64,000 nt of DNA from NCBI GenBank assembly GCA_903820745.1, contig CAIJIT010000013.1, forward strand, positions 16,447-80,446, written 5' to 3'. Positions within the stretch are counted from its first letter, which is position 1. Each line of letters opens with the position of its first letter. Of the stretch, positions 1 through 64,000 are shown piece after piece. The position numbers and the translations under genes were made by a program. The notes beneath the pieces are model-generated. The model worked only from the letters and a program-made list of their open reading frames with translations. It was not told where the DNA came from and did no database searches. The DNA comes from an uncultured Burkholderiales bacterium. Its GTDB lineage: Bacteria; Pseudomonadota; Gammaproteobacteria; Burkholderiales; Burkholderiaceae_C.

Positions 1-6
1 GCTTCC

Positions 7-29
7 AGCCCAGGAAGCCGGGCTTTTTT
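7..29 (+). terminator. Rho-independent terminator of a gene upstream of the window
   Basis: AGCCC-AGGAAGCC-GGGCT stem-loop followed directly by TTTTT. Confidence 0.6.
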
Positions 30-120
30 CTGGGTTTGCGCCACGCTGGCCCGACGACGGCATGATCCTCTGGCAAATTAACGCACTGACCCGGGCAGCT
101 GACCCGTTCTGGAGCTTTTT

Positions 121-1056
121 TTGAGTAGCAATTTATTGACCCCCCGCATGGCCGGCCTGCTCGAACGGATTCATCGCGCCGGGCGCCCACCGCTGCACAG
201 TTTGACGCCCGAGAAAGCCCGCGTCGCCTACCAGATCGGGGCGGAGATCCTCGACCTGCCGCGGGCGCCCTTGGCCCGCGTCGAAGACCTGCAGTTGCCC
301 GGGGCTGCCGGCCCGCTGGCGGCAAGGCTCTATGCTCCAACAGCCGACCAGCTGCCCATGCTGCTCTACTTGCATGGCGGCGGCTTCACCATCGGCAATC
401 TGGAAACCCACGACAGCTTGTGCCGGCAACTGAGCCTGCGCAGCGGCGCGGCGGTGCTGTCACTCGACTACCGGTTGGCACCCGAGCAGAAGTTTCCGGC
501 CGCGGTCGACGATTGCTGGGCGGTCATGCAATGGCTGGCTTCACATGCGGGCAGCCTCGGGCTCGATGGATCACGGCTGGCAGTCGGCGGCGACAGCGCC
601 GGCGGCACATTGGCGGCAGTGTGCGCCCTGCATGCGCGCGACATCCAGTTGCCGCTGGCGCTGCAGTTGTTGATCACCCCGGGCACCGCCGCCCATGCCG
701 ACAACGCCTCGCACCAGTTGTTTGCCAACGGCTTCCTGCTCGAAGCCGCCTCGATCGAATGGTTTTTCAACCATTACCTCGGTCCGCACCACCGGCGCGA
801 CTGGCGTTTTGCGCCGCTCGAAGCCGCCGACCATGGCGGACTTGCGCCGGCCTGCCTGGTGCTGGCCGAATGCGACCCGCTGGTCGACGAAGGTCTGGCC
901 TATGCCGACGCCATGCGCGCCAACGGCGGGCAGGTGCAACTCGAGTTGTACCGCGGCGTCACCCATGATTTCATCAAGATGGGGCGTTATATTCCCGAAG
1001 CTTTGCTGGCGCTGGACGCCTGCGGCTTGGCCATCAAACAGGCGCTACAGACATGA
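121..1056 (+). CDS. alpha/beta hydrolase (HSL/acetyl-esterase-like)
   Basis: LYLHGGGFTIGN oxyanion motif, GDSAGGTLA nucleophile elbow, C-terminal D/H; TTG start assumed. Confidence 0.85.
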   Translation: MSSNLLTPRMAGLLERIHRAGRPPLHSLTPEKARVAYQIGAEILDLPRAPLARVEDLQLPGAAGPLAARLYAPTADQLPMLLYLHGGGFTIGNLETHDSLCRQLSLRSGAAVLSLDYRLAPEQKFPAAVDDCWAVMQWLASHAGSLGLDGSRLAVGGDSAGGTLAAVCALHARDIQLPLALQLLITPGTAAHADNASHQLFANGFLLEAASIEWFFNHYLGPHHRRDWRFAPLEAADHGGLAPACLVLAECDPLVDEGLAYADAMRANGGQVQLELYRGVTHDFIKMGRYIPEALLALDACGLAIKQALQT

Positions 1057-1919
1057 CAACCATCACTAGACAGGATTTTCGTTTTGCCGAGCGCCTGCGG
1101 GTGCGCTGGTCCGAGATCGATGCCCAGCAGATCGTCTTCAACGGTCATTACCTGAACTATTTCGACCTCGCCGTCGGTGCCTATTGGCGCGCACTGGCCT
1201 TGCCCTATACCGACACGATGGCAGCCCTCGGAGGCGACCTGTTTGTCCGCAAGGCCACACTCGAATACCTCGGTTCGGCCAGGTATGACGAACAGCTCGA
1301 AGTCGGCGTGCGCTGCGCGCGCATCGGCAACAGCTCGATGCAGGTCATCGGCGCCGTTTTCCGTGGCCAGCAGTTACTTGTCCATGGCGAGCTGATCTAT
1401 GTCTTTGCCGATCCGCTGACGCAATTGCCCATGCCGATTCCGCACCAGTTGCGCGCGGTCCTGACCGATTTCGAAGCCGGCCAGAATATCGTCGAAGTCA
1501 AGCTGGGCGACTGGGCCGAGCTGGGCGGCCATGCCCGTGAAATCCGCCAGCAGGTCTTCATTGATGAACAGAAAATCCCCGCCGAGATGGAATGGGACAG
1601 CGAAGATGCCCGCTGCCTACATGCGGTCGCATTCAACCGCTTCGGCCGGGCCTTGGCCACCGGACGCCTAATGGAACATGTACCCGGCGTGGCCAAGATC
1701 GGCCGCATGGCGGTGATGCGCAATCTGCGCGGCAGCCATATCGGCCGCGATTTGCTCGAAGCCTTGATGAGCCAGGCGCGCCGCGAAGGCTATCGCGAGG
1801 CCGTCCTCCATGCCCAGCTATCAGCCGCTGGTTTCTATGCCCGCGCCGGCTTTGTGCAACGCGGCCCAAGCTTTGAAGAGCTTGGCATTGCGCATGTGGA
1901 AATGGTTTGCGTACTCTGA
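1053..1919 (+). CDS. Fusion of 4HBT-type acyl-CoA thioesterase (YbgC/FadM-like) and GNAT N-acetyltransferase
   Basis: N-terminal RVRWSEIDAQQIVFNGHYLNYFD hotdog motif; C-terminal GNAT pattern (GRMAVMRNLRGSHIGRDLLEALM...AAGFYARAGF); ATGA overlap with upstream CDS. Confidence 0.85.
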   Translation: MTTITRQDFRFAERLRVRWSEIDAQQIVFNGHYLNYFDLAVGAYWRALALPYTDTMAALGGDLFVRKATLEYLGSARYDEQLEVGVRCARIGNSSMQVIGAVFRGQQLLVHGELIYVFADPLTQLPMPIPHQLRAVLTDFEAGQNIVEVKLGDWAELGGHAREIRQQVFIDEQKIPAEMEWDSEDARCLHAVAFNRFGRALATGRLMEHVPGVAKIGRMAVMRNLRGSHIGRDLLEALMSQARREGYREAVLHAQLSAAGFYARAGFVQRGPSFEELGIAHVEMVCVL

Positions 1920-1920
1920 C

Positions 1921-2202
1921 TCAGGCGCTGACGAAGGCCTCGACATGTCTTGGTCCTGGCAGGCCGGCATGGCTGGCTGCGGCTTCGATGGCCGCCTGCA
2001 GCGCGGCGTCGATGCCTTGTTCGCAGGCATAGGTTTCCATCAAAGTCAACTGGCCCTCAACAGCTTCCGGGCGGCGCAGCAATTCAGCCCGTAGGCCGGC
2101 ATGGTCGGCGCAGAGCCTGGCCTGCAGGGCCAGCACCTTCTCGCACACGGCGCCCAAATCGGCTTGGGCAATGCGGTAATAGACGTAAATCCTGCGGTTC
2201 AT
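1921..2202 (-). CDS. DUF4936 family protein
   Basis: MNRRIYVYYRI... start and ETYACEQGID motif; located beside ygfZ as is common in betaproteobacteria. Confidence 0.7.
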   Translation of the reverse strand: MNRRIYVYYRIAQADLGAVCEKVLALQARLCADHAGLRAELLRRPEAVEGQLTLMETYACEQGIDAALQAAIEAAASHAGLPGPRHVEAFVSA

Positions 2203-2207
2203 CCGGC

Positions 2208-3149
2208 TCAGACCTCGGTACTGAACGCGTAAGGCATGGCCTGCGGCCGCAGCAGCGGGCCGTCGACGCTGCCCAGATGCAAGCTGCCTGAAGTCAGCGC
2301 AGCGATCTTGGCCTCGGCCAGCACCAGGCTGCGCTCGTCGCGCAATGCCGCGCTGGCCACCATGCCGGCAGGTTGGCCGGGATCTTCGCTATGGAATATT
2401 TCCTGTCCCGGCGAAGCCGCACCATCGAGTTCGAACAAATAAGTCCGGCGTTTGATGCCGCCGCGATATTGGCTGCGGGCCACGACTTCCTGACCCGGAT
2501 AACAGCCTTTCTGGAAATTGACCCCGTCGAGCAGCTCCAGGTTCAGCATCTGCGGCACGAATTGCTCGCTGGTGGCATTCAACACCCAGGCCAGCCCGCT
2601 TTGCGCCTCCAGCCAATCCCAGTCAGCCTGCGCCAATGGCGGCAGGGCAGGGGATGGCGCCAGGGCATCCTGCACCAGCATCCAGCGCGAATGGCCACCA
2701 GCATCCGGCAGACGGATGACGCTATCAGCACCGAGCTGGCTGCGACCCCAGCGCTGCGCCGGGGCCTGGGCACCCAGCCAATCAGCCGCATCGACCAGAC
2801 CCCATAGATTGAATTCGTTGCTAGCGTCGCTGAGCTTGCATTTGGCCCGCATCACAAACATGCTCAGCCGCTTCAAAATTGCCGGCAGCAGTTCGGCCGG
2901 CAGCGCCAGCAGAATTTCCTGCTCGTTATTTTTCCAGCCGATCAGATTGGCCAGCAAACGGCCTTTGGCACTGCAAAACCCAGCCAGCCTGGCCTCGCCC
3001 AGCCCCAGTTGGACAAAATCCTGGGTTAATTGCCCATGCAAGAACTTGGCAGCGTCCTCGCCCTTGGCCAGAATCAGGCCCCATTGAGTCAGGCGCAAAG
3101 CGCCACTGCTGGTCGTTGATGTCTTGTTCATGGTCGCGATTATCATCAA
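2208..3149 (-). CDS. ygfZ: Folate-binding protein YgfZ (CAF17/GcvT-like)
   Basis: KGCYPGQEVVARSQYRG signature motif, FLHGQLTQD N-terminal motif. Confidence 0.9.
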   Translation of the reverse strand: MMIIATMNKTSTTSSGALRLTQWGLILAKGEDAAKFLHGQLTQDFVQLGLGEARLAGFCSAKGRLLANLIGWKNNEQEILLALPAELLPAILKRLSMFVMRAKCKLSDASNEFNLWGLVDAADWLGAQAPAQRWGRSQLGADSVIRLPDAGGHSRWMLVQDALAPSPALPPLAQADWDWLEAQSGLAWVLNATSEQFVPQMLNLELLDGVNFQKGCYPGQEVVARSQYRGGIKRRTYLFELDGAASPGQEIFHSEDPGQPAGMVASAALRDERSLVLAEAKIAALTSGSLHLGSVDGPLLRPQAMPYAFSTEV

Positions 3150-3179
3150 CCTCCGGATCAGGACAACCAGGCAAGGGTA

Positions 3180-4181
3180 TTGATGAAGCGAACCATGGGC
3201 AAAATTCTGGCAATTTTGCTGTTTCTCCTGCTATTTGCGGGGGGTTGGGCAGGCTGGTGGCTGGCAACTCCGCTGCGGCTCGTCAGCGATTCGGTTGAGT
3301 TGTCGATCGAACCGGGCAACTCGCCGCGCGAAGTCGCTTTAGCCTGGGTCAATGCCGGTGTGCAGTCCGATCCGCGGCTGCTTTACCAATGGTTCCGCTG
3401 GTCTGGACAGTCGCGGCTGATTCGCGCTGGCAGCTACGAAATTCATCGCGGCGAGAGCGCCTTGCAACTGTTGCAGAAAATGGTGCGAGGCGACCAGGTG
3501 CTCGAGCAATTGCGTTTCATCGAGGGCTGGACCTTCAGCCAGATGCGTGCCGCCATCGCCCGCGCGCCAGCGCTGAAGCCGGCCACGGCGGACTTGACCG
3601 AGGCGCAGCTGATGACCTTGATCGGCGCGCCAGGCCAGGCGGCAGAAGGGCGCTTCTTTCCCGATACCTATGCGTACAGCCGCGGCGTCAGCGACCTGAC
3701 CTTGCTCAAGCGTGCGCATCAGGCGATGCAAAAACGGCTGGCCGCTGCCTGGAGCTTGCGCGCCGACGGTTTGCCCTTGAAAAGCGCCGATGAAGCGCTG
3801 ATCCTGGCCTCGATCATCGAAAAAGAGACCGGTGCCGCTTCCGAGCGCGCCCTGATCGGCGCCGTATTCATCAACCGCTTGCGCATCGGCATGCCGCTGC
3901 AAACCGATCCGACCGTGATCTATGGCCTGGGCGAGCGCTATACCGGCCGTTTGCGCAAACGCGATCTGCTGGCCGACCAGCCTTTCAACACCTATCTGCG
4001 CCGCGGTCTGCCGCCCACGCCGATCTCGATGCCGGGTAATGCGGCCTTGCTGGCGGCACTCCATCCGGCGCCCAGCGAAGCCCAATATTTCGTGGCCCGC
4101 GGCGACGGCAGCAGTGAATTCAGCGACACGCTGTCCGCGCATAATCGCGCGGTGAACAAATACCAGCGCAGCAACAAGTGA
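3180..4181 (+). CDS. mltG: Endolytic transglycosylase MltG
   Basis: N-terminal [31 protein letters not shown]...[19 protein letters not shown] motifs. Confidence 0.95.
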
Positions 4182-4789
4182 CAGCCAGATTCATCAGTTT
4201 CGAGGGCATCGATGGTGCCGGCAAATCGACCCATATCGCCACCCTGACCGCCAGGCTCGAACAGCGCGGCGCCACGGTCATCAACACGCGCGAGCCCGGC
4301 GGCACCGAACTGGCCGAGACCTTGCGCGAGCTGGTTCTGCACAGCAGCATGGACAGTTTGACCGAGGCTCTGCTGGTTTTTGCCGGGCGCCGCGACCATC
4401 TGCAGCAGGTCATCCAGCCAGCACTCGACGCCGGCAAGACCGTGCTTTGCGACCGTTTTACCGATGCCAGTTTTGCTTACCAGGGCGGCGGCCGCGGTGT
4501 CGACTTGACGGTACTTGGAACGCTCGAAAAATGGGTGCAGGGCGATCGACAACCTGATCTGACGCTGTGGTTCGACCTGCCGCCGGAGATGGCCGCCCAG
4601 CGCAGGGCTGCGGCACGTGCGGCTGATCGTTTCGAGCAGCAGGATCTGGACTTTTTCGAGCGCGTGCGGGCTGCTTATGCAATGCGCGCCGAGTCTGCAC
4701 CGCAACGCTTTGTCCGGCTTGACGCCAGCCTGTCGGTTGACGCGGTGGCGGCCCAGATCGCCGCAGTCATGGAGTCGCGCGGATGGTAG
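4178..4789 (+). CDS. tmk: Thymidylate kinase
   Basis: [16 protein letters not shown]-loop, [30 protein letters not shown] start overlapping mltG. Confidence 0.95.
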
Positions 4790-5796
4790 GCGGTTTGCTG
4801 CCCTGGCTGGCCTTGCCGCTGAGCCAGGCCTTGGCGACATCGCACTCACATGCCTTGCTGGTGCAGGGGCCGGCTGGCGTCGGCCAGTTCGACCTGGCGC
4901 TGGCCTTGGCGCAAGCCTGGCTGTGCGAGGCGCCGCAAACCGATTCGCCCCGCCAAGGCTGGGCCTGCTTGTCCTGCGCCAGCTGCAAGCTGTTCAGTGC
5001 GCACACGCACCCTGACTTTCAACTGCTGCTGCCCGAAGCGCTGCGCGAATCACTGGGCTGGGAGGAGGGCGCCGAGGCCTCTGGCGAAGCCAAAGCCTCC
5101 AAGGCCAAGCCGAGCCGCGAGATCAAGATCGATGCAGTGCGCGCGGCACTTGGATTTACCCAAGCCACCTCGGCCCGCGGTCGCGCCAAGGTGGTGCTGG
5201 TCTACCCGGCCGAAGCGCTCAATATGGTCGCAGCCAATGCCTTGCTGAAGACGCTGGAGGAACCCTCGGGCAGTTTGCGTTTCGTACTGGCCAGCAATGC
5301 GCCCGAAGCGCTGCTGCCGACGATCCGCAGCCGCTGTCAGCCCCTGCCATTGCCGCTGCCAGCCAGGGTACCCGCCTTGCAATGGCTGGCAGAGCAGGGC
5401 GTTGATGACCCCGAACTGCTGCTTGACGCGGCCGGTGGCCGGCCGCAGGAAGCGCGTGACTGGTTCGAAGCTGGTTTGCGCGCCAGCGTCTGGCAACAAT
5501 TGCCCCAGCAACTGGCCCGCGGCGAAGCCCAGGCGCTGGCCAACTGGCCGCCAGCGCGCGCGATCGACGCTTTGCAACGCCTTTGCCACGACCTGCTGCG
5601 CCGCGCCCATGCAGCGCCGCCGACTTATTTCCCCCTGTCCGCCTTGCCCAAGCCTGGTCCGGCCGCGCCTCTGCATGCCTGGGCGGCAGCGCTGCGCCAG
5701 GCAGCAAGGCATGCCGAACATCCGCTCAATGCCGGTCTGCTGATCGAGTCCTTGTTTGCCCAAGGCAAGCAAGCTTTGCAGGTCAGGGCGGGCTGA
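4783..5796 (+). CDS. holB: DNA polymerase III delta' subunit
   Basis: [39 protein letters not shown], follows tmk. Confidence 0.9.
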
Positions 5797-5805
5797 GCCT
5801 TCGGT

Positions 5806-6174
5806 ATGAGTGATCTGCCTAGCAAACCCGACGACGCCAGCCCGAGCGTGATCCAGTTGATCTTTCGCGACAAGGCGGCGCTCTATGCGGCTTACATACC
5901 GCTGTTCAGCGCTGGCGGACTGTTTGTGCCCACCAAGCAGGCCCATCTGCTGGGCGATCAGATCTATTTGCTGATCGGCCTGCCGGGCGATGCCCAGCGC
6001 TATCCGATCGTCGGCAAGGTCGCCTGGCTGACACCGGCCAATGCAGCCGGCGGACGCAGTGAAGGCATCGGCGTGAGTTTCCCCGCAGACCCGGCGGGCA
6101 AGGACCTCAAGCCAATGATCGAAAAAATCCTCGGTTCAATGCTCGCATCGAACAAGCCGAGCCAGACAATTTGA
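5806..6174 (+). CDS. PilZ domain protein (type IV pilus type)
   Basis: YIPLFSAGGLFVPT...GKVAWLTP...GIGVSF; position holB-pilZ-tatD. Confidence 0.85.
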   Translation: MSDLPSKPDDASPSVIQLIFRDKAALYAAYIPLFSAGGLFVPTKQAHLLGDQIYLLIGLPGDAQRYPIVGKVAWLTPANAAGGRSEGIGVSFPADPAGKDLKPMIEKILGSMLASNKPSQTI

Positions 6175-6190
6175 GCCACGACCTTCATCC

Positions 6191-6967
6191 ATGTTCATCG
6201 ATTCGCATTGCCACCTGAGTTTTCCCGAACTGCAATCCCAGCTGCCGCATATCCTGGCCGAGATGAAAGCGGCACAGGTCGAGCAGGCGATCTGCATCTG
6301 CACGACGATGGAGGATTTCCCCAACGTCAGCAGGCTGGCCGATGAGCATCAACATCTCTGGGCCACCGTCGGCGTTCATCCCGACAATGAGGATGTGCAT
6401 GAACCCGATGTCAACGAGTTGGTGCAGGCCGCCAAGCACCCAAAAGTCGTTGCCATCGGCGAGACCGGGCTCGACTATTACCGGCTCAATGGCCGCAGCA
6501 TCGAACAAATGGAATGGCAGCGCGAACGCTTCCGGGTCCATATCCGCGCGGCCTTGCTGGCGGCAAAACCCTTGGTCATCCATACCCGCAGCAGCGCTGC
6601 CGACACCCTGCGTTTGCTCGATGAAATGGGCGGCGAAAAAGCCGGCGGCGTTTTCCACTGTTTCACCGAAAGCGCCGAAGTCGCTCTGGCAGCTGTAGAG
6701 CGGGGGTTTTACATCTCCTTCTCGGGCATCCTGACCTTCAAGAACGCCCAGAGCTTGCGCGATGTCGCCAAATTGCTGCCGCTGGAGCGCCTGTTGATCG
6801 AGACCGACAGCCCCTATCTGGCGCCGGCACCACACCGCGGCAAACTCAACAGCCCGGCTTATGTGCCCCATGTGGCGGCCGCTTTGGCTGATGTCAAAGG
6901 CTGTTCGCTGGCTGAGCTGGCGGCACAGACTTCGGCCAATTGCCGGCAATTGTTCGGCTTGAATTGA
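6191..6967 (+). CDS. TatD family metal-dependent hydrolase
   Basis: FIDSHCHL, GETGLDYYR, HTR, FHCFTES, IETDSPYLAP motifs. Confidence 0.93.
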   Translation: MFIDSHCHLSFPELQSQLPHILAEMKAAQVEQAICICTTMEDFPNVSRLADEHQHLWATVGVHPDNEDVHEPDVNELVQAAKHPKVVAIGETGLDYYRLNGRSIEQMEWQRERFRVHIRAALLAAKPLVIHTRSSAADTLRLLDEMGGEKAGGVFHCFTESAEVALAAVERGFYISFSGILTFKNAQSLRDVAKLLPLERLLIETDSPYLAPAPHRGKLNSPAYVPHVAAALADVKGCSLAELAAQTSANCRQLFGLN

Positions 6968-6973
6968 GCGCAG

Positions 6974-7600
6974 ATGAAAAAACTGCTGCCATGCCTGCTG
7001 GTGGTTGCTTTGCATGGCCTGCTGCAAGCCGGACCTGTCGATGAATTAACCGCTGCCGCTGAACGCAACAACGGCAGCGGCGTGCTGACCTTGTTGCTGC
7101 GGGGCGTCGATCCGAATGCGGCCGACTCGAAGGGCCGGACCGCCTTGAACATCGCCTTGCGCGAAGAATCGGACAAGGCGCTCGACAGCTTGTTGGCCTA
7201 TCCGCAGCTTGACCTCAATGCCGCCAATGCCAACGGCGAGACCCCGCTGATGCTGGCCGCGCTGAAAGGTCGGCTTGAATGGGTGCAGTTGCTGGTCAAA
7301 CGCGGCGCCAAGATCAACCGGGGCGGCTGGACGCCGCTGCATTACGCCTGCAGCGGCCCTGACAACGGCGTGGCCTTGTGGCTGATCGCCCAGGGTGCCG
7401 ACATCAATGCGCGCTCACCAAATGGCACCACGCCCTTGATGATGAGCGTTCGCTACGGCCCGGCCGATCTGGCCGAAGACTTGTTGAAGGCCGGCGCTGA
7501 CCGCTTGCTGCGCAACGAACAACATCTCGACGCGGCAGATTTTGCATTGGCTGCAGGGCGCGATCGGTTGCTGCAACTGCTCAGGCTTGCGCCGCGATAG
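6974..7600 (+). CDS. Ankyrin repeat protein with signal peptide
   Basis: Repeated GETPLMLAAL..., GWTPLHYAC..., GTTPLMMSV ankyrin units after a hydrophobic N-terminus. Confidence 0.88.
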   Translation: MKKLLPCLLVVALHGLLQAGPVDELTAAAERNNGSGVLTLLLRGVDPNAADSKGRTALNIALREESDKALDSLLAYPQLDLNAANANGETPLMLAALKGRLEWVQLLVKRGAKINRGGWTPLHYACSGPDNGVALWLIAQGADINARSPNGTTPLMMSVRYGPADLAEDLLKAGADRLLRNEQHLDAADFALAAGRDRLLQLLRLAPR

Positions 7601-7632
7601 TCTGGCAACAACGCCAGGCTGACTGGTTTCGA

Positions 7633-8055
7633 TCAGAGCGTTTGAGCGCAAAATACCGCTGGGGCGACGATGCGCGTACGTCCAATGGTGCCACGCTGCA
7701 GCAGTCCGGCGCGACGATCCCCAGTCACCAAATAGTCAGCCTCGCTGGTCAAGGCCATTGCGAGCAGGAACTCGTCACTGGGATCGGTCAGGTTCATTTC
7801 AGCCGGGAGAGGGGACAAAACAAGCAGAACGAGGGCGCGTTGCATGTTGTTCACCATCGTGCCGATGCGGTGGGCCGGCAGTATCGGCTTGAGTTTGGGA
7901 TAGCGACTCGCCCGCCGCAACTGGTCAAGCTGTACCGTCGAGGTCACTAATTCGAATTTGCCTGCGCGCCAAGCCTTGTAGATGACATCAGACGGACCAT
8001 GCGGCGAAATCATCGCACCGAGCAACACATTGGTGTCGAGGATGACACACATCAA
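7633..8055 (-). CDS. PIN-domain toxin (putative toxin-antitoxin system)
   Basis: VILDTNVLLGA start, DPSDEFLLAMAL and YLVTGDR PIN motifs; 4-nt overlap with upstream small RHH-like gene. Confidence 0.88.
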   Translation of the reverse strand: MMCVILDTNVLLGAMISPHGPSDVIYKAWRAGKFELVTSTVQLDQLRRASRYPKLKPILPAHRIGTMVNNMQRALVLLVLSPLPAEMNLTDPSDEFLLAMALTSEADYLVTGDRRAGLLQRGTIGRTRIVAPAVFCAQTL

Positions 8056-8291
8056 TGTTCACGCGCCCACTGTACGGCCTCTTCGATGAGGTTCGTTATT
8101 TCTGACGCGCCCATACCGATCGTGGCTGCCTTGGCTTGTTCAACGGCCTTCTCCAGCAGGTAGGAGCGCACGGCCTCCTCAATGAAGCGTGACAGGTCAC
8201 CTTTACGACCGCCGCCTTGCGCGGCGATGAACATGCGAACGGACTGATCCGTGTCTGGTGACACAGCGATGTTCCAGCGGACTGTATCCAT
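8052..8291 (-). CDS. Ribbon-helix-helix-type antitoxin
   Basis: 79 aa; NIAVSPDTDQSVRMFIA...GDLSRFIEEAVRSYLLE; directly upstream of the PIN toxin. Confidence 0.75.
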   Translation of the reverse strand: MDTVRWNIAVSPDTDQSVRMFIAAQGGGRKGDLSRFIEEAVRSYLLEKAVEQAKAATIGMGASEITNLIEEAVQWAREH

Positions 8292-8453
8292 GATGGCTTG
8301 AGTGTGAGACCGTGTCGGTGTTTATACACTTACCGATCGGGTCAGGCAAGCAAGCCCGAACCTCCACATATAGTCGACAATGTGTATTATGTAAAATTAC
8401 ATTTATCGATTGGCCTGAACAATAAACAACACCCCTCCAAACCCGCCAATCCC

Positions 8454-8490
8454 GTAGCCCGAGATGAGACCGAAGGTCGGCATGCGGGGA
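8454..8490 (+). repeat. REP-like palindromic unit, copy 1
   Basis: GTAGCCCG...GTCGGCATGCGGGGA, inverted relative to 8595-8630. Confidence 0.5.
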
Positions 8491-8594
8491 CTCCACGCTT
8501 TTTAATGTAGAAACTTTCATTCATTGAAAACCACTTGGATTAGAAATCGAAAGTAAAGTCTCAACTTTTTTGACCCCTGGTACGCTCGATCGTG

Positions 8595-8630
8595 TTCCCC
8601 GCATTCCGGCTGCGCCGTTATGCGAGCTAC
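8595..8630 (-). repeat. REP-like palindromic unit, copy 2 (inverted)
   Basis: Reverse complement GTAGCTCGCATAACGGCGCAGCCGGAATGCGGGGAA resembles copy 1. Confidence 0.5.
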
Positions 8631-8698
8631 AGGTGATGCGATAGTCGAGCTGCCGGATCAACGAGGGCCGGAATGAATTCAACCAGGATGAAAAAAGA

Positions 8699-9403
8699 AT
8701 GACGATCAAGGCTGTGGTTTTTGATGCTTACGGGACTTTGTTCGATGTTTACTCGATCGGCGCACTGGCCGAGCGGCTGTATCCGGGGCATGGCGCGACC
8801 ATCTCGACGCTTTGGCGAGACAAGCAGATCGAGTACACCCGCTTGATCACGATGTCGGATCCGCATGGGGCGGGTGGCAGCCGGCATTACCAGTCGTTCT
8901 GGGACATCACGCGGCTGTCGCTGCTTTATGTCCTGGCGCGCTTGAAGCTGGCGCCGGCAGAACAAAGCGTCGATGCTCTGATGGCGCAATATGGTCAGTT
9001 GACGCCCTTCCCCGAAAACCTGGCCGTGCTGGAAAAGCTCAAGGCCGCCGGCATCCAGACCGCCATCCTCTCCAACGGCAACACCGCGATGCTCGAGAAG
9101 GTGGTGGCCAGCGCCGGCATGGCGCAGTTGCTGGACCATGTGACTTCAGTCGACAGCGCCCGTCTGTTCAAGACCGCGCCTGAAAGCTATGCGCTGGTGC
9201 AACAGAGGCTGCCGCTGCAGGCCGAGGAAATCCTCTTTGTCTCGAGCAATGCCTGGGATGCGCTCGGTGCCACCTGGTTCGGTTTCACCACGCTCTGGGT
9301 CAATCGCCAGGGGCTGCCATTCGAGACGATCGGGGTTCCGCCGAGCTTCACCGGCAGCGATCTGGGCCTGGTGCTGGAGATCCTGCAGCTCAAGCTTGAC
9401 TGA
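8699..9403 (+). CDS. Haloacid dehalogenase type II (HAD superfamily)
   Basis: VVFDAYGTLFDV, ILSNGN, K in LFKTAPESYA, FVSSNAWDALGA. Confidence 0.9.
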   Translation: MTIKAVVFDAYGTLFDVYSIGALAERLYPGHGATISTLWRDKQIEYTRLITMSDPHGAGGSRHYQSFWDITRLSLLYVLARLKLAPAEQSVDALMAQYGQLTPFPENLAVLEKLKAAGIQTAILSNGNTAMLEKVVASAGMAQLLDHVTSVDSARLFKTAPESYALVQQRLPLQAEEILFVSSNAWDALGATWFGFTTLWVNRQGLPFETIGVPPSFTGSDLGLVLEILQLKLD

Positions 9404-9444
9404 AGTCAGGCGCCGGGCTGCCCTGCCCGGCTAGTCTGAGGCGG

Positions 9445-10251
9445 ATGGAACTCAGCCCCCCAAACCAGCCACGCCGATCATTCACCTTGGGCCTGCTCGG
9501 CTCGGTTGGCCTGCCCTGGCGGGCGGCTGCAAGTTCGGCGCCGGCAGTTCCCTTGCTGACTTACCACCGCTTCGCGCCGGAGGCTGTCGACAGCATGACG
9601 CTGCGGCTGGCCAATTTCGAATCGCATCTGGCCTTGATCCGGCGCCTCGGTTGCAGCGTGATCCCGCTGGCCGATTGGCTGGCTTGCTGCAATGGCGCTG
9701 TCAAGAACCTGCCACAGCGTGCGGTCGTGCTTTGCGCCGATGACGGCCACCGCTCGCAATTCTTGCTGATGGCGCCGCTGCTGCGCGAACTGGGCTGGCC
9801 GGTGACGCTGTTCGTCTATCCCTCGGCGATCTCGAATGCGAGCTATGCGATGAGCTGGCAACAACTGCGCGAGCTGGCCGCCGACAAGGCCTTCAGCATC
9901 CAGTCGCACAGCTACTGGCACCCGAACCTGCTGCAGGACCGGGCGCGGATGAAGACCGCTGAATTTATCCGCCAGGCGAAGCTGCAATTGCAGCATTCGA
10001 GGGATTTGTTGCAGCAGCAACTCGGCAACCCGGTGGATCTGCTGGCCTGGCCCTTCGGACTCAGCGATTCGGCTTTGCAGGCGCAGGCAGCAGAAGCCGG
10101 CTATTCGGCCGCTTTCGGCCTGGGCAACCGTTCGGCAAGTTGCGGCGACCCGCGCTTCGATCTGCCGCGCCACTTGATGGTCGACAGCGTGAACGCCAAG
10201 CAACTCGAAGCGCGGCTGAAAGCAGCTTTTGCCACCGGCGGTCAGCGATGA
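9445..10251 (+). CDS. Polysaccharide deacetylase family protein (CE4-like)
   Basis: VPLLTYHRF, VVLCADDGHRS, IQSHSYWHPNL, LLAWPFGLSD motifs. Confidence 0.85.
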   Translation: MELSPPNQPRRSFTLGLLGSVGLPWRAAASSAPAVPLLTYHRFAPEAVDSMTLRLANFESHLALIRRLGCSVIPLADWLACCNGAVKNLPQRAVVLCADDGHRSQFLLMAPLLRELGWPVTLFVYPSAISNASYAMSWQQLRELAADKAFSIQSHSYWHPNLLQDRARMKTAEFIRQAKLQLQHSRDLLQQQLGNPVDLLAWPFGLSDSALQAQAAEAGYSAAFGLGNRSASCGDPRFDLPRHLMVDSVNAKQLEARLKAAFATGGQR

Positions 10252-11549
10252 ACAGGCTGCTGGCGAAATGCCTGGCTTTGCTGGCGATCGGCATTACTTC
10301 CAGCCTGGCGATCGCGCTTGAAGGCCTGGTTTCAGACGCTGCGACCGGCCGGCCGATCGCCGGCGTGAGCTTGGTGGCTTGCGACAGCATGCGCCGCAGC
10401 AATGCAGCAGGCCGCTATGACTTTGGCGCCGCCTGTTCCGATGGCATGCTGAGCGTCAAAGCCTTAGGCTATGCACGACAGATAGTTGGATTGTTTAATT
10501 CAAGTAATACATCACTTTCAAGCAAGGGGAAATCGATTGATTTTCGGCTGAAAACCATCCGGCCGAAGGCGCTGTATTTGTCGGTTTACGGCATTGGCAG
10601 CGATCTTTTGCGCGAGGACGCTTTGCGCGTGATCGACGAGGCCGACATGAATGCGCTGGTCATCGACATCAAGGGCGATCGCGGCCTGGTGCCTTATCGC
10701 AGCGCGGTCATGGCCAGATCCTTGGCCGCGGCCGGGCTGCCGCCACAAAAGCCGATCACCGTCGCCGATATGCCGGCGATGGTGCAGCGTCTGCATGAAC
10801 GCGGGCTCTACCTGATCGCCAGAATCGTCGTTTTCAAGGACGACCCGCTGGTGGCGATGAATCCGCAATGGGCGGTGCGCAATCCGCAGGGTGGCATCTG
10901 GCATGACCGGGAAGACCTGGCCTGGATCGACCCGTTCCGGCGCGAGGCCTGGGAACATAGCCTGGCGATCGCCGAGGAAGCGGCGCAACTCGGCTTCGAC
11001 GAGGTCCAGTTCGACTACCTGCGCTTCCCCGATGCCACGGGCTTGAGCTTCAGCCAGACCAACGATCAAGCCGGCCGGGTGGCAGCGATCAATGGTTTTC
11101 TGGAGGCGGCGCAGGCCCGCTTGCAGCGCTACAACCTGTTCATTTCAGCCGATATTTTCGGCTATGTCGCCTGGAACGCGAACGACACGCAGATCGGCCA
11201 GCAACTCGAGGCGTTGGCCGGGCAACTCGACTATCTGTCACTGATGCTTTACCCCTCGGGCTTCAGCTTCGGCATCCCCGAACACCGCGACCCGGTGGCA
11301 GCGCCGTTCGACATCGTCGAGCATTCCTTGCGCCGCGCGCTGCAACGCACGGGCCTGCCGGGCTGGCGTTTCAGACCCTGGCTGCAGGCTTTTCGCGACT
11401 ATGCCTTCGACCACCGGGAGTTCGGTCCCAATGAAATCAGGCAGCAGATCGAGGCCGCCGAATCATTGGGCACCGACGGCTGGATGTTGTGGAATCCGAA
11501 GAATCGCTACAACGCCGAGGGACTCAAGCGGCCGACAGCACAACCTTGA
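10248..11549 (+). CDS. Putative glycoside hydrolase (DUF4015-like) with N-terminal carboxypeptidase-regulatory-like domain
   Basis: Signal peptide MNRLLAKCLALLAIGITSSLAIA; LEGLVSDAATGRPIAGVSL; ALVIDIKGDRGLVPY, QFDYLRFPD, DIFGYVAW, LMLYPSGF TIM-barrel motifs; overlaps deacetylase stop. Confidence 0.82.
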   Translation: MNRLLAKCLALLAIGITSSLAIALEGLVSDAATGRPIAGVSLVACDSMRRSNAAGRYDFGAACSDGMLSVKALGYARQIVGLFNSSNTSLSSKGKSIDFRLKTIRPKALYLSVYGIGSDLLREDALRVIDEADMNALVIDIKGDRGLVPYRSAVMARSLAAAGLPPQKPITVADMPAMVQRLHERGLYLIARIVVFKDDPLVAMNPQWAVRNPQGGIWHDREDLAWIDPFRREAWEHSLAIAEEAAQLGFDEVQFDYLRFPDATGLSFSQTNDQAGRVAAINGFLEAAQARLQRYNLFISADIFGYVAWNANDTQIGQQLEALAGQLDYLSLMLYPSGFSFGIPEHRDPVAAPFDIVEHSLRRALQRTGLPGWRFRPWLQAFRDYAFDHREFGPNEIRQQIEAAESLGTDGWMLWNPKNRYNAEGLKRPTAQP

Positions 11550-11622
11550 TCCGGGCCGGGTCGGCAGACTTGTCTTGGGGATCCTCTTCAAGCCCGGCTT
11601 GCATTAGTCTACAGACCAGACC

Positions 11623-12732
11623 ATGCCCGACCACGACAACAGCTACAAGCTCCTTTTCTCGCATCCTGAGATGGTGCGTGATTTGCTGCTGGGCTTTGTG
11701 AATGAGCCCTGGCTGGCAGAACTCGATTTGAAGACCTTGGAGAAAGTCAACGGCAGCTACGTATCGGATGACCTGCGCAGCCGGGAGGATGATGTCATCT
11801 GGCGCGTGCGATTCAAGGAGCGCTGGCTTTATCTTTACATTCTGCTCGAGTTCCAGTCCTCGGTCGACGCCCATATGGCCATCCGCGTCTTGACTTATCT
11901 CGGCTTGCTGTACCAGGACATCATCCGGCAGGGCCAGACAGCCATCGGCCAACTGTTACCCCCGGTGTTGCCCATCGTCTTGTACAACGGCAAGCCGCGC
12001 TGGAATGCAGCCACCGATGTGGCCCAGCTGATCGAGTCGACTCCAGGCCGGCTTGGCGATTACACGCCGCACTTGAAGTACCTATTGCTCGATGAAGGCG
12101 CCATTGACGAAAGCGGCCCGCTAGCCCTGAAAAATCTCGCGGCAGCATTGTTCCGGCTGGAAAAAAGCGCCAAACCCGGTACCATTGCCCTGGCCGTAGC
12201 CGCATTGATCGATTGGTTGTCTGACCCGCAGCAACTCAGCTTGCGCAGAGCTTTCACCGTCTGGATCAACCGGGTACTGCTTCCCGGGCGCATGCCCGGC
12301 ATCAAAATGCCCGAAATGGGCGATTTAATGGACATCAAAACCATGTTGGCAGAAACCGTCGTCGAGTGGACTGAGCAATGGAAACAAGAAGGGCTGAGCC
12401 AGGGCCGAAAGGAAGGGCTGAGCCAGGGCCGAAAGGAAGGGCTGAGTCAGGGTCTGACTGAAGGCCTGAGTCAGGGCCTGAGTCAGGGCATGAGTCAGGG
12501 CATGAGTCAGGGGCTCAGTCAGGGGCTCAGTCAGGGGCTGAGTCAGGGGCTGAGTCAGGGTCGACTTGAAGGTGAAGTGACAGTGCTGGCGCGTCAATTG
12601 GCGAGGCGTTTCGGCCCCTTGGACGAGCAGACGAATGCACGGCTCAAGAGCGCCACGCTGGCGCAATTGGAAACCTGGGCCGATCGCATCCTCGATGCAA
12701 AGACCTTGCAGGCTGTTTTCGAAGATCATTGA
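11623..12732 (+). CDS. Rpn family recombination-promoting nuclease / PD-(D/E)XK transposase-like protein
   Basis: HDNSYKLLFSHPEMVRDLLLGF start, LLEFQSSVDAHMAIRVLTYLGLLYQD, LPIVLYNG; C-terminal DUF4351-like LARRFGPL...ATLAQLETWADRILDA. Confidence 0.9.
   Translation: MPDHDNSYKLLFSHPEMVRDLLLGFVNEPWLAELDLKTLEKVNGSYVSDDLRSREDDVIWRVRFKERWLYLYILLEFQSSVDAHMAIRVLTYLGLLYQDIIRQGQTAIGQLLPPVLPIVLYNGKPRWNAATDVAQLIESTPGRLGDYTPHLKYLLLDEGAIDESGPLALKNLAAALFRLEKSAKPGTIALAVAALIDWLSDPQQLSLRRAFTVWINRVLLPGRMPGIKMPEMGDLMDIKTMLAETVVEWTEQWKQEGLSQGRKEGLSQGRKEGLSQGLTEGLSQGLSQGMSQGMSQGLSQGLSQGLSQGLSQGRLEGEVTVLARQLARRFGPLDEQTNARLKSATLAQLETWADRILDAKTLQAVFEDH
12391..12561 (+). repeat. In-frame tandem repeat tract (24-bp and 12-bp units) encoding EGLSQGRK/LSQG repeats
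   Basis: gggctgagccagggccgaaaggaa x2, then many copies of ~12-bp ctgagtcagggg/catgagtcaggg. Confidence 0.9.
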
Positions 12733-12924
12733 TCCGGCGCGAATCTTGCCTGCTGATCGAATTGGAATCCGCTTTCCAAAAAAGCAATTCGCCGACTGGG
12801 GTTTGAATTGTCCGGGTGATTAATCAGCCGACATCTCCGGCATTTCCTTCAAGTCCAACAGGCCAGTCCCAAGTTTTTTCATTACGCGCGTGCTTCGCTC
12901 AACCGCTGCTCGATATGTCGGGTA

Positions 12925-12963
12925 GAACACGAACGACACAAAGATCAGCCAGCAACTCGAGGC
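12925..12963 (+). pseudogene. Degenerate duplicated fragment of the DUF4015-like gene
   Basis: 35/39 identical, ungapped, to 11174-11212 by eye; no surrounding ORF. Confidence 0.6.
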
Positions 12964-13101
12964 ACGGACTGGGGGGCAGTTCGACCGCGCGATCAGGCCT
13001 GCGGGATCGCAGCGCTGAGGCCATACTAAAAATACGTAAAACCCCGTTATTTTCGAGATTTAATTGTCCATATGATTGTCCGTTAATCCGGAAAATATGA
13101 G

Positions 13102-16100
13102 ATGAAAACAAGCGAATTCCGCTACAAACGCCCCACCCTCCTCGCCATCGCCCTTATTAGCTTGGGCCTGCTCACGAACAGTCAGGCCGCCGATGCGCCA
13201 GAAGCTAAATGGAACGTCAACCAGCCGCCCGGAGAAGCCCGCCAAGTCGACATCGACACCCGCAGCGGCACCTGGCTCAGCGTGGACGTCAGCCCCGATG
13301 GCAAACAGATCGTTTTTGACCTCCTCGGCGACCTCTATTTATTGCCGATCGCTGGTGGCGAAGCCAAGGCGCTGACCCACTCGATCGCCTGGGAGATGCA
13401 GGCACGTTTTTCACCCGATGGTCAGAAAATCGCCTATGTCAGCGATGCTGGCGGCGGCGACAACATCTGGGTCATGAATCTTGACGGCAGCGGCGCCCGT
13501 GCGGTCAGCAATGAGGACTACCGGCTGCTGAACAACCCGGTCTGGCACCCGAGCGGCAAATACATCGCGGCGCGCAAGCATTACACCGGGACCCGCTCAG
13601 CCGGTTCGGGCGAGATCTGGCTTTATCACCTGGATGGCCCCAGCAAGGGTAACAAGGGCGTACAACTGAACGAGAAGCCGAACTGGCAAAAGGATCTGGG
13701 TGAACCCGCGATTTCACCCGATGGCCGCTTCCTTTACTACTCGCAAGACACCACGCCGGGCAAGAGTTTTGAGTACAACAAGAATTCGAACGGCGAAATT
13801 TTCAAGATCTTCCGCCAGGACCTGAACGATGGCTCGGTCGAGGCCTTCGTCCAGGGCCCCGGCGGCGCGATCCGCCCGACGCCCTCACCCGATGGCAAGC
13901 AGTTGGCTTTCGTCAGGCGCTTGCGCAACCAGAGCACGCTGTTCCTGAAGGATCTGCAGTCCGGCAAGGAGACGGCAGTCTGGCCCGAACTCGAGCGCGA
14001 TCTGCAGGAAGCTTGGTCGGTTTACGGCGTTTATCCGTCATTCGCCTGGACGCCCGATGCCAAGGCGATCGTGGTCTGGGCCAAGGGCAAGATCTGGCAA
14101 GTCAATCCGTTCACATCGACCGCGGTCGAGATCCCTTTCCATGTCAAGGATCAGCGCGAGGTGCGGCAGGCCTTGCGCCAGCCGCAGGTCGTCGCACCTG
14201 ACGAATTCGCCGTCAAACAGTTGCGCAATGTCACGGTATCGCCCGACGGCAGCAGGGTCATCTACTCGGCCCTGGGCTATCTGTTCAGCAAGGATTTGCA
14301 AGGTGATGGCAAGCCGCAGCGCTTGACCCGCCAGAGCGAAAACTTCGAGTTTTTCCCGAGCTTTTCACGCGATGGCAAATCGCTGGTCTATGCCACCTGG
14401 AATGACGAAAAGCTCGGCTCGGTGCGCAAGCTCGACCTCGCATCAGGGCGCGAGACGACGATCAGCAAGGCCATGGGCAAATATCTGGCGCCAAAGTTCT
14501 CTCCCGATGGCAAGAGCATCGTCTTCAGCAAGGCGCGCGGCGGCTTTCTGACCACGCCCTGGTATGGGCTCGATACCGGCATCTACCTGGCTGCGGCCGA
14601 TGGCAGCGGTCAGCCGCTGCGCTTGTCCAAAGACGGTGAAGCGCCGCAGTTCGGCGCTGGCAATGATGCGGTCTATATCACCCGCAAGTCGATGAGCAAC
14701 GAGGTCGATGCACTGCACAAGCTGGTGCGGATCAATCTGGCAGATCGCCAGGAAAGCACGGTGGCGCATAGCGAATTTGCCGCGGACTTTGCGGTCTCGC
14801 CCGACGGCAATTGGCTGGGATTTACCGAGCGTTTCCACGCCTATGTGACGCCGCTGCCGCAGACCGGCAAGGACATCAGCGTCGGCCCGAAAATGGACGC
14901 CTTGCCGGTGCGCCAGCTCGACGTCAACGCGGGCGACTATATGCATTGGAGCGGCGACAGTCTGAGCCTGCATTTCTCGCTCGGCGATGAGCTGTTCAGC
15001 ACCACGCTGGCCAGCGCTTATGCGCCAGCGACCGAAAAGGCGGACAAAGCCGAGAAGACCGACAAACCGGCAGCTCAAGCCTTCAAGCCGCAAGAGACCG
15101 GACGCAAGATCGGTTTCATGCAGACTACCGACAAGCCGCGCGGCAAGATCGCCATCACCGGCGCCCGCATCGCAACAATGAAGGGTGATGAGGTGATTGT
15201 TGACGGCGTGATCGTCGTCGATGGCAACCGAATTGCGGCGATTGGCAAGGCCGCCGAGGTGGTGATTCCGGCCGATGCGCAGCGGGTCGACGCCAGCGGC
15301 AAGACCATCATCCCAGGCCTGATCGATGCGCATTGGCATGGCGGCATGGGCGAGACGCAGATCATCCCGCAGCAGAGCTGGATCAATTACGCCTCGATGG
15401 CCTTCGGCCTGACCACCATCCACGACCCGTCGAACCGGACTGCCGACATCTTCACCCAGGCCGAGATGCAACGCGCCGGTGCCATGGTCGCACCTCGAAT
15501 TTATTCGACCGGAACGATTCTCTATGGCGCCAAGTCCGAATTCACTGCCAACGTCAACAAGCTCGACGACGCCCTCACCCACCTGAAACGCTTGAAGGCT
15601 GGCGGCGCGATCAGCGTCAAGAGCTACCAGCAACCGCGCCGTGAACAGCGCCAGCAAGTGCTCGAGGCGGCTCGCCAGACCGGCATGATGGTGGTGCCTG
15701 AAGGCGGCTCGATGTTCCAGTTGAACATGAGCATGATCATCGACGGGCATACCGGCATCGAACATGCATTGCCGGTCGCCGAGGTTTACGGCGATGTGAC
15801 GCAACTCTGGTCGCAGACCCAGGTGGGCTACACGCCCACCTTGAACGTCGCTTACGGCGGGCTCGACGGCGAGCATTACTGGTACTCGCACACCGAGGTC
15901 TGGAAGCACTCGCTGTTGCGCAACTATGTGCCGCGCAGCTTGCTCGAAGCGCGCAGCGTACGGCGCGAAACAGCGCCCGAGGAAGACTTCAACGTGATCC
16001 GCGTCGCCAGGACAGCCACGGCCCTGCAGCGCGCCGGCGTGCCGGCCAATATCGGCGCCCATGGCCAGCGCGAAGGACTTGGCGCGCATTGGGAAATGTG

Positions 16101-16437
16101 GATGTTCGGCCTGGGCGGGATGACTTCGCTGGAGGCAATCCGCACTGCGACGCTGAATCCGGCGCGCTATCTCGGCCTCGACCGCGACCTCGGTTCGCTC
16201 GAGGTCGGCAAACTGGCCGACCTCGTCATCATCAGCGGCGATGTGCTGGCCAATATCCGCAACAGCGACCAGATCAGCCAGGTGATGCAGAACGGCCGGC
16301 TCTATGACGCAGCGACGATGAATGAAGTCGTCTCGCGCAACAAGCCGCGCCGCGCCTTCTTCTTTGACGGCGCTGCGGGCGAGAACATCTCGGTCGACGA
16401 GTCGCTGAACCAGGGCCATGTGCACGCTGACGATTGA
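13102..16437 (+). CDS. Amidohydrolase with N-terminal TolB/PD40-type beta-propeller, secreted
   Basis: Signal peptide; repeated SPDGKQI/FSPDGQKIAY units; GKTIIPGLIDAHWHGG metal-binding motif; ARYLGLDRDLGSLEVGKLADLVI. Confidence 0.92.
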   Translation: MKTSEFRYKRPTLLAIALISLGLLTNSQAADAPEAKWNVNQPPGEARQVDIDTRSGTWLSVDVSPDGKQIVFDLLGDLYLLPIAGGEAKALTHSIAWEMQARFSPDGQKIAYVSDAGGGDNIWVMNLDGSGARAVSNEDYRLLNNPVWHPSGKYIAARKHYTGTRSAGSGEIWLYHLDGPSKGNKGVQLNEKPNWQKDLGEPAISPDGRFLYYSQDTTPGKSFEYNKNSNGEIFKIFRQDLNDGSVEAFVQGPGGAIRPTPSPDGKQLAFVRRLRNQSTLFLKDLQSGKETAVWPELERDLQEAWSVYGVYPSFAWTPDAKAIVVWAKGKIWQVNPFTSTAVEIPFHVKDQREVRQALRQPQVVAPDEFAVKQLRNVTVSPDGSRVIYSALGYLFSKDLQGDGKPQRLTRQSENFEFFPSFSRDGKSLVYATWNDEKLGSVRKLDLASGRETTISKAMGKYLAPKFSPDGKSIVFSKARGGFLTTPWYGLDTGIYLAAADGSGQPLRLSKDGEAPQFGAGNDAVYITRKSMSNEVDALHKLVRINLADRQESTVAHSEFAADFAVSPDGNWLGFTERFHAYVTPLPQTGKDISVGPKMDALPVRQLDVNAGDYMHWSGDSLSLHFSLGDELFSTTLASAYAPATEKADKAEKTDKPAAQAFKPQETGRKIGFMQTTDKPRGKIAITGARIATMKGDEVIVDGVIVVDGNRIAAIGKAAEVVIPADAQRVDASGKTIIPGLIDAHWHGGMGETQIIPQQSWINYASMAFGLTTIHDPSNRTADIFTQAEMQRAGAMVAPRIYSTGTILYGAKSEFTANVNKLDDALTHLKRLKAGGAISVKSYQQPRREQRQQVLEAARQTGMMVVPEGGSMFQLNMSMIIDGHTGIEHALPVAEVYGDVTQLWSQTQVGYTPTLNVAYGGLDGEHYWYSHTEVWKHSLLRNYVPRSLLEARSVRRETAPEEDFNVIRVARTATALQRAGVPANIGAHGQREGLGAHWEMWMFGLGGMTSLEAIRTATLNPARYLGLDRDLGSLEVGKLADLVIISGDVLANIRNSDQISQVMQNGRLYDAATMNEVVSRNKPRRAFFFDGAAGENISVDESLNQGHVHADD

Positions 16438-16477
16438 TGCAAGGGCAGCCTGTGCTCGAATGCATGGCTACAATCGC

Positions 16478-16735
16478 TCCGTCAGGAGAGAGCTGCCGGT
16501 TTGTTCAAGCGGTGGCCGCCGAAGGCGCAGTGACGACGGGAAACCGGCACAGCGAACGCTCAGGCAAAAGGACTGACAAGACGTCCTGGAGTTGAAACTT
16601 CAGGCCGTTCCTCACTGGAGAGAGCCGGGCAGGATTTCCCTTGGAAATCTTCAGCCCGGCCACCGAAGGGGCAAGCTGCCGACTTGGAGACGGGTCGATG
16701 GTCAATCTCTCAGGTAAAGCGGACAGCGAGGGCAT
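16478..16735 (+). promoter_or_regulatory. Tandem glycine riboswitch (two aptamers) upstream of gcvT
   Basis: Aptamer 1: GGAGAG...GCCGAAGGCGCA...GAACGCTCAGGCAAAAGGACT; aptamer 2: TGGAGAGAG...CACCGAAGGGGCAA...AATCTCTCAGGTAAAGCGGACAG; directly before gcvT. Confidence 0.92.
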
Positions 16736-16787
16736 ACCGACCCACTTCTTGATTGAAGCGGCTGTTTGCCTGCCCTCGAAAGAAATC

Positions 16788-17906
16788 ATGTCCGATGCTG
16801 CCCTGCTGACCACGCCCTTGCATTCGCTGCATATCGAACTCGGCGCCAAGATGGTTGCCTTCGGCGGCTACGACATGCCGGTGCAGTACAAGACCGGCGT
16901 GATGGCCGAGCACAAACATACCCGCGCTGCCGCCGGCCTTTTCGATGTCTCGCACATGGGTCAACTGCGTCTGGTCGGCGCACAGGCCGCGGCGGCGCTC
17001 GAAACGCTGGTGCCGGTCGATGTGATCGGCCTTGGCCTGTTCAAGCAGCGTTACGCCTTGTTTACCAATGAAACCGGCGGCATCCTTGACGATTTGATGA
17101 TTGCGCGCCGGCCTGACGACCTGTTCGTCGTCGTCAACGCCGGCTGCAAGGTCGCCGACATCGCCTATCTGCAAGCGCGCATCGGCGGCCTATGCGAGGT
17201 CATTCCGATGCCCGAGCGGGCGCTGTTGGCGCTGCAGGGCCCGCTGGCGGTCATCGCGCTGGCGCGGTTGAATCCTGCGGTGGCGGCGCTGACCTTCATG
17301 ACCGGCGGCTTCTTCGAACTCGACGGCATCCCCACCTTCTTGACCCGCTCAGGCTACACCGGCGAGGACGGCTTCGAGATTTCGGTCGGCGGCGATCAGG
17401 CGCAAAGCCTGGCGCGCAAGCTGCTGCAGCAGCCAGAAGTGCTGCCGATCGGCCTGGGCGCGCGCGATTCGCTGCGGCTTGAAGCCGGGCTTTGCCTCTA
17501 CGGACATGACATCAACGTCGATACTTCGCCGATCGAGGCTTCGCTGAGCTGGGCGATACAGAAGGTCAGGCGGCCCGGCGGCTCCAGAGCCGGCGGCTAT
17601 CCGGGTGCTGGGGTGATCGAGGCACAACTCGCGCAGGGCCCGGCGCGCAAACGCGTGGGCCTGATCAGCAGCGAGCGGATGCCAGTGCGTGAAGGCGCGC
17701 AACTGGTGGCGGCTGACGGCCGTCCGCTGGGCATCGTCACCAGCGGCACGCTGGGCCCCAGCGTCAACCAACCGGTGGCGATCGCTTATCTGCCGGCCGA
17801 GCATGCGAACATCGGCGCGCAAGTTTTTGCTTTGGTGCGCGACAAACGCACGCCAATGACGGTGACCGCGATGCCGTTCACACCGAATCGTTATGTTCGC
17901 AATTGA
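16788..17906 (+). CDS. gcvT: Glycine cleavage system T protein (aminomethyltransferase)
   Basis: [52 protein letters not shown] 16788 chosen over upstream start inside the riboswitch. Confidence 0.95.
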
Positions 17907-17925
17907 AATTTTCACTGGAGAAACC

Positions 17926-18303
17926 ATGAGCCTGATCAAGTACACCGAAGACCATGAGTGGGTCAAGACCGAAGCCGATGGCAGCGTCACCGTGGGCATC
18001 ACCGTCCATGCGCAGGACGCGCTGGGCGATGTGGTGTTTGTCGACCTGCCCGCGGTGGGCGCGAGCTTTGCGGCCAAGGATGTGGCAGGCGTGGTCGAGT
18101 CGGTCAAGGCCGCAGCCGATGTCTATATGCCGGTCAGCGGCGAGATCATCGAGGTCAACGAGGCGCTGCGCGACGACCCGGCGCTGGCCAATACCGATCC
18201 GCTGGGCGCGGGTTGGTTCTTCAAAGTCAAGTTGTCCGATGCGGCTCAGCTCGACGGCTTGATGGATCCAGCGGCTTACGACGAATTGGTCAAAAACAGC
18301 TGA
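17926..18303 (+). CDS. gcvH: Glycine cleavage system H protein
   Basis: YTEDHEWVK; lipoyl site [22 protein letters not shown]. Confidence 0.97.
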
Positions 18304-18398
18304 AGCGGGGGAATCCCCCAGCATTTCCCCTGCCTTGCGCCCGCGGTCCTCGACCGGCCATGGGCGATGGATTTTGTGCATCGATACCGAGGATTGCC

Positions 18399-21293
18399 AT
18401 GTTGATGTCTGCCCTGAAGCCGCTTGCAGCGCTTGAAAACGCTGGCGAATTCCAAGCCCGCCACATCGGCCCCGACGCGGCTGACGAAGCCGGCATGTTG
18501 TCGGTCATCGGTGCCGCATCGCGCCGGGCCTTGATCGATGCGATCGTCCCTAACAGCATCAAGCGCAGCGTGGCGATGGCGATGCTGCCGCCTGTCAGCG
18601 AGGCGCAGGCGCTGGCCGAATTGAAGGCGATCGCGGCGCAGAACCAGGTGCTGAAAAGCTATATCGGCCAGGGCTATCACGGCACGCTGACACCCGGCGT
18701 CATCCTGCGCAATATCCTCGAAAATCCCGCCTGGTACACCGCATACACGCCCTACCAGGCCGAGATTTCGCAAGGTCGGATGGAGGCGCTGGTCAACTTC
18801 CAGACCATGATCACCGACCTGACCGGCATGTCGATCGCCAATGCCTCGATGCTCGACGAAGCCACCGCAGCGGCCGAGGCGATGACGCTGGCAATGCGTG
18901 TCGGCAAGAGCAAATCACAGGTCTTTTTTGTCGCCGACGATGTGCTGCCGCAAACGCTGGAAGTGGTGCAGACCCGGGCCAGGCCGCTGGGCATCCATGT
19001 GCAGGTCGGCCCGGCCGCGGACGCGGGCAACAGCGGCTGCTTTGCCGCCTTGCTGCAATATCCGGGCGTCAACGGCGAGCTGCGCGGGCTGCAAGGTGCG
19101 GCCGATGCGCTGCATCGGCAAGGCGCTTTGCTGATCGCTGCGGCTGATCTGCTGGCGCTGACCTTGATCAAGTCGCCGGGCGAGCAAGGGGCCGACATCT
19201 GCGTGGGCAACAGCCAGCGCTTCGGCATGCCGATGGGCAATGGCGGACCACATGCCGCTTACATGGCTTGCAAGGACGAATACAAGCGCAGCCTGCCGGG
19301 ACGCTTGGTGGGCGTCAGCGTCGACGTGCATGGCCGGCCGGCCTACCGGCTGGCGCTGCAGACCCGCGAGCAGCATATCCGCCGCGAAAAAGCTACCTCG
19401 AACATCTGCACGGCCCAGGTGCTGCCGGCGGTCATCGCCAGCATGTACGCGGTCTACCATGGCCCAGACGGGCTCAAACGGATCGCGCAGCGCGTCGCCA
19501 CTTACGCCGCCATCCTGGCGCAGCGCCTGGAAGCATTGGGCTGGACCCTGGCGCATCGCTCGGCCTTCGACACGCTGCAGGTGCAGACCGGCGGCAAGAC
19601 CGAAGGCGTGATGTTGGCCGCCTTGCATGCGGGCATTAACTTGCGCCGCGCCTCCAACGACTCGGTCAGCATCTCGCTTGACGAAACCACCACCAGAAGC
19701 GAGTTGAAGGCGCTGCTGGCAGTCTTCTCGGGCGGGCGCGCTGTGGCAGGATTCGAGGCTTTCGAGAAAGGCATCAACGCGCTGATCCCGGCCGAGTTGC
19801 TGCGTGCATCGCCATACCTGACCCATCCGGTGTTCAACCGCTATCACTCCGAGACCGAAATGCTGCGCTATCTGCGCGGCCTGGCCGACAAGGACCTGGC
19901 GCTTGACCGCACGATGATCCCGCTGGGTTCTTGCACGATGAAGTTGAATGCGACCAGCGAAATGGTCCCCGTCACCTGGCCCGAGTTTGCCGATATTCAC
20001 CCGTTCGCGCCGCAAGACCAGATGCAGGGCTATGCGCTGCTTGACCGGCAGTTGCGTGACTGGCTCTGCCAGGCCACCGGCTATGCCGGGGTCTCGCTGC
20101 AGCCGAATGCCGGCTCGCAGGGCGAATATGCCGGCCTGCTGATCATCAAGGCCTTCCACGCGGCACAGGGCCAGAGCCAGCGCCGGATCTGCCTGATTCC
20201 CGAATCGGCCCATGGCACCAACCCGGCATCGGCGCAGATGGCCGGCATGACGGTGGTGGTGACCCGCTGCGGCCGCGACGGCAATATCGACCTCGACGAC
20301 CTGCGCGCCAAATGCGCGCTGCACAGCCAGGAACTGGCTGCCATCATGATCACCTATCCTTCGACCTATGGCGTCTTCGACCCGCAGGTCAAGGAAATCT
20401 GCGCGCTGGTCCATGCCCATGGCGGGCGGGTCTATGTCGATGGCGCGAACATGAATGCGCTGGTGGGCGTGGCCGCACCGGGTGAATTCGGCGGCGATGT
20501 CAGCCATCTGAACCTGCACAAGACCTTCTGCATCCCGCATGGCGGCGGCGGGCCTGGCGTCGGGCCGGTCTGCGTGGTCGCCGACCTGGTGCCTTATCTG
20601 CCGTCACATCGCACGGCCGGCATCGCATCGTTCGAGGCGATTGGCGCGATCTCGGCCGCGCCGCTTGGCAATGCGGCGGTGCTGCCGATCAGTTGGATGT
20701 ATATGCGGATGATGGGCGCAGAAGGCCTTCAGGCGGCGACCGAGATCGCGATCCTGTCGGCCAACTATGTCGCCGCGCGCCTGGCTGATGCTTATGAAAT
20801 CCATTTCAACAGCCAGATCGCCGGCATCAAGGGCGGCGGCGTGGCCCATGAATGCATTCTCGATCTGCGCCCGCTGAAGGAGTCAAGCGGCATCGGCGCC
20901 GAAGATGTGGCCAAGCGCTTGATCGATTACGGCTTCCATGCGCCGACGCTGTCATTCCCGGTGGCAGGCACCTTGATGGTCGAGCCGACCGAGAGCGAAT
21001 CCAAGGCCGAACTCGATCGTTTTTGCGACGCGATGCTGGCCATCCGCGCCGAGATCACCAAGGTCGAGCAAGGCATTTGGCCGATTGACGACAACCCGTT
21101 GGTCAAGGCGCCGCATACGGCGGAGTGTCTGCTCGGGGCTGACTGGCCGCATCGCTACAGCCGCGAAGAAGCGGCCTACCCCTTGCCAGGTCTGCGCCGG
21201 CAAAAATACTGGGTGCCCGTGGGCCGCGTCGACAATGTCTGGGGTGACCGCAATCTGTCCTGCAGCTGCCCGCCGATCAGCGATTATTCGTAA
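18399..21293 (+). CDS. gcvP: Glycine dehydrogenase (decarboxylating), P protein
   Basis: [65 protein letters not shown] at 18399 (or 18405). Confidence 0.96.
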
Positions 21294-21319
21294 AGAGCCC
21301 CGCGGCCCGCGATCAGGCC

Positions 21320-23536
21320 TTAACGCCAGGCGGGAAGCGGGGATTTAGGTTCCGGCATCGCTGCCATTTCCCTCATGATCGCCCTCACCCTGTAGGTATT
21401 GGCTTCCATGTCGGCCAGACCGGCCCGGTCCTTGTCCAGCGTATCAGCGGCCAAACCATGGCGCAGATTCGAGACGATGGCATAGCCATTGGCATAGAAG
21501 CCGTCAGGGCTGGTCTTGACCGAAATCCCGTAAGCCCATTGATCTCGACCCCGTACTGTCCCTGGTCCGATGGATGTAGATGCTTTCGGTCCGAAGGGAA
21601 TTGCCAACTCGAAGCCGGCAAACTTACTCCTGGGCAGGGGGAAAGGCTTGAGGGCCTCGGTATTTCGATAATTCAAGCTGAGGCGGTAGTCACCGAACCA
21701 ATGCTGGCTTGTCAGTCTGACGCCGCGGTCCCAGTTGTAGAACTGGCCCGCTTGGGCTTCCAGAAACCATTGCCCTTCGATCATGCTGTAGCGCGCCGAA
21801 GCCAAGCCGGTCTTGTGAATGATGGTATCCAGGGTAAAGCCACGCGTGTTGTCGGCCTGGTAATAGCCGCTCATACTGCTCAGTCGCAGACGCCCTCCCG
21901 GGCTCAGCCAAGCCAGATCGATTTGTCCCCCGTGATCGCTATGCTGAACATAGCCGACACTGGCCTGTGCCCAGATCCCCAGCGGCAGTTGCCGCTGGTA
22001 GGACAGATGGCTGTTCTCGACGCGATTGCGGATGCGCTGGTCCCCAAAGATGGCCTGTTTCTGGAAATCAGCGGTCTGCGAAAACGGCAGGGCCGTTGCC
22101 TGACCTTGCCATAACAGGCCTTTTGCCAGCGGCAATTCCCAGCCCAGATCAAGCCCGAGTGAATAGTCATACAAGCCATATTCGGTGCCAACGCGCTGGC
22201 TCAAGGCCAGACCGACCTCGAGCTGAGGTCTGATGGCTTCCCAGAATGCTTTGGGTGCAATCAACCAGCCTTGTTTCGGTGCCCGCGCGTCCCGGCCATC
22301 AGCCAGCGTCAGCGCCTGATAGCCATCGCACCAAGAAGCTCCGGCAAGGAATTTCTCGAGGCAATAATTATTGGTTTTGACGGTCAAAACCGGGTCCTGC
22401 AGATAGGTCAAGGCCAGTCGCAGGCTTTCGTCAGGCAGCGTCACCTTGCGCCAGCTTGCCAAGGCCACGCCCAAGGCATCGAGCCGGTTCTTTCGCCAGG
22501 CCAGCGGTTCAGCCTGGACAACCCAGCCGCTCTCATTGTCAAAACCAATGGAAATTGATGAGAAACCCTGTTTCCTCAATTGGGCCGCCAGCTGCTCAGC
22601 CCGGATTTCGGCGCTCTTGGGGCTTGCCAAGTCTTGTCGCAACGCCTGTGCAACGGCTGCAGGTTGCGCTGGCGCCAAGGGCTGCACCTCGATCGGCGCA
22701 GTGGCCTTGATGATTGGCGATGCAGCTGAATAATTCAAGGCCGAAACCGGAGCCGAGACGACGGACTTGCCGCTGCCGCTGGCCCTGGCCTGCCGGTCAA
22801 AGTAATAAACCAGGCCGCCACTGAGCTGCCAAGCCTGTTGGTCACTGCGGTGCGTGAACTTGCGGCTGGCACTGGCCTCGAAATCAAGACTCGTCGTCAG
22901 CGGCAAGGCATAACGCGCCCCGCCCCGCCATTCACGGCCATCATAGTCAGCCAGCAATTTCCAGCGCTCGCTCAGCAGCAGTTGACCGCTGCCGAAGACG
23001 CCATTCAACGGCTTAGCAAAGTAGTTGGCGGCAGGCCTTTTGGCATAGCCCAGGCTCAGGTCCAATGCACCAAAGCTGCTGGTCGCAACGCCGTAGTAGC
23101 TCTTGAATATCGCGGCCAAGCCGCCAAAGTCGATGGCGCCGAAAGCAATTCTCGTATTGCCAGGCAAGCGCAAAGGCAACTGGTATTTCGCACTCACAGA
23201 CAAATCACGCACACTTCCAGGGCATGGGGGAGTCCATGCGTCACATTGCAAGTCACCCTCAAACGCCAGTCTCGACCCCAGTTCTAGGCCAGGCAGCAGT
23301 CCGAAGCCGGCATTGATCGACCCGAAGGCACCAATTCCTGGATTAGCGCGGGTCATTTCCGGATTGTTATTGGTCAACGCTGCAGCCGCGGCCCCGTTGG
23401 GCACCACATCGGCATTCGGGGTATTGATGGCGCTGGTGAATCCGCCCGGGGCCAGTTGCGCTGCGGCTGGCATGGCAAACACTGCAGCAACCCAGAGCGG
23501 CCAGAAAGCTTGCTTAGGCATGAAAAAAGATTTCAA
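21320..23536 (-). CDS. YjbH-like outer-membrane exopolysaccharide-associated protein
   Basis: Signal peptide; LAPGGFTSAINTPNADVVPNGAAAAALTNNN start and long beta-barrel-like C-terminus typical of YjbH domain proteins. Confidence 0.7.
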   Translation of the reverse strand: MKSFFMPKQAFWPLWVAAVFAMPAAAQLAPGGFTSAINTPNADVVPNGAAAAALTNNNPEMTRANPGIGAFGSINAGFGLLPGLELGSRLAFEGDLQCDAWTPPCPGSVRDLSVSAKYQLPLRLPGNTRIAFGAIDFGGLAAIFKSYYGVATSSFGALDLSLGYAKRPAANYFAKPLNGVFGSGQLLLSERWKLLADYDGREWRGGARYALPLTTSLDFEASASRKFTHRSDQQAWQLSGGLVYYFDRQARASGSGKSVVSAPVSALNYSAASPIIKATAPIEVQPLAPAQPAAVAQALRQDLASPKSAEIRAEQLAAQLRKQGFSSISIGFDNESGWVVQAEPLAWRKNRLDALGVALASWRKVTLPDESLRLALTYLQDPVLTVKTNNYCLEKFLAGASWCDGYQALTLADGRDARAPKQGWLIAPKAFWEAIRPQLEVGLALSQRVGTEYGLYDYSLGLDLGWELPLAKGLLWQGQATALPFSQTADFQKQAIFGDQRIRNRVENSHLSYQRQLPLGIWAQASVGYVQHSDHGGQIDLAWLSPGGRLRLSSMSGYYQADNTRGFTLDTIIHKTGLASARYSMIEGQWFLEAQAGQFYNWDRGVRLTSQHWFGDYRLSLNYRNTEALKPFPLPRSKFAGFELAIPFGPKASTSIGPGTVRGRDQWAYGISVKTSPDGFYANGYAIVSNLRHGLAADTLDKDRAGLADMEANTYRVRAIMREMAAMPEPKSPLPAWR

Positions 23537-23557
23537 GTAATTTCCGGAGTGGCAAGC

Positions 23558-23587
23558 AAAAAAACGGAGGCCAGGCCTCCGTTTTTT
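23558..23587 (-). terminator. Rho-independent, potentially bidirectional terminator
   Basis: aaaaaaacggaggccaggcctccgtttttt: GC stem flanked by A and T tracts, 3' of the lipoprotein gene. Confidence 0.85.
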
Positions 23588-23618
23588 GGTGACACGTTAG
23601 CGCCAAGTCAGCGAAGAC

Positions 23619-24344
23619 TCAACCGCCACCAGTTCCGCCAGTTCCGCCAGTTGGCGTACCCGGATTCGTCGGCACTGCCACATCAACGGCGGCAACAGCA
23701 GCAGCTTTCAGCGCCGGGGAAGCGTCTCCGGTCGCTGTGATGGCTTTGATCACCACCAGATTATCCAAGGCCTTGTCGGCAGCACTGCCTACCGTGAATC
23801 CGCCTCCAATAAGATCGGTACCTGCAACAATCGTAGGCAATCCAGCTGCAACCAAGGCCTTGTTCACCTCACCGATTACAGCAGTTTGTGCGACGGCAAC
23901 GTCATTCGTTGTCGGCGCATATGCCGGCAACAACAAACTTGCCACGTTAGGTGCATTTTTGCCAACCAACAGTCCTTGCACCAGAAGATTGGTGATCGGA
24001 TTGATGTTCACAGTGCCTTCGGTCAATGCGATCGAAGTCAAAGTCGTCACGACGGTTCCGACTGTCCTGACAGCAGAGACGATGCAAGGTGGCTTGCCAT
24101 TCGTCGCAGTGACGACGTAAGCACCATTCGAATCAGTTGTACTGGTTGTCACGACATTTGCGGTGCCTGAAATCGGCTGGCAAGTCACGGTCACAGTCGC
24201 ATTGGCCATCGCTGCACCGGTGGCTGCGATACCCTTCAAGACCGCGCCTGGAACGGCGCTACCGGCACCGCCGCCGCAAGCAACCAAGCTTGCAGCGAAC
24301 GCAAGCGCCAGAATATTGCGACTGAATTTACTTGATATTGTCAT
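23619..24344 (-). CDS. Putative lipoprotein with carboxypeptidase-regulatory-like domain and Gly/Thr-rich C-terminus
   Basis: Lipobox ASLVACGGG; TDSNGAYVVTA; C-terminal PTGGTGGTGGG. Confidence 0.65.
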   Translation of the reverse strand: MTISSKFSRNILALAFAASLVACGGGAGSAVPGAVLKGIAATGAAMANATVTVTCQPISGTANVVTTSTTDSNGAYVVTATNGKPPCIVSAVRTVGTVVTTLTSIALTEGTVNINPITNLLVQGLLVGKNAPNVASLLLPAYAPTTNDVAVAQTAVIGEVNKALVAAGLPTIVAGTDLIGGGFTVGSAADKALDNLVVIKAITATGDASPALKAAAVAAVDVAVPTNPGTPTGGTGGTGGG

Positions 24345-24939
24345 GATTTATCCTTCGTTCATTCAATAAAAAAACAAGATTAGCGTGAAGTTATCTGCTC
24401 CACCATCCCCAAACACGATTGTTTGCATCACCATCCGTTTGCACTTCAAGTCCGCAGTGATCAGTACATTCAGATCCGTATCACACGCAGACAAGTTGCA
24501 CTCATGTCCGCGGCCCAATCACTGCAATCGATGACACGCCAAAACATTATTCAATAGTACATTGAAAATCAACAATCCCACGATCAAACCGAACTTACAA
24601 GCAAAAAATTGTCCGGAATGTTAGATCTTTCATACAGAGGGTGCCCATATATTTCCATGCCAGATCAACTGCACGATTCAAATCTGAAGCGATCATTCGT
24701 CTTGAACCCGCAATTCCGCTTGATTTGCAGCAATTCCCATGCAAAGCAAATCCATCGACTGCAAAGCAAGACCGTACCCAACGAGGCATCGCCACAATCT
24801 TTTGACCAAAGCCCAGTCAGCTCGAAACGAAGTCGGTGACTGCTCCAACAAAGTTAATTTAATTTTAACGCACAAAGCACATCAATCTGCATATATTGCC
24901 AAATCCTAGAAAAAATATTCTTGATTAATGCTTCACAGT

Positions 24940-25971
24940 TCACTGTCGAACCAAGGACTTCTTGGCCACAGCCATGCGGCCCGCGATACGCAGCGCTTGT
25001 TCAAGCGCGCCGGTGTCGGCCTTGCCCTGACCGACGATGTCGAAAGCCGTGCCGTGCGCCGGCGTCGTAAAAATGGCGCTGAGCCCGGCGGTCACGGTGA
25101 CGCCCTTGTTGAAGCCAAGCAGTTTGGTCGCGATCTGGCCCTGGTCGTGGTACATCATCACCACGCCATCGTATTCGCCCTTCAAAGCCTTCAAAAAGAT
25201 CGTGTCGGACGAGACCGGGCCACTGCAGTTGATGCCTTGAGCCTGCAGTTTTTCAACCGCGGGCCTGATGATGGTGATTTCCTCGTCGCCGAACAGACCG
25301 CCTTCGCCGCAATGCGGATTGAGCGCCGCGACCGCAATGCGGGGATTTTCAACCCCGTTGGCACGCAAGGTGTTGTGGGCCAGGCCGACGGCCAGCGCGA
25401 TACGCTCGGGCGAGATCAGGTCGATGGCCTGGCGCAGCGAGATATGCGAAGTGACCCGGAAAGTGGCGAATTCCTTGATCACATTCATTTCGCCGAAGAA
25501 GCCTTTTTGTCCGGTCAAGGCCGCGAACATCTGGTGCTCGTCATGGTATTTCCAGCCGCCCAGGTGCAAGGCGGCTTTGTTCAGCGAGGCAAAGCAGATC
25601 GCGTCGAGTTCGCCCGCGCCGGCCAGATCAATCATATGCTTCAGGGTGTCACCGGTCAGGCGGCCGGACAGGGCCGACATCTCGCCGCGCGGGATCAGTT
25701 CGGGGTCGATATTGCCCAGATCGACGACGGCGATCGCCGGATCGGACCAGTCGATGTCGGCCAGTTGCTGATGACTGCGCCAGGCCGGTTGGACCCCGGC
25801 GTCCTTGCAGCCAAGCTCAAACACCCGGACGTCGCCAACCACTGCGATCCGGGCGACCTCATTCAAGACCTTCGAATCCAGCAATCGGGCGCAAATTTCC
25901 GGCCCGATGCCGGTCATGTCACCGAGCATCAGCCCGACCACCGGCAGTTCATTCAATGCGGCCGGCTTCAT
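24940..25971 (-). CDS. PdxA family 4-phospho-hydroxy-acid dehydrogenase (4-hydroxythreonine-4-phosphate dehydrogenase-like)
   Basis: VGLMLGDMTGIGPEI, LNPHCGEGGLFGDEE, MMYHDQGQI, TTPAHGTAFDIVGQGKAD. Confidence 0.9.
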   Translation of the reverse strand: MKPAALNELPVVGLMLGDMTGIGPEICARLLDSKVLNEVARIAVVGDVRVFELGCKDAGVQPAWRSHQQLADIDWSDPAIAVVDLGNIDPELIPRGEMSALSGRLTGDTLKHMIDLAGAGELDAICFASLNKAALHLGGWKYHDEHQMFAALTGQKGFFGEMNVIKEFATFRVTSHISLRQAIDLISPERIALAVGLAHNTLRANGVENPRIAVAALNPHCGEGGLFGDEEITIIRPAVEKLQAQGINCSGPVSSDTIFLKALKGEYDGVVMMYHDQGQIATKLLGFNKGVTVTAGLSAIFTTPAHGTAFDIVGQGKADTGALEQALRIAGRMAVAKKSLVRQ

Positions 25972-27374
25972 GCTGCAGACCTTGTCAAGGCGGCCATCAA
26001 ACCGTTGATTCGTGGCAGATGCTCGAAATCACGCACCATCTCGACCACCGCCTTGGCCTGGTGGGTCGGGAACTTGGCATAGTCGGCGTTCTCTAAGAAC
26101 TTGTTGGCAACTTCCTCATAACTCATCGGGTCAGCCGGGCTGCCTTTGCCGAAATCGGAACGGCCGGAGAGCTTGGTTCCGTCTGCAAGTTCGATGTCGA
26201 TCAGCGTTGTCATTTTGTGATAACCGGCCGCTTCGGCGTCGGCATCGACGACAAAATCGACTTTTTCGATCATCGCCCTGACATCAGGGCGCAGCACCAC
26301 TTCGTCGGTAAATTCACCGAGTCCCGCCCGCCCTTCGAGCAGCAGGATAGCCATGCAGAATTCCATCGAGAACTTGGCCTGCAACTCATTGCTCGGCCGA
26401 TGGTGGATCAGCGCGTTGGGCATATTGTGGTTGGTGCCGACGCGGACCCGGACGACATCGCTGGCTTGGATCTTGTGGGCGCGGATCAGCCGCAGCATTT
26501 CGGTCATGCCCGGATGGGTCAATGAGCCCGACGGATGGGGTTTGATCGAGACACCGGGCGAGGCGATCGTCCAGGGCGCACCGAGCTTGCCGGCAATCGA
26601 GGCGGCGTCATAGCCACCGCCCGCGGCGCTGAAGAAGCCGCGCGGCGCTTCGAGGATCTGGTCGGTTGCGGTCCAACCATAAGAGGCGAACTGGGCGGCG
26701 GTGACGCCGCTTTCGGACGACCTGCCGGCATGGAAGGGCTTGGTCATGGTGCCGAAGTTCTCGCGCAATCCGGCCGACTGGCTGCCGGCAATCGATAGTG
26801 CGCGGGCGATGGTGGCAGCGTCGAGCCCGAGCAGTTTTGCGCTGGCGGCGGCGGCCGCGAAAGTGCCGCAGGATCCGGTGGTGTGGAAACCGGTCTGGTA
26901 ATGGCGCGGGTTGATCGCCTCAGCGATCTTGCACTCGATCTCGACTCCCAGGTGGTAGGCCAACATCACTGCTTCGCCGCTCGCCTGCATTTGTTCGCCC
27001 ATCGCCAACGCGGCCGGCAAGGCGGGTGCCGTCGGATGGGTCAGCAGACCGTAGACCCGGTCGGTGGCCACCGCCAATTGGGTATCGTCGTAGTCGTCGG
27101 CATGGATCGCGACCCCGTTGGCAAAAGCGGCAAAGCGCGGAGCGACCTTCAGCCGGGTTCCGATCACCGTTGCGGCGCCCTGCCCCAGGTTGAGTTCGGA
27201 CAGGTGCAGATGCACCAGTTCACCGCATTGGGTCGCACCGCCGGAAAGCGCCAGGCCGAGGCCGTCGAGAATCGACTTCTTGCCCAGCGCGGTGACCTCG
27301 GCCGACAAATCGGCGGGTTTGGCGTCCTGGATGAATTCGGCAAGATAACGGGTCAGATGGGTAGTTGCAGTCAT
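25968..27374 (-). CDS. MmgE/PrpD family protein
   Basis: GATQCGELV, AFANGVAIHADDYDDTQ, SAGLRENFGTMTKPFHAGRSSESGV. Confidence 0.92.
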   Translation of the reverse strand: MTATTHLTRYLAEFIQDAKPADLSAEVTALGKKSILDGLGLALSGGATQCGELVHLHLSELNLGQGAATVIGTRLKVAPRFAAFANGVAIHADDYDDTQLAVATDRVYGLLTHPTAPALPAALAMGEQMQASGEAVMLAYHLGVEIECKIAEAINPRHYQTGFHTTGSCGTFAAAAASAKLLGLDAATIARALSIAGSQSAGLRENFGTMTKPFHAGRSSESGVTAAQFASYGWTATDQILEAPRGFFSAAGGGYDAASIAGKLGAPWTIASPGVSIKPHPSGSLTHPGMTEMLRLIRAHKIQASDVVRVRVGTNHNMPNALIHHRPSNELQAKFSMEFCMAILLLEGRAGLGEFTDEVVLRPDVRAMIEKVDFVVDADAEAAGYHKMTTLIDIELADGTKLSGRSDFGKGSPADPMSYEEVANKFLENADYAKFPTHQAKAVVEMVRDFEHLPRINGLMAALTRSAA

Positions 27375-27422
27375 GGTCTTCCTTCAATCGAGCCGCGAAG
27401 GGCTGCAGGGTTGATACGGATG

Positions 27423-28490
27423 TCAGCGGGCCAGCGCGCGGCAATGCTCAGGCGGGAAATGCAGCCAGACGCTGCTGCCCGCTTCGAACATGGCATCGAC
27501 CGGGGTGATGACGCGGACCGTCTCCCCGCCGGCCAGGTTGACCAGATAGTCGCGATGCGGCCCCAGATAGACTTGCCGCGCGACCAGGCCGGCGATCCAA
27601 TTCGGCGCGCCTTGGTCGGGTGGACTCAGCGCGATGCGGATGTCGTGATGGCGGATCGATACGGCGCTGTCGCCCTGGGGCGCAAAGTCTCCCGAACCGC
27701 AGCGCAAGACCAGACCGTTGCCGCAGTCGACAATGTCGCGGCCGTCCCAACGGCCTTTGAAAACATTCGCCGAACCGATGAAACGGGCCACGAATTCGGT
27801 CAAGGGCCGCTGGTAAATATCCTCGGGCGAACCCGCCTGTTCGATCACGCCCTGGTTCATCACGACGATGATGTCGGAGGTGGTCATCGCCTCGGACTGG
27901 TCGTGGGTCACATAGACGGTGGTGTAGCGGTATTTGTCATGCAGCCTGCGGATTTCGTAACGCATCTCTTCGCGCAGATTGGCGTCTAGGTTGGACAAGG
28001 GCTCGTCGAGCAAAAGGATTTCGGGCTCGATCACCAGCGCGCGGGCCAGCGACACCCGCTGTTGCTGGCCGCCCGAGAGATTCCCCGGGTAACGCTGCGC
28101 CAACTGATCAAGTTTGGTCGCCGCCAGGATGGTATCGACCCGTTGCTGAATTTCGGTTTTTGGCAGGCTGCGCAAACGCAGCCCATAAGCGACGTTTTCG
28201 AACACTGTCATATGCGGCCAGAGCGCATAGCTCTGGAAGATCATCGACATGTTTCGCTTCTCGGGCGGCAGGCTGCGCTGCGGCGTCGAAATGCTGCGTC
28301 CTCCGACCTTGATCTCGCCACCATCGGGCTCAAGAAAACCGGCGATCAAGCGCAAGGTGGTAGTCTTGCCGCAGCCCGATGGCCCCAGCAGACAAACCAG
28401 TTGCCCTTTTTCGATCGTCAACGATATGTCGTTGACGACGGTCAGCGCGCCAAAGCGTTTGGATAAACCGGTCAATTCCAGAAAAGGCAT
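27423..28490 (-). CDS. ABC transporter ATP-binding protein (iron/spermidine-putrescine type)
   Basis: LLGPSGCGKTTTLRLIAG Walker A, LSGGQQQRVSLARAL signature, ILLLDEPLSNLD Walker B, TOBE-like C-terminus. Confidence 0.95.
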   Translation of the reverse strand: MPFLELTGLSKRFGALTVVNDISLTIEKGQLVCLLGPSGCGKTTTLRLIAGFLEPDGGEIKVGGRSISTPQRSLPPEKRNMSMIFQSYALWPHMTVFENVAYGLRLRSLPKTEIQQRVDTILAATKLDQLAQRYPGNLSGGQQQRVSLARALVIEPEILLLDEPLSNLDANLREEMRYEIRRLHDKYRYTTVYVTHDQSEAMTTSDIIVVMNQGVIEQAGSPEDIYQRPLTEFVARFIGSANVFKGRWDGRDIVDCGNGLVLRCGSGDFAPQGDSAVSIRHHDIRIALSPPDQGAPNWIAGLVARQVYLGPHRDYLVNLAGGETVRVITPVDAMFEAGSSVWLHFPPEHCRALAR

Positions 28491-28538
28491 TGCTGTTGTC
28501 CTTGAGATAAATTTGCTTGCGCTCTGGATGGCAAGTCG

Positions 28539-30260
28539 TCAGGACGTTGGCAGCCGCTGCCCACCAAGCAGAGGCAGTCGATTGGCCAGAAATACCACCG
28601 TGAAGGTCACCGCCAGCAGCGTCAGGCCGAGCACCGAAATAGCGCCCAGATCGCCGCTCTCATTCAGGTCGTAAATGATCACTGAAACCAGCTTGGTGTT
28701 GGCTGTGGTCAGCAGGATGGCCGCTGAAAGTTCCCTGATCGTGCCGATGAAGATGAAACACCAGGTAGCGATCACGCTGGTGCGCAGCAAGGGCGCGGTG
28801 ATCAGTCGCAGGGTCTTGAGCCGGCTGGCACCGAGGATGCGGCTGGCGTCTTCGAGTTCGGCATGAATGCCGTGAAATGCCGAAGACATCTGCTGGTAGC
28901 CGGCCGGCATCTCGATCGTCAAAAAGGCGATCAGAAGAATCCACAAAGTGCCATAAAGCATCAACTCGGGATGCGAATAGGTCAGAAACAGGCCGACACC
29001 GAGCACGATGCCGGGAATCGCGATCGGCGCGGTGGCAAGAAAGCCGAGCAGCTTGGAGCCGGCCACGGTGTTGCGCGCCACCATATAGGCGGTCAGCAGC
29101 GAAATCACGGTGCCAATGCTCGCGGTCAGGAAACCGAGCACAAAGGTATTGCGCATCGCCAGTTGGGTGGCCGAAAACTCGAAAAACACAAACCTGAAGT
29201 TATGCAAGGTCAACGTAGCCCAGCTCAGCGGCTCCGAGACATTCTTTGTCAAGGCCGTCTTCAGCAATGCGGCATAAGGCAGCAGCACCGTCAATGACAT
29301 GACGACCAGGACGAAAGCCAGCGCCGGAACCTTCCATTGCCCGAGCTTGGCCAGCTTGGCTTCGCCGCTTTTGCCGCCGAGCACGGTGAAACCCTTGCGA
29401 CCCAGCATCCAGCTCTTGCCCTGCAGCAGCAAGGCCGTGATCAGCAGCAGAGGCAGGGATGCGGCAGCTGCCAGCCCGGGCTTGGGCGGATATTGAAACA
29501 GACTCCAGATCTTCGTCGTGATCACATGGAAACCTGCCGGCAACGCCAGAATCGCCGGCGACCCGAACATCGTCAAGGCCTGCAGGATGGCGATCAATGA
29601 ACCGGCGAGCATGGCCGGCAGCACCAGCGGAATCGTGATGCGACGCAGCGTCGTCGAATTGCCGGCGCCCAGGATTGCCGAAGCGTCCTCAAGGTCGGAC
29701 GGCACCCGGTCGAGCCCGTTGGCGACCAGGGTAAAGACATAGGGAAAGGTATAGCAAGCAATCGCAAACACCAGGCCGTAGAAGGTGTAAACGTTGACCA
29801 GATAGCTGTCCATCGGAGCGTCACTCAGATAGCGATAGGCCACATTGATCAAGCCGCTGTTGGGAGCTGCCAGGATCTCCCAGGCAATCGCACCGAGAAA
29901 TGGCGGCGTAACGAATGAGGCGGTCACCAGCGCCCTCACCCAACGTCGCCCTGGCAAGTCGGAGCGCGAAACCAACCAGGCCAGCGGCGTGGCAATCAGG
30001 CAGGACACCAGGCCAACCGCCATGGCCATGCCCACGGCCAGCAGGAAAGGTCGGCGCAAAGTGATGTTGGTCACCAAGGCCTCGAAATTGGCCAAGGTAA
30101 ACGCACCCTCCGCATCGCTGATGCTGTAGAGAAACAGCCAGTAGAGCGGAAAAATTGCCAGCACTGACAGCACCAGGACCAGCACAAAAAATACCGGTCG
30201 GAACAGGTCGATCCGCAGCGACCTTTGCATCACGGTCGAAAAACTTTGGGCCAGATTCAT
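28539..30260 (-). CDS. ABC transporter permease (Fe3+-type, fused double permease)
   Basis: Many TM segments; two EAA-type loops (DLEDASAILGAGNSTTLRRITIPLVLPA; ELEDASRILGASRLKTLRLITAPLL). Confidence 0.93.
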   Translation of the reverse strand: MNLAQSFSTVMQRSLRIDLFRPVFFVLVLVLSVLAIFPLYWLFLYSISDAEGAFTLANFEALVTNITLRRPFLLAVGMAMAVGLVSCLIATPLAWLVSRSDLPGRRWVRALVTASFVTPPFLGAIAWEILAAPNSGLINVAYRYLSDAPMDSYLVNVYTFYGLVFAIACYTFPYVFTLVANGLDRVPSDLEDASAILGAGNSTTLRRITIPLVLPAMLAGSLIAILQALTMFGSPAILALPAGFHVITTKIWSLFQYPPKPGLAAAASLPLLLITALLLQGKSWMLGRKGFTVLGGKSGEAKLAKLGQWKVPALAFVLVVMSLTVLLPYAALLKTALTKNVSEPLSWATLTLHNFRFVFFEFSATQLAMRNTFVLGFLTASIGTVISLLTAYMVARNTVAGSKLLGFLATAPIAIPGIVLGVGLFLTYSHPELMLYGTLWILLIAFLTIEMPAGYQQMSSAFHGIHAELEDASRILGASRLKTLRLITAPLLRTSVIATWCFIFIGTIRELSAAILLTTANTKLVSVIIYDLNESGDLGAISVLGLTLLAVTFTVVFLANRLPLLGGQRLPTS

Positions 30261-31303
30261 GTCCCGAAATAAATCTCGTAGTTCTTCTTGATGGTTTCGA
30301 TCTGCTTATCGAGCGCCTGCGGATCAGTTTTCAACAGCTTGATTTTGGACAGAGGCATGCGGCTTTCCTTCTCCTTGACCTCGGGATGGAAGGAACGCAG
30401 GCCGCCAAAATCGCTGCCGATTTGCTGGGCTTCCTTGCTGAACAAGAAGGAATAGAACAACTTGCCGGCGTTCGGATGGGCGGCGTTCTTCAACAGCGCG
30501 GCATTGCCGACCACCAGCGGGGTGCCTTCCGAAGCGTAGACCGGCTCGACCGGAACACCCGATTCCTTCAGCATGAAGACGTTGTATTCATTGCCGTCGG
30601 TCATGACCTGGCGCTCGCCCAAGGCGAGTTTTTTCGGCGGTTCGGTCGACGACTGGACCTGCAAAACTCGTTGTTTGCCGAGCTTTTCAAAATAATCCCA
30701 GCCCAGGGTCTGGCTCAGCGCATAGGTGCCGGTCAGGATCGTGCCGCTGTAGCCGGGATGCGCCTTGACCATCTTGCCGGCCCATTTGGAATCGAGCAGA
30801 TCCGCATGGCTCTTCGGCGCATCTTCCTTCTTCAGCAATTTGCTGTTGTAGGCGATCACCGACAGATGCGCCCGGTAGGCGGCATATTGCCCGTCGGCGT
30901 CTTTCTCGCTGCTAGGCCAAAATTTGGCGACATCGGCCGGTACCGCCGCTTGCAACCAACCCTTGCGCTTGAAGTAGAGAAAGTTGACAGCGTCCGCTGT
31001 TTCGATCACATCGACGATGTAGATCTTGCTGCCATATTCCTGATTGATGCGCTGGAACAAGCGTTCAGCGCCAGCGCGTTCGACCTGCACCTTGATGCCG
31101 GGATATTTCGCCTCGAAGGCGCTCGCCACCTTTTCCGAGACCAGCACGTCGGTGGACGCATAGAACACGACTTTGGCTTCCTTGACCGCCGCCGCGATCA
31201 ATTGCGGTGTCACCTCATAGGGTGCAGGGGCTTGGGCAAGGACGGGTTCGATGCCGATCAAGATCGACAACAACAGGCCGACGATCAATGATTTCTTGAA
31301 CAT
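30257..31303 (-). CDS. ABC transporter substrate-binding protein (Fe3+-type family)
   Basis: Signal peptide MFKKSLIVGLLLSILIGIEPVLA; AKVVFYASTDVLVSEKVASAFEAKYPGIKVQ; last in divergent order of the ABC cassette. Confidence 0.9.
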   Translation of the reverse strand: MFKKSLIVGLLLSILIGIEPVLAQAPAPYEVTPQLIAAAVKEAKVVFYASTDVLVSEKVASAFEAKYPGIKVQVERAGAERLFQRINQEYGSKIYIVDVIETADAVNFLYFKRKGWLQAAVPADVAKFWPSSEKDADGQYAAYRAHLSVIAYNSKLLKKEDAPKSHADLLDSKWAGKMVKAHPGYSGTILTGTYALSQTLGWDYFEKLGKQRVLQVQSSTEPPKKLALGERQVMTDGNEYNVFMLKESGVPVEPVYASEGTPLVVGNAALLKNAAHPNAGKLFYSFLFSKEAQQIGSDFGGLRSFHPEVKEKESRMPLSKIKLLKTDPQALDKQIETIKKNYEIYFGT

Positions 31304-31606
31304 AGTCTCTCCATGATTCACGCCTGGAAGGATCTGCAGGGCAGGCAAAGCTTGTGCCCGGCCCGGCCTGAAATCGAATCGAATCGATGGATCGATCATA
31401 AGACCAGCCTCGGGTGCTGCGCATCGAGCAGTTCTCAGTTGATTGCGACTGGACCCAAGGTAGCATCTGCCCCCCAAACAGTCAACACTTTGGATTTAAG
31501 TGAATACACTTACAGATCGATCGCAGGCGCTGGAGGCGCTTGATTCAAGCGGCCTCGAGCGAGCCAAACTTGTGCCTGAGTTTCGGCCGAACAGCCCCGC
31601 AAGGGG

Positions 31607-34600
31607 TCAGTCCCCGGCCTGCTCTGCCATGGCGAGCGCAGGTTTGGGGTCTCGCACCAGGTATGAATACAGCACCGGTACGACCAGCAGGGTCAACAAG
31701 GTCGAGGTCATCACACCGCCGATGATGGCGCGCCCCATCGGCGCCTGGATTTCGCCGCCATCGTTCAAGGCAATCGCCATCGGCAACATGCCGAAAACCA
31801 TCGCTGAAGTCGTCATGATGATCGGCCGCATGCGGATCAGTCCGGCTTGCAGCAGCGCTTCGGGCACGGTGGCGCCGGCCTTGCGCGCCTGGTTGGCGAA
31901 GTCGACCAGCAAGATCGCGTTTTTGGTCACCAGACCCATCAACATCACCAGGCCGATCATCGAAAAGACGTTCAGCGTCGAGCGCCACAGCAGCAAGGAC
32001 AACATCACACCGATCAGGGCCAGCGGCAGCGAGGCCATGATCGCGATCGGCTGCAAAAAGCTGCCGAACTGGCTCGCCAGCACGATGTAGATGAAGATCA
32101 CCGCCAACCCCATGGCGCCGACCAAGCCCTTGAAGGCCTCCGCCTGCTGCTTGCCGGCGCCGTCGACGTTGAAACTGATGCCCGGCGGCAATTGCGTCGA
32201 CTTGATCAGCTTTTGTACCTCATCGTTGACATCGCCCGAAGGCCGGCCCTGCACCCCACCATAGACCGCCTCGCGCCGCTGCAGATTCTGGCGCCGTATC
32301 ACTTCCGGGTTGAAGACCGCCTCGATCGTCGCGACTTGATCAAGCGCGATCGGCGAGCCATCCTTGGCGAAGGCGACCGGCAGTTTGAGCATCTGATCGA
32401 TGCGTTGACGCTGCTCGCGCGGCAGTCTCAACAGCACTTCGACCTGATTGCCGTCCGGCGTGGTCCAGTAAGTCGCCACCTCGCCATTGACATAGCTGCG
32501 CAGCGAAGCCGCCAGTTGCGGCGCAGTCAAGCCCAGTTCTCGAATCGCAGACTCCTTCAGGCGCACGGCATAGGCCGGCAGGCCGGGCTTGACGGTCGAA
32601 TCGACATCGACTGCCCCGCGGATCAGCTTCAGCTTGGCTGCGAACTCATTCGTCACCAGAGTCAGCGCCTCAGGGTCGTTGCCAAGGATCGTGACCCAGA
32701 TCGGTCGATCGAAACCAACGCTGACCTCGACGCCGGGAATCTTGGCGATGTCGGCGCGGATCGCGTCCTCGACCTGCTTCTGGCTGCGTTGACGCTGGCT
32801 GCGATCTTGCAGCGAAATATTCAAGGCCGCCTGATTCCTGCCGGTTGACAGCCCCTCGCCGCTGCTGCCGACCACCGTTGAGACGTTCTTGATTTCAGGG
32901 AAATGGCTGAGGATCTCTTCGACCTGCAGCACCTTGGCATTGCTGCGATCGAGGCTCGATGCGACCGGCATGCGCAGGTTGACCTGGGTGAAGCCCTGGT
33001 CGGTTTGCGGTATGAATTCACTGCCGACCAAGGGCATCAGCCCGATCGCCAGCACAAAGCTCGCCAAGCCAGCGGCCAGCACGAGGCCGCGTGGCGTCAG
33101 CGTAGCCATTCGAAACCGGCGTGGCTGACTGCGGTCGCAGCGGCCTTGTGCGTCGAACGGCCGGGCCCAGACCGGCAGCACAAACAAGCGGTAGCGTCTA
33201 CTCGAAAATGCCCAATGAATCAAGCGCTCATAGAGCAGATGCAGCCAATCCATCAAGCGGTCAGTGCCGCGCATCATCGAACCAAGCAGCGGCAAATGGC
33301 GCAACCGGTCGTTCGGCGGATCCTTCCAGACCGACGACAGCATCGGGTCGAGCGTGAAGCTGACGAACAGACTGACCAGCACCGCCACCGCCACGGTGAT
33401 ACCGAAGGGGTAGAAGAACTTGCCGATGATGCCGCTCATGAAGGCTACCGGCACGAAGACCGCACAAATCGCAAAAGTCGTGGCCATGACGGCCAGTCCG
33501 ATCTCGTTGGTGCCTTCGAATGCCGCCCGGTGATGGTTCTTGCCCATGCTGAGGTGGCGCACGATGTTTTCGCGCACGACGATCGCGTCGTCGATCAGCA
33601 GGCCGATGCACAGGCTCAGCGCCATCATCGTCATGAAGTTCAAGGTGAAGCCGAAGGCTTGCACCGCGATGAAGCTCGAAATCACCGAAATCGGCAAGGT
33701 CAACCCGGTGATGATGGTCGAACGCCAGCTATGCAGGAACAGGAAGACGATCGCGATCGTCAGCAAAGCGCCTTCGATTAACGTGTGCTTGAGGCCGGTC
33801 AGCGAGCCTTTCACCCAGTCGCTGTTGGCGTAGATCAGGTTCAGCTCGACGCCTTCTGGCAGCGATTTTCTCAATTCCTCCATGGCATCCTTGACCGCAT
33901 CACCGGTGGCGACGATGTTGGCGTCCTGCTGCTTGAAAATATTGAAGGTGATGGCCGGCGCACCATTGATGCGGGCGATGCTGTCGGGTTCGCGCTCGCG
34001 TTCGACCAATTGCCCCAAATCGCTCAAGGTCAGCACCAGATTGCCGCGTCTGGCCACGACCATGTTGGCAAACTGTTTCGGATCTTTGACACGACCTTCG
34101 ACGCGCAGGATCGCATCATTGCTTTGATCCGAAAGCAGTCCCACCGGTTGGTCGCTGTTGGCTTCACGCAGCGCCGTGGCGATTTCAGCCGGTGTCACGC
34201 CATAGGCTCGTAGCCTCAAAGGGTCAAGATCGATGCGTACCTCGCGCGACACGATGCCACCGACGTCGACCTTGGCCACGCCCTCGACACGGCCGAGTCG
34301 CTTGGCAATGACCAATTCGCCCAACATCGACAACTCGCGCGCTGGCCTTGTCTTGCTCATCAAGGCCATCACGATCACCGGCTGGGCGTTGTCGCCTTGA
34401 AAGCGCGAAACGGTCGGCGCTTTCACATCCTTCGGAAATGCCGCTTGGGCCGCAGCCACGCGGTCGCGCAAATCCTGCATCGCCCGGCTCATGTCGGTAT
34501 TGAGGCTGAACTCGACGCTGGCCTGGGCGCGGCCCTCGAAGCTGCGCGACTGGATCCGATCGACGCCCGAGATCGTGTTGATCGCTTCTTCAAGCGGCTT

Positions 34601-34792
34601 GGCCACCTCGCGCTCGACTGCATCGGGCGAAGCGCCGGGGTAGCGAACATCGATCCAGGCCCCCGGCATCGAAATATCGGGCATCTGCTCGACGCCCAGT
34701 CTGGCGTAGGAGAACATCCCCAGTACGCACAATGCCACCATCACCATCGTCGCAAAGACCGGGTTCTGGATTGAAACTTTGGTGATCCACAT
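31607..34792 (-). CDS. Efflux RND transporter permease (HAE1-like)
   Basis: [44 protein letters not shown], multiple TM segments. Confidence 0.95.
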
Positions 34793-34807
34793 GGTCTTGG
34801 TGCCGGT

Positions 34808-35926
34808 TCAGCTCTTGGCCTTGGCCAGCACCAGGGCCTTGGCACCTTCGCGCAAATTGTCAAAGCGCGCTGCGAGCACCTGGTCCTTCTCCGTCAGGCC
34901 GCGCAGCACCTCGATCCGGCCTTCGCGTTGATCACGTCTTCCGGTGCTGATGATGCGGCGTAGCAAGGCACCGTTTTCGATCAACCAGACCTGCGACTGG
35001 CCTGAAATAGTGTTGACCGCGGACTCTGGCAAGGTCATGCGCTGCGTCGAGTCGGGCAACAAGACCTTCGCCGAAGCATATTGACCGGCACGGAATTGCT
35101 CATTCGGATTCGACAACTCAAGCGTGACGCCGATCGAACGCGTGCCCGGTTCGGCAGCCGGCGCGATGCGGCTGATCCGAGCCTCGACTTCGGTCAAAGC
35201 GCCTTCGACTTGCACCTGCACCACCATACCTGCCTGCAAGCGGCTGACTTCATGGGTGCCGACCAGGCCGGCCAGTTCAAGCCGGCTCAAATCAACGATG
35301 CTGAGAATTTGCTGCTCCGGCGCCAGCTTTTCGCCCGGCAATGCATGGCGCTTCGAAACGACGCCGCTGATCGGCGCGACCAGCGCCGCCTGCCGCAGCG
35401 TCACCTGGGCACTGTCCCATTGGGCCTGGGCGGCAAGCAACTGGCCGCGCGCCGCTTCAAGGCTGGCGCGCACTGTATCGAGGGCAGTCGAAGCGATGAA
35501 GTTCTGTTCAGCCAGACCCTGGCTGGCCTTGAACTGGCGCTCGGCCTGCTGCATCTGGGCCTGGGCGGCAGCCACGCCCGCGCTGCGTTCGGCAATCCGG
35601 TAGCGCAACTCTTCCATGTCGACCTGACCAAGCGACTGGCCTGCCTTGACCCGGCTGCCTTCCTGAACGCTCAGGCTCAACAGCGTAGCGGCTGACTTGG
35701 CGCGCACGATCACGGTGCCCGGTGCCACCAGTGGTCCCGAAAATTCAATCTGGCCGGGCATGCTGACAAGGATCGGCATGATTACTTCGGTCGACAAAAA
35801 TTCCAGCATGGCCGGCGGCTTGTCGCCTGGCTTGTCACCCCGACTGGCAAGGACTTTCACCGCGCCGATAGCGCCTGCCGCCAGCAAGACAGCGGCAATG
35901 CCACCGAGCAACCATTGCTTGCGCAT
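34808..35926 (-). CDS. Efflux RND transporter periplasmic adaptor subunit
   Basis: Biotinyl-lipoyl-like and coiled-coil regions; VQEGSRVKAGQSLGQVD, APISGVVSKRHALPGEKL; upstream partner of RND permease. Confidence 0.92.
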   Translation of the reverse strand: MRKQWLLGGIAAVLLAAGAIGAVKVLASRGDKPGDKPPAMLEFLSTEVIMPILVSMPGQIEFSGPLVAPGTVIVRAKSAATLLSLSVQEGSRVKAGQSLGQVDMEELRYRIAERSAGVAAAQAQMQQAERQFKASQGLAEQNFIASTALDTVRASLEAARGQLLAAQAQWDSAQVTLRQAALVAPISGVVSKRHALPGEKLAPEQQILSIVDLSRLELAGLVGTHEVSRLQAGMVVQVQVEGALTEVEARISRIAPAAEPGTRSIGVTLELSNPNEQFRAGQYASAKVLLPDSTQRMTLPESAVNTISGQSQVWLIENGALLRRIISTGRRDQREGRIEVLRGLTEKDQVLAARFDNLREGAKALVLAKAKS

Positions 35927-36079
35927 GCAAGACTCCATTCTTCTTCAATTGAAACTGACCAGAGTGTAAGGATCGTGCAAACCCTTGACCCTGGCGTTGC
36001 GACGAAATGCCGATTTCAGCGCTTGAACTGCAAGCCGCATTGATCGGCCGCCAGCGGTAGATCGAAAAACCGCTTTATT

Positions 36080-37324
36080 TCATGAGCAAGATGCTGGATC
36101 CAGACGCCGGCTTTGCCAGGCACAAAAGGCCGAAGCCAGGGCCGCGACGATGGCCGCAACAAACAAGGCCTGATAACCCAGGCTCGCCACCAACCAGCCC
36201 CCGCCGATGCTGCCGACTACGCCGGACAGTCCGTAGCCCAGCACCGAATACAAGGCCTGGCCGCGTCCGCGCAAACGCCCGGGGAAGTAGCGTGTGATCA
36301 GGGCAATGCAGGCAGTGTGCTGAGCCGCGAAGGTGATCGCATGCAGGCACTGCGCCAGCACCAGTATCAGCAGGCTGGCGCCGCCGCCAACGATCATGGC
36401 GAAGCGCAATGCCGTCAACAAGGCCGCGCCGATCAGCCAATGGTGCAGCGTGCCGCGCTCGAGCAAGCGGCCCTGAAACGCAAACCAGATGATCTCGACC
36501 AGGATCGACACAGCCCAGAGCATGCCGACGACCTGCTTGCCAAAACCCAGCGCGTCGAGATAGAGGCTGAAGAAGGCATAGAGCGAAGAATGCGCCAGGA
36601 CAGTCAGAAAAACACTGACAAAGAACCAGCGCACCTCTGGCCTGCCGAGCACCGCGGCAATCGAGAGTTGCGCCTGTTCCGCATCCGCCTTGACCAGCAA
36701 CTGACTGGATTGAACCGGCAAGCGCCAAGCGGCCCAGACCACCAGCGCCAGCAAGGCGATGATGGTGAAGGCAAAGGCCTGCATGCCGGCATGCTGGAAC
36801 CACCCACCGGCCAGCACGACGGTCAGCAAGAAGCCGATCGAGCCCCAGACCCTCACCCGACCGTAGCGCTTGGCATCCATTTCGCCGTCTTCGCTGATCA
36901 AATGTGCTGCGACCACGGTCTCGGTCAGCGGCACGATCGCTGCGTTGAACAAAAACATCAGCAAGGTCGCCAGCGCCAGGGTCGCGAAATGTGGTGGCGC
37001 CAGAAATCCGAGTCCTGCCACAAAACTGGCCAGCGCTGCCCAGCGAATGATCTGCACCCTTTGCCCGCTATGGTCAGCCAGCGCACCCCAGGCATAGGTC
37101 GCGAAGATACGCGTCCAACTCGACAAGGAGACGAGTATGCCGATCGCAAACACCGACAGGCCGAGTTCCTTGTACCAGAGCGGCGCGTAAGGATTGAAGC
37201 CGCCGATGGCTGCGAAATACACGCATGACAGCGTCGCGCAGGCGCTCAGTGAGCGCTTCGAATCAGCCGGCACTAGGGTGCTGCTGCGGCGATCGCGGCG
37301 ATCGGCAACTCCACATCGCCGCAT
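36080..37324 (-). CDS. MFS transporter (PPP/HcaT-like family)
   Basis: Multiple TMs; [36 protein letters not shown]; start uncertain, ORF overlaps the aroC 3' end. Confidence 0.85.
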
Positions 37325-38373
37325 TGCGCACGCTGCCGCAGGGCATGGTCCATCAGCACCAGGGCCAGCATCGCTTCGGCAATTGGCGTGGCCCGGATGC
37401 CGACGCAGGGGTCATGGCGACCAAAGGTTTCGACGATGGCCGGCTCTCCAGCGCGGTTGATCGATGCCTTCGGGCTGCGGATCGAGCTGGTCGGCGTGAT
37501 CGCGATCGAGGCAACGATGTCCTGCCCGGTCGAGATGCCGCCCAGCATGCCGCCCGAGTTGTTGCTGGCAAAGCCCAGCGGCGTCAACTCATCGCCATGT
37601 TCGCTGCCATGCTGCGCGACCACGCCGAAGCCGGCGCCGATCTCAACGCCCTTGACCGCATTGATGCCCATCAGTGCATAGGCGATGTCGGCGTCGAGCT
37701 TGTCAAACAGGGGCTCGCCCAGGCCAGCGGGCACATGGACGGCCTCAACCCGGATGCGCGCGCCGACCGAATCGCCGGACTTTCGCAGCCCATCCATATA
37801 GGCTTCGAGCTCGTTGACCTTGCTGACATTGGCGGCAAAAAACGGGTTGTCCGGCACATGCTGCCAACCCTCGAAAGGAATCTCGATATTGCCCAACTGG
37901 GTCATGCAACCGCGGAATTCGCAGCCGTATTTTTGTTTCAACCAAAGCTTGGCGACAGCCCCGGCGCCAACCATCGGCGCGGTCAGACGGGCTGAAGACC
38001 GGCCGCCGCCGCGCGGGTCGCGCAGACCGTATTTACGCCAGTAACTGTAATCAGCATGACCGGGACGGAAGGTATCGAGCAGGTTGCCGTAATCGCGGCT
38101 GCGCTGGTCGGTATTCTTGATCAGCAGGCAGATCGGCGTGCCGGTGGTTCGGCCTTCATAGACGCCGGAGAGGATCTCGACGATGTCGGCCTCCTGGCGC
38201 TGCGTGACATGGCGCGAAGTGCCGGGCCGCCGGCGATCCAGTTCGGGCTGGATGTCAGCCTCTGACAGCGTCAACCCCGGTGGGCAACCATCAATCACGC
38301 AACCGATGGCCGGGCCATGGCTTTCGCCAAAATTGGTGACCCTGAACAATTCGCCGAAAGTGCTGCCTGACAT
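37273..38373 (-). CDS. aroC: Chorismate synthase
   Basis: [53 protein letters not shown]. Confidence 0.97.
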
Positions 38374-38414
38374 GGGGAACCCGTGATTGCTGGAGCCGCC
38401 GATTCTACCGGCGG

Positions 38415-38891
38415 CTATGGCACGGGCGTCGCGCCGTCAGCCGGTTGGTCTTCGAGCGGCCAGTCGCGGATATAGGCCTTGAGCATCCGGTTCTCGAAAT
38501 CCTGGCCGTCTACCACTGCTTTGGCTACGTCGTAAAAGGAAATCACGCCCATCAAGGTGCTGCCATCGAGCACCGGCATATAGCGCGCATGACGCCCCAG
38601 CATCATGCGGCGCACCTCGTCCATTTCGGTCCCGGGCGTGCAGGTCAGCGGATGGTCGTCCATCACGCCACGCACCTGCAAGCTGCCAATGCTGCCGCCG
38701 TTGCGGACCAGCGCCTCAATCACTTCGCGGAACGTCAGCATGCCGACCAATTCGCCATGCGCCATCACCACCAGCGAGCCGATGTCCTGATCGGCCATCG
38801 TCGTGACACCAACCGACAGGTACTCATCAGGCGAGACGGTGAACAAAGTGCCGCCCTTGACGCGCAGGATATCGATGACTTTCATGTTCAT
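38415..38891 (-). CDS. CBS domain protein
   Basis: Two CBS motifs ([51 protein letters not shown]); start at MNMKVIDIL. Confidence 0.88.
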
Positions 38892-38981
38892 CTCCTCAAA
38901 ATTTCGGGGCCGCCTTTGTGGGCGACTTGTGCGTTGAAACATAGCACACAATCAAGCCACCCAAGACTTTCGAAAGAGCCT

Positions 38982-40286
38982 ATGTCCGGCTACTCAGACC
39001 CTGGTTTTGATACGCTGGCGCTGCATGCCGGCGCCAGCCCTGACCCGACCACTGGCGCCCGCGTCACGCCGCTGCACCTGACGACATCGTTCGTGTTCGA
39101 GAGCGCCGAACAAGCCGCTTCGCTGTTCAATATGGAGCGCGCCGGCCATGTCTATTCGCGCATTTCCAACCCGACCACGGCCGTATTCGAGGAGCGGGTC
39201 GCCGCGCTCGAAGGTGGCATCGGCGCCATTGCCACGGCCAGCGGACAGGCGGCCCTGCATCTGGCGATCACCACATTGGCCGGTGCAGGCTCACATATCG
39301 TTTCATCCAGTGCGCTCTATGGCGGTTCGCACAATCTCCTGCATTACACCTTGGCGCGATTCGGTATCCAGACGACCTTTGTGCGCCCCGGCGACCTCGA
39401 CGGCTGGCGCTCAGCGATCCGGCCGAACACGAAATTGCTGTTTGGCGAAACCTTGGGTAACCCCGGCATGGACCTGCTCGACATTCCGCAGGTGGCCTCG
39501 ATCGCGCATGAGGCCGGCCTGCCGCTGCTGCTCGATTCGACGCTGACGACACCCTATCTGCTGCGCCCGTTCGAGCATGGCGCCGATCTGGTCTACCACT
39601 CGGCGACCAAATTCCTTTCTGGCCATGGCACCGTGGTCGGCGGCGTGCTGGTCGACAGCGGCGCCTTCGATTGGCAGGCGGCGCATGACAAGCACGGCTT
39701 GTTCCCCGAACTTTGCGAGCCCTACGCGGGCTTCCACGGCATGGTTTTCAGCGAGGAAAGCAGCGTCGGTGCCTTTTTGCTGCGGGCGCGCCGCGAAGGT
39801 CTGCGCGACTTCGGCGCCTGCCTCAGTCCGCACAGCGCCTGGCTGATCCTGCAGGGCATCGAGACGCTGCCGCTGCGCATGCAGCGCCATGTACAGAACG
39901 CGCAGAAGGTGGCCGAATTCCTCGCTGCACAGCCCATCGTGCTGAGCGTGGGCTATCCCGGCCTGGCAACCCATCATGACCATGCCTTGGCGCAAAAACT
40001 GCTGCCGCGCGGTTGCGGATCAGTCTTCAGTTTCGACCTGAAAGGCAGCCGCGAACAGGGCCGTGTTTTCATTGAAGCGCTGAAGATTTTTTCGCATCTG
40101 GCCAATGTCGGTGACTGCCGTTCACTGGTGATCCACCCGGCGAGCACAACGCACAGCCGGATGGACGACGCGGCGCTGCAACTGGCGGGCATCAGCGCCG
40201 GGACGATCAGACTGTCGATCGGCCTCGAAGATGCCGACGACCTGATCGACGATCTGAAGCGCGCGCTGAAGATCGCCTCCCGATAA
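38982..40286 (+). CDS. metY: O-acetylhomoserine aminocarboxypropyltransferase / Cys-Met metabolism PLP enzyme
   Basis: FDTLALHAGASPDPTTGARVTPLHLTTSF, YSRISNPTTAVFEERVAALEGG, LVYHSATKFLSGHG; ATG 38982. Confidence 0.9.
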   Translation: MSGYSDPGFDTLALHAGASPDPTTGARVTPLHLTTSFVFESAEQAASLFNMERAGHVYSRISNPTTAVFEERVAALEGGIGAIATASGQAALHLAITTLAGAGSHIVSSSALYGGSHNLLHYTLARFGIQTTFVRPGDLDGWRSAIRPNTKLLFGETLGNPGMDLLDIPQVASIAHEAGLPLLLDSTLTTPYLLRPFEHGADLVYHSATKFLSGHGTVVGGVLVDSGAFDWQAAHDKHGLFPELCEPYAGFHGMVFSEESSVGAFLLRARREGLRDFGACLSPHSAWLILQGIETLPLRMQRHVQNAQKVAEFLAAQPIVLSVGYPGLATHHDHALAQKLLPRGCGSVFSFDLKGSREQGRVFIEALKIFSHLANVGDCRSLVIHPASTTHSRMDDAALQLAGISAGTIRLSIGLEDADDLIDDLKRALKIASR

Positions 40287-40298
40287 GCTGGAGTCTTG

Positions 40299-41102
40299 AT
40301 GAACATCCAACTCAATGGCCGCACCGTTTATGCCTATAACGGTGGCAAAAAATTCGACCCCGCCCTGCCCTGCATCGTCTTCATCCATGGGGCGATGAAT
40401 GACCACAGCGTCTGGACTTTGCTGGCGCGCTGGTTTGCCCATCATGGCTGGGCTGTGCTGGCGGTCGACCTGCCCGGCCATGGCCGCAGCGTTTCGCTGC
40501 CGCTCGAGAGCGTCGAGGACCTGGGAGCCTGGATCTGGCAACTGCTCGATGCGGCGGGCGTGCAGCAGGCCGCGTTGGTCGGTCACAGCATGGGCTCGCT
40601 AATCGCCCTGGAGGCGGCCGCACAGGCGCCAGAGCGGGCCAGCCAACTGTTCCTGCTCGCCACAGCTTGCCCGATGAAGGTCTCGCCCGCCTTGCTCGAT
40701 ATGGCACGCACCCAGCCTCTGCAGGCGATCAATATGGTGAATGGCTTTTCCTTTGCCAGTTGGGCCGGCAAGCCCTCCTACCCCGGCCCCGGCGCCTGGA
40801 TGCAGGGCGGTGAAATCGCCTTGAAGCGCCGCATGCTGAAACTGCAAACAGGGGTCAACCTGTTCGAACATGATTTCCGGATCTGCGATGCCTATGCCGG
40901 CGCAATGTCAGCTGCGGCCAGAGTCAAATGCAAGAGCAGTCTGATCCTGGGCGCCTTGGACCAGATGACCGCGCCCAAGCAAGCCCGGGCCTTGGTCGAA
41001 GCCTTGCAGTCCCGCAGCGTCACGCTGGATTGCGGGCACTCCCTGATGGCCGAACGTCCCGATCAATTGCTGCAAGCGATTCGCGAGGCGCTGGTCCCTT
41101 GA
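40299..41102 (+). CDS. Alpha/beta fold hydrolase
   Basis: CIVFIHGAMNDHSVW, DLPGHGRS, LVGHSMGSLIAL. Confidence 0.9.
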   Translation: MNIQLNGRTVYAYNGGKKFDPALPCIVFIHGAMNDHSVWTLLARWFAHHGWAVLAVDLPGHGRSVSLPLESVEDLGAWIWQLLDAAGVQQAALVGHSMGSLIALEAAAQAPERASQLFLLATACPMKVSPALLDMARTQPLQAINMVNGFSFASWAGKPSYPGPGAWMQGGEIALKRRMLKLQTGVNLFEHDFRICDAYAGAMSAAARVKCKSSLILGALDQMTAPKQARALVEALQSRSVTLDCGHSLMAERPDQLLQAIREALVP

Positions 41103-41114
41103 TCGTCGATCCGA

Positions 41115-41927
41115 TCAATTCCGGTAGGCCAGCCCCAAGCTCCAGTTGACACCGGTCGCGTTCTGGGTCAAGGGGCTGTCTGCCGCCTGACCGAGTAGTC
41201 TGGAAGCACTGAGATTGGCGAAACCAACCCAGCGCGGCGTGATCGCACGGGTGTAGCTGACACCGACCGCAGCATCGCGCAGCCCGGCATCGGGCAGATA
41301 AGCACGACCGAATCGCAGCGCTGCTGCGGAGTCGACCGGCACGCCGAAATAGCTGCGCATATGGCGGCCATCGGTGCCTGAAATTCCGATCCCGGCGCTG
41401 AACGCGCTGGTCTTTGAGGCAAACAACTGGTGGCTGAGGTCGGCGTTCCAGACCAGACCACCACCTTTGCCAAGCAGGTCCTGGTTGATTGCACCGGCAA
41501 CCTGCCAATCCTTCGACAAGGTGTAGCTGGCGTAAAGACGCCCGAGCAGGGTTCGCTGCACATCAGGAAGTCCGGCGGTCAGCGCCAGGTCTTCGCTCTT
41601 GCGGCCGTTGTCAAAACGCAGTCCGAAACCGAGACGAAAATTCTCGTTGCGTAGCAGATCGCGACTGGCACCGCTGCCCGGCCCTACCGTCACATTGCCG
41701 AAACCCATCAGGGCCGAAGCCCCCGAAGTCGAGAGCCGCCATTTACCCCAATGCACGGCCCAGATAGGACCGCCGCCGTTGCTCCGGTGCGAGGCCCCAG
41801 GCGCTTCCGGGCCGTTGTTGATACCCAGGCCCAGGAGGTAGCGGAACGAATCATCATCAACCGGCTGAGCCAGCAGATGATCCGAAAAGACCAGCAGGCC
41901 AAACAGGATCAGGAGTACAGCACGCAT
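41115..41927 (-). CDS. MipA/OmpV-like outer-membrane protein
   Basis: Signal peptide; YLLGLGINNGPEAPG, FRLGFGLRFDNGRK, alternating beta-strand pattern ending in aromatic-X. Confidence 0.6.
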   Translation of the reverse strand: MRAVLLILFGLLVFSDHLLAQPVDDDSFRYLLGLGINNGPEAPGASHRSNGGGPIWAVHWGKWRLSTSGASALMGFGNVTVGPGSGASRDLLRNENFRLGFGLRFDNGRKSEDLALTAGLPDVQRTLLGRLYASYTLSKDWQVAGAINQDLLGKGGGLVWNADLSHQLFASKTSAFSAGIGISGTDGRHMRSYFGVPVDSAAALRFGRAYLPDAGLRDAAVGVSYTRAITPRWVGFANLSASRLLGQAADSPLTQNATGVNWSLGLAYRN

Positions 41928-42041
41928 GCCTTGAGCTTAGCAGTGCCCAAGCCCGAGCTGCTTCACCAAAGCTGGGGATACTGAGAATATCCGGGTTTTT
42001 CTGGCATTCGCTTCGAAGCTGGTGGTCGGATTTTTCGGGAT

Positions 42042-43547
42042 CTATGAGGCGCTCTTGGCACTTCGGATCAGCAATAACAAGGGCAAAGCCAGCAGCGACA
42101 GGCACATCATCATGCGGAAGTCGGTGATATAGCCAATCATCTCTGCCTGCCTTGTGACTTCGTAATTCAATGCCGCAAGGCCCGTCGGCGTGTAAGCACT
42201 CAGCGCCTCAGGCAAGGTCTGAAGCATCGGATTTGAAGCATTGAGGTCAATCGAAAGTTCAGCATGAGCGCGCGCCGTGCTTTGTGTCAGCAAGGCCTGC
42301 GCGATCGAGATGCCGACACTACCGCCGATATTGCGCATCAGGCTGTAGATTGGGGTTCCTTCATTGCGAAGTTCGGGAGCCAGGGTAAAAAAAGTAGCGG
42401 CACTCAGCGGAACGAAAGTGAAGCCGATGCCGAGGCCTTGAATGAAACCAGACAGAATGATCGTTGAGCTGTCCATATCCAGCGTCATTTGCGTCATCTG
42501 GTAAAGCGACAAGGACGTGAGTGAGAAGCCCAGCGCCATGATGACGCGCAGGTCGACACGTTGCGCCAACCTGCCGAAGAACAACATCGCCAGCATTGTG
42601 CCAATACCCCGTGGTGCCATCACCTCGCCGGTAAAAACCACCGGATAAGCAAGTACGCCTTGCAGCAACATCGGCAGCAAGGACATCGTCGAATACAGGA
42701 CCATGCCGACGACAAAGGCAAACAAGCTGCCGGTTACAAAGTTGCGGTCTTTCAACAGGGCTCGATTCAAAAATGAAGAGCCACTACAGGTCCAGGTGTG
42801 GACAATAAAAAACGCCAAAGCAATCGCACAGCCCGTGGCTTCCATGCGGATCTCTGACGAGTTGAACCAATCCAGTTGCACACCGCGATCAAGAAACAAT
42901 TGCAGCAAACCCACAGTCAGGCTCAAGGCCACAAAGCCGAACTGATCCAGCTTCGCCGCGGCAGGTTTGGTCTCGGGCAGGTAGCGCGCGATACCGTAGA
43001 ACGCGAGTAGCCCAATCGGCAAATTGATGTAGAAGACCCAGCGCCAATCAGCCTGTTCGGTGAGCCAGCCCCCGAGCACAGGTCCGAGAATGGGGCCGAT
43101 CATGATGCCCGCCCCCCAGATCGCCATGGCCTGACCCACCTTCTCCTTCGGATTGATATCCAGTAGCACCGCCTGCGACAGGGGTACCAGCGCGGCGCCA
43201 AACACGCCTTGGAGCAAGCGGGCCACAACAATCTGCCACAGCGACCCCGCCATGCCGCAAAGCGCAGAGGCCAGCGTGAAACCGACCACCGAGATCAGAA
43301 ACACCTGCCGCCGTCCCAGCCTTGCGCAAAGCCAACCGGTCATCGGCGTGACTATCGCTGCAGAGACGATGTAGGAGGTCAGCACCCAGCTGATCTGGTC
43401 CTGGGAACTTTGCAGGCTGCCCTGCATATGAGGCAAGGCGACCATAGCGATCGTCGTATCAAGCGCCTGCATGATGGTGGCCAACATGATAGCCAGCGTG
43501 ATCATGCCTCGATGTTTGACGCTAGCAGGTCCCGCATTCATCAGCAA
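42042..43547 (-). CDS. DHA2 family MFS drug transporter (EmrB/QacA-like)
   Basis: LDTTIAMVALPHMQGSL, QISWVLTSYIVSAAIVTPMTGWLCARLGRR, WRWVFYINLPIG; 14-TM pattern. Confidence 0.92.
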   Translation of the reverse strand: MLMNAGPASVKHRGMITLAIMLATIMQALDTTIAMVALPHMQGSLQSSQDQISWVLTSYIVSAAIVTPMTGWLCARLGRRQVFLISVVGFTLASALCGMAGSLWQIVVARLLQGVFGAALVPLSQAVLLDINPKEKVGQAMAIWGAGIMIGPILGPVLGGWLTEQADWRWVFYINLPIGLLAFYGIARYLPETKPAAAKLDQFGFVALSLTVGLLQLFLDRGVQLDWFNSSEIRMEATGCAIALAFFIVHTWTCSGSSFLNRALLKDRNFVTGSLFAFVVGMVLYSTMSLLPMLLQGVLAYPVVFTGEVMAPRGIGTMLAMLFFGRLAQRVDLRVIMALGFSLTSLSLYQMTQMTLDMDSSTIILSGFIQGLGIGFTFVPLSAATFFTLAPELRNEGTPIYSLMRNIGGSVGISIAQALLTQSTARAHAELSIDLNASNPMLQTLPEALSAYTPTGLAALNYEVTRQAEMIGYITDFRMMMCLSLLALPLLLLIRSAKSAS

Positions 43548-43717
43548 ATTGCCCTCGCCAAGTAGCTCAAAGAACGCTTCATGCCGCAGTCGACTCGCTC
43601 GTATTTGCAGTGTTCCGTCGCGCGCTGAGGTCTTTTCTGATCATCGAGCTGATGATAAGCCGATTCAAAAAATTTCCGGCGCGTCAAACAATTTCCGTCA
43701 TTTTGACTATCTAGAGA

Positions 43718-44647
43718 TTAATTACGCAAATTTCCCAACATGTCGGCCACCACCGCCGCCAAGTCGTAATGCGGCTGCCAGCCCCAGTCGTTGCGGGCCA
43801 CGCTGTCATCGATACGCTTTGGCCAACTGGCGGCGATCGCCTGGCGGAAGTCGGGTGCATAGCTGATCTCGAAGCCTGGAATCCGCTCGGCAATCGCGGC
43901 TGCGATCTCGGCCGGGTTGAAGCTGATACCGGCGAGGTTGTAACTGCCGCGTTGCCTGATTTTTTCCGCTGGGGCTTCCATCAACTCGAGCGTGGCGCGC
44001 AACGCGTCGGGCATGTACATCATCGGCAGAGACTGCCCGGCCTCCAGAAAACAGCGGTAACGGCCGTCCTTGAGCGCAGCGTGGAAAATCTCGACCGCGT
44101 AATCGGTGGTGCCGCCGCCGGGTGCGGTCTTGTAGCTGATCAAGCCCGGATAGCGCAGGCTGCGCACATCGACGCCATGCTTGGCGTGATACCAGGCGCA
44201 CCAGCGCTCGCCCGCCAGTTTGGAAATGCCGTACACCGTGCCAGGGTCCATTGCGCAGGTCTGCGGCGTGTCGAGCGCCGGCGTCGATGGGCCGAAGGCC
44301 GCGATCGAGCTGGGCCAGAAAACCCGCTCGAGCTTTGCCACCCGGGCCAGTTCCAGCACATTGAGCAGGCCTTTCATGTTCAGATCCCAGGCCCACATCG
44401 GATGCTGCTCACCGGTGGCCGATAGCGCCGCAGCCAGGTGGTAAATCTGCCTGATCCCATGGCGTTTGACCACCGTTGCCAGCGCGGCGGCATCGGTGAC
44501 ATCAAGCATTTCATGCGTCAACTCGGGCAAGCGACCCTGCGGCGCCAGGTCGCTGCTGATGATATTGGCCTGGCCATGGCGCAGCGCCAGCGCCTGCGCC
44601 AACTCGGTGCCGATCTGGCCGTTGGCGCCAATGATGAGAATCTTCAT
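43718..44647 (-). CDS. SDR/epimerase-type L-threonine 3-dehydrogenase-like protein
   Basis: ILIIGANGQIGTELAQAL Rossmann motif, VYGISKLAGERW; overlaps kbl. Confidence 0.85.
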   Translation of the reverse strand: MKILIIGANGQIGTELAQALALRHGQANIISSDLAPQGRLPELTHEMLDVTDAAALATVVKRHGIRQIYHLAAALSATGEQHPMWAWDLNMKGLLNVLELARVAKLERVFWPSSIAAFGPSTPALDTPQTCAMDPGTVYGISKLAGERWCAWYHAKHGVDVRSLRYPGLISYKTAPGGGTTDYAVEIFHAALKDGRYRCFLEAGQSLPMMYMPDALRATLELMEAPAEKIRQRGSYNLAGISFNPAEIAAAIAERIPGFEISYAPDFRQAIAASWPKRIDDSVARNDWGWQPHYDLAAVVADMLGNLRN

Positions 44648-45858
44648 GGGGTCGCTTTGATCAAACCCAATTCGCGCCCAGCTTGCGCAAATGCAGCCAC
44701 CGCCTGTTCAAGCTGGGCCAGTTCATGCCCGGCCGAGATCTGCACGCGGATCCGCGCCTGGCCCTTGGGCACAACCGGAAAGAAAAAACCGACCGCATAG
44801 ACGCCGAGCTCGAGCAGCTTGGCGCTCAAGGCCTGGGCCAGCCTGGCGTCATGCACCATGATCGGCACGATCGGATGGGTACCCGGCTTGATCTCGAAAC
44901 CGGCGGCCTGGATCGCCTGGCGGAACCAGGCGGTGTTGACCTCGAGCTTGTCGCGCAGCGCCGTGCTGCCCTCAAGCAGATCGAGCACCGCGATCGACGC
45001 GCCGACGATCATCGGCGCCACCGTGTTCGAGAACAAATAGGGTCTCGAGCGCTGCCGCAGCAACTCGATCACCTCGCGCCTGCCACTGGTGAAACCGCCC
45101 GAAGCGCCGCCGAGCGCCTTGCCGAGGGTGCCGGTGATGATGTCGATCTTGCCGAAAACACCGCGGTACTCGTGGGTGCCGCGGCCGGTGCGGCCCAGAA
45201 AACCGCTGGCATGGCATTCGTCGATACCAAGCAGCGCGCCGAAGCGGTCGGTGATTTCGCGGATCTGATCGAGCCTGGCGATCGTGCCGTCCATCGAGAA
45301 CACGCCGTCGGTGAAAACCAGCGTGAAGCGGGCGCCGGTATCCCGGGCTTCTTCCAGGCAGCGCTGCAGATCAGCCATATCGTCATGCTTGTAGCGGTAG
45401 CGCTTCGCCTTGCAAAGGCGGATACCGTCGATGATCGAAGCATGGTTCAGCTCGTCGCTGATCACCGCATCCTCTTCGCCCAGCAGCGGCTCGAACAGGC
45501 CGCCGTTGGCGTCGAAGGCCGCCGCATAAAGGATCGTGTCCTCGGTGCCGAGAAAACCCGACAAGCGCGCTTCGAGGGTTTTGTGCAGGTCCTGCGTGCC
45601 GCAGATGAAGCGCACCGAGGACAGGCCATAGCCATGGCTGCTCAAGGCCTCATGGGCTGCGGCGATGACTTGCGGATGACTCGACAGCCCCAGATAGTTG
45701 TTGGCGCAGAGATTGAGCAATTCGCGACCCGATTCGAGATGCACCAAAGCACCTTGCGGCCCGGTAATGCTGCGCTCGGTCTTGTACAGTCCGGCGTCCC
45801 GGATGGCCTGCAGTTCACCGCTCAGATGGTCATAAAAATCTTTGGCTTGCTTCATCAT
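44644..45858 (-). CDS. kbl: Glycine C-acetyltransferase (2-amino-3-ketobutyrate CoA ligase)
   Basis: LNLCANNYLGLSSHP, DELNHASIIDGIRLCKA, TGTLGKALGGASGGFTSG PLP motif. Confidence 0.95.
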   Translation of the reverse strand: MMKQAKDFYDHLSGELQAIRDAGLYKTERSITGPQGALVHLESGRELLNLCANNYLGLSSHPQVIAAAHEALSSHGYGLSSVRFICGTQDLHKTLEARLSGFLGTEDTILYAAAFDANGGLFEPLLGEEDAVISDELNHASIIDGIRLCKAKRYRYKHDDMADLQRCLEEARDTGARFTLVFTDGVFSMDGTIARLDQIREITDRFGALLGIDECHASGFLGRTGRGTHEYRGVFGKIDIITGTLGKALGGASGGFTSGRREVIELLRQRSRPYLFSNTVAPMIVGASIAVLDLLEGSTALRDKLEVNTAWFRQAIQAAGFEIKPGTHPIVPIMVHDARLAQALSAKLLELGVYAVGFFFPVVPKGQARIRVQISAGHELAQLEQAVAAFAQAGRELGLIKATP

Positions 45859-45888
45859 GGCGCTCCGGGTGCACAATATCCTGGTGTA

Positions 45889-45902
45889 TTCGATATATCG
45901 AA
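45889..45902. promoter_or_regulatory. Perfect 14-bp palindrome TTCGATATATCGAA in the kbl/XRE divergent promoter region
   Basis: Sequence palindrome flanked by imperfect CTGG...CCAG dyad arms; TTGATA -35-like element for the kbl direction nearby. Confidence 0.55.
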
Positions 45903-45942
45903 CGTATTTCCAGTATCAAGGATTTAATCTTCGAGGTCAAGC

Positions 45943-46527
45943 ATGTCCAAATCCCCACAAACAGCGACCGAACCGCCCAGAGTCGGCGCTGCCTTGCAGG
46001 CCCTGCGCCAGGCGCAAGCGCTGTCACTGGACGAGTTGTCGCGCCGTGCGGGCGTTTCAAAATCGATGTTGTCGCAAATCGAGCGCAACCAAGCCAATCC
46101 GACGGTTGCCGTTGTCTGGCGCCTCGCCAATGCGTTGCGGGTCGAACTCTCGGAACTGCTTGGCGGGGGTGCCAAGGCCGGTTCAAAGTCCATCGAACTG
46201 GTGGGCACCCATGGAATGCCTTCACTGAGCAGCCCTGACGGCTTGTGCCGCATGCATATCCTCGGACCGATCGAGTTGGCCGGCCAGTTCGAGTGGTACG
46301 AACTGACGATACAACCCGGCGGAGCCATTGAATCGGCTGCCCATGAGTCTGGTTCGCGCGAACATCTGACCGTCAACAGCGGCAGCCTGTTGCTCAGCGC
46401 CCAAGGCAGTGAAAAACTGCTCAACAGCGGAGACACCGCCCGCTACGCCGCAGATGCGCCGCATGCCATCCGCAATCCCTCAAAGGAAGAAATTGCCGTC
46501 GCCCTGCTGGTGGTGGTGCATCCATAG
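45943..46527 (+). CDS. XRE-family transcriptional regulator with C-terminal cupin domain
   Basis: ALRQAQALSLDELSRRAGVSKSMLSQIERNQANPTVAVVWRLANAL HTH; cupin-like C-terminus. Confidence 0.93.
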   Translation: MSKSPQTATEPPRVGAALQALRQAQALSLDELSRRAGVSKSMLSQIERNQANPTVAVVWRLANALRVELSELLGGGAKAGSKSIELVGTHGMPSLSSPDGLCRMHILGPIELAGQFEWYELTIQPGGAIESAAHESGSREHLTVNSGSLLLSAQGSEKLLNSGDTARYAADAPHAIRNPSKEEIAVALLVVVHP

Positions 46528-46624
46528 AGTCCAGCGATCGCGACCTCTCAGCGATTGAGTAACAGCACCGCAGCCCTGCCGGTTTACCGAACGAGGGGCC
46601 GCCGGGCCGGAAACGATTTTCGTT

Positions 46625-47872
46625 TTATCCCAGGGCCGGTTGGTCGAGCAGATCGGCCAGCTTCAGCTGTTCCCAATCGCTGCGCTGCCACAGCCCCGCC
46701 AGTCCCTTGCTGCGACTGGCCAGCATCGACTGCAGCAAGGGTTCAAGAGGCGTTTGTTGCGGCGCGCAGAGCAGCACTAGGCGCTGTGCGCCGGCTTCCT
46801 CGAGCCGGCCGACCCAGTCCATATCGACCAATTCGTCGATCACCGGTTCGATTTGCAGCGGGTCGACGCGCAGCCGCGCAGCCAGCGAAAGACTGCTGAG
46901 TCCGACCTCCCCGCGCAGATGGCTCAGCCACAGCTCGCGCAGCAGATCAATCGCCATCTCGAAGGCCAAGCCCGGCACCGCAGGCCGACGCCTGATGCCT
47001 TGCGCCAGGCTGGGCGCGTTCGCAGCCAAGACTGCGCCGATAAGCACGATCGTCCAACCGAGGTAGAGCCAGACCAGAAAAATTGGCAAGGTCGCGAAAG
47101 CGCCATAGAGCGTCGAAAAAGTCGGCACCTGTTTGACATACCAGGCCAGGCCGCTCTTGGCCGCAGTAAACGCCAGGGCGACAAAGCTGCCACCGAGCAA
47201 GGCATGGCGCCAGCGCACATCGGTGTTGGGCACATAGTGAAACAACGCCGCCATGCCAGCCGCCATCACGGCCACCTCAAGCAGGTTCAACAAGGCCGAG
47301 ATGCTTTGGGGCAGGCTACCCACCAGGTCCTGTCCGGTAGAAACCGCATAGCTGGTCAAGGCCAGGCTGGCACCAAGCAACAAAGGTCCGAGGGTCAACG
47401 CCGACCAGTAGACCAGCACACGCTGGGCGATCGGGCGACTGCGCTGCACGCACCAGATCGAGTTCAAGGTGCGGTCGATCGTCAGCATCAAGGCCAGCGC
47501 GGTAATGCCAAGCACCACCAGGCCGACGCTGCCCAGCCGGTTTGCCTTGGCCGCGAACTGGGTCAAGGCGCCAAGCACTGGCCGCGCGATATTGTCGGGA
47601 ATCAGGCTCTTGAGGAAATATTTCTCCAGAGCAATCTGGAACGACGAAAAGATCGGAAAGGCCGTAAACAGCGCCAGCGTCACGGTCAGCAACGGCACCA
47701 GCGAGATCAGCGTGGTGAAGGTCAGGCTGCCGGCGGTCTGGCCCAGACGGTGTTCCTTGAAGCGCTCGATCAGGCTGACCAGCGTTTGCCGCCAGGGCCA
47801 ATGCAGCAGCGTGACCAGCATCGACTCGGGCTTGGGAAAAGCGTCTTGCGCATCGATAGTTGACTTGCTCAT
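46625..47872 (-). CDS. YihY/virulence factor BrkB family inner-membrane protein
   Basis: AGSLTFTTLISLVPLLTVTLALFTAFP, LYGAFATLPIFLVWLYLGWTIVLIGAVLAA. Confidence 0.93.
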   Translation of the reverse strand: MSKSTIDAQDAFPKPESMLVTLLHWPWRQTLVSLIERFKEHRLGQTAGSLTFTTLISLVPLLTVTLALFTAFPIFSSFQIALEKYFLKSLIPDNIARPVLGALTQFAAKANRLGSVGLVVLGITALALMLTIDRTLNSIWCVQRSRPIAQRVLVYWSALTLGPLLLGASLALTSYAVSTGQDLVGSLPQSISALLNLLEVAVMAAGMAALFHYVPNTDVRWRHALLGGSFVALAFTAAKSGLAWYVKQVPTFSTLYGAFATLPIFLVWLYLGWTIVLIGAVLAANAPSLAQGIRRRPAVPGLAFEMAIDLLRELWLSHLRGEVGLSSLSLAARLRVDPLQIEPVIDELVDMDWVGRLEEAGAQRLVLLCAPQQTPLEPLLQSMLASRSKGLAGLWQRSDWEQLKLADLLDQPALG

Positions 47873-47890
47873 GCTGGCTATGATGCCAGC

Positions 47891-48292
47891 ATGAGCGAGA
47901 ACCCAGAAAAAACAGCCCCATTGCGGACGCAGGCAAGCGGCCGCGAAGCCTTTTCCCGCAACCTGGCCTTGTGGTCCTTGGTCTCGCTGTTTGCGCTTTG
48001 TCTGGCTTGGGAGCTGTGGCTCGCGCCGACCGGCAGTGGCAGGCTGGCGATCAAGGCCTTGCCGCTGCTGATGCCGATGTTGGGGCTATGGCGCTACCGC
48101 CTCTATACCTTCCGCTGGCTGAGCCTGATGATCTGGCTTTACTTTGCCGAGGGCGCAGTGCGCGCCACCAGCGACCAGGGCCTGTCGGTCTGGCTGGCAA
48201 GCCTCGAGTTGCTGCTCAGCACCTTGATCTTCGTGGCCTGCGCCTTGCAGGTCAGGCTACGACTGGCGGCAGCGCGAGCTGCTGCAAGCTGA
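47891..48292 (+). CDS. DUF2069 domain membrane protein
   Basis: Four TM segments; LPLLMPMLGLWRYRLYTFRWLSLMIWLYFAEGAVRA. Confidence 0.85.
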   Translation: MSENPEKTAPLRTQASGREAFSRNLALWSLVSLFALCLAWELWLAPTGSGRLAIKALPLLMPMLGLWRYRLYTFRWLSLMIWLYFAEGAVRATSDQGLSVWLASLELLLSTLIFVACALQVRLRLAAARAAAS

Positions 48293-49701
48293 TGAACACG
48301 GCGCTGCTGCAATCGCTGCAGGACCTGCTCGGCGCTGCCGGTTGCTTGCCGGGTGGCGACTTGACGGCTTATGAACGGGACTGGCGCAAACGCTACAGCG
48401 GCTGCGCCATGGCCGTGGTCAGGCCGACCAGCACCCAGGAAGTGGCGGCCATCGTGCGCTTGTGCGCGATGCACGGCGTCAGCCTGGTGCCGCAAGGCGG
48501 CAACACCGGCCTGGTCGGCGGCTCGATCCCCGACGACAGCGGCCGGCAGATCTTGCTGAGCCTGAACCGCATGCAGCGCATTCGCGCCGTCGATGTCGCC
48601 AACCTGACCGTGACGGTTGAGGCGGGTTGTGTGCTGCAAACGCTACAGCAGACGGCCGAGGCTCAAGGGCTGCTGTTTCCCCTGAGTCTGGCGGCCGAGG
48701 GCAGTTGCACGATCGGTGGCAATCTGGCTACCAATGCGGGTGGTACCCAGGTGCTGCGCTACGGCAACGCACGCGATCTCTGCCTGGGACTTGAGGTGGT
48801 GACTGCCGACGGCGAGATCTGGGACGGTTTGTCGGGCCTGCGCAAGGACAACACGGGCTATTCGCTGCGCGACCTGTTCATCGGCAGCGAAGGCACGCTC
48901 GGCGTGATCACCGCTGCCACCTTGAAGCTCTACCCGCAGCCCTTGGCGCGCACCACCGCGCTGGCGATTTGCGCCAGCCTAAACGACGCGGTGCAGCTAC
49001 TGAGCCTGGCGCAGCAGCGCGCGGGCGCCGGCTTGACCGGCTTCGAAGTGATGAATCGTTTTTCACTCGAACTGGTGCAGCGGCATTTCCCGCAGTTGCC
49101 CCAACCACTGGCCGGCAGCCCGTGGACGGTGCTGTTGGAGTTGTCCGACAGCGAGAGCGAAGCCCATGCCAAGGCGATTTTTGAAGGCCTGCTCGAAACG
49201 GCCCTCGACCGAGGTTTGATCGGCGACGCTGCAGTGGCGCAGAACCTGCTGCAGTCACGCAATTTCTGGCATTTGCGCGAATCGATTCCGCTGGCCCAAA
49301 GCTTAGAGGGCCTGAACATCAAGCATGACATCGCCCTACCCGTTTCTTGCGTCGCGGAATTTGTCGCCAGCACCGATGCTGCCCTGGCAGTAGCCTTTCC
49401 GGGCGTCCGCCTGGTCGACTTCGGCCATCTTGGCGATGGCAACCTTCACTACAACGTACAGGCTCCCGAGGGCATCAATCCGGCCGACTTCCTCGCCGCG
49501 CATGAGGCGGCGATCAACTGTATCGTCTACGACGCGGTCGACCGTTACCGCGGCTCCATTTCGGCCGAGCATGGCATTGGCCAACTCAAGGTCGATGCAC
49601 TCGCTGAGCGCAAGAGCAAGGTCGCCATCAACCTGATGCGAAACATCAAGCGGGCCATCGATCCGCTGAATCTCTTCAACCCAGGCCGCATCCTGCGCTG
49701 A
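48292..49701 (+). CDS. FAD-binding oxidoreductase (GlcD/D-2-hydroxyglutarate dehydrogenase-like)
   Basis: VVRPTSTQEVAAIVRLC, VPQGGNTGLVGGSIPD, GSEGTLGVITAATLKLYP, SAEHGIGQLK; ATGA overlap. Confidence 0.93.
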   Translation: MNTALLQSLQDLLGAAGCLPGGDLTAYERDWRKRYSGCAMAVVRPTSTQEVAAIVRLCAMHGVSLVPQGGNTGLVGGSIPDDSGRQILLSLNRMQRIRAVDVANLTVTVEAGCVLQTLQQTAEAQGLLFPLSLAAEGSCTIGGNLATNAGGTQVLRYGNARDLCLGLEVVTADGEIWDGLSGLRKDNTGYSLRDLFIGSEGTLGVITAATLKLYPQPLARTTALAICASLNDAVQLLSLAQQRAGAGLTGFEVMNRFSLELVQRHFPQLPQPLAGSPWTVLLELSDSESEAHAKAIFEGLLETALDRGLIGDAAVAQNLLQSRNFWHLRESIPLAQSLEGLNIKHDIALPVSCVAEFVASTDAALAVAFPGVRLVDFGHLGDGNLHYNVQAPEGINPADFLAAHEAAINCIVYDAVDRYRGSISAEHGIGQLKVDALAERKSKVAINLMRNIKRAIDPLNLFNPGRILR

Positions 49702-50030
49702 CAGCCGGCCGCTGCCACAGCAGCGCAACCCGCACCCGATGAGCAATCACTGGCTGGCAGCCAGGAGAGCCGCTGCATTGAGGGAAAACAAAGCGCCACA
49801 GCGTCATTTCCTCGCAATCGGCTGAAAACGTTAATAGGTCACGGCCTTATCTCGATGGTCCACCTAAAGCATCGCTGCGCCCTTTAATCTTCGGCCACAC
49901 CGCATCGAGAGAAGCGAGAAAACAGGCAGCAAAGGTCGCCTTGCCGGCGAAGCCTGATACCTCGTTCGAGCGACACCAAGCCACGCCAAGGCTGAAATGC
50001 CAGATTTCACCCCAACAGGAGTATCGATTC

Positions 50031-50501
50031 GTGACCCCGTCCAAAAATACCGATTACAAGATTCAGCGCGAATGCTCGCGCCAATGGCGCAGCGTCGTCG
50101 CAGCGATGGCGCAGGAGTTGTCACTCGCCAGCCGGCACAGCAATGGGCATGATTTCGGTCACCGCATCGGCCAGCGCTATGCAACCCAATCGGCCTTGCC
50201 AGTCTGCAGCAATCTGGACGAACTGCAGGCCGCCATCTCGGCCCGCTGGCAGAGCATGGACTGGGGTTGGATCGACCTCGACGATGCTGGCGGCAGGCTG
50301 CGCATCGTTCACCATGGCGCGGGCAACGGCGACCTGCTCGCTTCGGCCTTGGGCGATGACACCAAAGTCTGGGTGCCTTCATTCCTCAGCGGCGTCTACC
50401 AGCAATGGCTGGCCAGCCTCGGCGCGAGCGACGAATTGCGGGTCCGGCAGGTCAGCCCGGTCGACGAGTTCGGCACGCTCGAGCTCGAACTCAGTTTGTA
50501 G
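50031..50501 (+). CDS. bcsD: Cellulose biosynthesis protein BcsD
   Basis: QWRSVVAAMAQEL...GHRIGQRYA...WGWIDLDD; first gene of bcs operon; GTG with upstream AGGAG. Confidence 0.78.
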   Translation: MTPSKNTDYKIQRECSRQWRSVVAAMAQELSLASRHSNGHDFGHRIGQRYATQSALPVCSNLDELQAAISARWQSMDWGWIDLDDAGGRLRIVHHGAGNGDLLASALGDDTKVWVPSFLSGVYQQWLASLGASDELRVRQVSPVDEFGTLELELSL

Positions 50502-50548
50502 GCCTCGGTGCAAGCAAGCTGTCAATCAAACCCTTCGGAAGCTTTCAA

Positions 50549-51016
50549 ATGAAAACGGCAAAAGACATCCAGAGCCTGAAATCCATCGTCGGCGATGACT
50601 TTGGTGACTACCGCGAAATCGTTCGCGACGAACTGGCAAGCAAATGCCAGGCCCGCTGGCCGCTGCTGGCACAAGGCCTGAGCGCAGAGCCGGTGACGAC
50701 CACGGCGCGACGCGGCAGGCGGCGCGAACGTCCCTGGACCAGCGTCGATTTACCGGTCGAATCACCCGCCGTACCGGATCGCAACCGCGCCACCCAAGCA
50801 GCGCCAATGCCGATGCGCACCCCAGAGCGCGCCATAGCGGCCCTGCCAGTGCTGCCACCGGTGATCACCTCCGCGCCCCAGCCAGCAAAGCCGCAGCCGC
50901 AACCTGCATCAAACAATCAGCTCGGTCAGCTCTTCAAACGGATCGAATCGACGCAGCGCGCCGAAGCCGGCCTGGCGGCCGACATCAAGTTGAAACTCTT
51001 CAAGAAGGCGGCCTGA
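50549..51016 (+). CDS. BcsP/BcsR-like small cellulose biosynthesis protein
   Basis: MKTAKDIQSLKSIVGDDFGDYREI, Pro-rich middle, C-terminal LGQLFKRIES; between bcsD and bcsQ. Confidence 0.7.
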   Translation: MKTAKDIQSLKSIVGDDFGDYREIVRDELASKCQARWPLLAQGLSAEPVTTTARRGRRRERPWTSVDLPVESPAVPDRNRATQAAPMPMRTPERAIAALPVLPPVITSAPQPAKPQPQPASNNQLGQLFKRIESTQRAEAGLAADIKLKLFKKAA

Positions 51017-51018
51017 GC

Positions 51019-51795
51019 ATGAAAGTCATTGCCATCGTTTCAGCCAAGGGTGGCGTCGGCAAAACCACCTTCAGTGCCAACCTCAGCATGGCGATGTCGC
51101 GCGCCGGCGTACCGACGCTGGCCGTCGACCTTGATCCCCAGGATGCTTTGCACCTGCATTTCGGTCTCAGCATGCCCTGTGGCGATGGTCTGGTCGAAGC
51201 CACGCTGACCGGCATGGACTGGCGTCATGCCTTGCTGCAATCGGAGTTCGGTTGCGACTTGATGCCTTACGGCCAGGTCGAGGAAGAAGACCGCGAAGCT
51301 TTCGAACATCTACTCCGGGAACAGCCGCTGCTGCTGCGGCACAGGCTCGAGAGCTTGAATCTGCCCGATGATGCGGTGGTCATCCTCGATACGCCTCCCG
51401 GACCCTCGGTCTATCTGACTCAGGCCTTGTCTGCGGCCAATATGGCCTTGATCGTCGTACTGTCCGACGCGGCCTCCTACGCCACCCTGCCCTTGATGGT
51501 CGGCCTGATCCAGCGCTATTGCTTGAACCGCAGCGACTTCAATGACTACGCTTATCTGGTCAACCAGGTCGACCATTCGCGCCAACTCAACAGCGATGTC
51601 GCCTATGTCATGCGCACCCAGTTCGGCAAGAGGGCCTTGGGGCTGGTGCATCAGGATCAGGCCGTTCCTGAAGCACTAGCCTGCAACCAGTTCGTCTGCG
51701 ATTACGACCAGCACAGCCGCGGTGCCGCGGACTTGAAGCTGATTTGCGAGCAGATGCTGACTCGTCTGGCGCTGAGCACCCGGGCTGCGGCGTGA
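51019..51795 (+). CDS. bcsQ: BcsQ, MinD/ParA-like ATPase of cellulose biosynthesis
   Basis: IAIVSAKGGVGKTTFSANLS deviant Walker A; directly before bcsA. Confidence 0.93.
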   Translation: MKVIAIVSAKGGVGKTTFSANLSMAMSRAGVPTLAVDLDPQDALHLHFGLSMPCGDGLVEATLTGMDWRHALLQSEFGCDLMPYGQVEEEDREAFEHLLREQPLLLRHRLESLNLPDDAVVILDTPPGPSVYLTQALSAANMALIVVLSDAASYATLPLMVGLIQRYCLNRSDFNDYAYLVNQVDHSRQLNSDVAYVMRTQFGKRALGLVHQDQAVPEALACNQFVCDYDQHSRGAADLKLICEQMLTRLALSTRAAA

Positions 51796-53966
51796 AAAAC
51801 GCAGCCCCAGCCCGGCCAGCCGAATGGCTGTCAGGCGTACCCATCAAACCTCGCTGGCAAGCCCATCCGCTGTTGAGCAAGTTGCTGCTGCTGGTCGCTG
51901 CAATCATGACCGCCCTGGTGATTGCCGTGCCGCTCGACGTCTATCAACAATTCGCCTTCGGCAGCGTCACGGTGATCGCAGCACTCTGGATCAGGCGTTC
52001 GATTGCTGGCCAGATTGGGGTGATGCTGCTGGTCGTGCTGTCGGTGACCGCATCGCTGCGCTATATGTTCTGGCGCTTGAGCAATACGCTCGACTTCGAT
52101 CATCTGCTCGACGGCATCCTTGGTTGGGGCTTGGTGTTGGCCGAACTCTACGCTTTGACCATCCTGCTGCTCGGCTATGTGCAGACGACCATGCCCTTGA
52201 AGCGCAGGCCACTGCCCTTGCCCGCCGACATCGGCACATGGCCGACGATCGATGTCTTCATTCCAACCTATAACGAACCGCTGAGCGTAGTTCGTGCCAC
52301 GGTACTGGCCGCGCAGTCAATGGACTGGCCGAGCGGCCGCTTGCGCGTCCATCTGCTCGACGATGGCCGCCGCGAGGAATTCAGAGTCTTCAGCCAGGCC
52401 GCCGGAGCGATCTACCTGACCCGTCCTGACAACTCCCATGCCAAGGCCGGCAACCTCAACGCTGCCTTGGCCCGCACCCAAGGCGAGTTCGTGGTGATCT
52501 TCGACTGCGACCATGTGCCGACAAGGTCATTTCTGCAACTCACCCTGGGCGCTTTCCTGCAGGACAAGAAGCTGGCCATGTTGCAGACGCCCCATGTCTT
52601 TTATTCACCCGATCCATTCGAACGCAACCTCAACACCTTCCGCGTTGTCCCCAACGAAGGCGAACTGTTCTATGGCCTGGTGCAGGACGGCAACGACCTC
52701 TGGAATGCCGCTTTCTTCTGCGGCTCCTGCGCCGTGCTGCGACGCAAGGCCTTGCTGGAGGTCGGCGGCATTGCTGTCGAGACTGTCACTGAAGACGCGC
52801 ATACCTCGCTGAAGATGAGCCGCAAGGGCTACAACATGGCTTATCTGGCGATCCCGCAGGCTGCCGGTCTGGCCACCGAAAGCCTGTCAGCCCATATCGG
52901 ACAGCGCATCCGCTGGGCGCGCGGCATGGCACAGATCTTCCGGATCGACAACCCGTTTCTGGGCCGCGGCCTGACCTGGGGCCAAAGACTCTGCTATGCC
53001 AACGCGATGCTGCATTTTTTCTATGGGTTACCACGCCTGGTGTTCCTGACCGCGCCCTTGGCCTATCTCTTTTTCGGCGCACAGATCTTCCAGGCTTCGG
53101 GAGTGATGGTCTTGACGTTTGCCTTGCCGCATATTCTGCTGAGCATTGCGACCAACTCGAGACTGCAGGGCCAATTCCGACACAGCTTCTGGAACGAGGT
53201 CTATGAGACCGTCCTGGCCTGGTACATCAGCTGGCCGGTGCTTTTGGCCTTGATCAGCCCCAAGCTCGGCAAGTTCAATGTCACGGCCAAGGGCGGCATC
53301 GTCAAGGAAAACTATTACGACTGGCGCATGGGCTCACCCTATCTGGTGCTGCTGCTGCTGAATCTGGCCGGGCTGGCCGCCGGTGCCTGGCGCCTGCTGG
53401 CCGGCGATGGCAGTGCTGCGACCGTGGTGATCAATCTGGCCTGGAGCCTCTACAACATCACCATCGCCAGTGCGGCCGTCTTCGTTGCCAACGAAGCCAG
53501 CCAGATGCGTTCAACGCCGCGGGTCAATGCCATGCTGCCGGCGACGATCCACCTGCCCAATGGTCGCACTCTGGTCTGCGAGACCCGCGATCTGTCGACC
53601 GACGGAGTCAGTCTAGCCCTGCCCGCCGAGACCAGCGTCAAGCTGGGCGAAAAGTTCAATATTGCGCTGAGTAGCAGCAGCTTCGAGACCGTGCTTCCCG
53701 GCACCGTGGTCAGCGAAGGGTCAGTCATCGGCATCGAGTTCGCCGCTTTGACCGTCACCCAGCAACGCGAACTGGCGCAGATCACCTTCTCGCGCGCCGA
53801 TGCCTGGCTGGGCGAATGGGGCCGCTCGACGATCGACGCGCCCTTGACCTCGCTGCGCAATGTATTGAGTTTTGGTGGCGCCAACCTGTTGCGCTTGTCC
53901 TTGGGCAAAGGCTTCGGTATGCCCGTCAAGTTGCGCCGCGACGCCAGCCTCCCCAACAAACCATGA
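51792..53966 (+). CDS. bcsA: UDP-forming cellulose synthase catalytic subunit with C-terminal PilZ
   Basis: DVFIPTYNEP, FDCDHVP, TED, QRIRWARGM (Q(Q/R)xRW); PilZ RSTPR...DLSTDG c-di-GMP motifs. Confidence 0.97.
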   Translation: MKNAAPARPAEWLSGVPIKPRWQAHPLLSKLLLLVAAIMTALVIAVPLDVYQQFAFGSVTVIAALWIRRSIAGQIGVMLLVVLSVTASLRYMFWRLSNTLDFDHLLDGILGWGLVLAELYALTILLLGYVQTTMPLKRRPLPLPADIGTWPTIDVFIPTYNEPLSVVRATVLAAQSMDWPSGRLRVHLLDDGRREEFRVFSQAAGAIYLTRPDNSHAKAGNLNAALARTQGEFVVIFDCDHVPTRSFLQLTLGAFLQDKKLAMLQTPHVFYSPDPFERNLNTFRVVPNEGELFYGLVQDGNDLWNAAFFCGSCAVLRRKALLEVGGIAVETVTEDAHTSLKMSRKGYNMAYLAIPQAAGLATESLSAHIGQRIRWARGMAQIFRIDNPFLGRGLTWGQRLCYANAMLHFFYGLPRLVFLTAPLAYLFFGAQIFQASGVMVLTFALPHILLSIATNSRLQGQFRHSFWNEVYETVLAWYISWPVLLALISPKLGKFNVTAKGGIVKENYYDWRMGSPYLVLLLLNLAGLAAGAWRLLAGDGSAATVVINLAWSLYNITIASAAVFVANEASQMRSTPRVNAMLPATIHLPNGRTLVCETRDLSTDGVSLALPAETSVKLGEKFNIALSSSSFETVLPGTVVSEGSVIGIEFAALTVTQQRELAQITFSRADAWLGEWGRSTIDAPLTSLRNVLSFGGANLLRLSLGKGFGMPVKLRRDASLPNKP

Positions 53967-56251
53967 ACCAGACGATGTCATCGATGTCAAGATTCCCGAC
54001 CCCTGCGCATCCTGCCGCCCGCAAACTTGTTCGGTTGATGGCGGTAGCCATGCTGAGCTGTTGTGCGACCCTGGGCGCCCAGCCTGCCAGCAAGCCCGAC
54101 AGCGCTTTGACAACTGCTGCGACTGAAGGCATCCCTTACCACTTGAGTTTCAAGCAACTCGGTGTCAAGCAGCCCTTCAATCTGCGTGGCGTCGATGGCC
54201 GTTATGCGATCCCGTTCAATGTCCGGGCCGATGAGGTGATCACCAAGGCGACGCTCAAGCTCAGCTATGCCTATTCGCCCGAACTGCTCAGCGAGCTGTC
54301 AAAAATCAATGTCTTGATCAACGGCGAAGTCGCCGCCAGCCTGCCCTTGCCCAAGGAAGGGGCCGGTGCGCAGGTGAACCAGACCGTCAACCTGCCGCCG
54401 CAACTGATCACCGAGTACAACCAGCTGACCCTGCAGTTGATCGGGCATTACACGACCGGCTGCGAAGACCCCCAGCACAGCAGCTTGTGGGCCAATATCA
54501 GCAACCAGAGCGAGCTCGAACTGAGCACCGACGCCAACCCCTTGCCGAACGAGCTCGCCGCATTGCCGGAGCCATTTTTCGATGCCAGAGACGGCCGCAA
54601 CCTGCGCTTGCCGGTGGTGTTCCAGGGCCAACCTGACAACAACATGCTTGAAGCCGCAGGCACGGTGGCCTCCTGGTTCGGCGCCCGTGCCAAGGGCAGG
54701 ATCCTGCATTTCCCGGCGGCCATCGATCTGATTCCGGCCAAGGGCAATGCCATCGTCTTCCTGAGTGGACAGGCCGCCATCAGCGGGATGAAAATGCCCA
54801 GCGCATCTGGGCCGACCGTGGCGGTGTTTGCCAATCCGAACGACCCGGCCGGCAAGTTGCTGCTGGTGATGGGACGCGATAGCCAGGACCTGAAACTGGC
54901 AGCAAGAGCGCTTGCCAATGGATCGAAAGCCTTGACCGGACCGCTGGCCTCGATCACCGAAGCCCCCGAACTTCGCCCACGCCGGCCCTACGACGCGCCG
55001 AACTGGCTGCGTGCCGACCGACCGGTCAAACTGAGTGAATTGAGCAGCGCTCAAGCGCTTGATGTCACCGGCTATGACCCAGGCGCGATCGCCATCAAGC
55101 TGCGTCTGCCCCCTGACCTCTTCGTCAGGCAGGACAAAGGCGTACCGCTGAATCTGAAATACCGCTACACGCCACAACCAACCTCGGCCAATTCATCGCT
55201 GACGGTCGACGTAAATGGCAAATTCGTGAAATCAGTGCCTCTGCTGCCGATCGAAAAACTCGGCACCGGGCCAATGCTGGCCAAACTGCAATCCGACGAA
55301 ACGCTGCCAATGCAGGTGATGGCGCGAATCCCGCTGGCGATGCTGCAACCGAGGTCGCAGATCGACCTGCGTTACCAATACGACTACATCAAGCAAGGCG
55401 AATGCCGCGACGTCATCATCGACAACGTGCGCGGCGCCATCGACCCGGACTCAACTGTCGACATCTCGGGCTATGGCCATTATCTAGCCATGCCCGACCT
55501 GGCCGCATTCGGTCGCATCGGCTTTCCCTTCACCCGCCTGGCTGATCTCTCGCAGACGGCCGTGGTGCTGCCGGATCAGCCCAAAGTCCAGGAGCTCTCG
55601 GCCTATCTGGACCTGCTGGGTCGCCTTGGCGAGTCGACCGGCTATCCAGGCACCGGCATCGAGGTGGTACGCGGCGCGCAGGTCGACAGCGTTGCAGCCA
55701 AGGACTTGCTGCTGATCGCCTCGGGTGACAACCAGCCCTTGCTGAAGTCATGGTCCGGCGCAATGCCAACAGGCCTCGACGACAGCCAACGCTCGGGTCT
55801 GGCCGGGACGTTCGACCAGGCCATCGGCTGGCTGGCCGGGTTCCTGCCCGAATCTCTCAAAGCTGAGACGACAGGCCAATTCAGCAGCAAGGGCATGAAC
55901 GCCTTTGCGGCCGGATTCGAATCACCGCTGCGCAGTGGCCGCTCGGTGGTGTTGCTCTGGGGCGCCGACCCCAACGGCTTGCAAGCCGGCATCGGGGCGC
56001 TGCTCGGAGAGGATCTGCTGGCCTCGAAGATTTCGGGCAGCTTGGCGGTACTGCGCGGCCAGCAAGTCGAGATGCTCAACTCGAAGCCGACCTACCATGT
56101 CGGCGACCTCGACTGGTTCAACCAGTCACGCATGCACTTGTCGGGTAATTTCACTCTGTTGCTGCTGATCGGCGCCTTCGGCGCCTTGTTGCTGGCCTTG
56201 CCGGCCCGGGCGGTCCTGCGCGCCCAGGCCAACAGGCGTGCAAGCAAATGA
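53963..56251 (+). CDS. bcsB: Cellulose synthase regulatory subunit BcsB
   Basis: Signal peptide, FNLRGVDGRYAIPFNVRADEVITKATLKLSYAYSPEL, C-terminal TM; after bcsA. Confidence 0.94.
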   Translation: MNQTMSSMSRFPTPAHPAARKLVRLMAVAMLSCCATLGAQPASKPDSALTTAATEGIPYHLSFKQLGVKQPFNLRGVDGRYAIPFNVRADEVITKATLKLSYAYSPELLSELSKINVLINGEVAASLPLPKEGAGAQVNQTVNLPPQLITEYNQLTLQLIGHYTTGCEDPQHSSLWANISNQSELELSTDANPLPNELAALPEPFFDARDGRNLRLPVVFQGQPDNNMLEAAGTVASWFGARAKGRILHFPAAIDLIPAKGNAIVFLSGQAAISGMKMPSASGPTVAVFANPNDPAGKLLLVMGRDSQDLKLAARALANGSKALTGPLASITEAPELRPRRPYDAPNWLRADRPVKLSELSSAQALDVTGYDPGAIAIKLRLPPDLFVRQDKGVPLNLKYRYTPQPTSANSSLTVDVNGKFVKSVPLLPIEKLGTGPMLAKLQSDETLPMQVMARIPLAMLQPRSQIDLRYQYDYIKQGECRDVIIDNVRGAIDPDSTVDISGYGHYLAMPDLAAFGRIGFPFTRLADLSQTAVVLPDQPKVQELSAYLDLLGRLGESTGYPGTGIEVVRGAQVDSVAAKDLLLIASGDNQPLLKSWSGAMPTGLDDSQRSGLAGTFDQAIGWLAGFLPESLKAETTGQFSSKGMNAFAAGFESPLRSGRSVVLLWGADPNGLQAGIGALLGEDLLASKISGSLAVLRGQQVEMLNSKPTYHVGDLDWFNQSRMHLSGNFTLLLLIGAFGALLLALPARAVLRAQANRRASK

Positions 56252-57438
56252 GCAAAATCAGCAAGGGGCTGGCTGCCGTCGGGCTGGCCTTGACCGCAGC
56301 CGTCTCGGGAGGCACCACCGACAACTGTGACGCCCAGGATTGGCGGCATTGGCAGGAGTTCAAGCAACATTTCATCGCACCGGATGGGCGCGTTCTGGCG
56401 GCCAACAGCGCGATGCGCGACAGCTTTTCTGAAGCCCAGTCCTATGCCATGTTCTTCGCCTTGGTGGCCAACGACCAAGAGGCCTTCAACCGCCTCTGGC
56501 ACTGGTCGGTGCAGAACCTGCTGGGCGCTGACAAGACTGACGGAAGACTGCCTGCCTGGCATTGGGGCCGCGCCAGCGACGGCAGCTGGCGTGTCCTCGA
56601 CAGCAATTCGGCTGCCGATGCCGACCAATGGTTTGCCTACGCCCTGCTCGAAGGCGGCAGGATCTGGTCGCGTGACGATCTGTTGCACGACGGGCAAACG
56701 CTGCTCAAGGCGATCGCCAAACAGGAAGTCGTCGACCTGCCCGGCATCGGGCCAATGCTGCTGCCCGCGCCCTATGGTTTTGTACAGACCGATGGCAGCT
56801 GGCGGCTCAATCCCAGCTACCTGGCCTTGCCGCTGTTGCGTCGCTTCGCGCAGGATGATCCGCAAGGCCCCTGGGACGACATCGCCAAGAACTCCATTTT
56901 ACTGATTGCCCTGGCCAGCCCCAAGGGACTGGTGGCGGACTGGATCGGCTATCGGGCCGCTGCGGATCGCCGGCCGCAGGTCACGGTCGACCCGGTGCTC
57001 GGCGCGCGCGGCAGCTACGACGCGATTCGCGTCTACCTCTGGGCCGGCATGACGGCGGCTGAGGATCCGCTGGCCGCCCCGCTACTGAAATCCTTGAGTG
57101 GCATGACCCGGAGCAACCCGAAGGACGCTTGGCCGCCTGAATCAGTCGATGTGCAGACCGGTCTGGCCAACGGCAGCGGGCCTTTCGGATTCTCAGCCGC
57201 CCTGGCGCCCTATCTGCAGCAAGTCGGCGCGAGTGGGCCGATGTTGCAGCAGGTCGAGCGGGCTCGCATGATGCGCACCGCCTCGTTGCTGCCCGAGCAA
57301 CTCGCCAAGGGCCTGCCGCTTTATTACGACCATGTGCTGAGTCTGTTCGGGCTCGGCTGGATTGAACAGCGCTTCAGCTTCGCGCGCAATGGACAGGTGC
57401 AACTCAAATGGCAAAACTCATGTTCCCCGGCAAACTAG
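56248..57438 (+). CDS. bcsZ: Periplasmic endoglucanase BcsZ (GH8)
   Basis: ANSAMRDSFSEAQSYAMFFALVANDQEAFNRLWHW, DSNSAADADQWFAYALLEGGRIW. Confidence 0.94.
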   Translation: MSKISKGLAAVGLALTAAVSGGTTDNCDAQDWRHWQEFKQHFIAPDGRVLAANSAMRDSFSEAQSYAMFFALVANDQEAFNRLWHWSVQNLLGADKTDGRLPAWHWGRASDGSWRVLDSNSAADADQWFAYALLEGGRIWSRDDLLHDGQTLLKAIAKQEVVDLPGIGPMLLPAPYGFVQTDGSWRLNPSYLALPLLRRFAQDDPQGPWDDIAKNSILLIALASPKGLVADWIGYRAAADRRPQVTVDPVLGARGSYDAIRVYLWAGMTAAEDPLAAPLLKSLSGMTRSNPKDAWPPESVDVQTGLANGSGPFGFSAALAPYLQQVGASGPMLQQVERARMMRTASLLPEQLAKGLPLYYDHVLSLFGLGWIEQRFSFARNGQVQLKWQNSCSPAN

Positions 57439-60400
57439 CCCTCGGTCTGATCGTCGGCGCCAGCTGCCAGACCGGAAGCGTCTATGCAGCCGCCAACAAG
57501 GCTCTGCTCGATCAAGGGCTGTTCTGGCAAACGCAGGGCAATAACGAACGCGCTGCCGAAGCCTGGAAGAAGCTTTTGCGGCTCGAGCCTGACGAGCCGC
57601 GGGCCTTGTACGGCCTGGCGCAGGTTGAGATCAATCAAAAGCGCAGCCCGGCCGAATTGCTGGCACGACTGCAGGCGCTGGATCCGAACAGCCCCTTTGT
57701 CGCGCTGCTCGAACAGGACATCAACCTGCGCACCGCTGAGGGTCCGAAGGCGTTGGACAAGGCAAGGCTGCTGTACGAGTCGCGTGAGGTCGAACAAGCG
57801 CTTGAACAGTTCCAACTGGCGCTGCGCGGCAAAGAACCGCAGGGCGCGATTGCGCTCGAGTATTACCTGATGCTGAGCCAATCGGCCAGCGGTTTCAAAC
57901 CTGCACGCAGCGGCCTCGAACGGCTGGCCAAGGCCTCCCCCAACGATCCACAGATCGAGATGCACCTGGCATTTCTGTTGGCGCGCGGCGAAGCCCCGAA
58001 GCTGCAGACACGCATCGAGGGCATCGAGCGCCTGGCTCGCGTGGCGCTGATTCCGAGTGTCAGCGGCTTTGCCACCGAAAGCTGGAAGATGGCGCTGGGC
58101 TGGCTGAACGTGACCAAGACCGAGACGCTGGGCCTGTTCGATAATTTCCTGAAGGTCCACCCCGACGACACCGAGGTGCGCGAGTTGCGCAATGTCTGGG
58201 CCAAAAAACTGCAGGCACAGTCCCGATCGGCCGAGCCGCCGCCGCTCAACCCGCAAATCGCCGCCGGGCTGAAAGCGCTCAAGCAGGGCGACCTTGAGCA
58301 GGCCGAGGGCGAGTACCAGGCCCGCTTGAAGACCAGCCCGAACGACCCCGATGCGCTCGGCGGTCTCGGCGTGGTACGCCTGCAGCAATACCGGCTGGAA
58401 GAATCGCAGGCCTTGCTGATTCGCGCCACGCAGCAAAAGAAAGGCGCCAACTGGGCCCCGACCTTGAAGGCAGCAAGCTACCAATTACTGATCGAACAGG
58501 CAGTCGCTGCCCAGCGTGAAGCCGATTTCAGCGCCGCCGCAAGCCTGCTGCAGCAGGCCATCAAGCTCGACCCCAAGCAAAGCAGTGCCGACCTTGCGCT
58601 GGGCACGATGCAGTTCGAGTCGGGACAGCTCGTGGCCGCTGAAATCAGCTACCGCGAGTTGTTGGCCAGGCTCGAGAACAATGTGGCAGCCATGCGTGGC
58701 CTGGCCCTGGTGCTGGCGGCGGCCGACAAGCCCGAGGAGGCCCGCAGCATCATCAAGCGGCTGAGCCCGGACCAGGTCGGTGGCATCGAGGAGATGAAGC
58801 GCCTGCGTTCGGCCCTGGTCAGCGGCTTGGCCAAGGCGGCACTGCGCCGCGGCGACCTCCCGCTGGCCAGGTCGACCCTCGAAGAGGCGATGGCGCAGGA
58901 CCGCGACAACCCCTGGATCCGCTGGGAACTGGCCGATTTGTATGCCAAGCAAGGCCGGGTCAGCGAAGCGCGCGGCCTGATCGACGGTCTGCTGGCCAGC
59001 CAACCCGACAACCCGGTGGCGTTGTTTGCCAGTGCCAGCTTTGCCGCCGCCAACGGCCAGTTCCGCAGCGCCTTGGCGACGCTGGACCGCATTGCCGGCG
59101 AGGATCGAAGCGCCGACATGGCCAAGTTGCAAAGGCGCAGTTGGCTGCAGTATCAGGCCGCGCTGGCGCGGGATCTGGCCGGTCAAAACCGCAGGCGGGA
59201 AGCGCTGGCGCTGTTGGCCCAGGCAGAACAACTGACCGGCGCCAGCCGTGATCTGGTCGGCCTGCTGGCCGAAGCCTATGTCGATGCCGGTGCACCGAAC
59301 CGGGGTCTGGCGATGATGCGCCAGCAAATCGCGCGCAGCAGCCAGCCGCTGCCAGCCGATCTGCTGCAATATGCCGGCCTGCTGCTGAAGACCCAGCAGG
59401 ATGTCGAATGTGCTGGCGTGCTGCAGGACCTGGGGTCGCGCACGTTGACCCCGGACTTGCGCCAACGCCTGGACGATCTGTCCTTCCTGCACGAGCTGCG
59501 ACAGGTCGATCTTCTCCGCGAACGCGGCGCCTTGCTGGCTGCCAACGACAAACTGCTGCCCTTGCTCAGGCAGCGCCCGGCTGACCCTTTGGCCATTGCT
59601 GTGCAAGCGCGCTGGTTTGCAGCCAGCGGCGAGCGAAAAAAGGCGCTCGATCTGTCCGGACAGTTGGCCGAAAAATACCCCGACAAGGTCGAATTCCAGC
59701 TCGCTGCGGCGCAACTGGCGGCCCAGTTCAAACAGCCCGAGCAGGCCGACAAAGCGATCAAGGCAGCGCTTGCTCTCGCCCCCGATGACAGCGAATTGCT
59801 GGCAAGTGCAGCCCGCCTGTACCAGGCAGTGGGCAAGTCGACCCAGGCCGCAGCGCTGTTCGAACGCGCCATCGCCTTGCAGAATGCGCCGCTGCCAAAG
59901 CCTGCGGCATTGCTCGTCGCGGCTGCCGACAATCAGGATGCACAAGGCAAGGTCTGGCCGGCCTGGCTGCCGACGACACAACTGCCACCGACAAGTCCTG
60001 CCGCCTATTTGTCCAATGCCCAGCCGGCGCCGGTTTTGTTGATGGCAGCTGTCAGCGAATCAGCAGCAACCGAGAAACCCTCCCGCCGCAATCTGAACAA
60101 GGAGCTCGACGCGATCAAGCAAGCGCATAGCCCCGAGCTGCGGGTCGGCGCGCAAACGCTGCAGCGCAGCGGCAATGCCGGCAGCAGCCAGCTCAAGCTG
60201 AGCGAGCTGCCGGTCGAGCTGAGCTATCCGGTCGGCGAAGGCAAGGTCATGCTGCAGGTGACGCAGGTGGCCTTGAATACCGGCGCGCTCACCGATAAAG
60301 CCCATGGTCTGGCGCGTTCGATCGGCTACGAGTCCGAAGGCCTGAGCGTCGATCTCGGACAAACCCCGGTCGGTTTCACCGTGCACCATGTCAGCGGCGG

Positions 60401-61133
60401 CCTCAAGTTCAACGGCAGCCTCGGCGCCGGTGATTCACTCACGTACAGGGCCAATTTATCGAGCCGGCCGGTCACCGACAGCTTGCAGTCCTACGCCGGC
60501 TTGGTCGATCCCCTCACGGGTCAGCGCTACGGCGGTGTGATGGCACGCGGCCTGCGCCTTGAACTCAGCAAGGACCAAGGCGGCTATGGCTTTACCGGCG
60601 CAGTCGCGCTGCACAGCTTGCGCGGCGAACAGGTCGCATCGAACCGGCGCAGAGAAATCAACCTGGGCGGCTATGTCGAACTGCTGCGCCCCAGCGACAA
60701 GCAATTCAGCAGCGGTTTGAACTTCACCTCGCTGGCTTACCAGAAGAACCTCAGCGACTTTGGCGTCAACCAGGGCGGCTACTTCAGCCCGCAGCGCTAC
60801 AGCGCGATCACTGTGCCGCTGAACTGGAGCTTGCGTACCGGCCGGGTCAGCTACAAGCTCGAAGGTGCGCTGGGCTACCAGAAGTTCCAGCAGGACGGAG
60901 CGCTCGACGCCAGCGGTTTGCCGACGCCATCGCAAAGCAATTCGGGCCTCGCCTACAAGCTCGCCGCCAGCGCGATGGCGCAGATCGCGCCGCAGTGGTA
61001 CCTCGACGCAAGCCTGCACAGCGACAACAGCGCCCGCGGCAGCTACCACCAATGGGCCGCCGGATTGACGCTGCGCTACAGCTTCTACACCCTCAGCCCC
61101 GAGCCCGCCGGTACCTCGACCTACGGCCAGTAA
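57408..61133 (+). CDS. bcsC: Cellulose export TPR/outer-membrane protein BcsC
   Basis: Signal peptide, many TPR units, C-terminal beta-barrel (YGGVMARGLRLELSKDQGGYGFTG...YSFYTL); overlaps bcsZ by 31 nt. Confidence 0.93.
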   Translation: MAKLMFPGKLALGLIVGASCQTGSVYAAANKALLDQGLFWQTQGNNERAAEAWKKLLRLEPDEPRALYGLAQVEINQKRSPAELLARLQALDPNSPFVALLEQDINLRTAEGPKALDKARLLYESREVEQALEQFQLALRGKEPQGAIALEYYLMLSQSASGFKPARSGLERLAKASPNDPQIEMHLAFLLARGEAPKLQTRIEGIERLARVALIPSVSGFATESWKMALGWLNVTKTETLGLFDNFLKVHPDDTEVRELRNVWAKKLQAQSRSAEPPPLNPQIAAGLKALKQGDLEQAEGEYQARLKTSPNDPDALGGLGVVRLQQYRLEESQALLIRATQQKKGANWAPTLKAASYQLLIEQAVAAQREADFSAAASLLQQAIKLDPKQSSADLALGTMQFESGQLVAAEISYRELLARLENNVAAMRGLALVLAAADKPEEARSIIKRLSPDQVGGIEEMKRLRSALVSGLAKAALRRGDLPLARSTLEEAMAQDRDNPWIRWELADLYAKQGRVSEARGLIDGLLASQPDNPVALFASASFAAANGQFRSALATLDRIAGEDRSADMAKLQRRSWLQYQAALARDLAGQNRRREALALLAQAEQLTGASRDLVGLLAEAYVDAGAPNRGLAMMRQQIARSSQPLPADLLQYAGLLLKTQQDVECAGVLQDLGSRTLTPDLRQRLDDLSFLHELRQVDLLRERGALLAANDKLLPLLRQRPADPLAIAVQARWFAASGERKKALDLSGQLAEKYPDKVEFQLAAAQLAAQFKQPEQADKAIKAALALAPDDSELLASAARLYQAVGKSTQAAALFERAIALQNAPLPKPAALLVAAADNQDAQGKVWPAWLPTTQLPPTSPAAYLSNAQPAPVLLMAAVSESAATEKPSRRNLNKELDAIKQAHSPELRVGAQTLQRSGNAGSSQLKLSELPVELSYPVGEGKVMLQVTQVALNTGALTDKAHGLARSIGYESEGLSVDLGQTPVGFTVHHVSGGLKFNGSLGAGDSLTYRANLSSRPVTDSLQSYAGLVDPLTGQRYGGVMARGLRLELSKDQGGYGFTGAVALHSLRGEQVASNRRREINLGGYVELLRPSDKQFSSGLNFTSLAYQKNLSDFGVNQGGYFSPQRYSAITVPLNWSLRTGRVSYKLEGALGYQKFQQDGALDASGLPTPSQSNSGLAYKLAASAMAQIAPQWYLDASLHSDNSARGSYHQWAAGLTLRYSFYTLSPEPAGTSTYGQ

Positions 61134-61186
61134 GGCCTGACTCGCAGCGTTTTCTCCAATTCACCCACAACCCCGGACCGTTTCCC

Positions 61187-61843
61187 ATGCCCGCGTCAAC
61201 CCTCGCCGGACTCGCCTTGCTCGTCATCGGCGAAAGCCATCTGTCCCAAGCCAATTACCTGATCAATCCATTGCACGAAGAGCTGAGCGCGCAAGGCGCC
61301 AAAGTCCATGCGATCGGTGCCTGTGGCGCCAGCGCGGGCGACTGGCTCAAGACCGTCACCGTGCCCTGCGGCGCCGACCGCAGCAGCGGTGCTGCCATCA
61401 TCAAGGGGCGCGATGCGACGACAACACCGATCAAACAGTTGATCGCTGCCGAAAAACCCGATGTCGTCGTTGTCATCATTGGCGATGCGATGGCCTCTTA
61501 CGACAAAGATGCCTTTCCTCGCGCCTGGGCTTGGCAGGGCGTGACCAGCTTGGCCAAGGAGATCGCGGCCACCCACACCAGCTGCGTCTGGGTCGGCCCG
61601 CCCTGGGGGCAAGCCGGCGGCAAATACAAAAAAAACGACCAGCGGGTCGAGCAGATGTCGAACTTTCTGGCCAGCAATGTGGCGCCCTGCATCTATGTTG
61701 ATTCGCTGAAATTCGCGAAGCCCGGCCAATGGGCGACGCTGGATGGCCAGCATCTGACGCTGGCCGGTTATAAATCTTGGAGCCAGGCGATGACCCAGGC
61801 GATCGCTGGCCTGCCGGCCATTCAGGGTCTGAAAAAGCCATGA
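61187..61843 (+). CDS. SGNH/GDSL-hydrolase-like protein (WssF-like position)
   Basis: VIGESHLS block I (GES rather than GDS), VVVVIIGDAMA, DGQHLTLAGYKSW Asp-His block. Confidence 0.75.
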   Translation: MPASTLAGLALLVIGESHLSQANYLINPLHEELSAQGAKVHAIGACGASAGDWLKTVTVPCGADRSSGAAIIKGRDATTTPIKQLIAAEKPDVVVVIIGDAMASYDKDAFPRAWAWQGVTSLAKEIAATHTSCVWVGPPWGQAGGKYKKNDQRVEQMSNFLASNVAPCIYVDSLKFAKPGQWATLDGQHLTLAGYKSWSQAMTQAIAGLPAIQGLKKP

Positions 61844-62514
61844 GGACAGTCAGCAAGACGGTCTGGGCTGCGGCGGCAATCACCGCGATGGCTGCCGCAG
61901 CTCACGGCGCCGAGATTCCTTTGTACGAGACCGGCCCCGGTCAAGATGCAGCCTTTGTCCGCTTCGTCAATGCCCGCAGCGCAGCGCTTGATGTCAAGGC
62001 AGCCGGATCAAACGCCAGCGCCAAATTGGCGCCGGAGAAGCCAGCCAGCAACTTCTTTCCCGTCCCCGCCAACCGGGTGATGAAAGGCAAGTTCAGCGAC
62101 AAACAGGTTCAAAGCGAGATCGCGGTCAGCGTCAAGCCGGGCGAGTTCGCCACCGTGGTGGCGCTGCCTGGCAGCGGCGACATCAAGCAGACCGTGTTGC
62201 GCGAGCAGCCCGACGACTTCAATGCCTTGAAGGTGTCGCTGGCTCTCTATAACCTCGACAAGCGCTGCAAGGCCGCCGGGCTGAACGTGCTGGGTCGCAG
62301 CGCGGCGCTGTTCGAAGGCGTGGCTAGCGGCAGCCTGGCAAGGCGCACGCTCAATCCGGTCAATATCTCGGTGCAACTGCAATGCCAGGGTCAGCTTGAC
62401 CAGGCCACGCTGGCGCTGGGCGCCTTGCAAGCGGGCCAGCGCTACAGCATCTTCGTGATGCCGGCCGATACCGGCTCCAGACTGGTCATTGCCGCTGACC
62501 AGTTGGCACAGTAA
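61840..62514 (+). CDS. AlgF-like cellulose/alginate acetylation protein (WssG-like)
   Basis: Signal peptide; EIPLYETGPGQDAAFVRFVNA; ATGA overlap with SGNH gene; precedes MBOAT gene. Confidence 0.82.
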   Translation: MRTVSKTVWAAAAITAMAAAAHGAEIPLYETGPGQDAAFVRFVNARSAALDVKAAGSNASAKLAPEKPASNFFPVPANRVMKGKFSDKQVQSEIAVSVKPGEFATVVALPGSGDIKQTVLREQPDDFNALKVSLALYNLDKRCKAAGLNVLGRSAALFEGVASGSLARRTLNPVNISVQLQCQGQLDQATLALGALQAGQRYSIFVMPADTGSRLVIAADQLAQ

Positions 62515-62527
62515 ACCGGGAGCCTTG

Positions 62528-63916
62528 ATGGTCTTCGCATCGCTTGAGTTCTTGACCTTGTTCCTGCCGCTGTTCCTGACGCTCTATGCGCTGGTCGGGC
62601 CGACCCGCCGCAACGCCTTGCTGCTGCTTTGCAGCTGGGTCTTCTATGGCTGGTGGAGCCCGACTTTCCTGCTGCTCTTCATCGGCCTGGCAGCGATGGG
62701 CTGGATCGGCGGCCTGGTGATCGATCGCCTGGAACAGGGCCGCGGCCTGGCCCTGGCGTTTTTCATTGCCGTCAACCTGGCGCTGCTGTGCTGGTTCAAG
62801 TACGCCAACATCCTGGTCGAAAGTCTGCCCTTGGCGGCCGGGTTCAGCGCGCAATGGCAGCAGGTGCTGCTGCCGATCGGACTGTCCTTCATCGTGCTGC
62901 AGTCGATTTCCTACCTGGTCGATGTGTACCGCCGCAGCATCCCGGCTGACCCCAGTTTCACCAGCTTCGGTGCCTACCAATCGATGTTCGTGCACCTGAT
63001 CGCCGGGCCGATCATCCGCTATCAATGGGTCAAGCAGGAGCTCATGTCGCGGAGTTTCGACTGGCCGCAATTCGCCCAGGGTGCGCGCCGCTTCATGACC
63101 GGAATGAGCATGAAGGTGCTGATCGCCGACACCATCGCCCCGGTGGTCGATCTCGCATTCAGCCTGCAGCAGCCGTCGCTGCTGGACAGCTGGATCGGCT
63201 GCCTGGCTTACACCTTGCAGCTGTTCTTCGACTTCGCCGGCTACAGCGGCATGGCGATCGGACTCGGGCTGATGCTGGGTTTTCGTTTCCCCGAAAACTT
63301 TCGCCAGCCCTACCTCGCCACCAGCATCCAGGACTTCTGGCGCCGCTGGCATCTGTCGCTGTCGAGCTGGATCCGCGACTACCTCTACATCCCCTTCGGT
63401 GGCAATCGGGTCGGCGCGCTGCGGGTCTATATCAACTTGTTGCTGACGATGGCGATCGCCGGACTCTGGCATGGCGGCGACAGCTGGAACTTTCTGCTTT
63501 GGGGCAGTGCCCATGGCCTGGCGCTTTGCATCGCAAGAGCCTGGGGCCAAGCCGGCTGGCCCAAGCCCTCACCGCTGCTGTCGCGCGTCCTGACGCTGCT
63601 GTTCGTGATGCTGGCCTGGACGATCTTCCGGGCCCACAGTTTCGAGGGCGCAATGCGGATGTATGCGGGCCAAGCCGGCTTGAACGGCATTGACATCGGA
63701 GTGGCGATGGCGGTGCTGTTGCGCCCGGTCCATGGCCTGGCCTTGGGTCTGGGCCTGGTCTGCGTGCTGGCGCCAGCGTTGCGGGCGCCGATCGCCAACC
63801 GGCTGCCGGCAAGCACCCTGGCAATGGCCAGCCAATGGCCATTGCCGGCCTTCCTGTTCTCCTACGCACTGATCGCCAGTCGCGGCGCCACCCCGTTTCT
63901 CTACTTCCAGTTCTGA
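62528..63916 (+). CDS. MBOAT family O-acyltransferase (AlgI/WssH-like)
   Basis: MVFASLEFLTLFLPLFLTLY, FFDFAGYSGMAIGLGLMLGFRFPENF, IQDFWRRWHLSLSSWIRDYLYIPFGGNR, MAIAGLWHGGDSWNFLLWG; intact-looking C-terminus FLYFQF. Confidence 0.95.
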   Translation: MVFASLEFLTLFLPLFLTLYALVGPTRRNALLLLCSWVFYGWWSPTFLLLFIGLAAMGWIGGLVIDRLEQGRGLALAFFIAVNLALLCWFKYANILVESLPLAAGFSAQWQQVLLPIGLSFIVLQSISYLVDVYRRSIPADPSFTSFGAYQSMFVHLIAGPIIRYQWVKQELMSRSFDWPQFAQGARRFMTGMSMKVLIADTIAPVVDLAFSLQQPSLLDSWIGCLAYTLQLFFDFAGYSGMAIGLGLMLGFRFPENFRQPYLATSIQDFWRRWHLSLSSWIRDYLYIPFGGNRVGALRVYINLLLTMAIAGLWHGGDSWNFLLWGSAHGLALCIARAWGQAGWPKPSPLLSRVLTLLFVMLAWTIFRAHSFEGAMRMYAGQAGLNGIDIGVAMAVLLRPVHGLALGLGLVCVLAPALRAPIANRLPASTLAMASQWPLPAFLFSYALIASRGATPFLYFQF

Positions 63917-63920
63917 GTCA

Positions 63921-64000
63921 TTGACATCCTCCCCGCCCTAAAGGGCGGGGATTCCCTCTACAGGGGCTGCATGTCCGCAGCCGGCTCTGAACTTTGACAG
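63921..64000 (-). mobile_element. Terminus of an IS200/IS605-family-like element running off the right edge
   Basis: ttgacatcctCCCCGCCCtaaaGGGCGGGGattccctctacagggg: subterminal hairpin; minus-strand reading CTGTAGAGGGAATCCCCGCCCTTTAGGGCGGGGAGGATGTCAA resembles right ends of such elements. Confidence 0.7.

Follow-up and report, generated by a model that had tools for sequence, protein, structure and literature searches.

The window, the whole 64,000-nucleotide stretch of DNA analysed here, corresponds to positions 16447–80446 of contig C13 of a 5.1-Mb genome (357 contigs). The host is a freshwater-type bacterium. Profile searches identified a run of genes at 50031–63916 in the order bcsD-bcsP-bcsQ-bcsA-bcsB-bcsZ-bcsC, followed by wssF-wssG-wssH (Table 1). 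All ten open reading frames are located on the + strand, with boundaries at or beside those of the initial annotation, which had the genes, their order, and their common direction right. Nine of the ten have Pfam or NCBIfam matches far above chance, the exception being the SGNH open reading frame (wssF). The type II Bcs genes bcsE and bcsG are absent among the ten.

Table 1. Features of the cellulose operon and of the element at its 3' side. Coordinates are window positions unless a contig is named.
Feature	Coordinates	Strand	Evidence and remarks
bcsD (cellulose synthase subunit D)	50031..50501	+	PF03500, E 1.2e-16; GTG start, AGGAG upstream
bcsP-like	50549..51016	+	PF10945, 8e-10, above cut-off; BcsR-like N-terminus and Pro-rich tail
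bcsQ (MinD-like ATPase)	51019..51795	+	TIGR03371, 5.5e-66
bcsA (cellulose synthase with PilZ domain)	51792..53966	+	TIGR03030, 3e-270; PilZ, 1.5e-11
bcsB	53963..56251	+	PF03170, 5e-219
bcsZ (GH8 endoglucanase)	56248..57438	+	NF008305, 2e-131
bcsC (TPR repeats and outer-membrane barrel)	57408..61133	+	PF05420, 1e-70; TPR families
wssF (SGNH/GDSL enzyme)	61187..61843	+	predicted fold; relatives at same operon position
wssG (AlgF-like)	61840..62514	+	PF11182, 3e-9; signal-peptide-like N-terminus
wssH (AlgI-like MBOAT acetyl transporter)	62528..63916	+	PF03062, 3e-23
IS605-type right end and tnpB 3' end	63921..64000	-	contig breaks inside element
wssI (AlgJ/AlgX-type)	contig C30, L034:18709-19863	-	PF16822, 3e-76

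The first gene encodes BcsD, as had been proposed. Its match to PF03500 is above the cut-off, and the family profile also matches the solved BcsD structures 8pkd, 3a8e, and 7zzq; a bcsD gene is the mark of a type I Bcs system. A second type I feature is a proline-rich BcsD partner with a BcsR-like N-terminus, which in betaproteobacteria is BcsP. The tail of the BcsP-like protein is 14.5% proline beyond residue 45, and the protein scores 35.1 bits against the NCBIfam BcsP model NF040718, below that model's cut-off of 55. BcsA is the sole cellulose synthase match in the genome and keeps its catalytic and PilZ motifs (DDG, DCD, TED, QRIRW, RxxxR, and DxSxxG). WssG only just passes the AlgF cut-off (36.9 bits vs 34.4 for PF11182). 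The WssH family also matches DltB structures, and His315 and His329 of WssH are invariant across five relatives. The succession of bcsQABZC and then wssF, wssG, and wssH is that of the Wss acetylated-cellulose system, and the SGNH fold of WssF together with the AlgF and MBOAT matches bears out the proposal of a Wss-type O-acetylation module.

The genes had been described as mostly overlapping, which is accurate for five of the nine junctions; the others are gaps of 47 nt (bcsD-bcsP), 2 nt (bcsP-bcsQ), 53 nt (bcsC-wssF), and 13 nt (wssG-wssH). No terminator-like site was found in the 53-nt gap between bcsC and wssF, and the bcsD and acetylation modules are joined in one gene run, as had been suggested. 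A search for a sigma-70 promoter for the operon gave no convincing candidate, an absence that says little.

At E 0.001, Pfam returned no match to WssF. The protein was modelled with AlphaFold (mean pLDDT 92.4), and Foldseek assigned the model an SGNH/GDSL fold, with canonical GDSL esterases as the best folds; an invariant Ser17 is located directly past the first strand. Relatives that are 60–98% identical occupy the same operon position, between bcsC and the AlgF gene, in dozens of genomes. In the literature, WssF is described as homologous to AlgX and as a candidate for the terminal transferase (PMC10302187). We rejected an AlgX-like assignment: the permuted SGNH domain of the ALGX/AlgJ type was not recognized in WssF, none of 37 WssF proteins had an ALGX match, and hhalign of WssF against WssI returned a probability of 1.3%. 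This result is relevant to the question of which Wss protein carries out the terminal transfer. In-frame stops a few codons upstream leave most WssF relatives too little space for a classical signal peptide. A plainly cytoplasmic WssF was not accepted either, since all 37 WssF proteins share exactly four invariant cysteines, in a disulphide-like pattern.

Contig C13 itself stops at window position 64000, and the end of the window is thus a contig end. The IS605-type right end at this border starts 4 nt past wssH, and its hairpin has 44 matches genome-wide, many of them at contig ends. In the copies of the element elsewhere in the genome, the tnpB 3' end is located at the right end and the tnpA 3' end at the left end. 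End fragments of these copies encode TnpA (Y1; PF01797, 4e-20) and TnpB (PF07282, 4e-10), and they have the subterminal hairpins and the fixed tetranucleotide beside the left end that characterize IS605. The tetranucleotide ATGA follows the left end in 17 of 17 left ends inspected; the target is TCAT (ATGA on the opposite strand). Among 19 left ends inspected for coding sequence, 10 have an open reading frame of at least 100 amino acids (one encoding an Obg-like protein) that starts in frame at this ATGA; the element thus tends to insert directly upstream of start codons, sparing them.

Beyond the insertion, and past what the initial annotation had covered, a wssI gene was found on contig C30. 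It is the only ALGX-family match in the genome and sits at the contig end, reading away from a left end of the same IS family. The 385-amino acid product belongs to a family that matches AlgJ and AlgX structures, and it keeps the Asp-His-Ser residues named for WssI in PMC10302187 (triad Asp204-His206-Ser313). It is 87–88% identical to WssI of the congeners G581 and G579, in both of which wssI follows wssH by 4 nt with no IS between. Notional excision of the IS gives CTGAGTCA joined to ATGACCATGCCC, as compared with CTGAGCCAATGAGCATGCCC in both congeners. With TCAT/ATGA as the target, 2 of 20 positions are mismatched to the congener junction, vs 3 of 20 with TTGA. The reverse placement, with the left IS end at wssH and TTGA as the target, was rejected, as the element's tnpB side faces wssH and its tnpA side faces wssI. 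An operon lacking a terminal acetyltransferase had also been considered, and was rejected once wssI was found on C30. Because the sole ALGX gene lies behind the other IS end and is adjacent to wssH in the IS-free congeners, we take the operon to be most likely a complete D-P-Q-A-B-Z-C-F-G-H-[IS605]-I set, split by the IS before wssI, with the join inferred across a collapsed repeat.

Comparison with the IS-free congeners gave dN/dS values of 0.04–0.23 across the operon genes, except for bcsC against G581 (0.37), and such values indicate that the operon genes are under purifying selection. For wssI, omega is 0.16–0.21 here vs 0.20 between the IS-free congeners, and a rate comparison against these congeners for decay of wssI detected no excess of amino-acid change. 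The lack of relaxed selection on wssI suggests that the IS insertion is recent or tolerated. An apparent in-frame stop in BcsA of G579 and G581 was dismissed: the stop in G579 is bcsA's own stop codon at the bcsA-bcsB junction, and G581 BcsA aligns over the same extent as G579 BcsA. The bcsC gene is 88–91% identical to that of G579 but 59% to that of G581, while the neighbouring genes are ~90% identical to both. An extra copy of wssF, absent from the window and from G579, lies after bcsC and ahead of the other wssF in G581 and G580. The divergence of bcsC and the extra wssF copy look like allele exchange or loss.

The pairing of bcsD with wss genes was followed in two samples. In the first, from the same family, BcsD was found in 18 of 201 genomes; wssF-wssG-wssH-wssI follow bcsC in G017 and G118, besides the window, and most bcsD operons examined in this family are without wssFGHI. 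The second sample started from WssF in named genomes, 48 of which were searched (28 betaproteobacterial and 20 gammaproteobacterial). BcsD was detected in 21 of these 48, all betaproteobacterial (21 of 28, vs none of 20 gammaproteobacterial genomes); the betaproteobacterial wssF genomes without it are six of Herbaspirillum and one fragmentary locus. The two modules share a contig, in the order seen here, in no fewer than 12 further genomes: G581, G017, G118, L204–L208 (two Comamonadaceae MAGs, Sheuella, and Polynucleobacter aenigmaticus with a close relative), Alcaligenaceae bin.388, two Pigmentiphaga, and Bordetella ansorpii. The operon had been regarded as an unusual hybrid, a view that its recurrence in many Burkholderiales does not support; it joins known modules in a way that is met repeatedly, and is not a singular hybrid. 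In the literature covered, no paper paired bcsD with wssFGHI, and an earlier description of this very operon class is possible. Each of the two Pigmentiphaga genomes (G606, L193/L194; G598, L191/L192) has two bcsD loci, one a hybrid locus without detectable bcsP or bcsQ between bcsD and bcsA, and the other with bcsQ. In Polynucleobacter rarus (L162) the order is rearranged to F-C-F-G-H-I-Q-A, and bcsD is ~175 kb distant within that record.

Betaproteobacterial type I/hybrid bcsD-bcsP-bcsQ operons have reportedly been described by Sana et al. 2024. Operons of this kind (PMC11470070) resemble the window in that bcsABZC is preceded by bcsD, a Pro-rich bcsP, and bcsQ. The wssABCDEFGHI operon of Pseudomonas fluorescens SBW25 shares the synthase order Q-A-B-Z-C and the acetylation order F-G-H-I, and in relatives WssF is 60–70% and WssH about 60% identical; the Pseudomonas relatives searched differ in having no BcsD (none of 20 gammaproteobacterial genomes). 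In Komagataeibacter, BcsD is encoded in bcsI, while bcsII has the WssF-like BcsX and the putative transacylase BcsY; the two functions are thus in separate operons, and homologues of wssGHIJ are absent (PMC9318390). The wss operon of Bordetella avium is likewise a betaproteobacterial acetylated-cellulose operon (PMC7112194); the queries of that study left out bcsD, and hence the bcsD-wss pairing was not scored there. Bordetella ansorpii, like the window, has bcsD upstream, along with an unusually long bcsB match (L203).

A BcsA tree, built by a quick method, unites 14 hybrid operons in a single starred group, which adjoins the Pseudomonas and Herbaspirillum operons with a support of 86–88 that is not starred. 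BcsA of G017 and G118 falls within bcsD-only groups. A single clade of all acetylating operons was rejected on this tree (AU p 6e-5), from which it follows that the bcsD and wss modules were joined or separated more than once; as the tree is unrooted, gain and loss look alike on it. The spread within Burkholderiales (Polynucleobacter, Pigmentiphaga, B. ansorpii) shows a common pairing, assembled or dismantled more than once. Tentatively, and with more doubt than confidence, scaffolded acetylated cellulose might be the common betaproteobacterial form of Wss, from which Pseudomonas wss lost bcsD and bcsP, and BcsD might couple synthase clustering to acetylation and not to crystallisation.

The locus is probably a bcsDPQABZC-wssFGHI operon of the betaproteobacterial kind, directing c-di-GMP-activated synthesis of O-acetylated cellulose, with the IS605 element most likely between wssH and wssI. 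This reading best explains the family matches, the single BcsA and ALGX genes, the IS ends, the congener junction, the dN/dS values, and the recurrent gene order. It also draws on homology, as WssI is a demonstrated O-acetyltransferase that acts on cello-oligomers (PMC10302187), and BcsD is brought into cytoskeletal assemblies or scaffolds by BcsP (PMC11470070). Counting against it are the sub-threshold NCBIfam score of BcsP, the narrow pass of WssG, the inferred join of C13 to C30, a possible block of wssI expression by the IS, and the negative promoter search. BcsD and the Pro-rich BcsP would form a cytoplasmic scaffold, assisted by BcsQ, that gathers and stabilises BcsA-BcsB synthases. The glucan would cross BcsB and then BcsC, with BcsZ trimming it. 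Transfer of acetyl over the inner membrane would fall to WssH, WssG would bridge the acetylation partners, and WssI would place the acetyl on the chain by way of its triad, with WssF as an additional SGNH enzyme of putative role. The initial annotation had suggested an acetylated yet BcsD-organised cellulose. Both modules are real, but the step from BcsD to Komagataeibacter-like ordered fibrils is weakened: a role for BcsD scaffolds in both crystalline and modified cellulose has been proposed (PMC11470070), and BcsD therefore does not imply crystalline fibrils. The operon combines a scaffold with acetylation enzymes expected to disturb crystallinity, and so offers a testable natural setting in which BcsD is separable from crystallinity.

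With wssI beyond the insertion, it is uncertain whether this strain acetylates its cellulose. Behind the IS, wssI retains its start codon and reading frame; the 4-nt spacing to wssH is gone, and acetylation may consequently be reduced or rely on transcription that originates in the element. The IS may block expression of wssI, and acetylation is possibly impaired. Taken to its extreme, the insertion would have silenced wssI, leaving wssFGH without a terminal transferase and a BcsD-scaffolded, essentially non-acetylated cellulose. The element does part wssH from wssI and puts hairpins upstream of the latter, but we consider complete silencing unlikely, given that wssI keeps its start codon and triad with no excess of amino-acid change vs IS-free congeners, and that the element's tnpA points at wssI and could feed transcription into it. 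The split provides a natural comparison with the intact congeners.

It is highly improbable that the ALGX gene on C30 belongs to another O-acetylation system and that the operon never had a wssI. The genome does have a second MBOAT gene, on C116 (L066; 41% identical to wssH), and the join to C30 spans an unassembled repeat, but the C30 gene is the sole ALGX match, its closeness to wssI of two congeners is to genes located directly after wssH, and its flank restores their wssH-wssI junction. Least credible of all is that the Wss genes act on a non-cellulose polymer or are passengers. AlgI/AlgF/AlgJ-type proteins acetylate alginate elsewhere; here, however, the only synthase-like genes nearby are those for cellulose, wssF-wssI come after bcsC in dozens of genomes, the operon is under purifying selection, and SBW25 genetics and WssI assays show acetylation of cellulose (PMC10302187).

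Two further bcsD operons, in G131 (L049) and G122 (L050), have a second bcsQ-like gene and a divergent glycosyltransferase that is 23–25% identical to BcsA. Of the acetylation genes, G131 has only wssH-wssI, without wssF or wssG, next to the divergent glycosyltransferase. Such a locus possibly specifies a different scaffolded, acetylated polymer.
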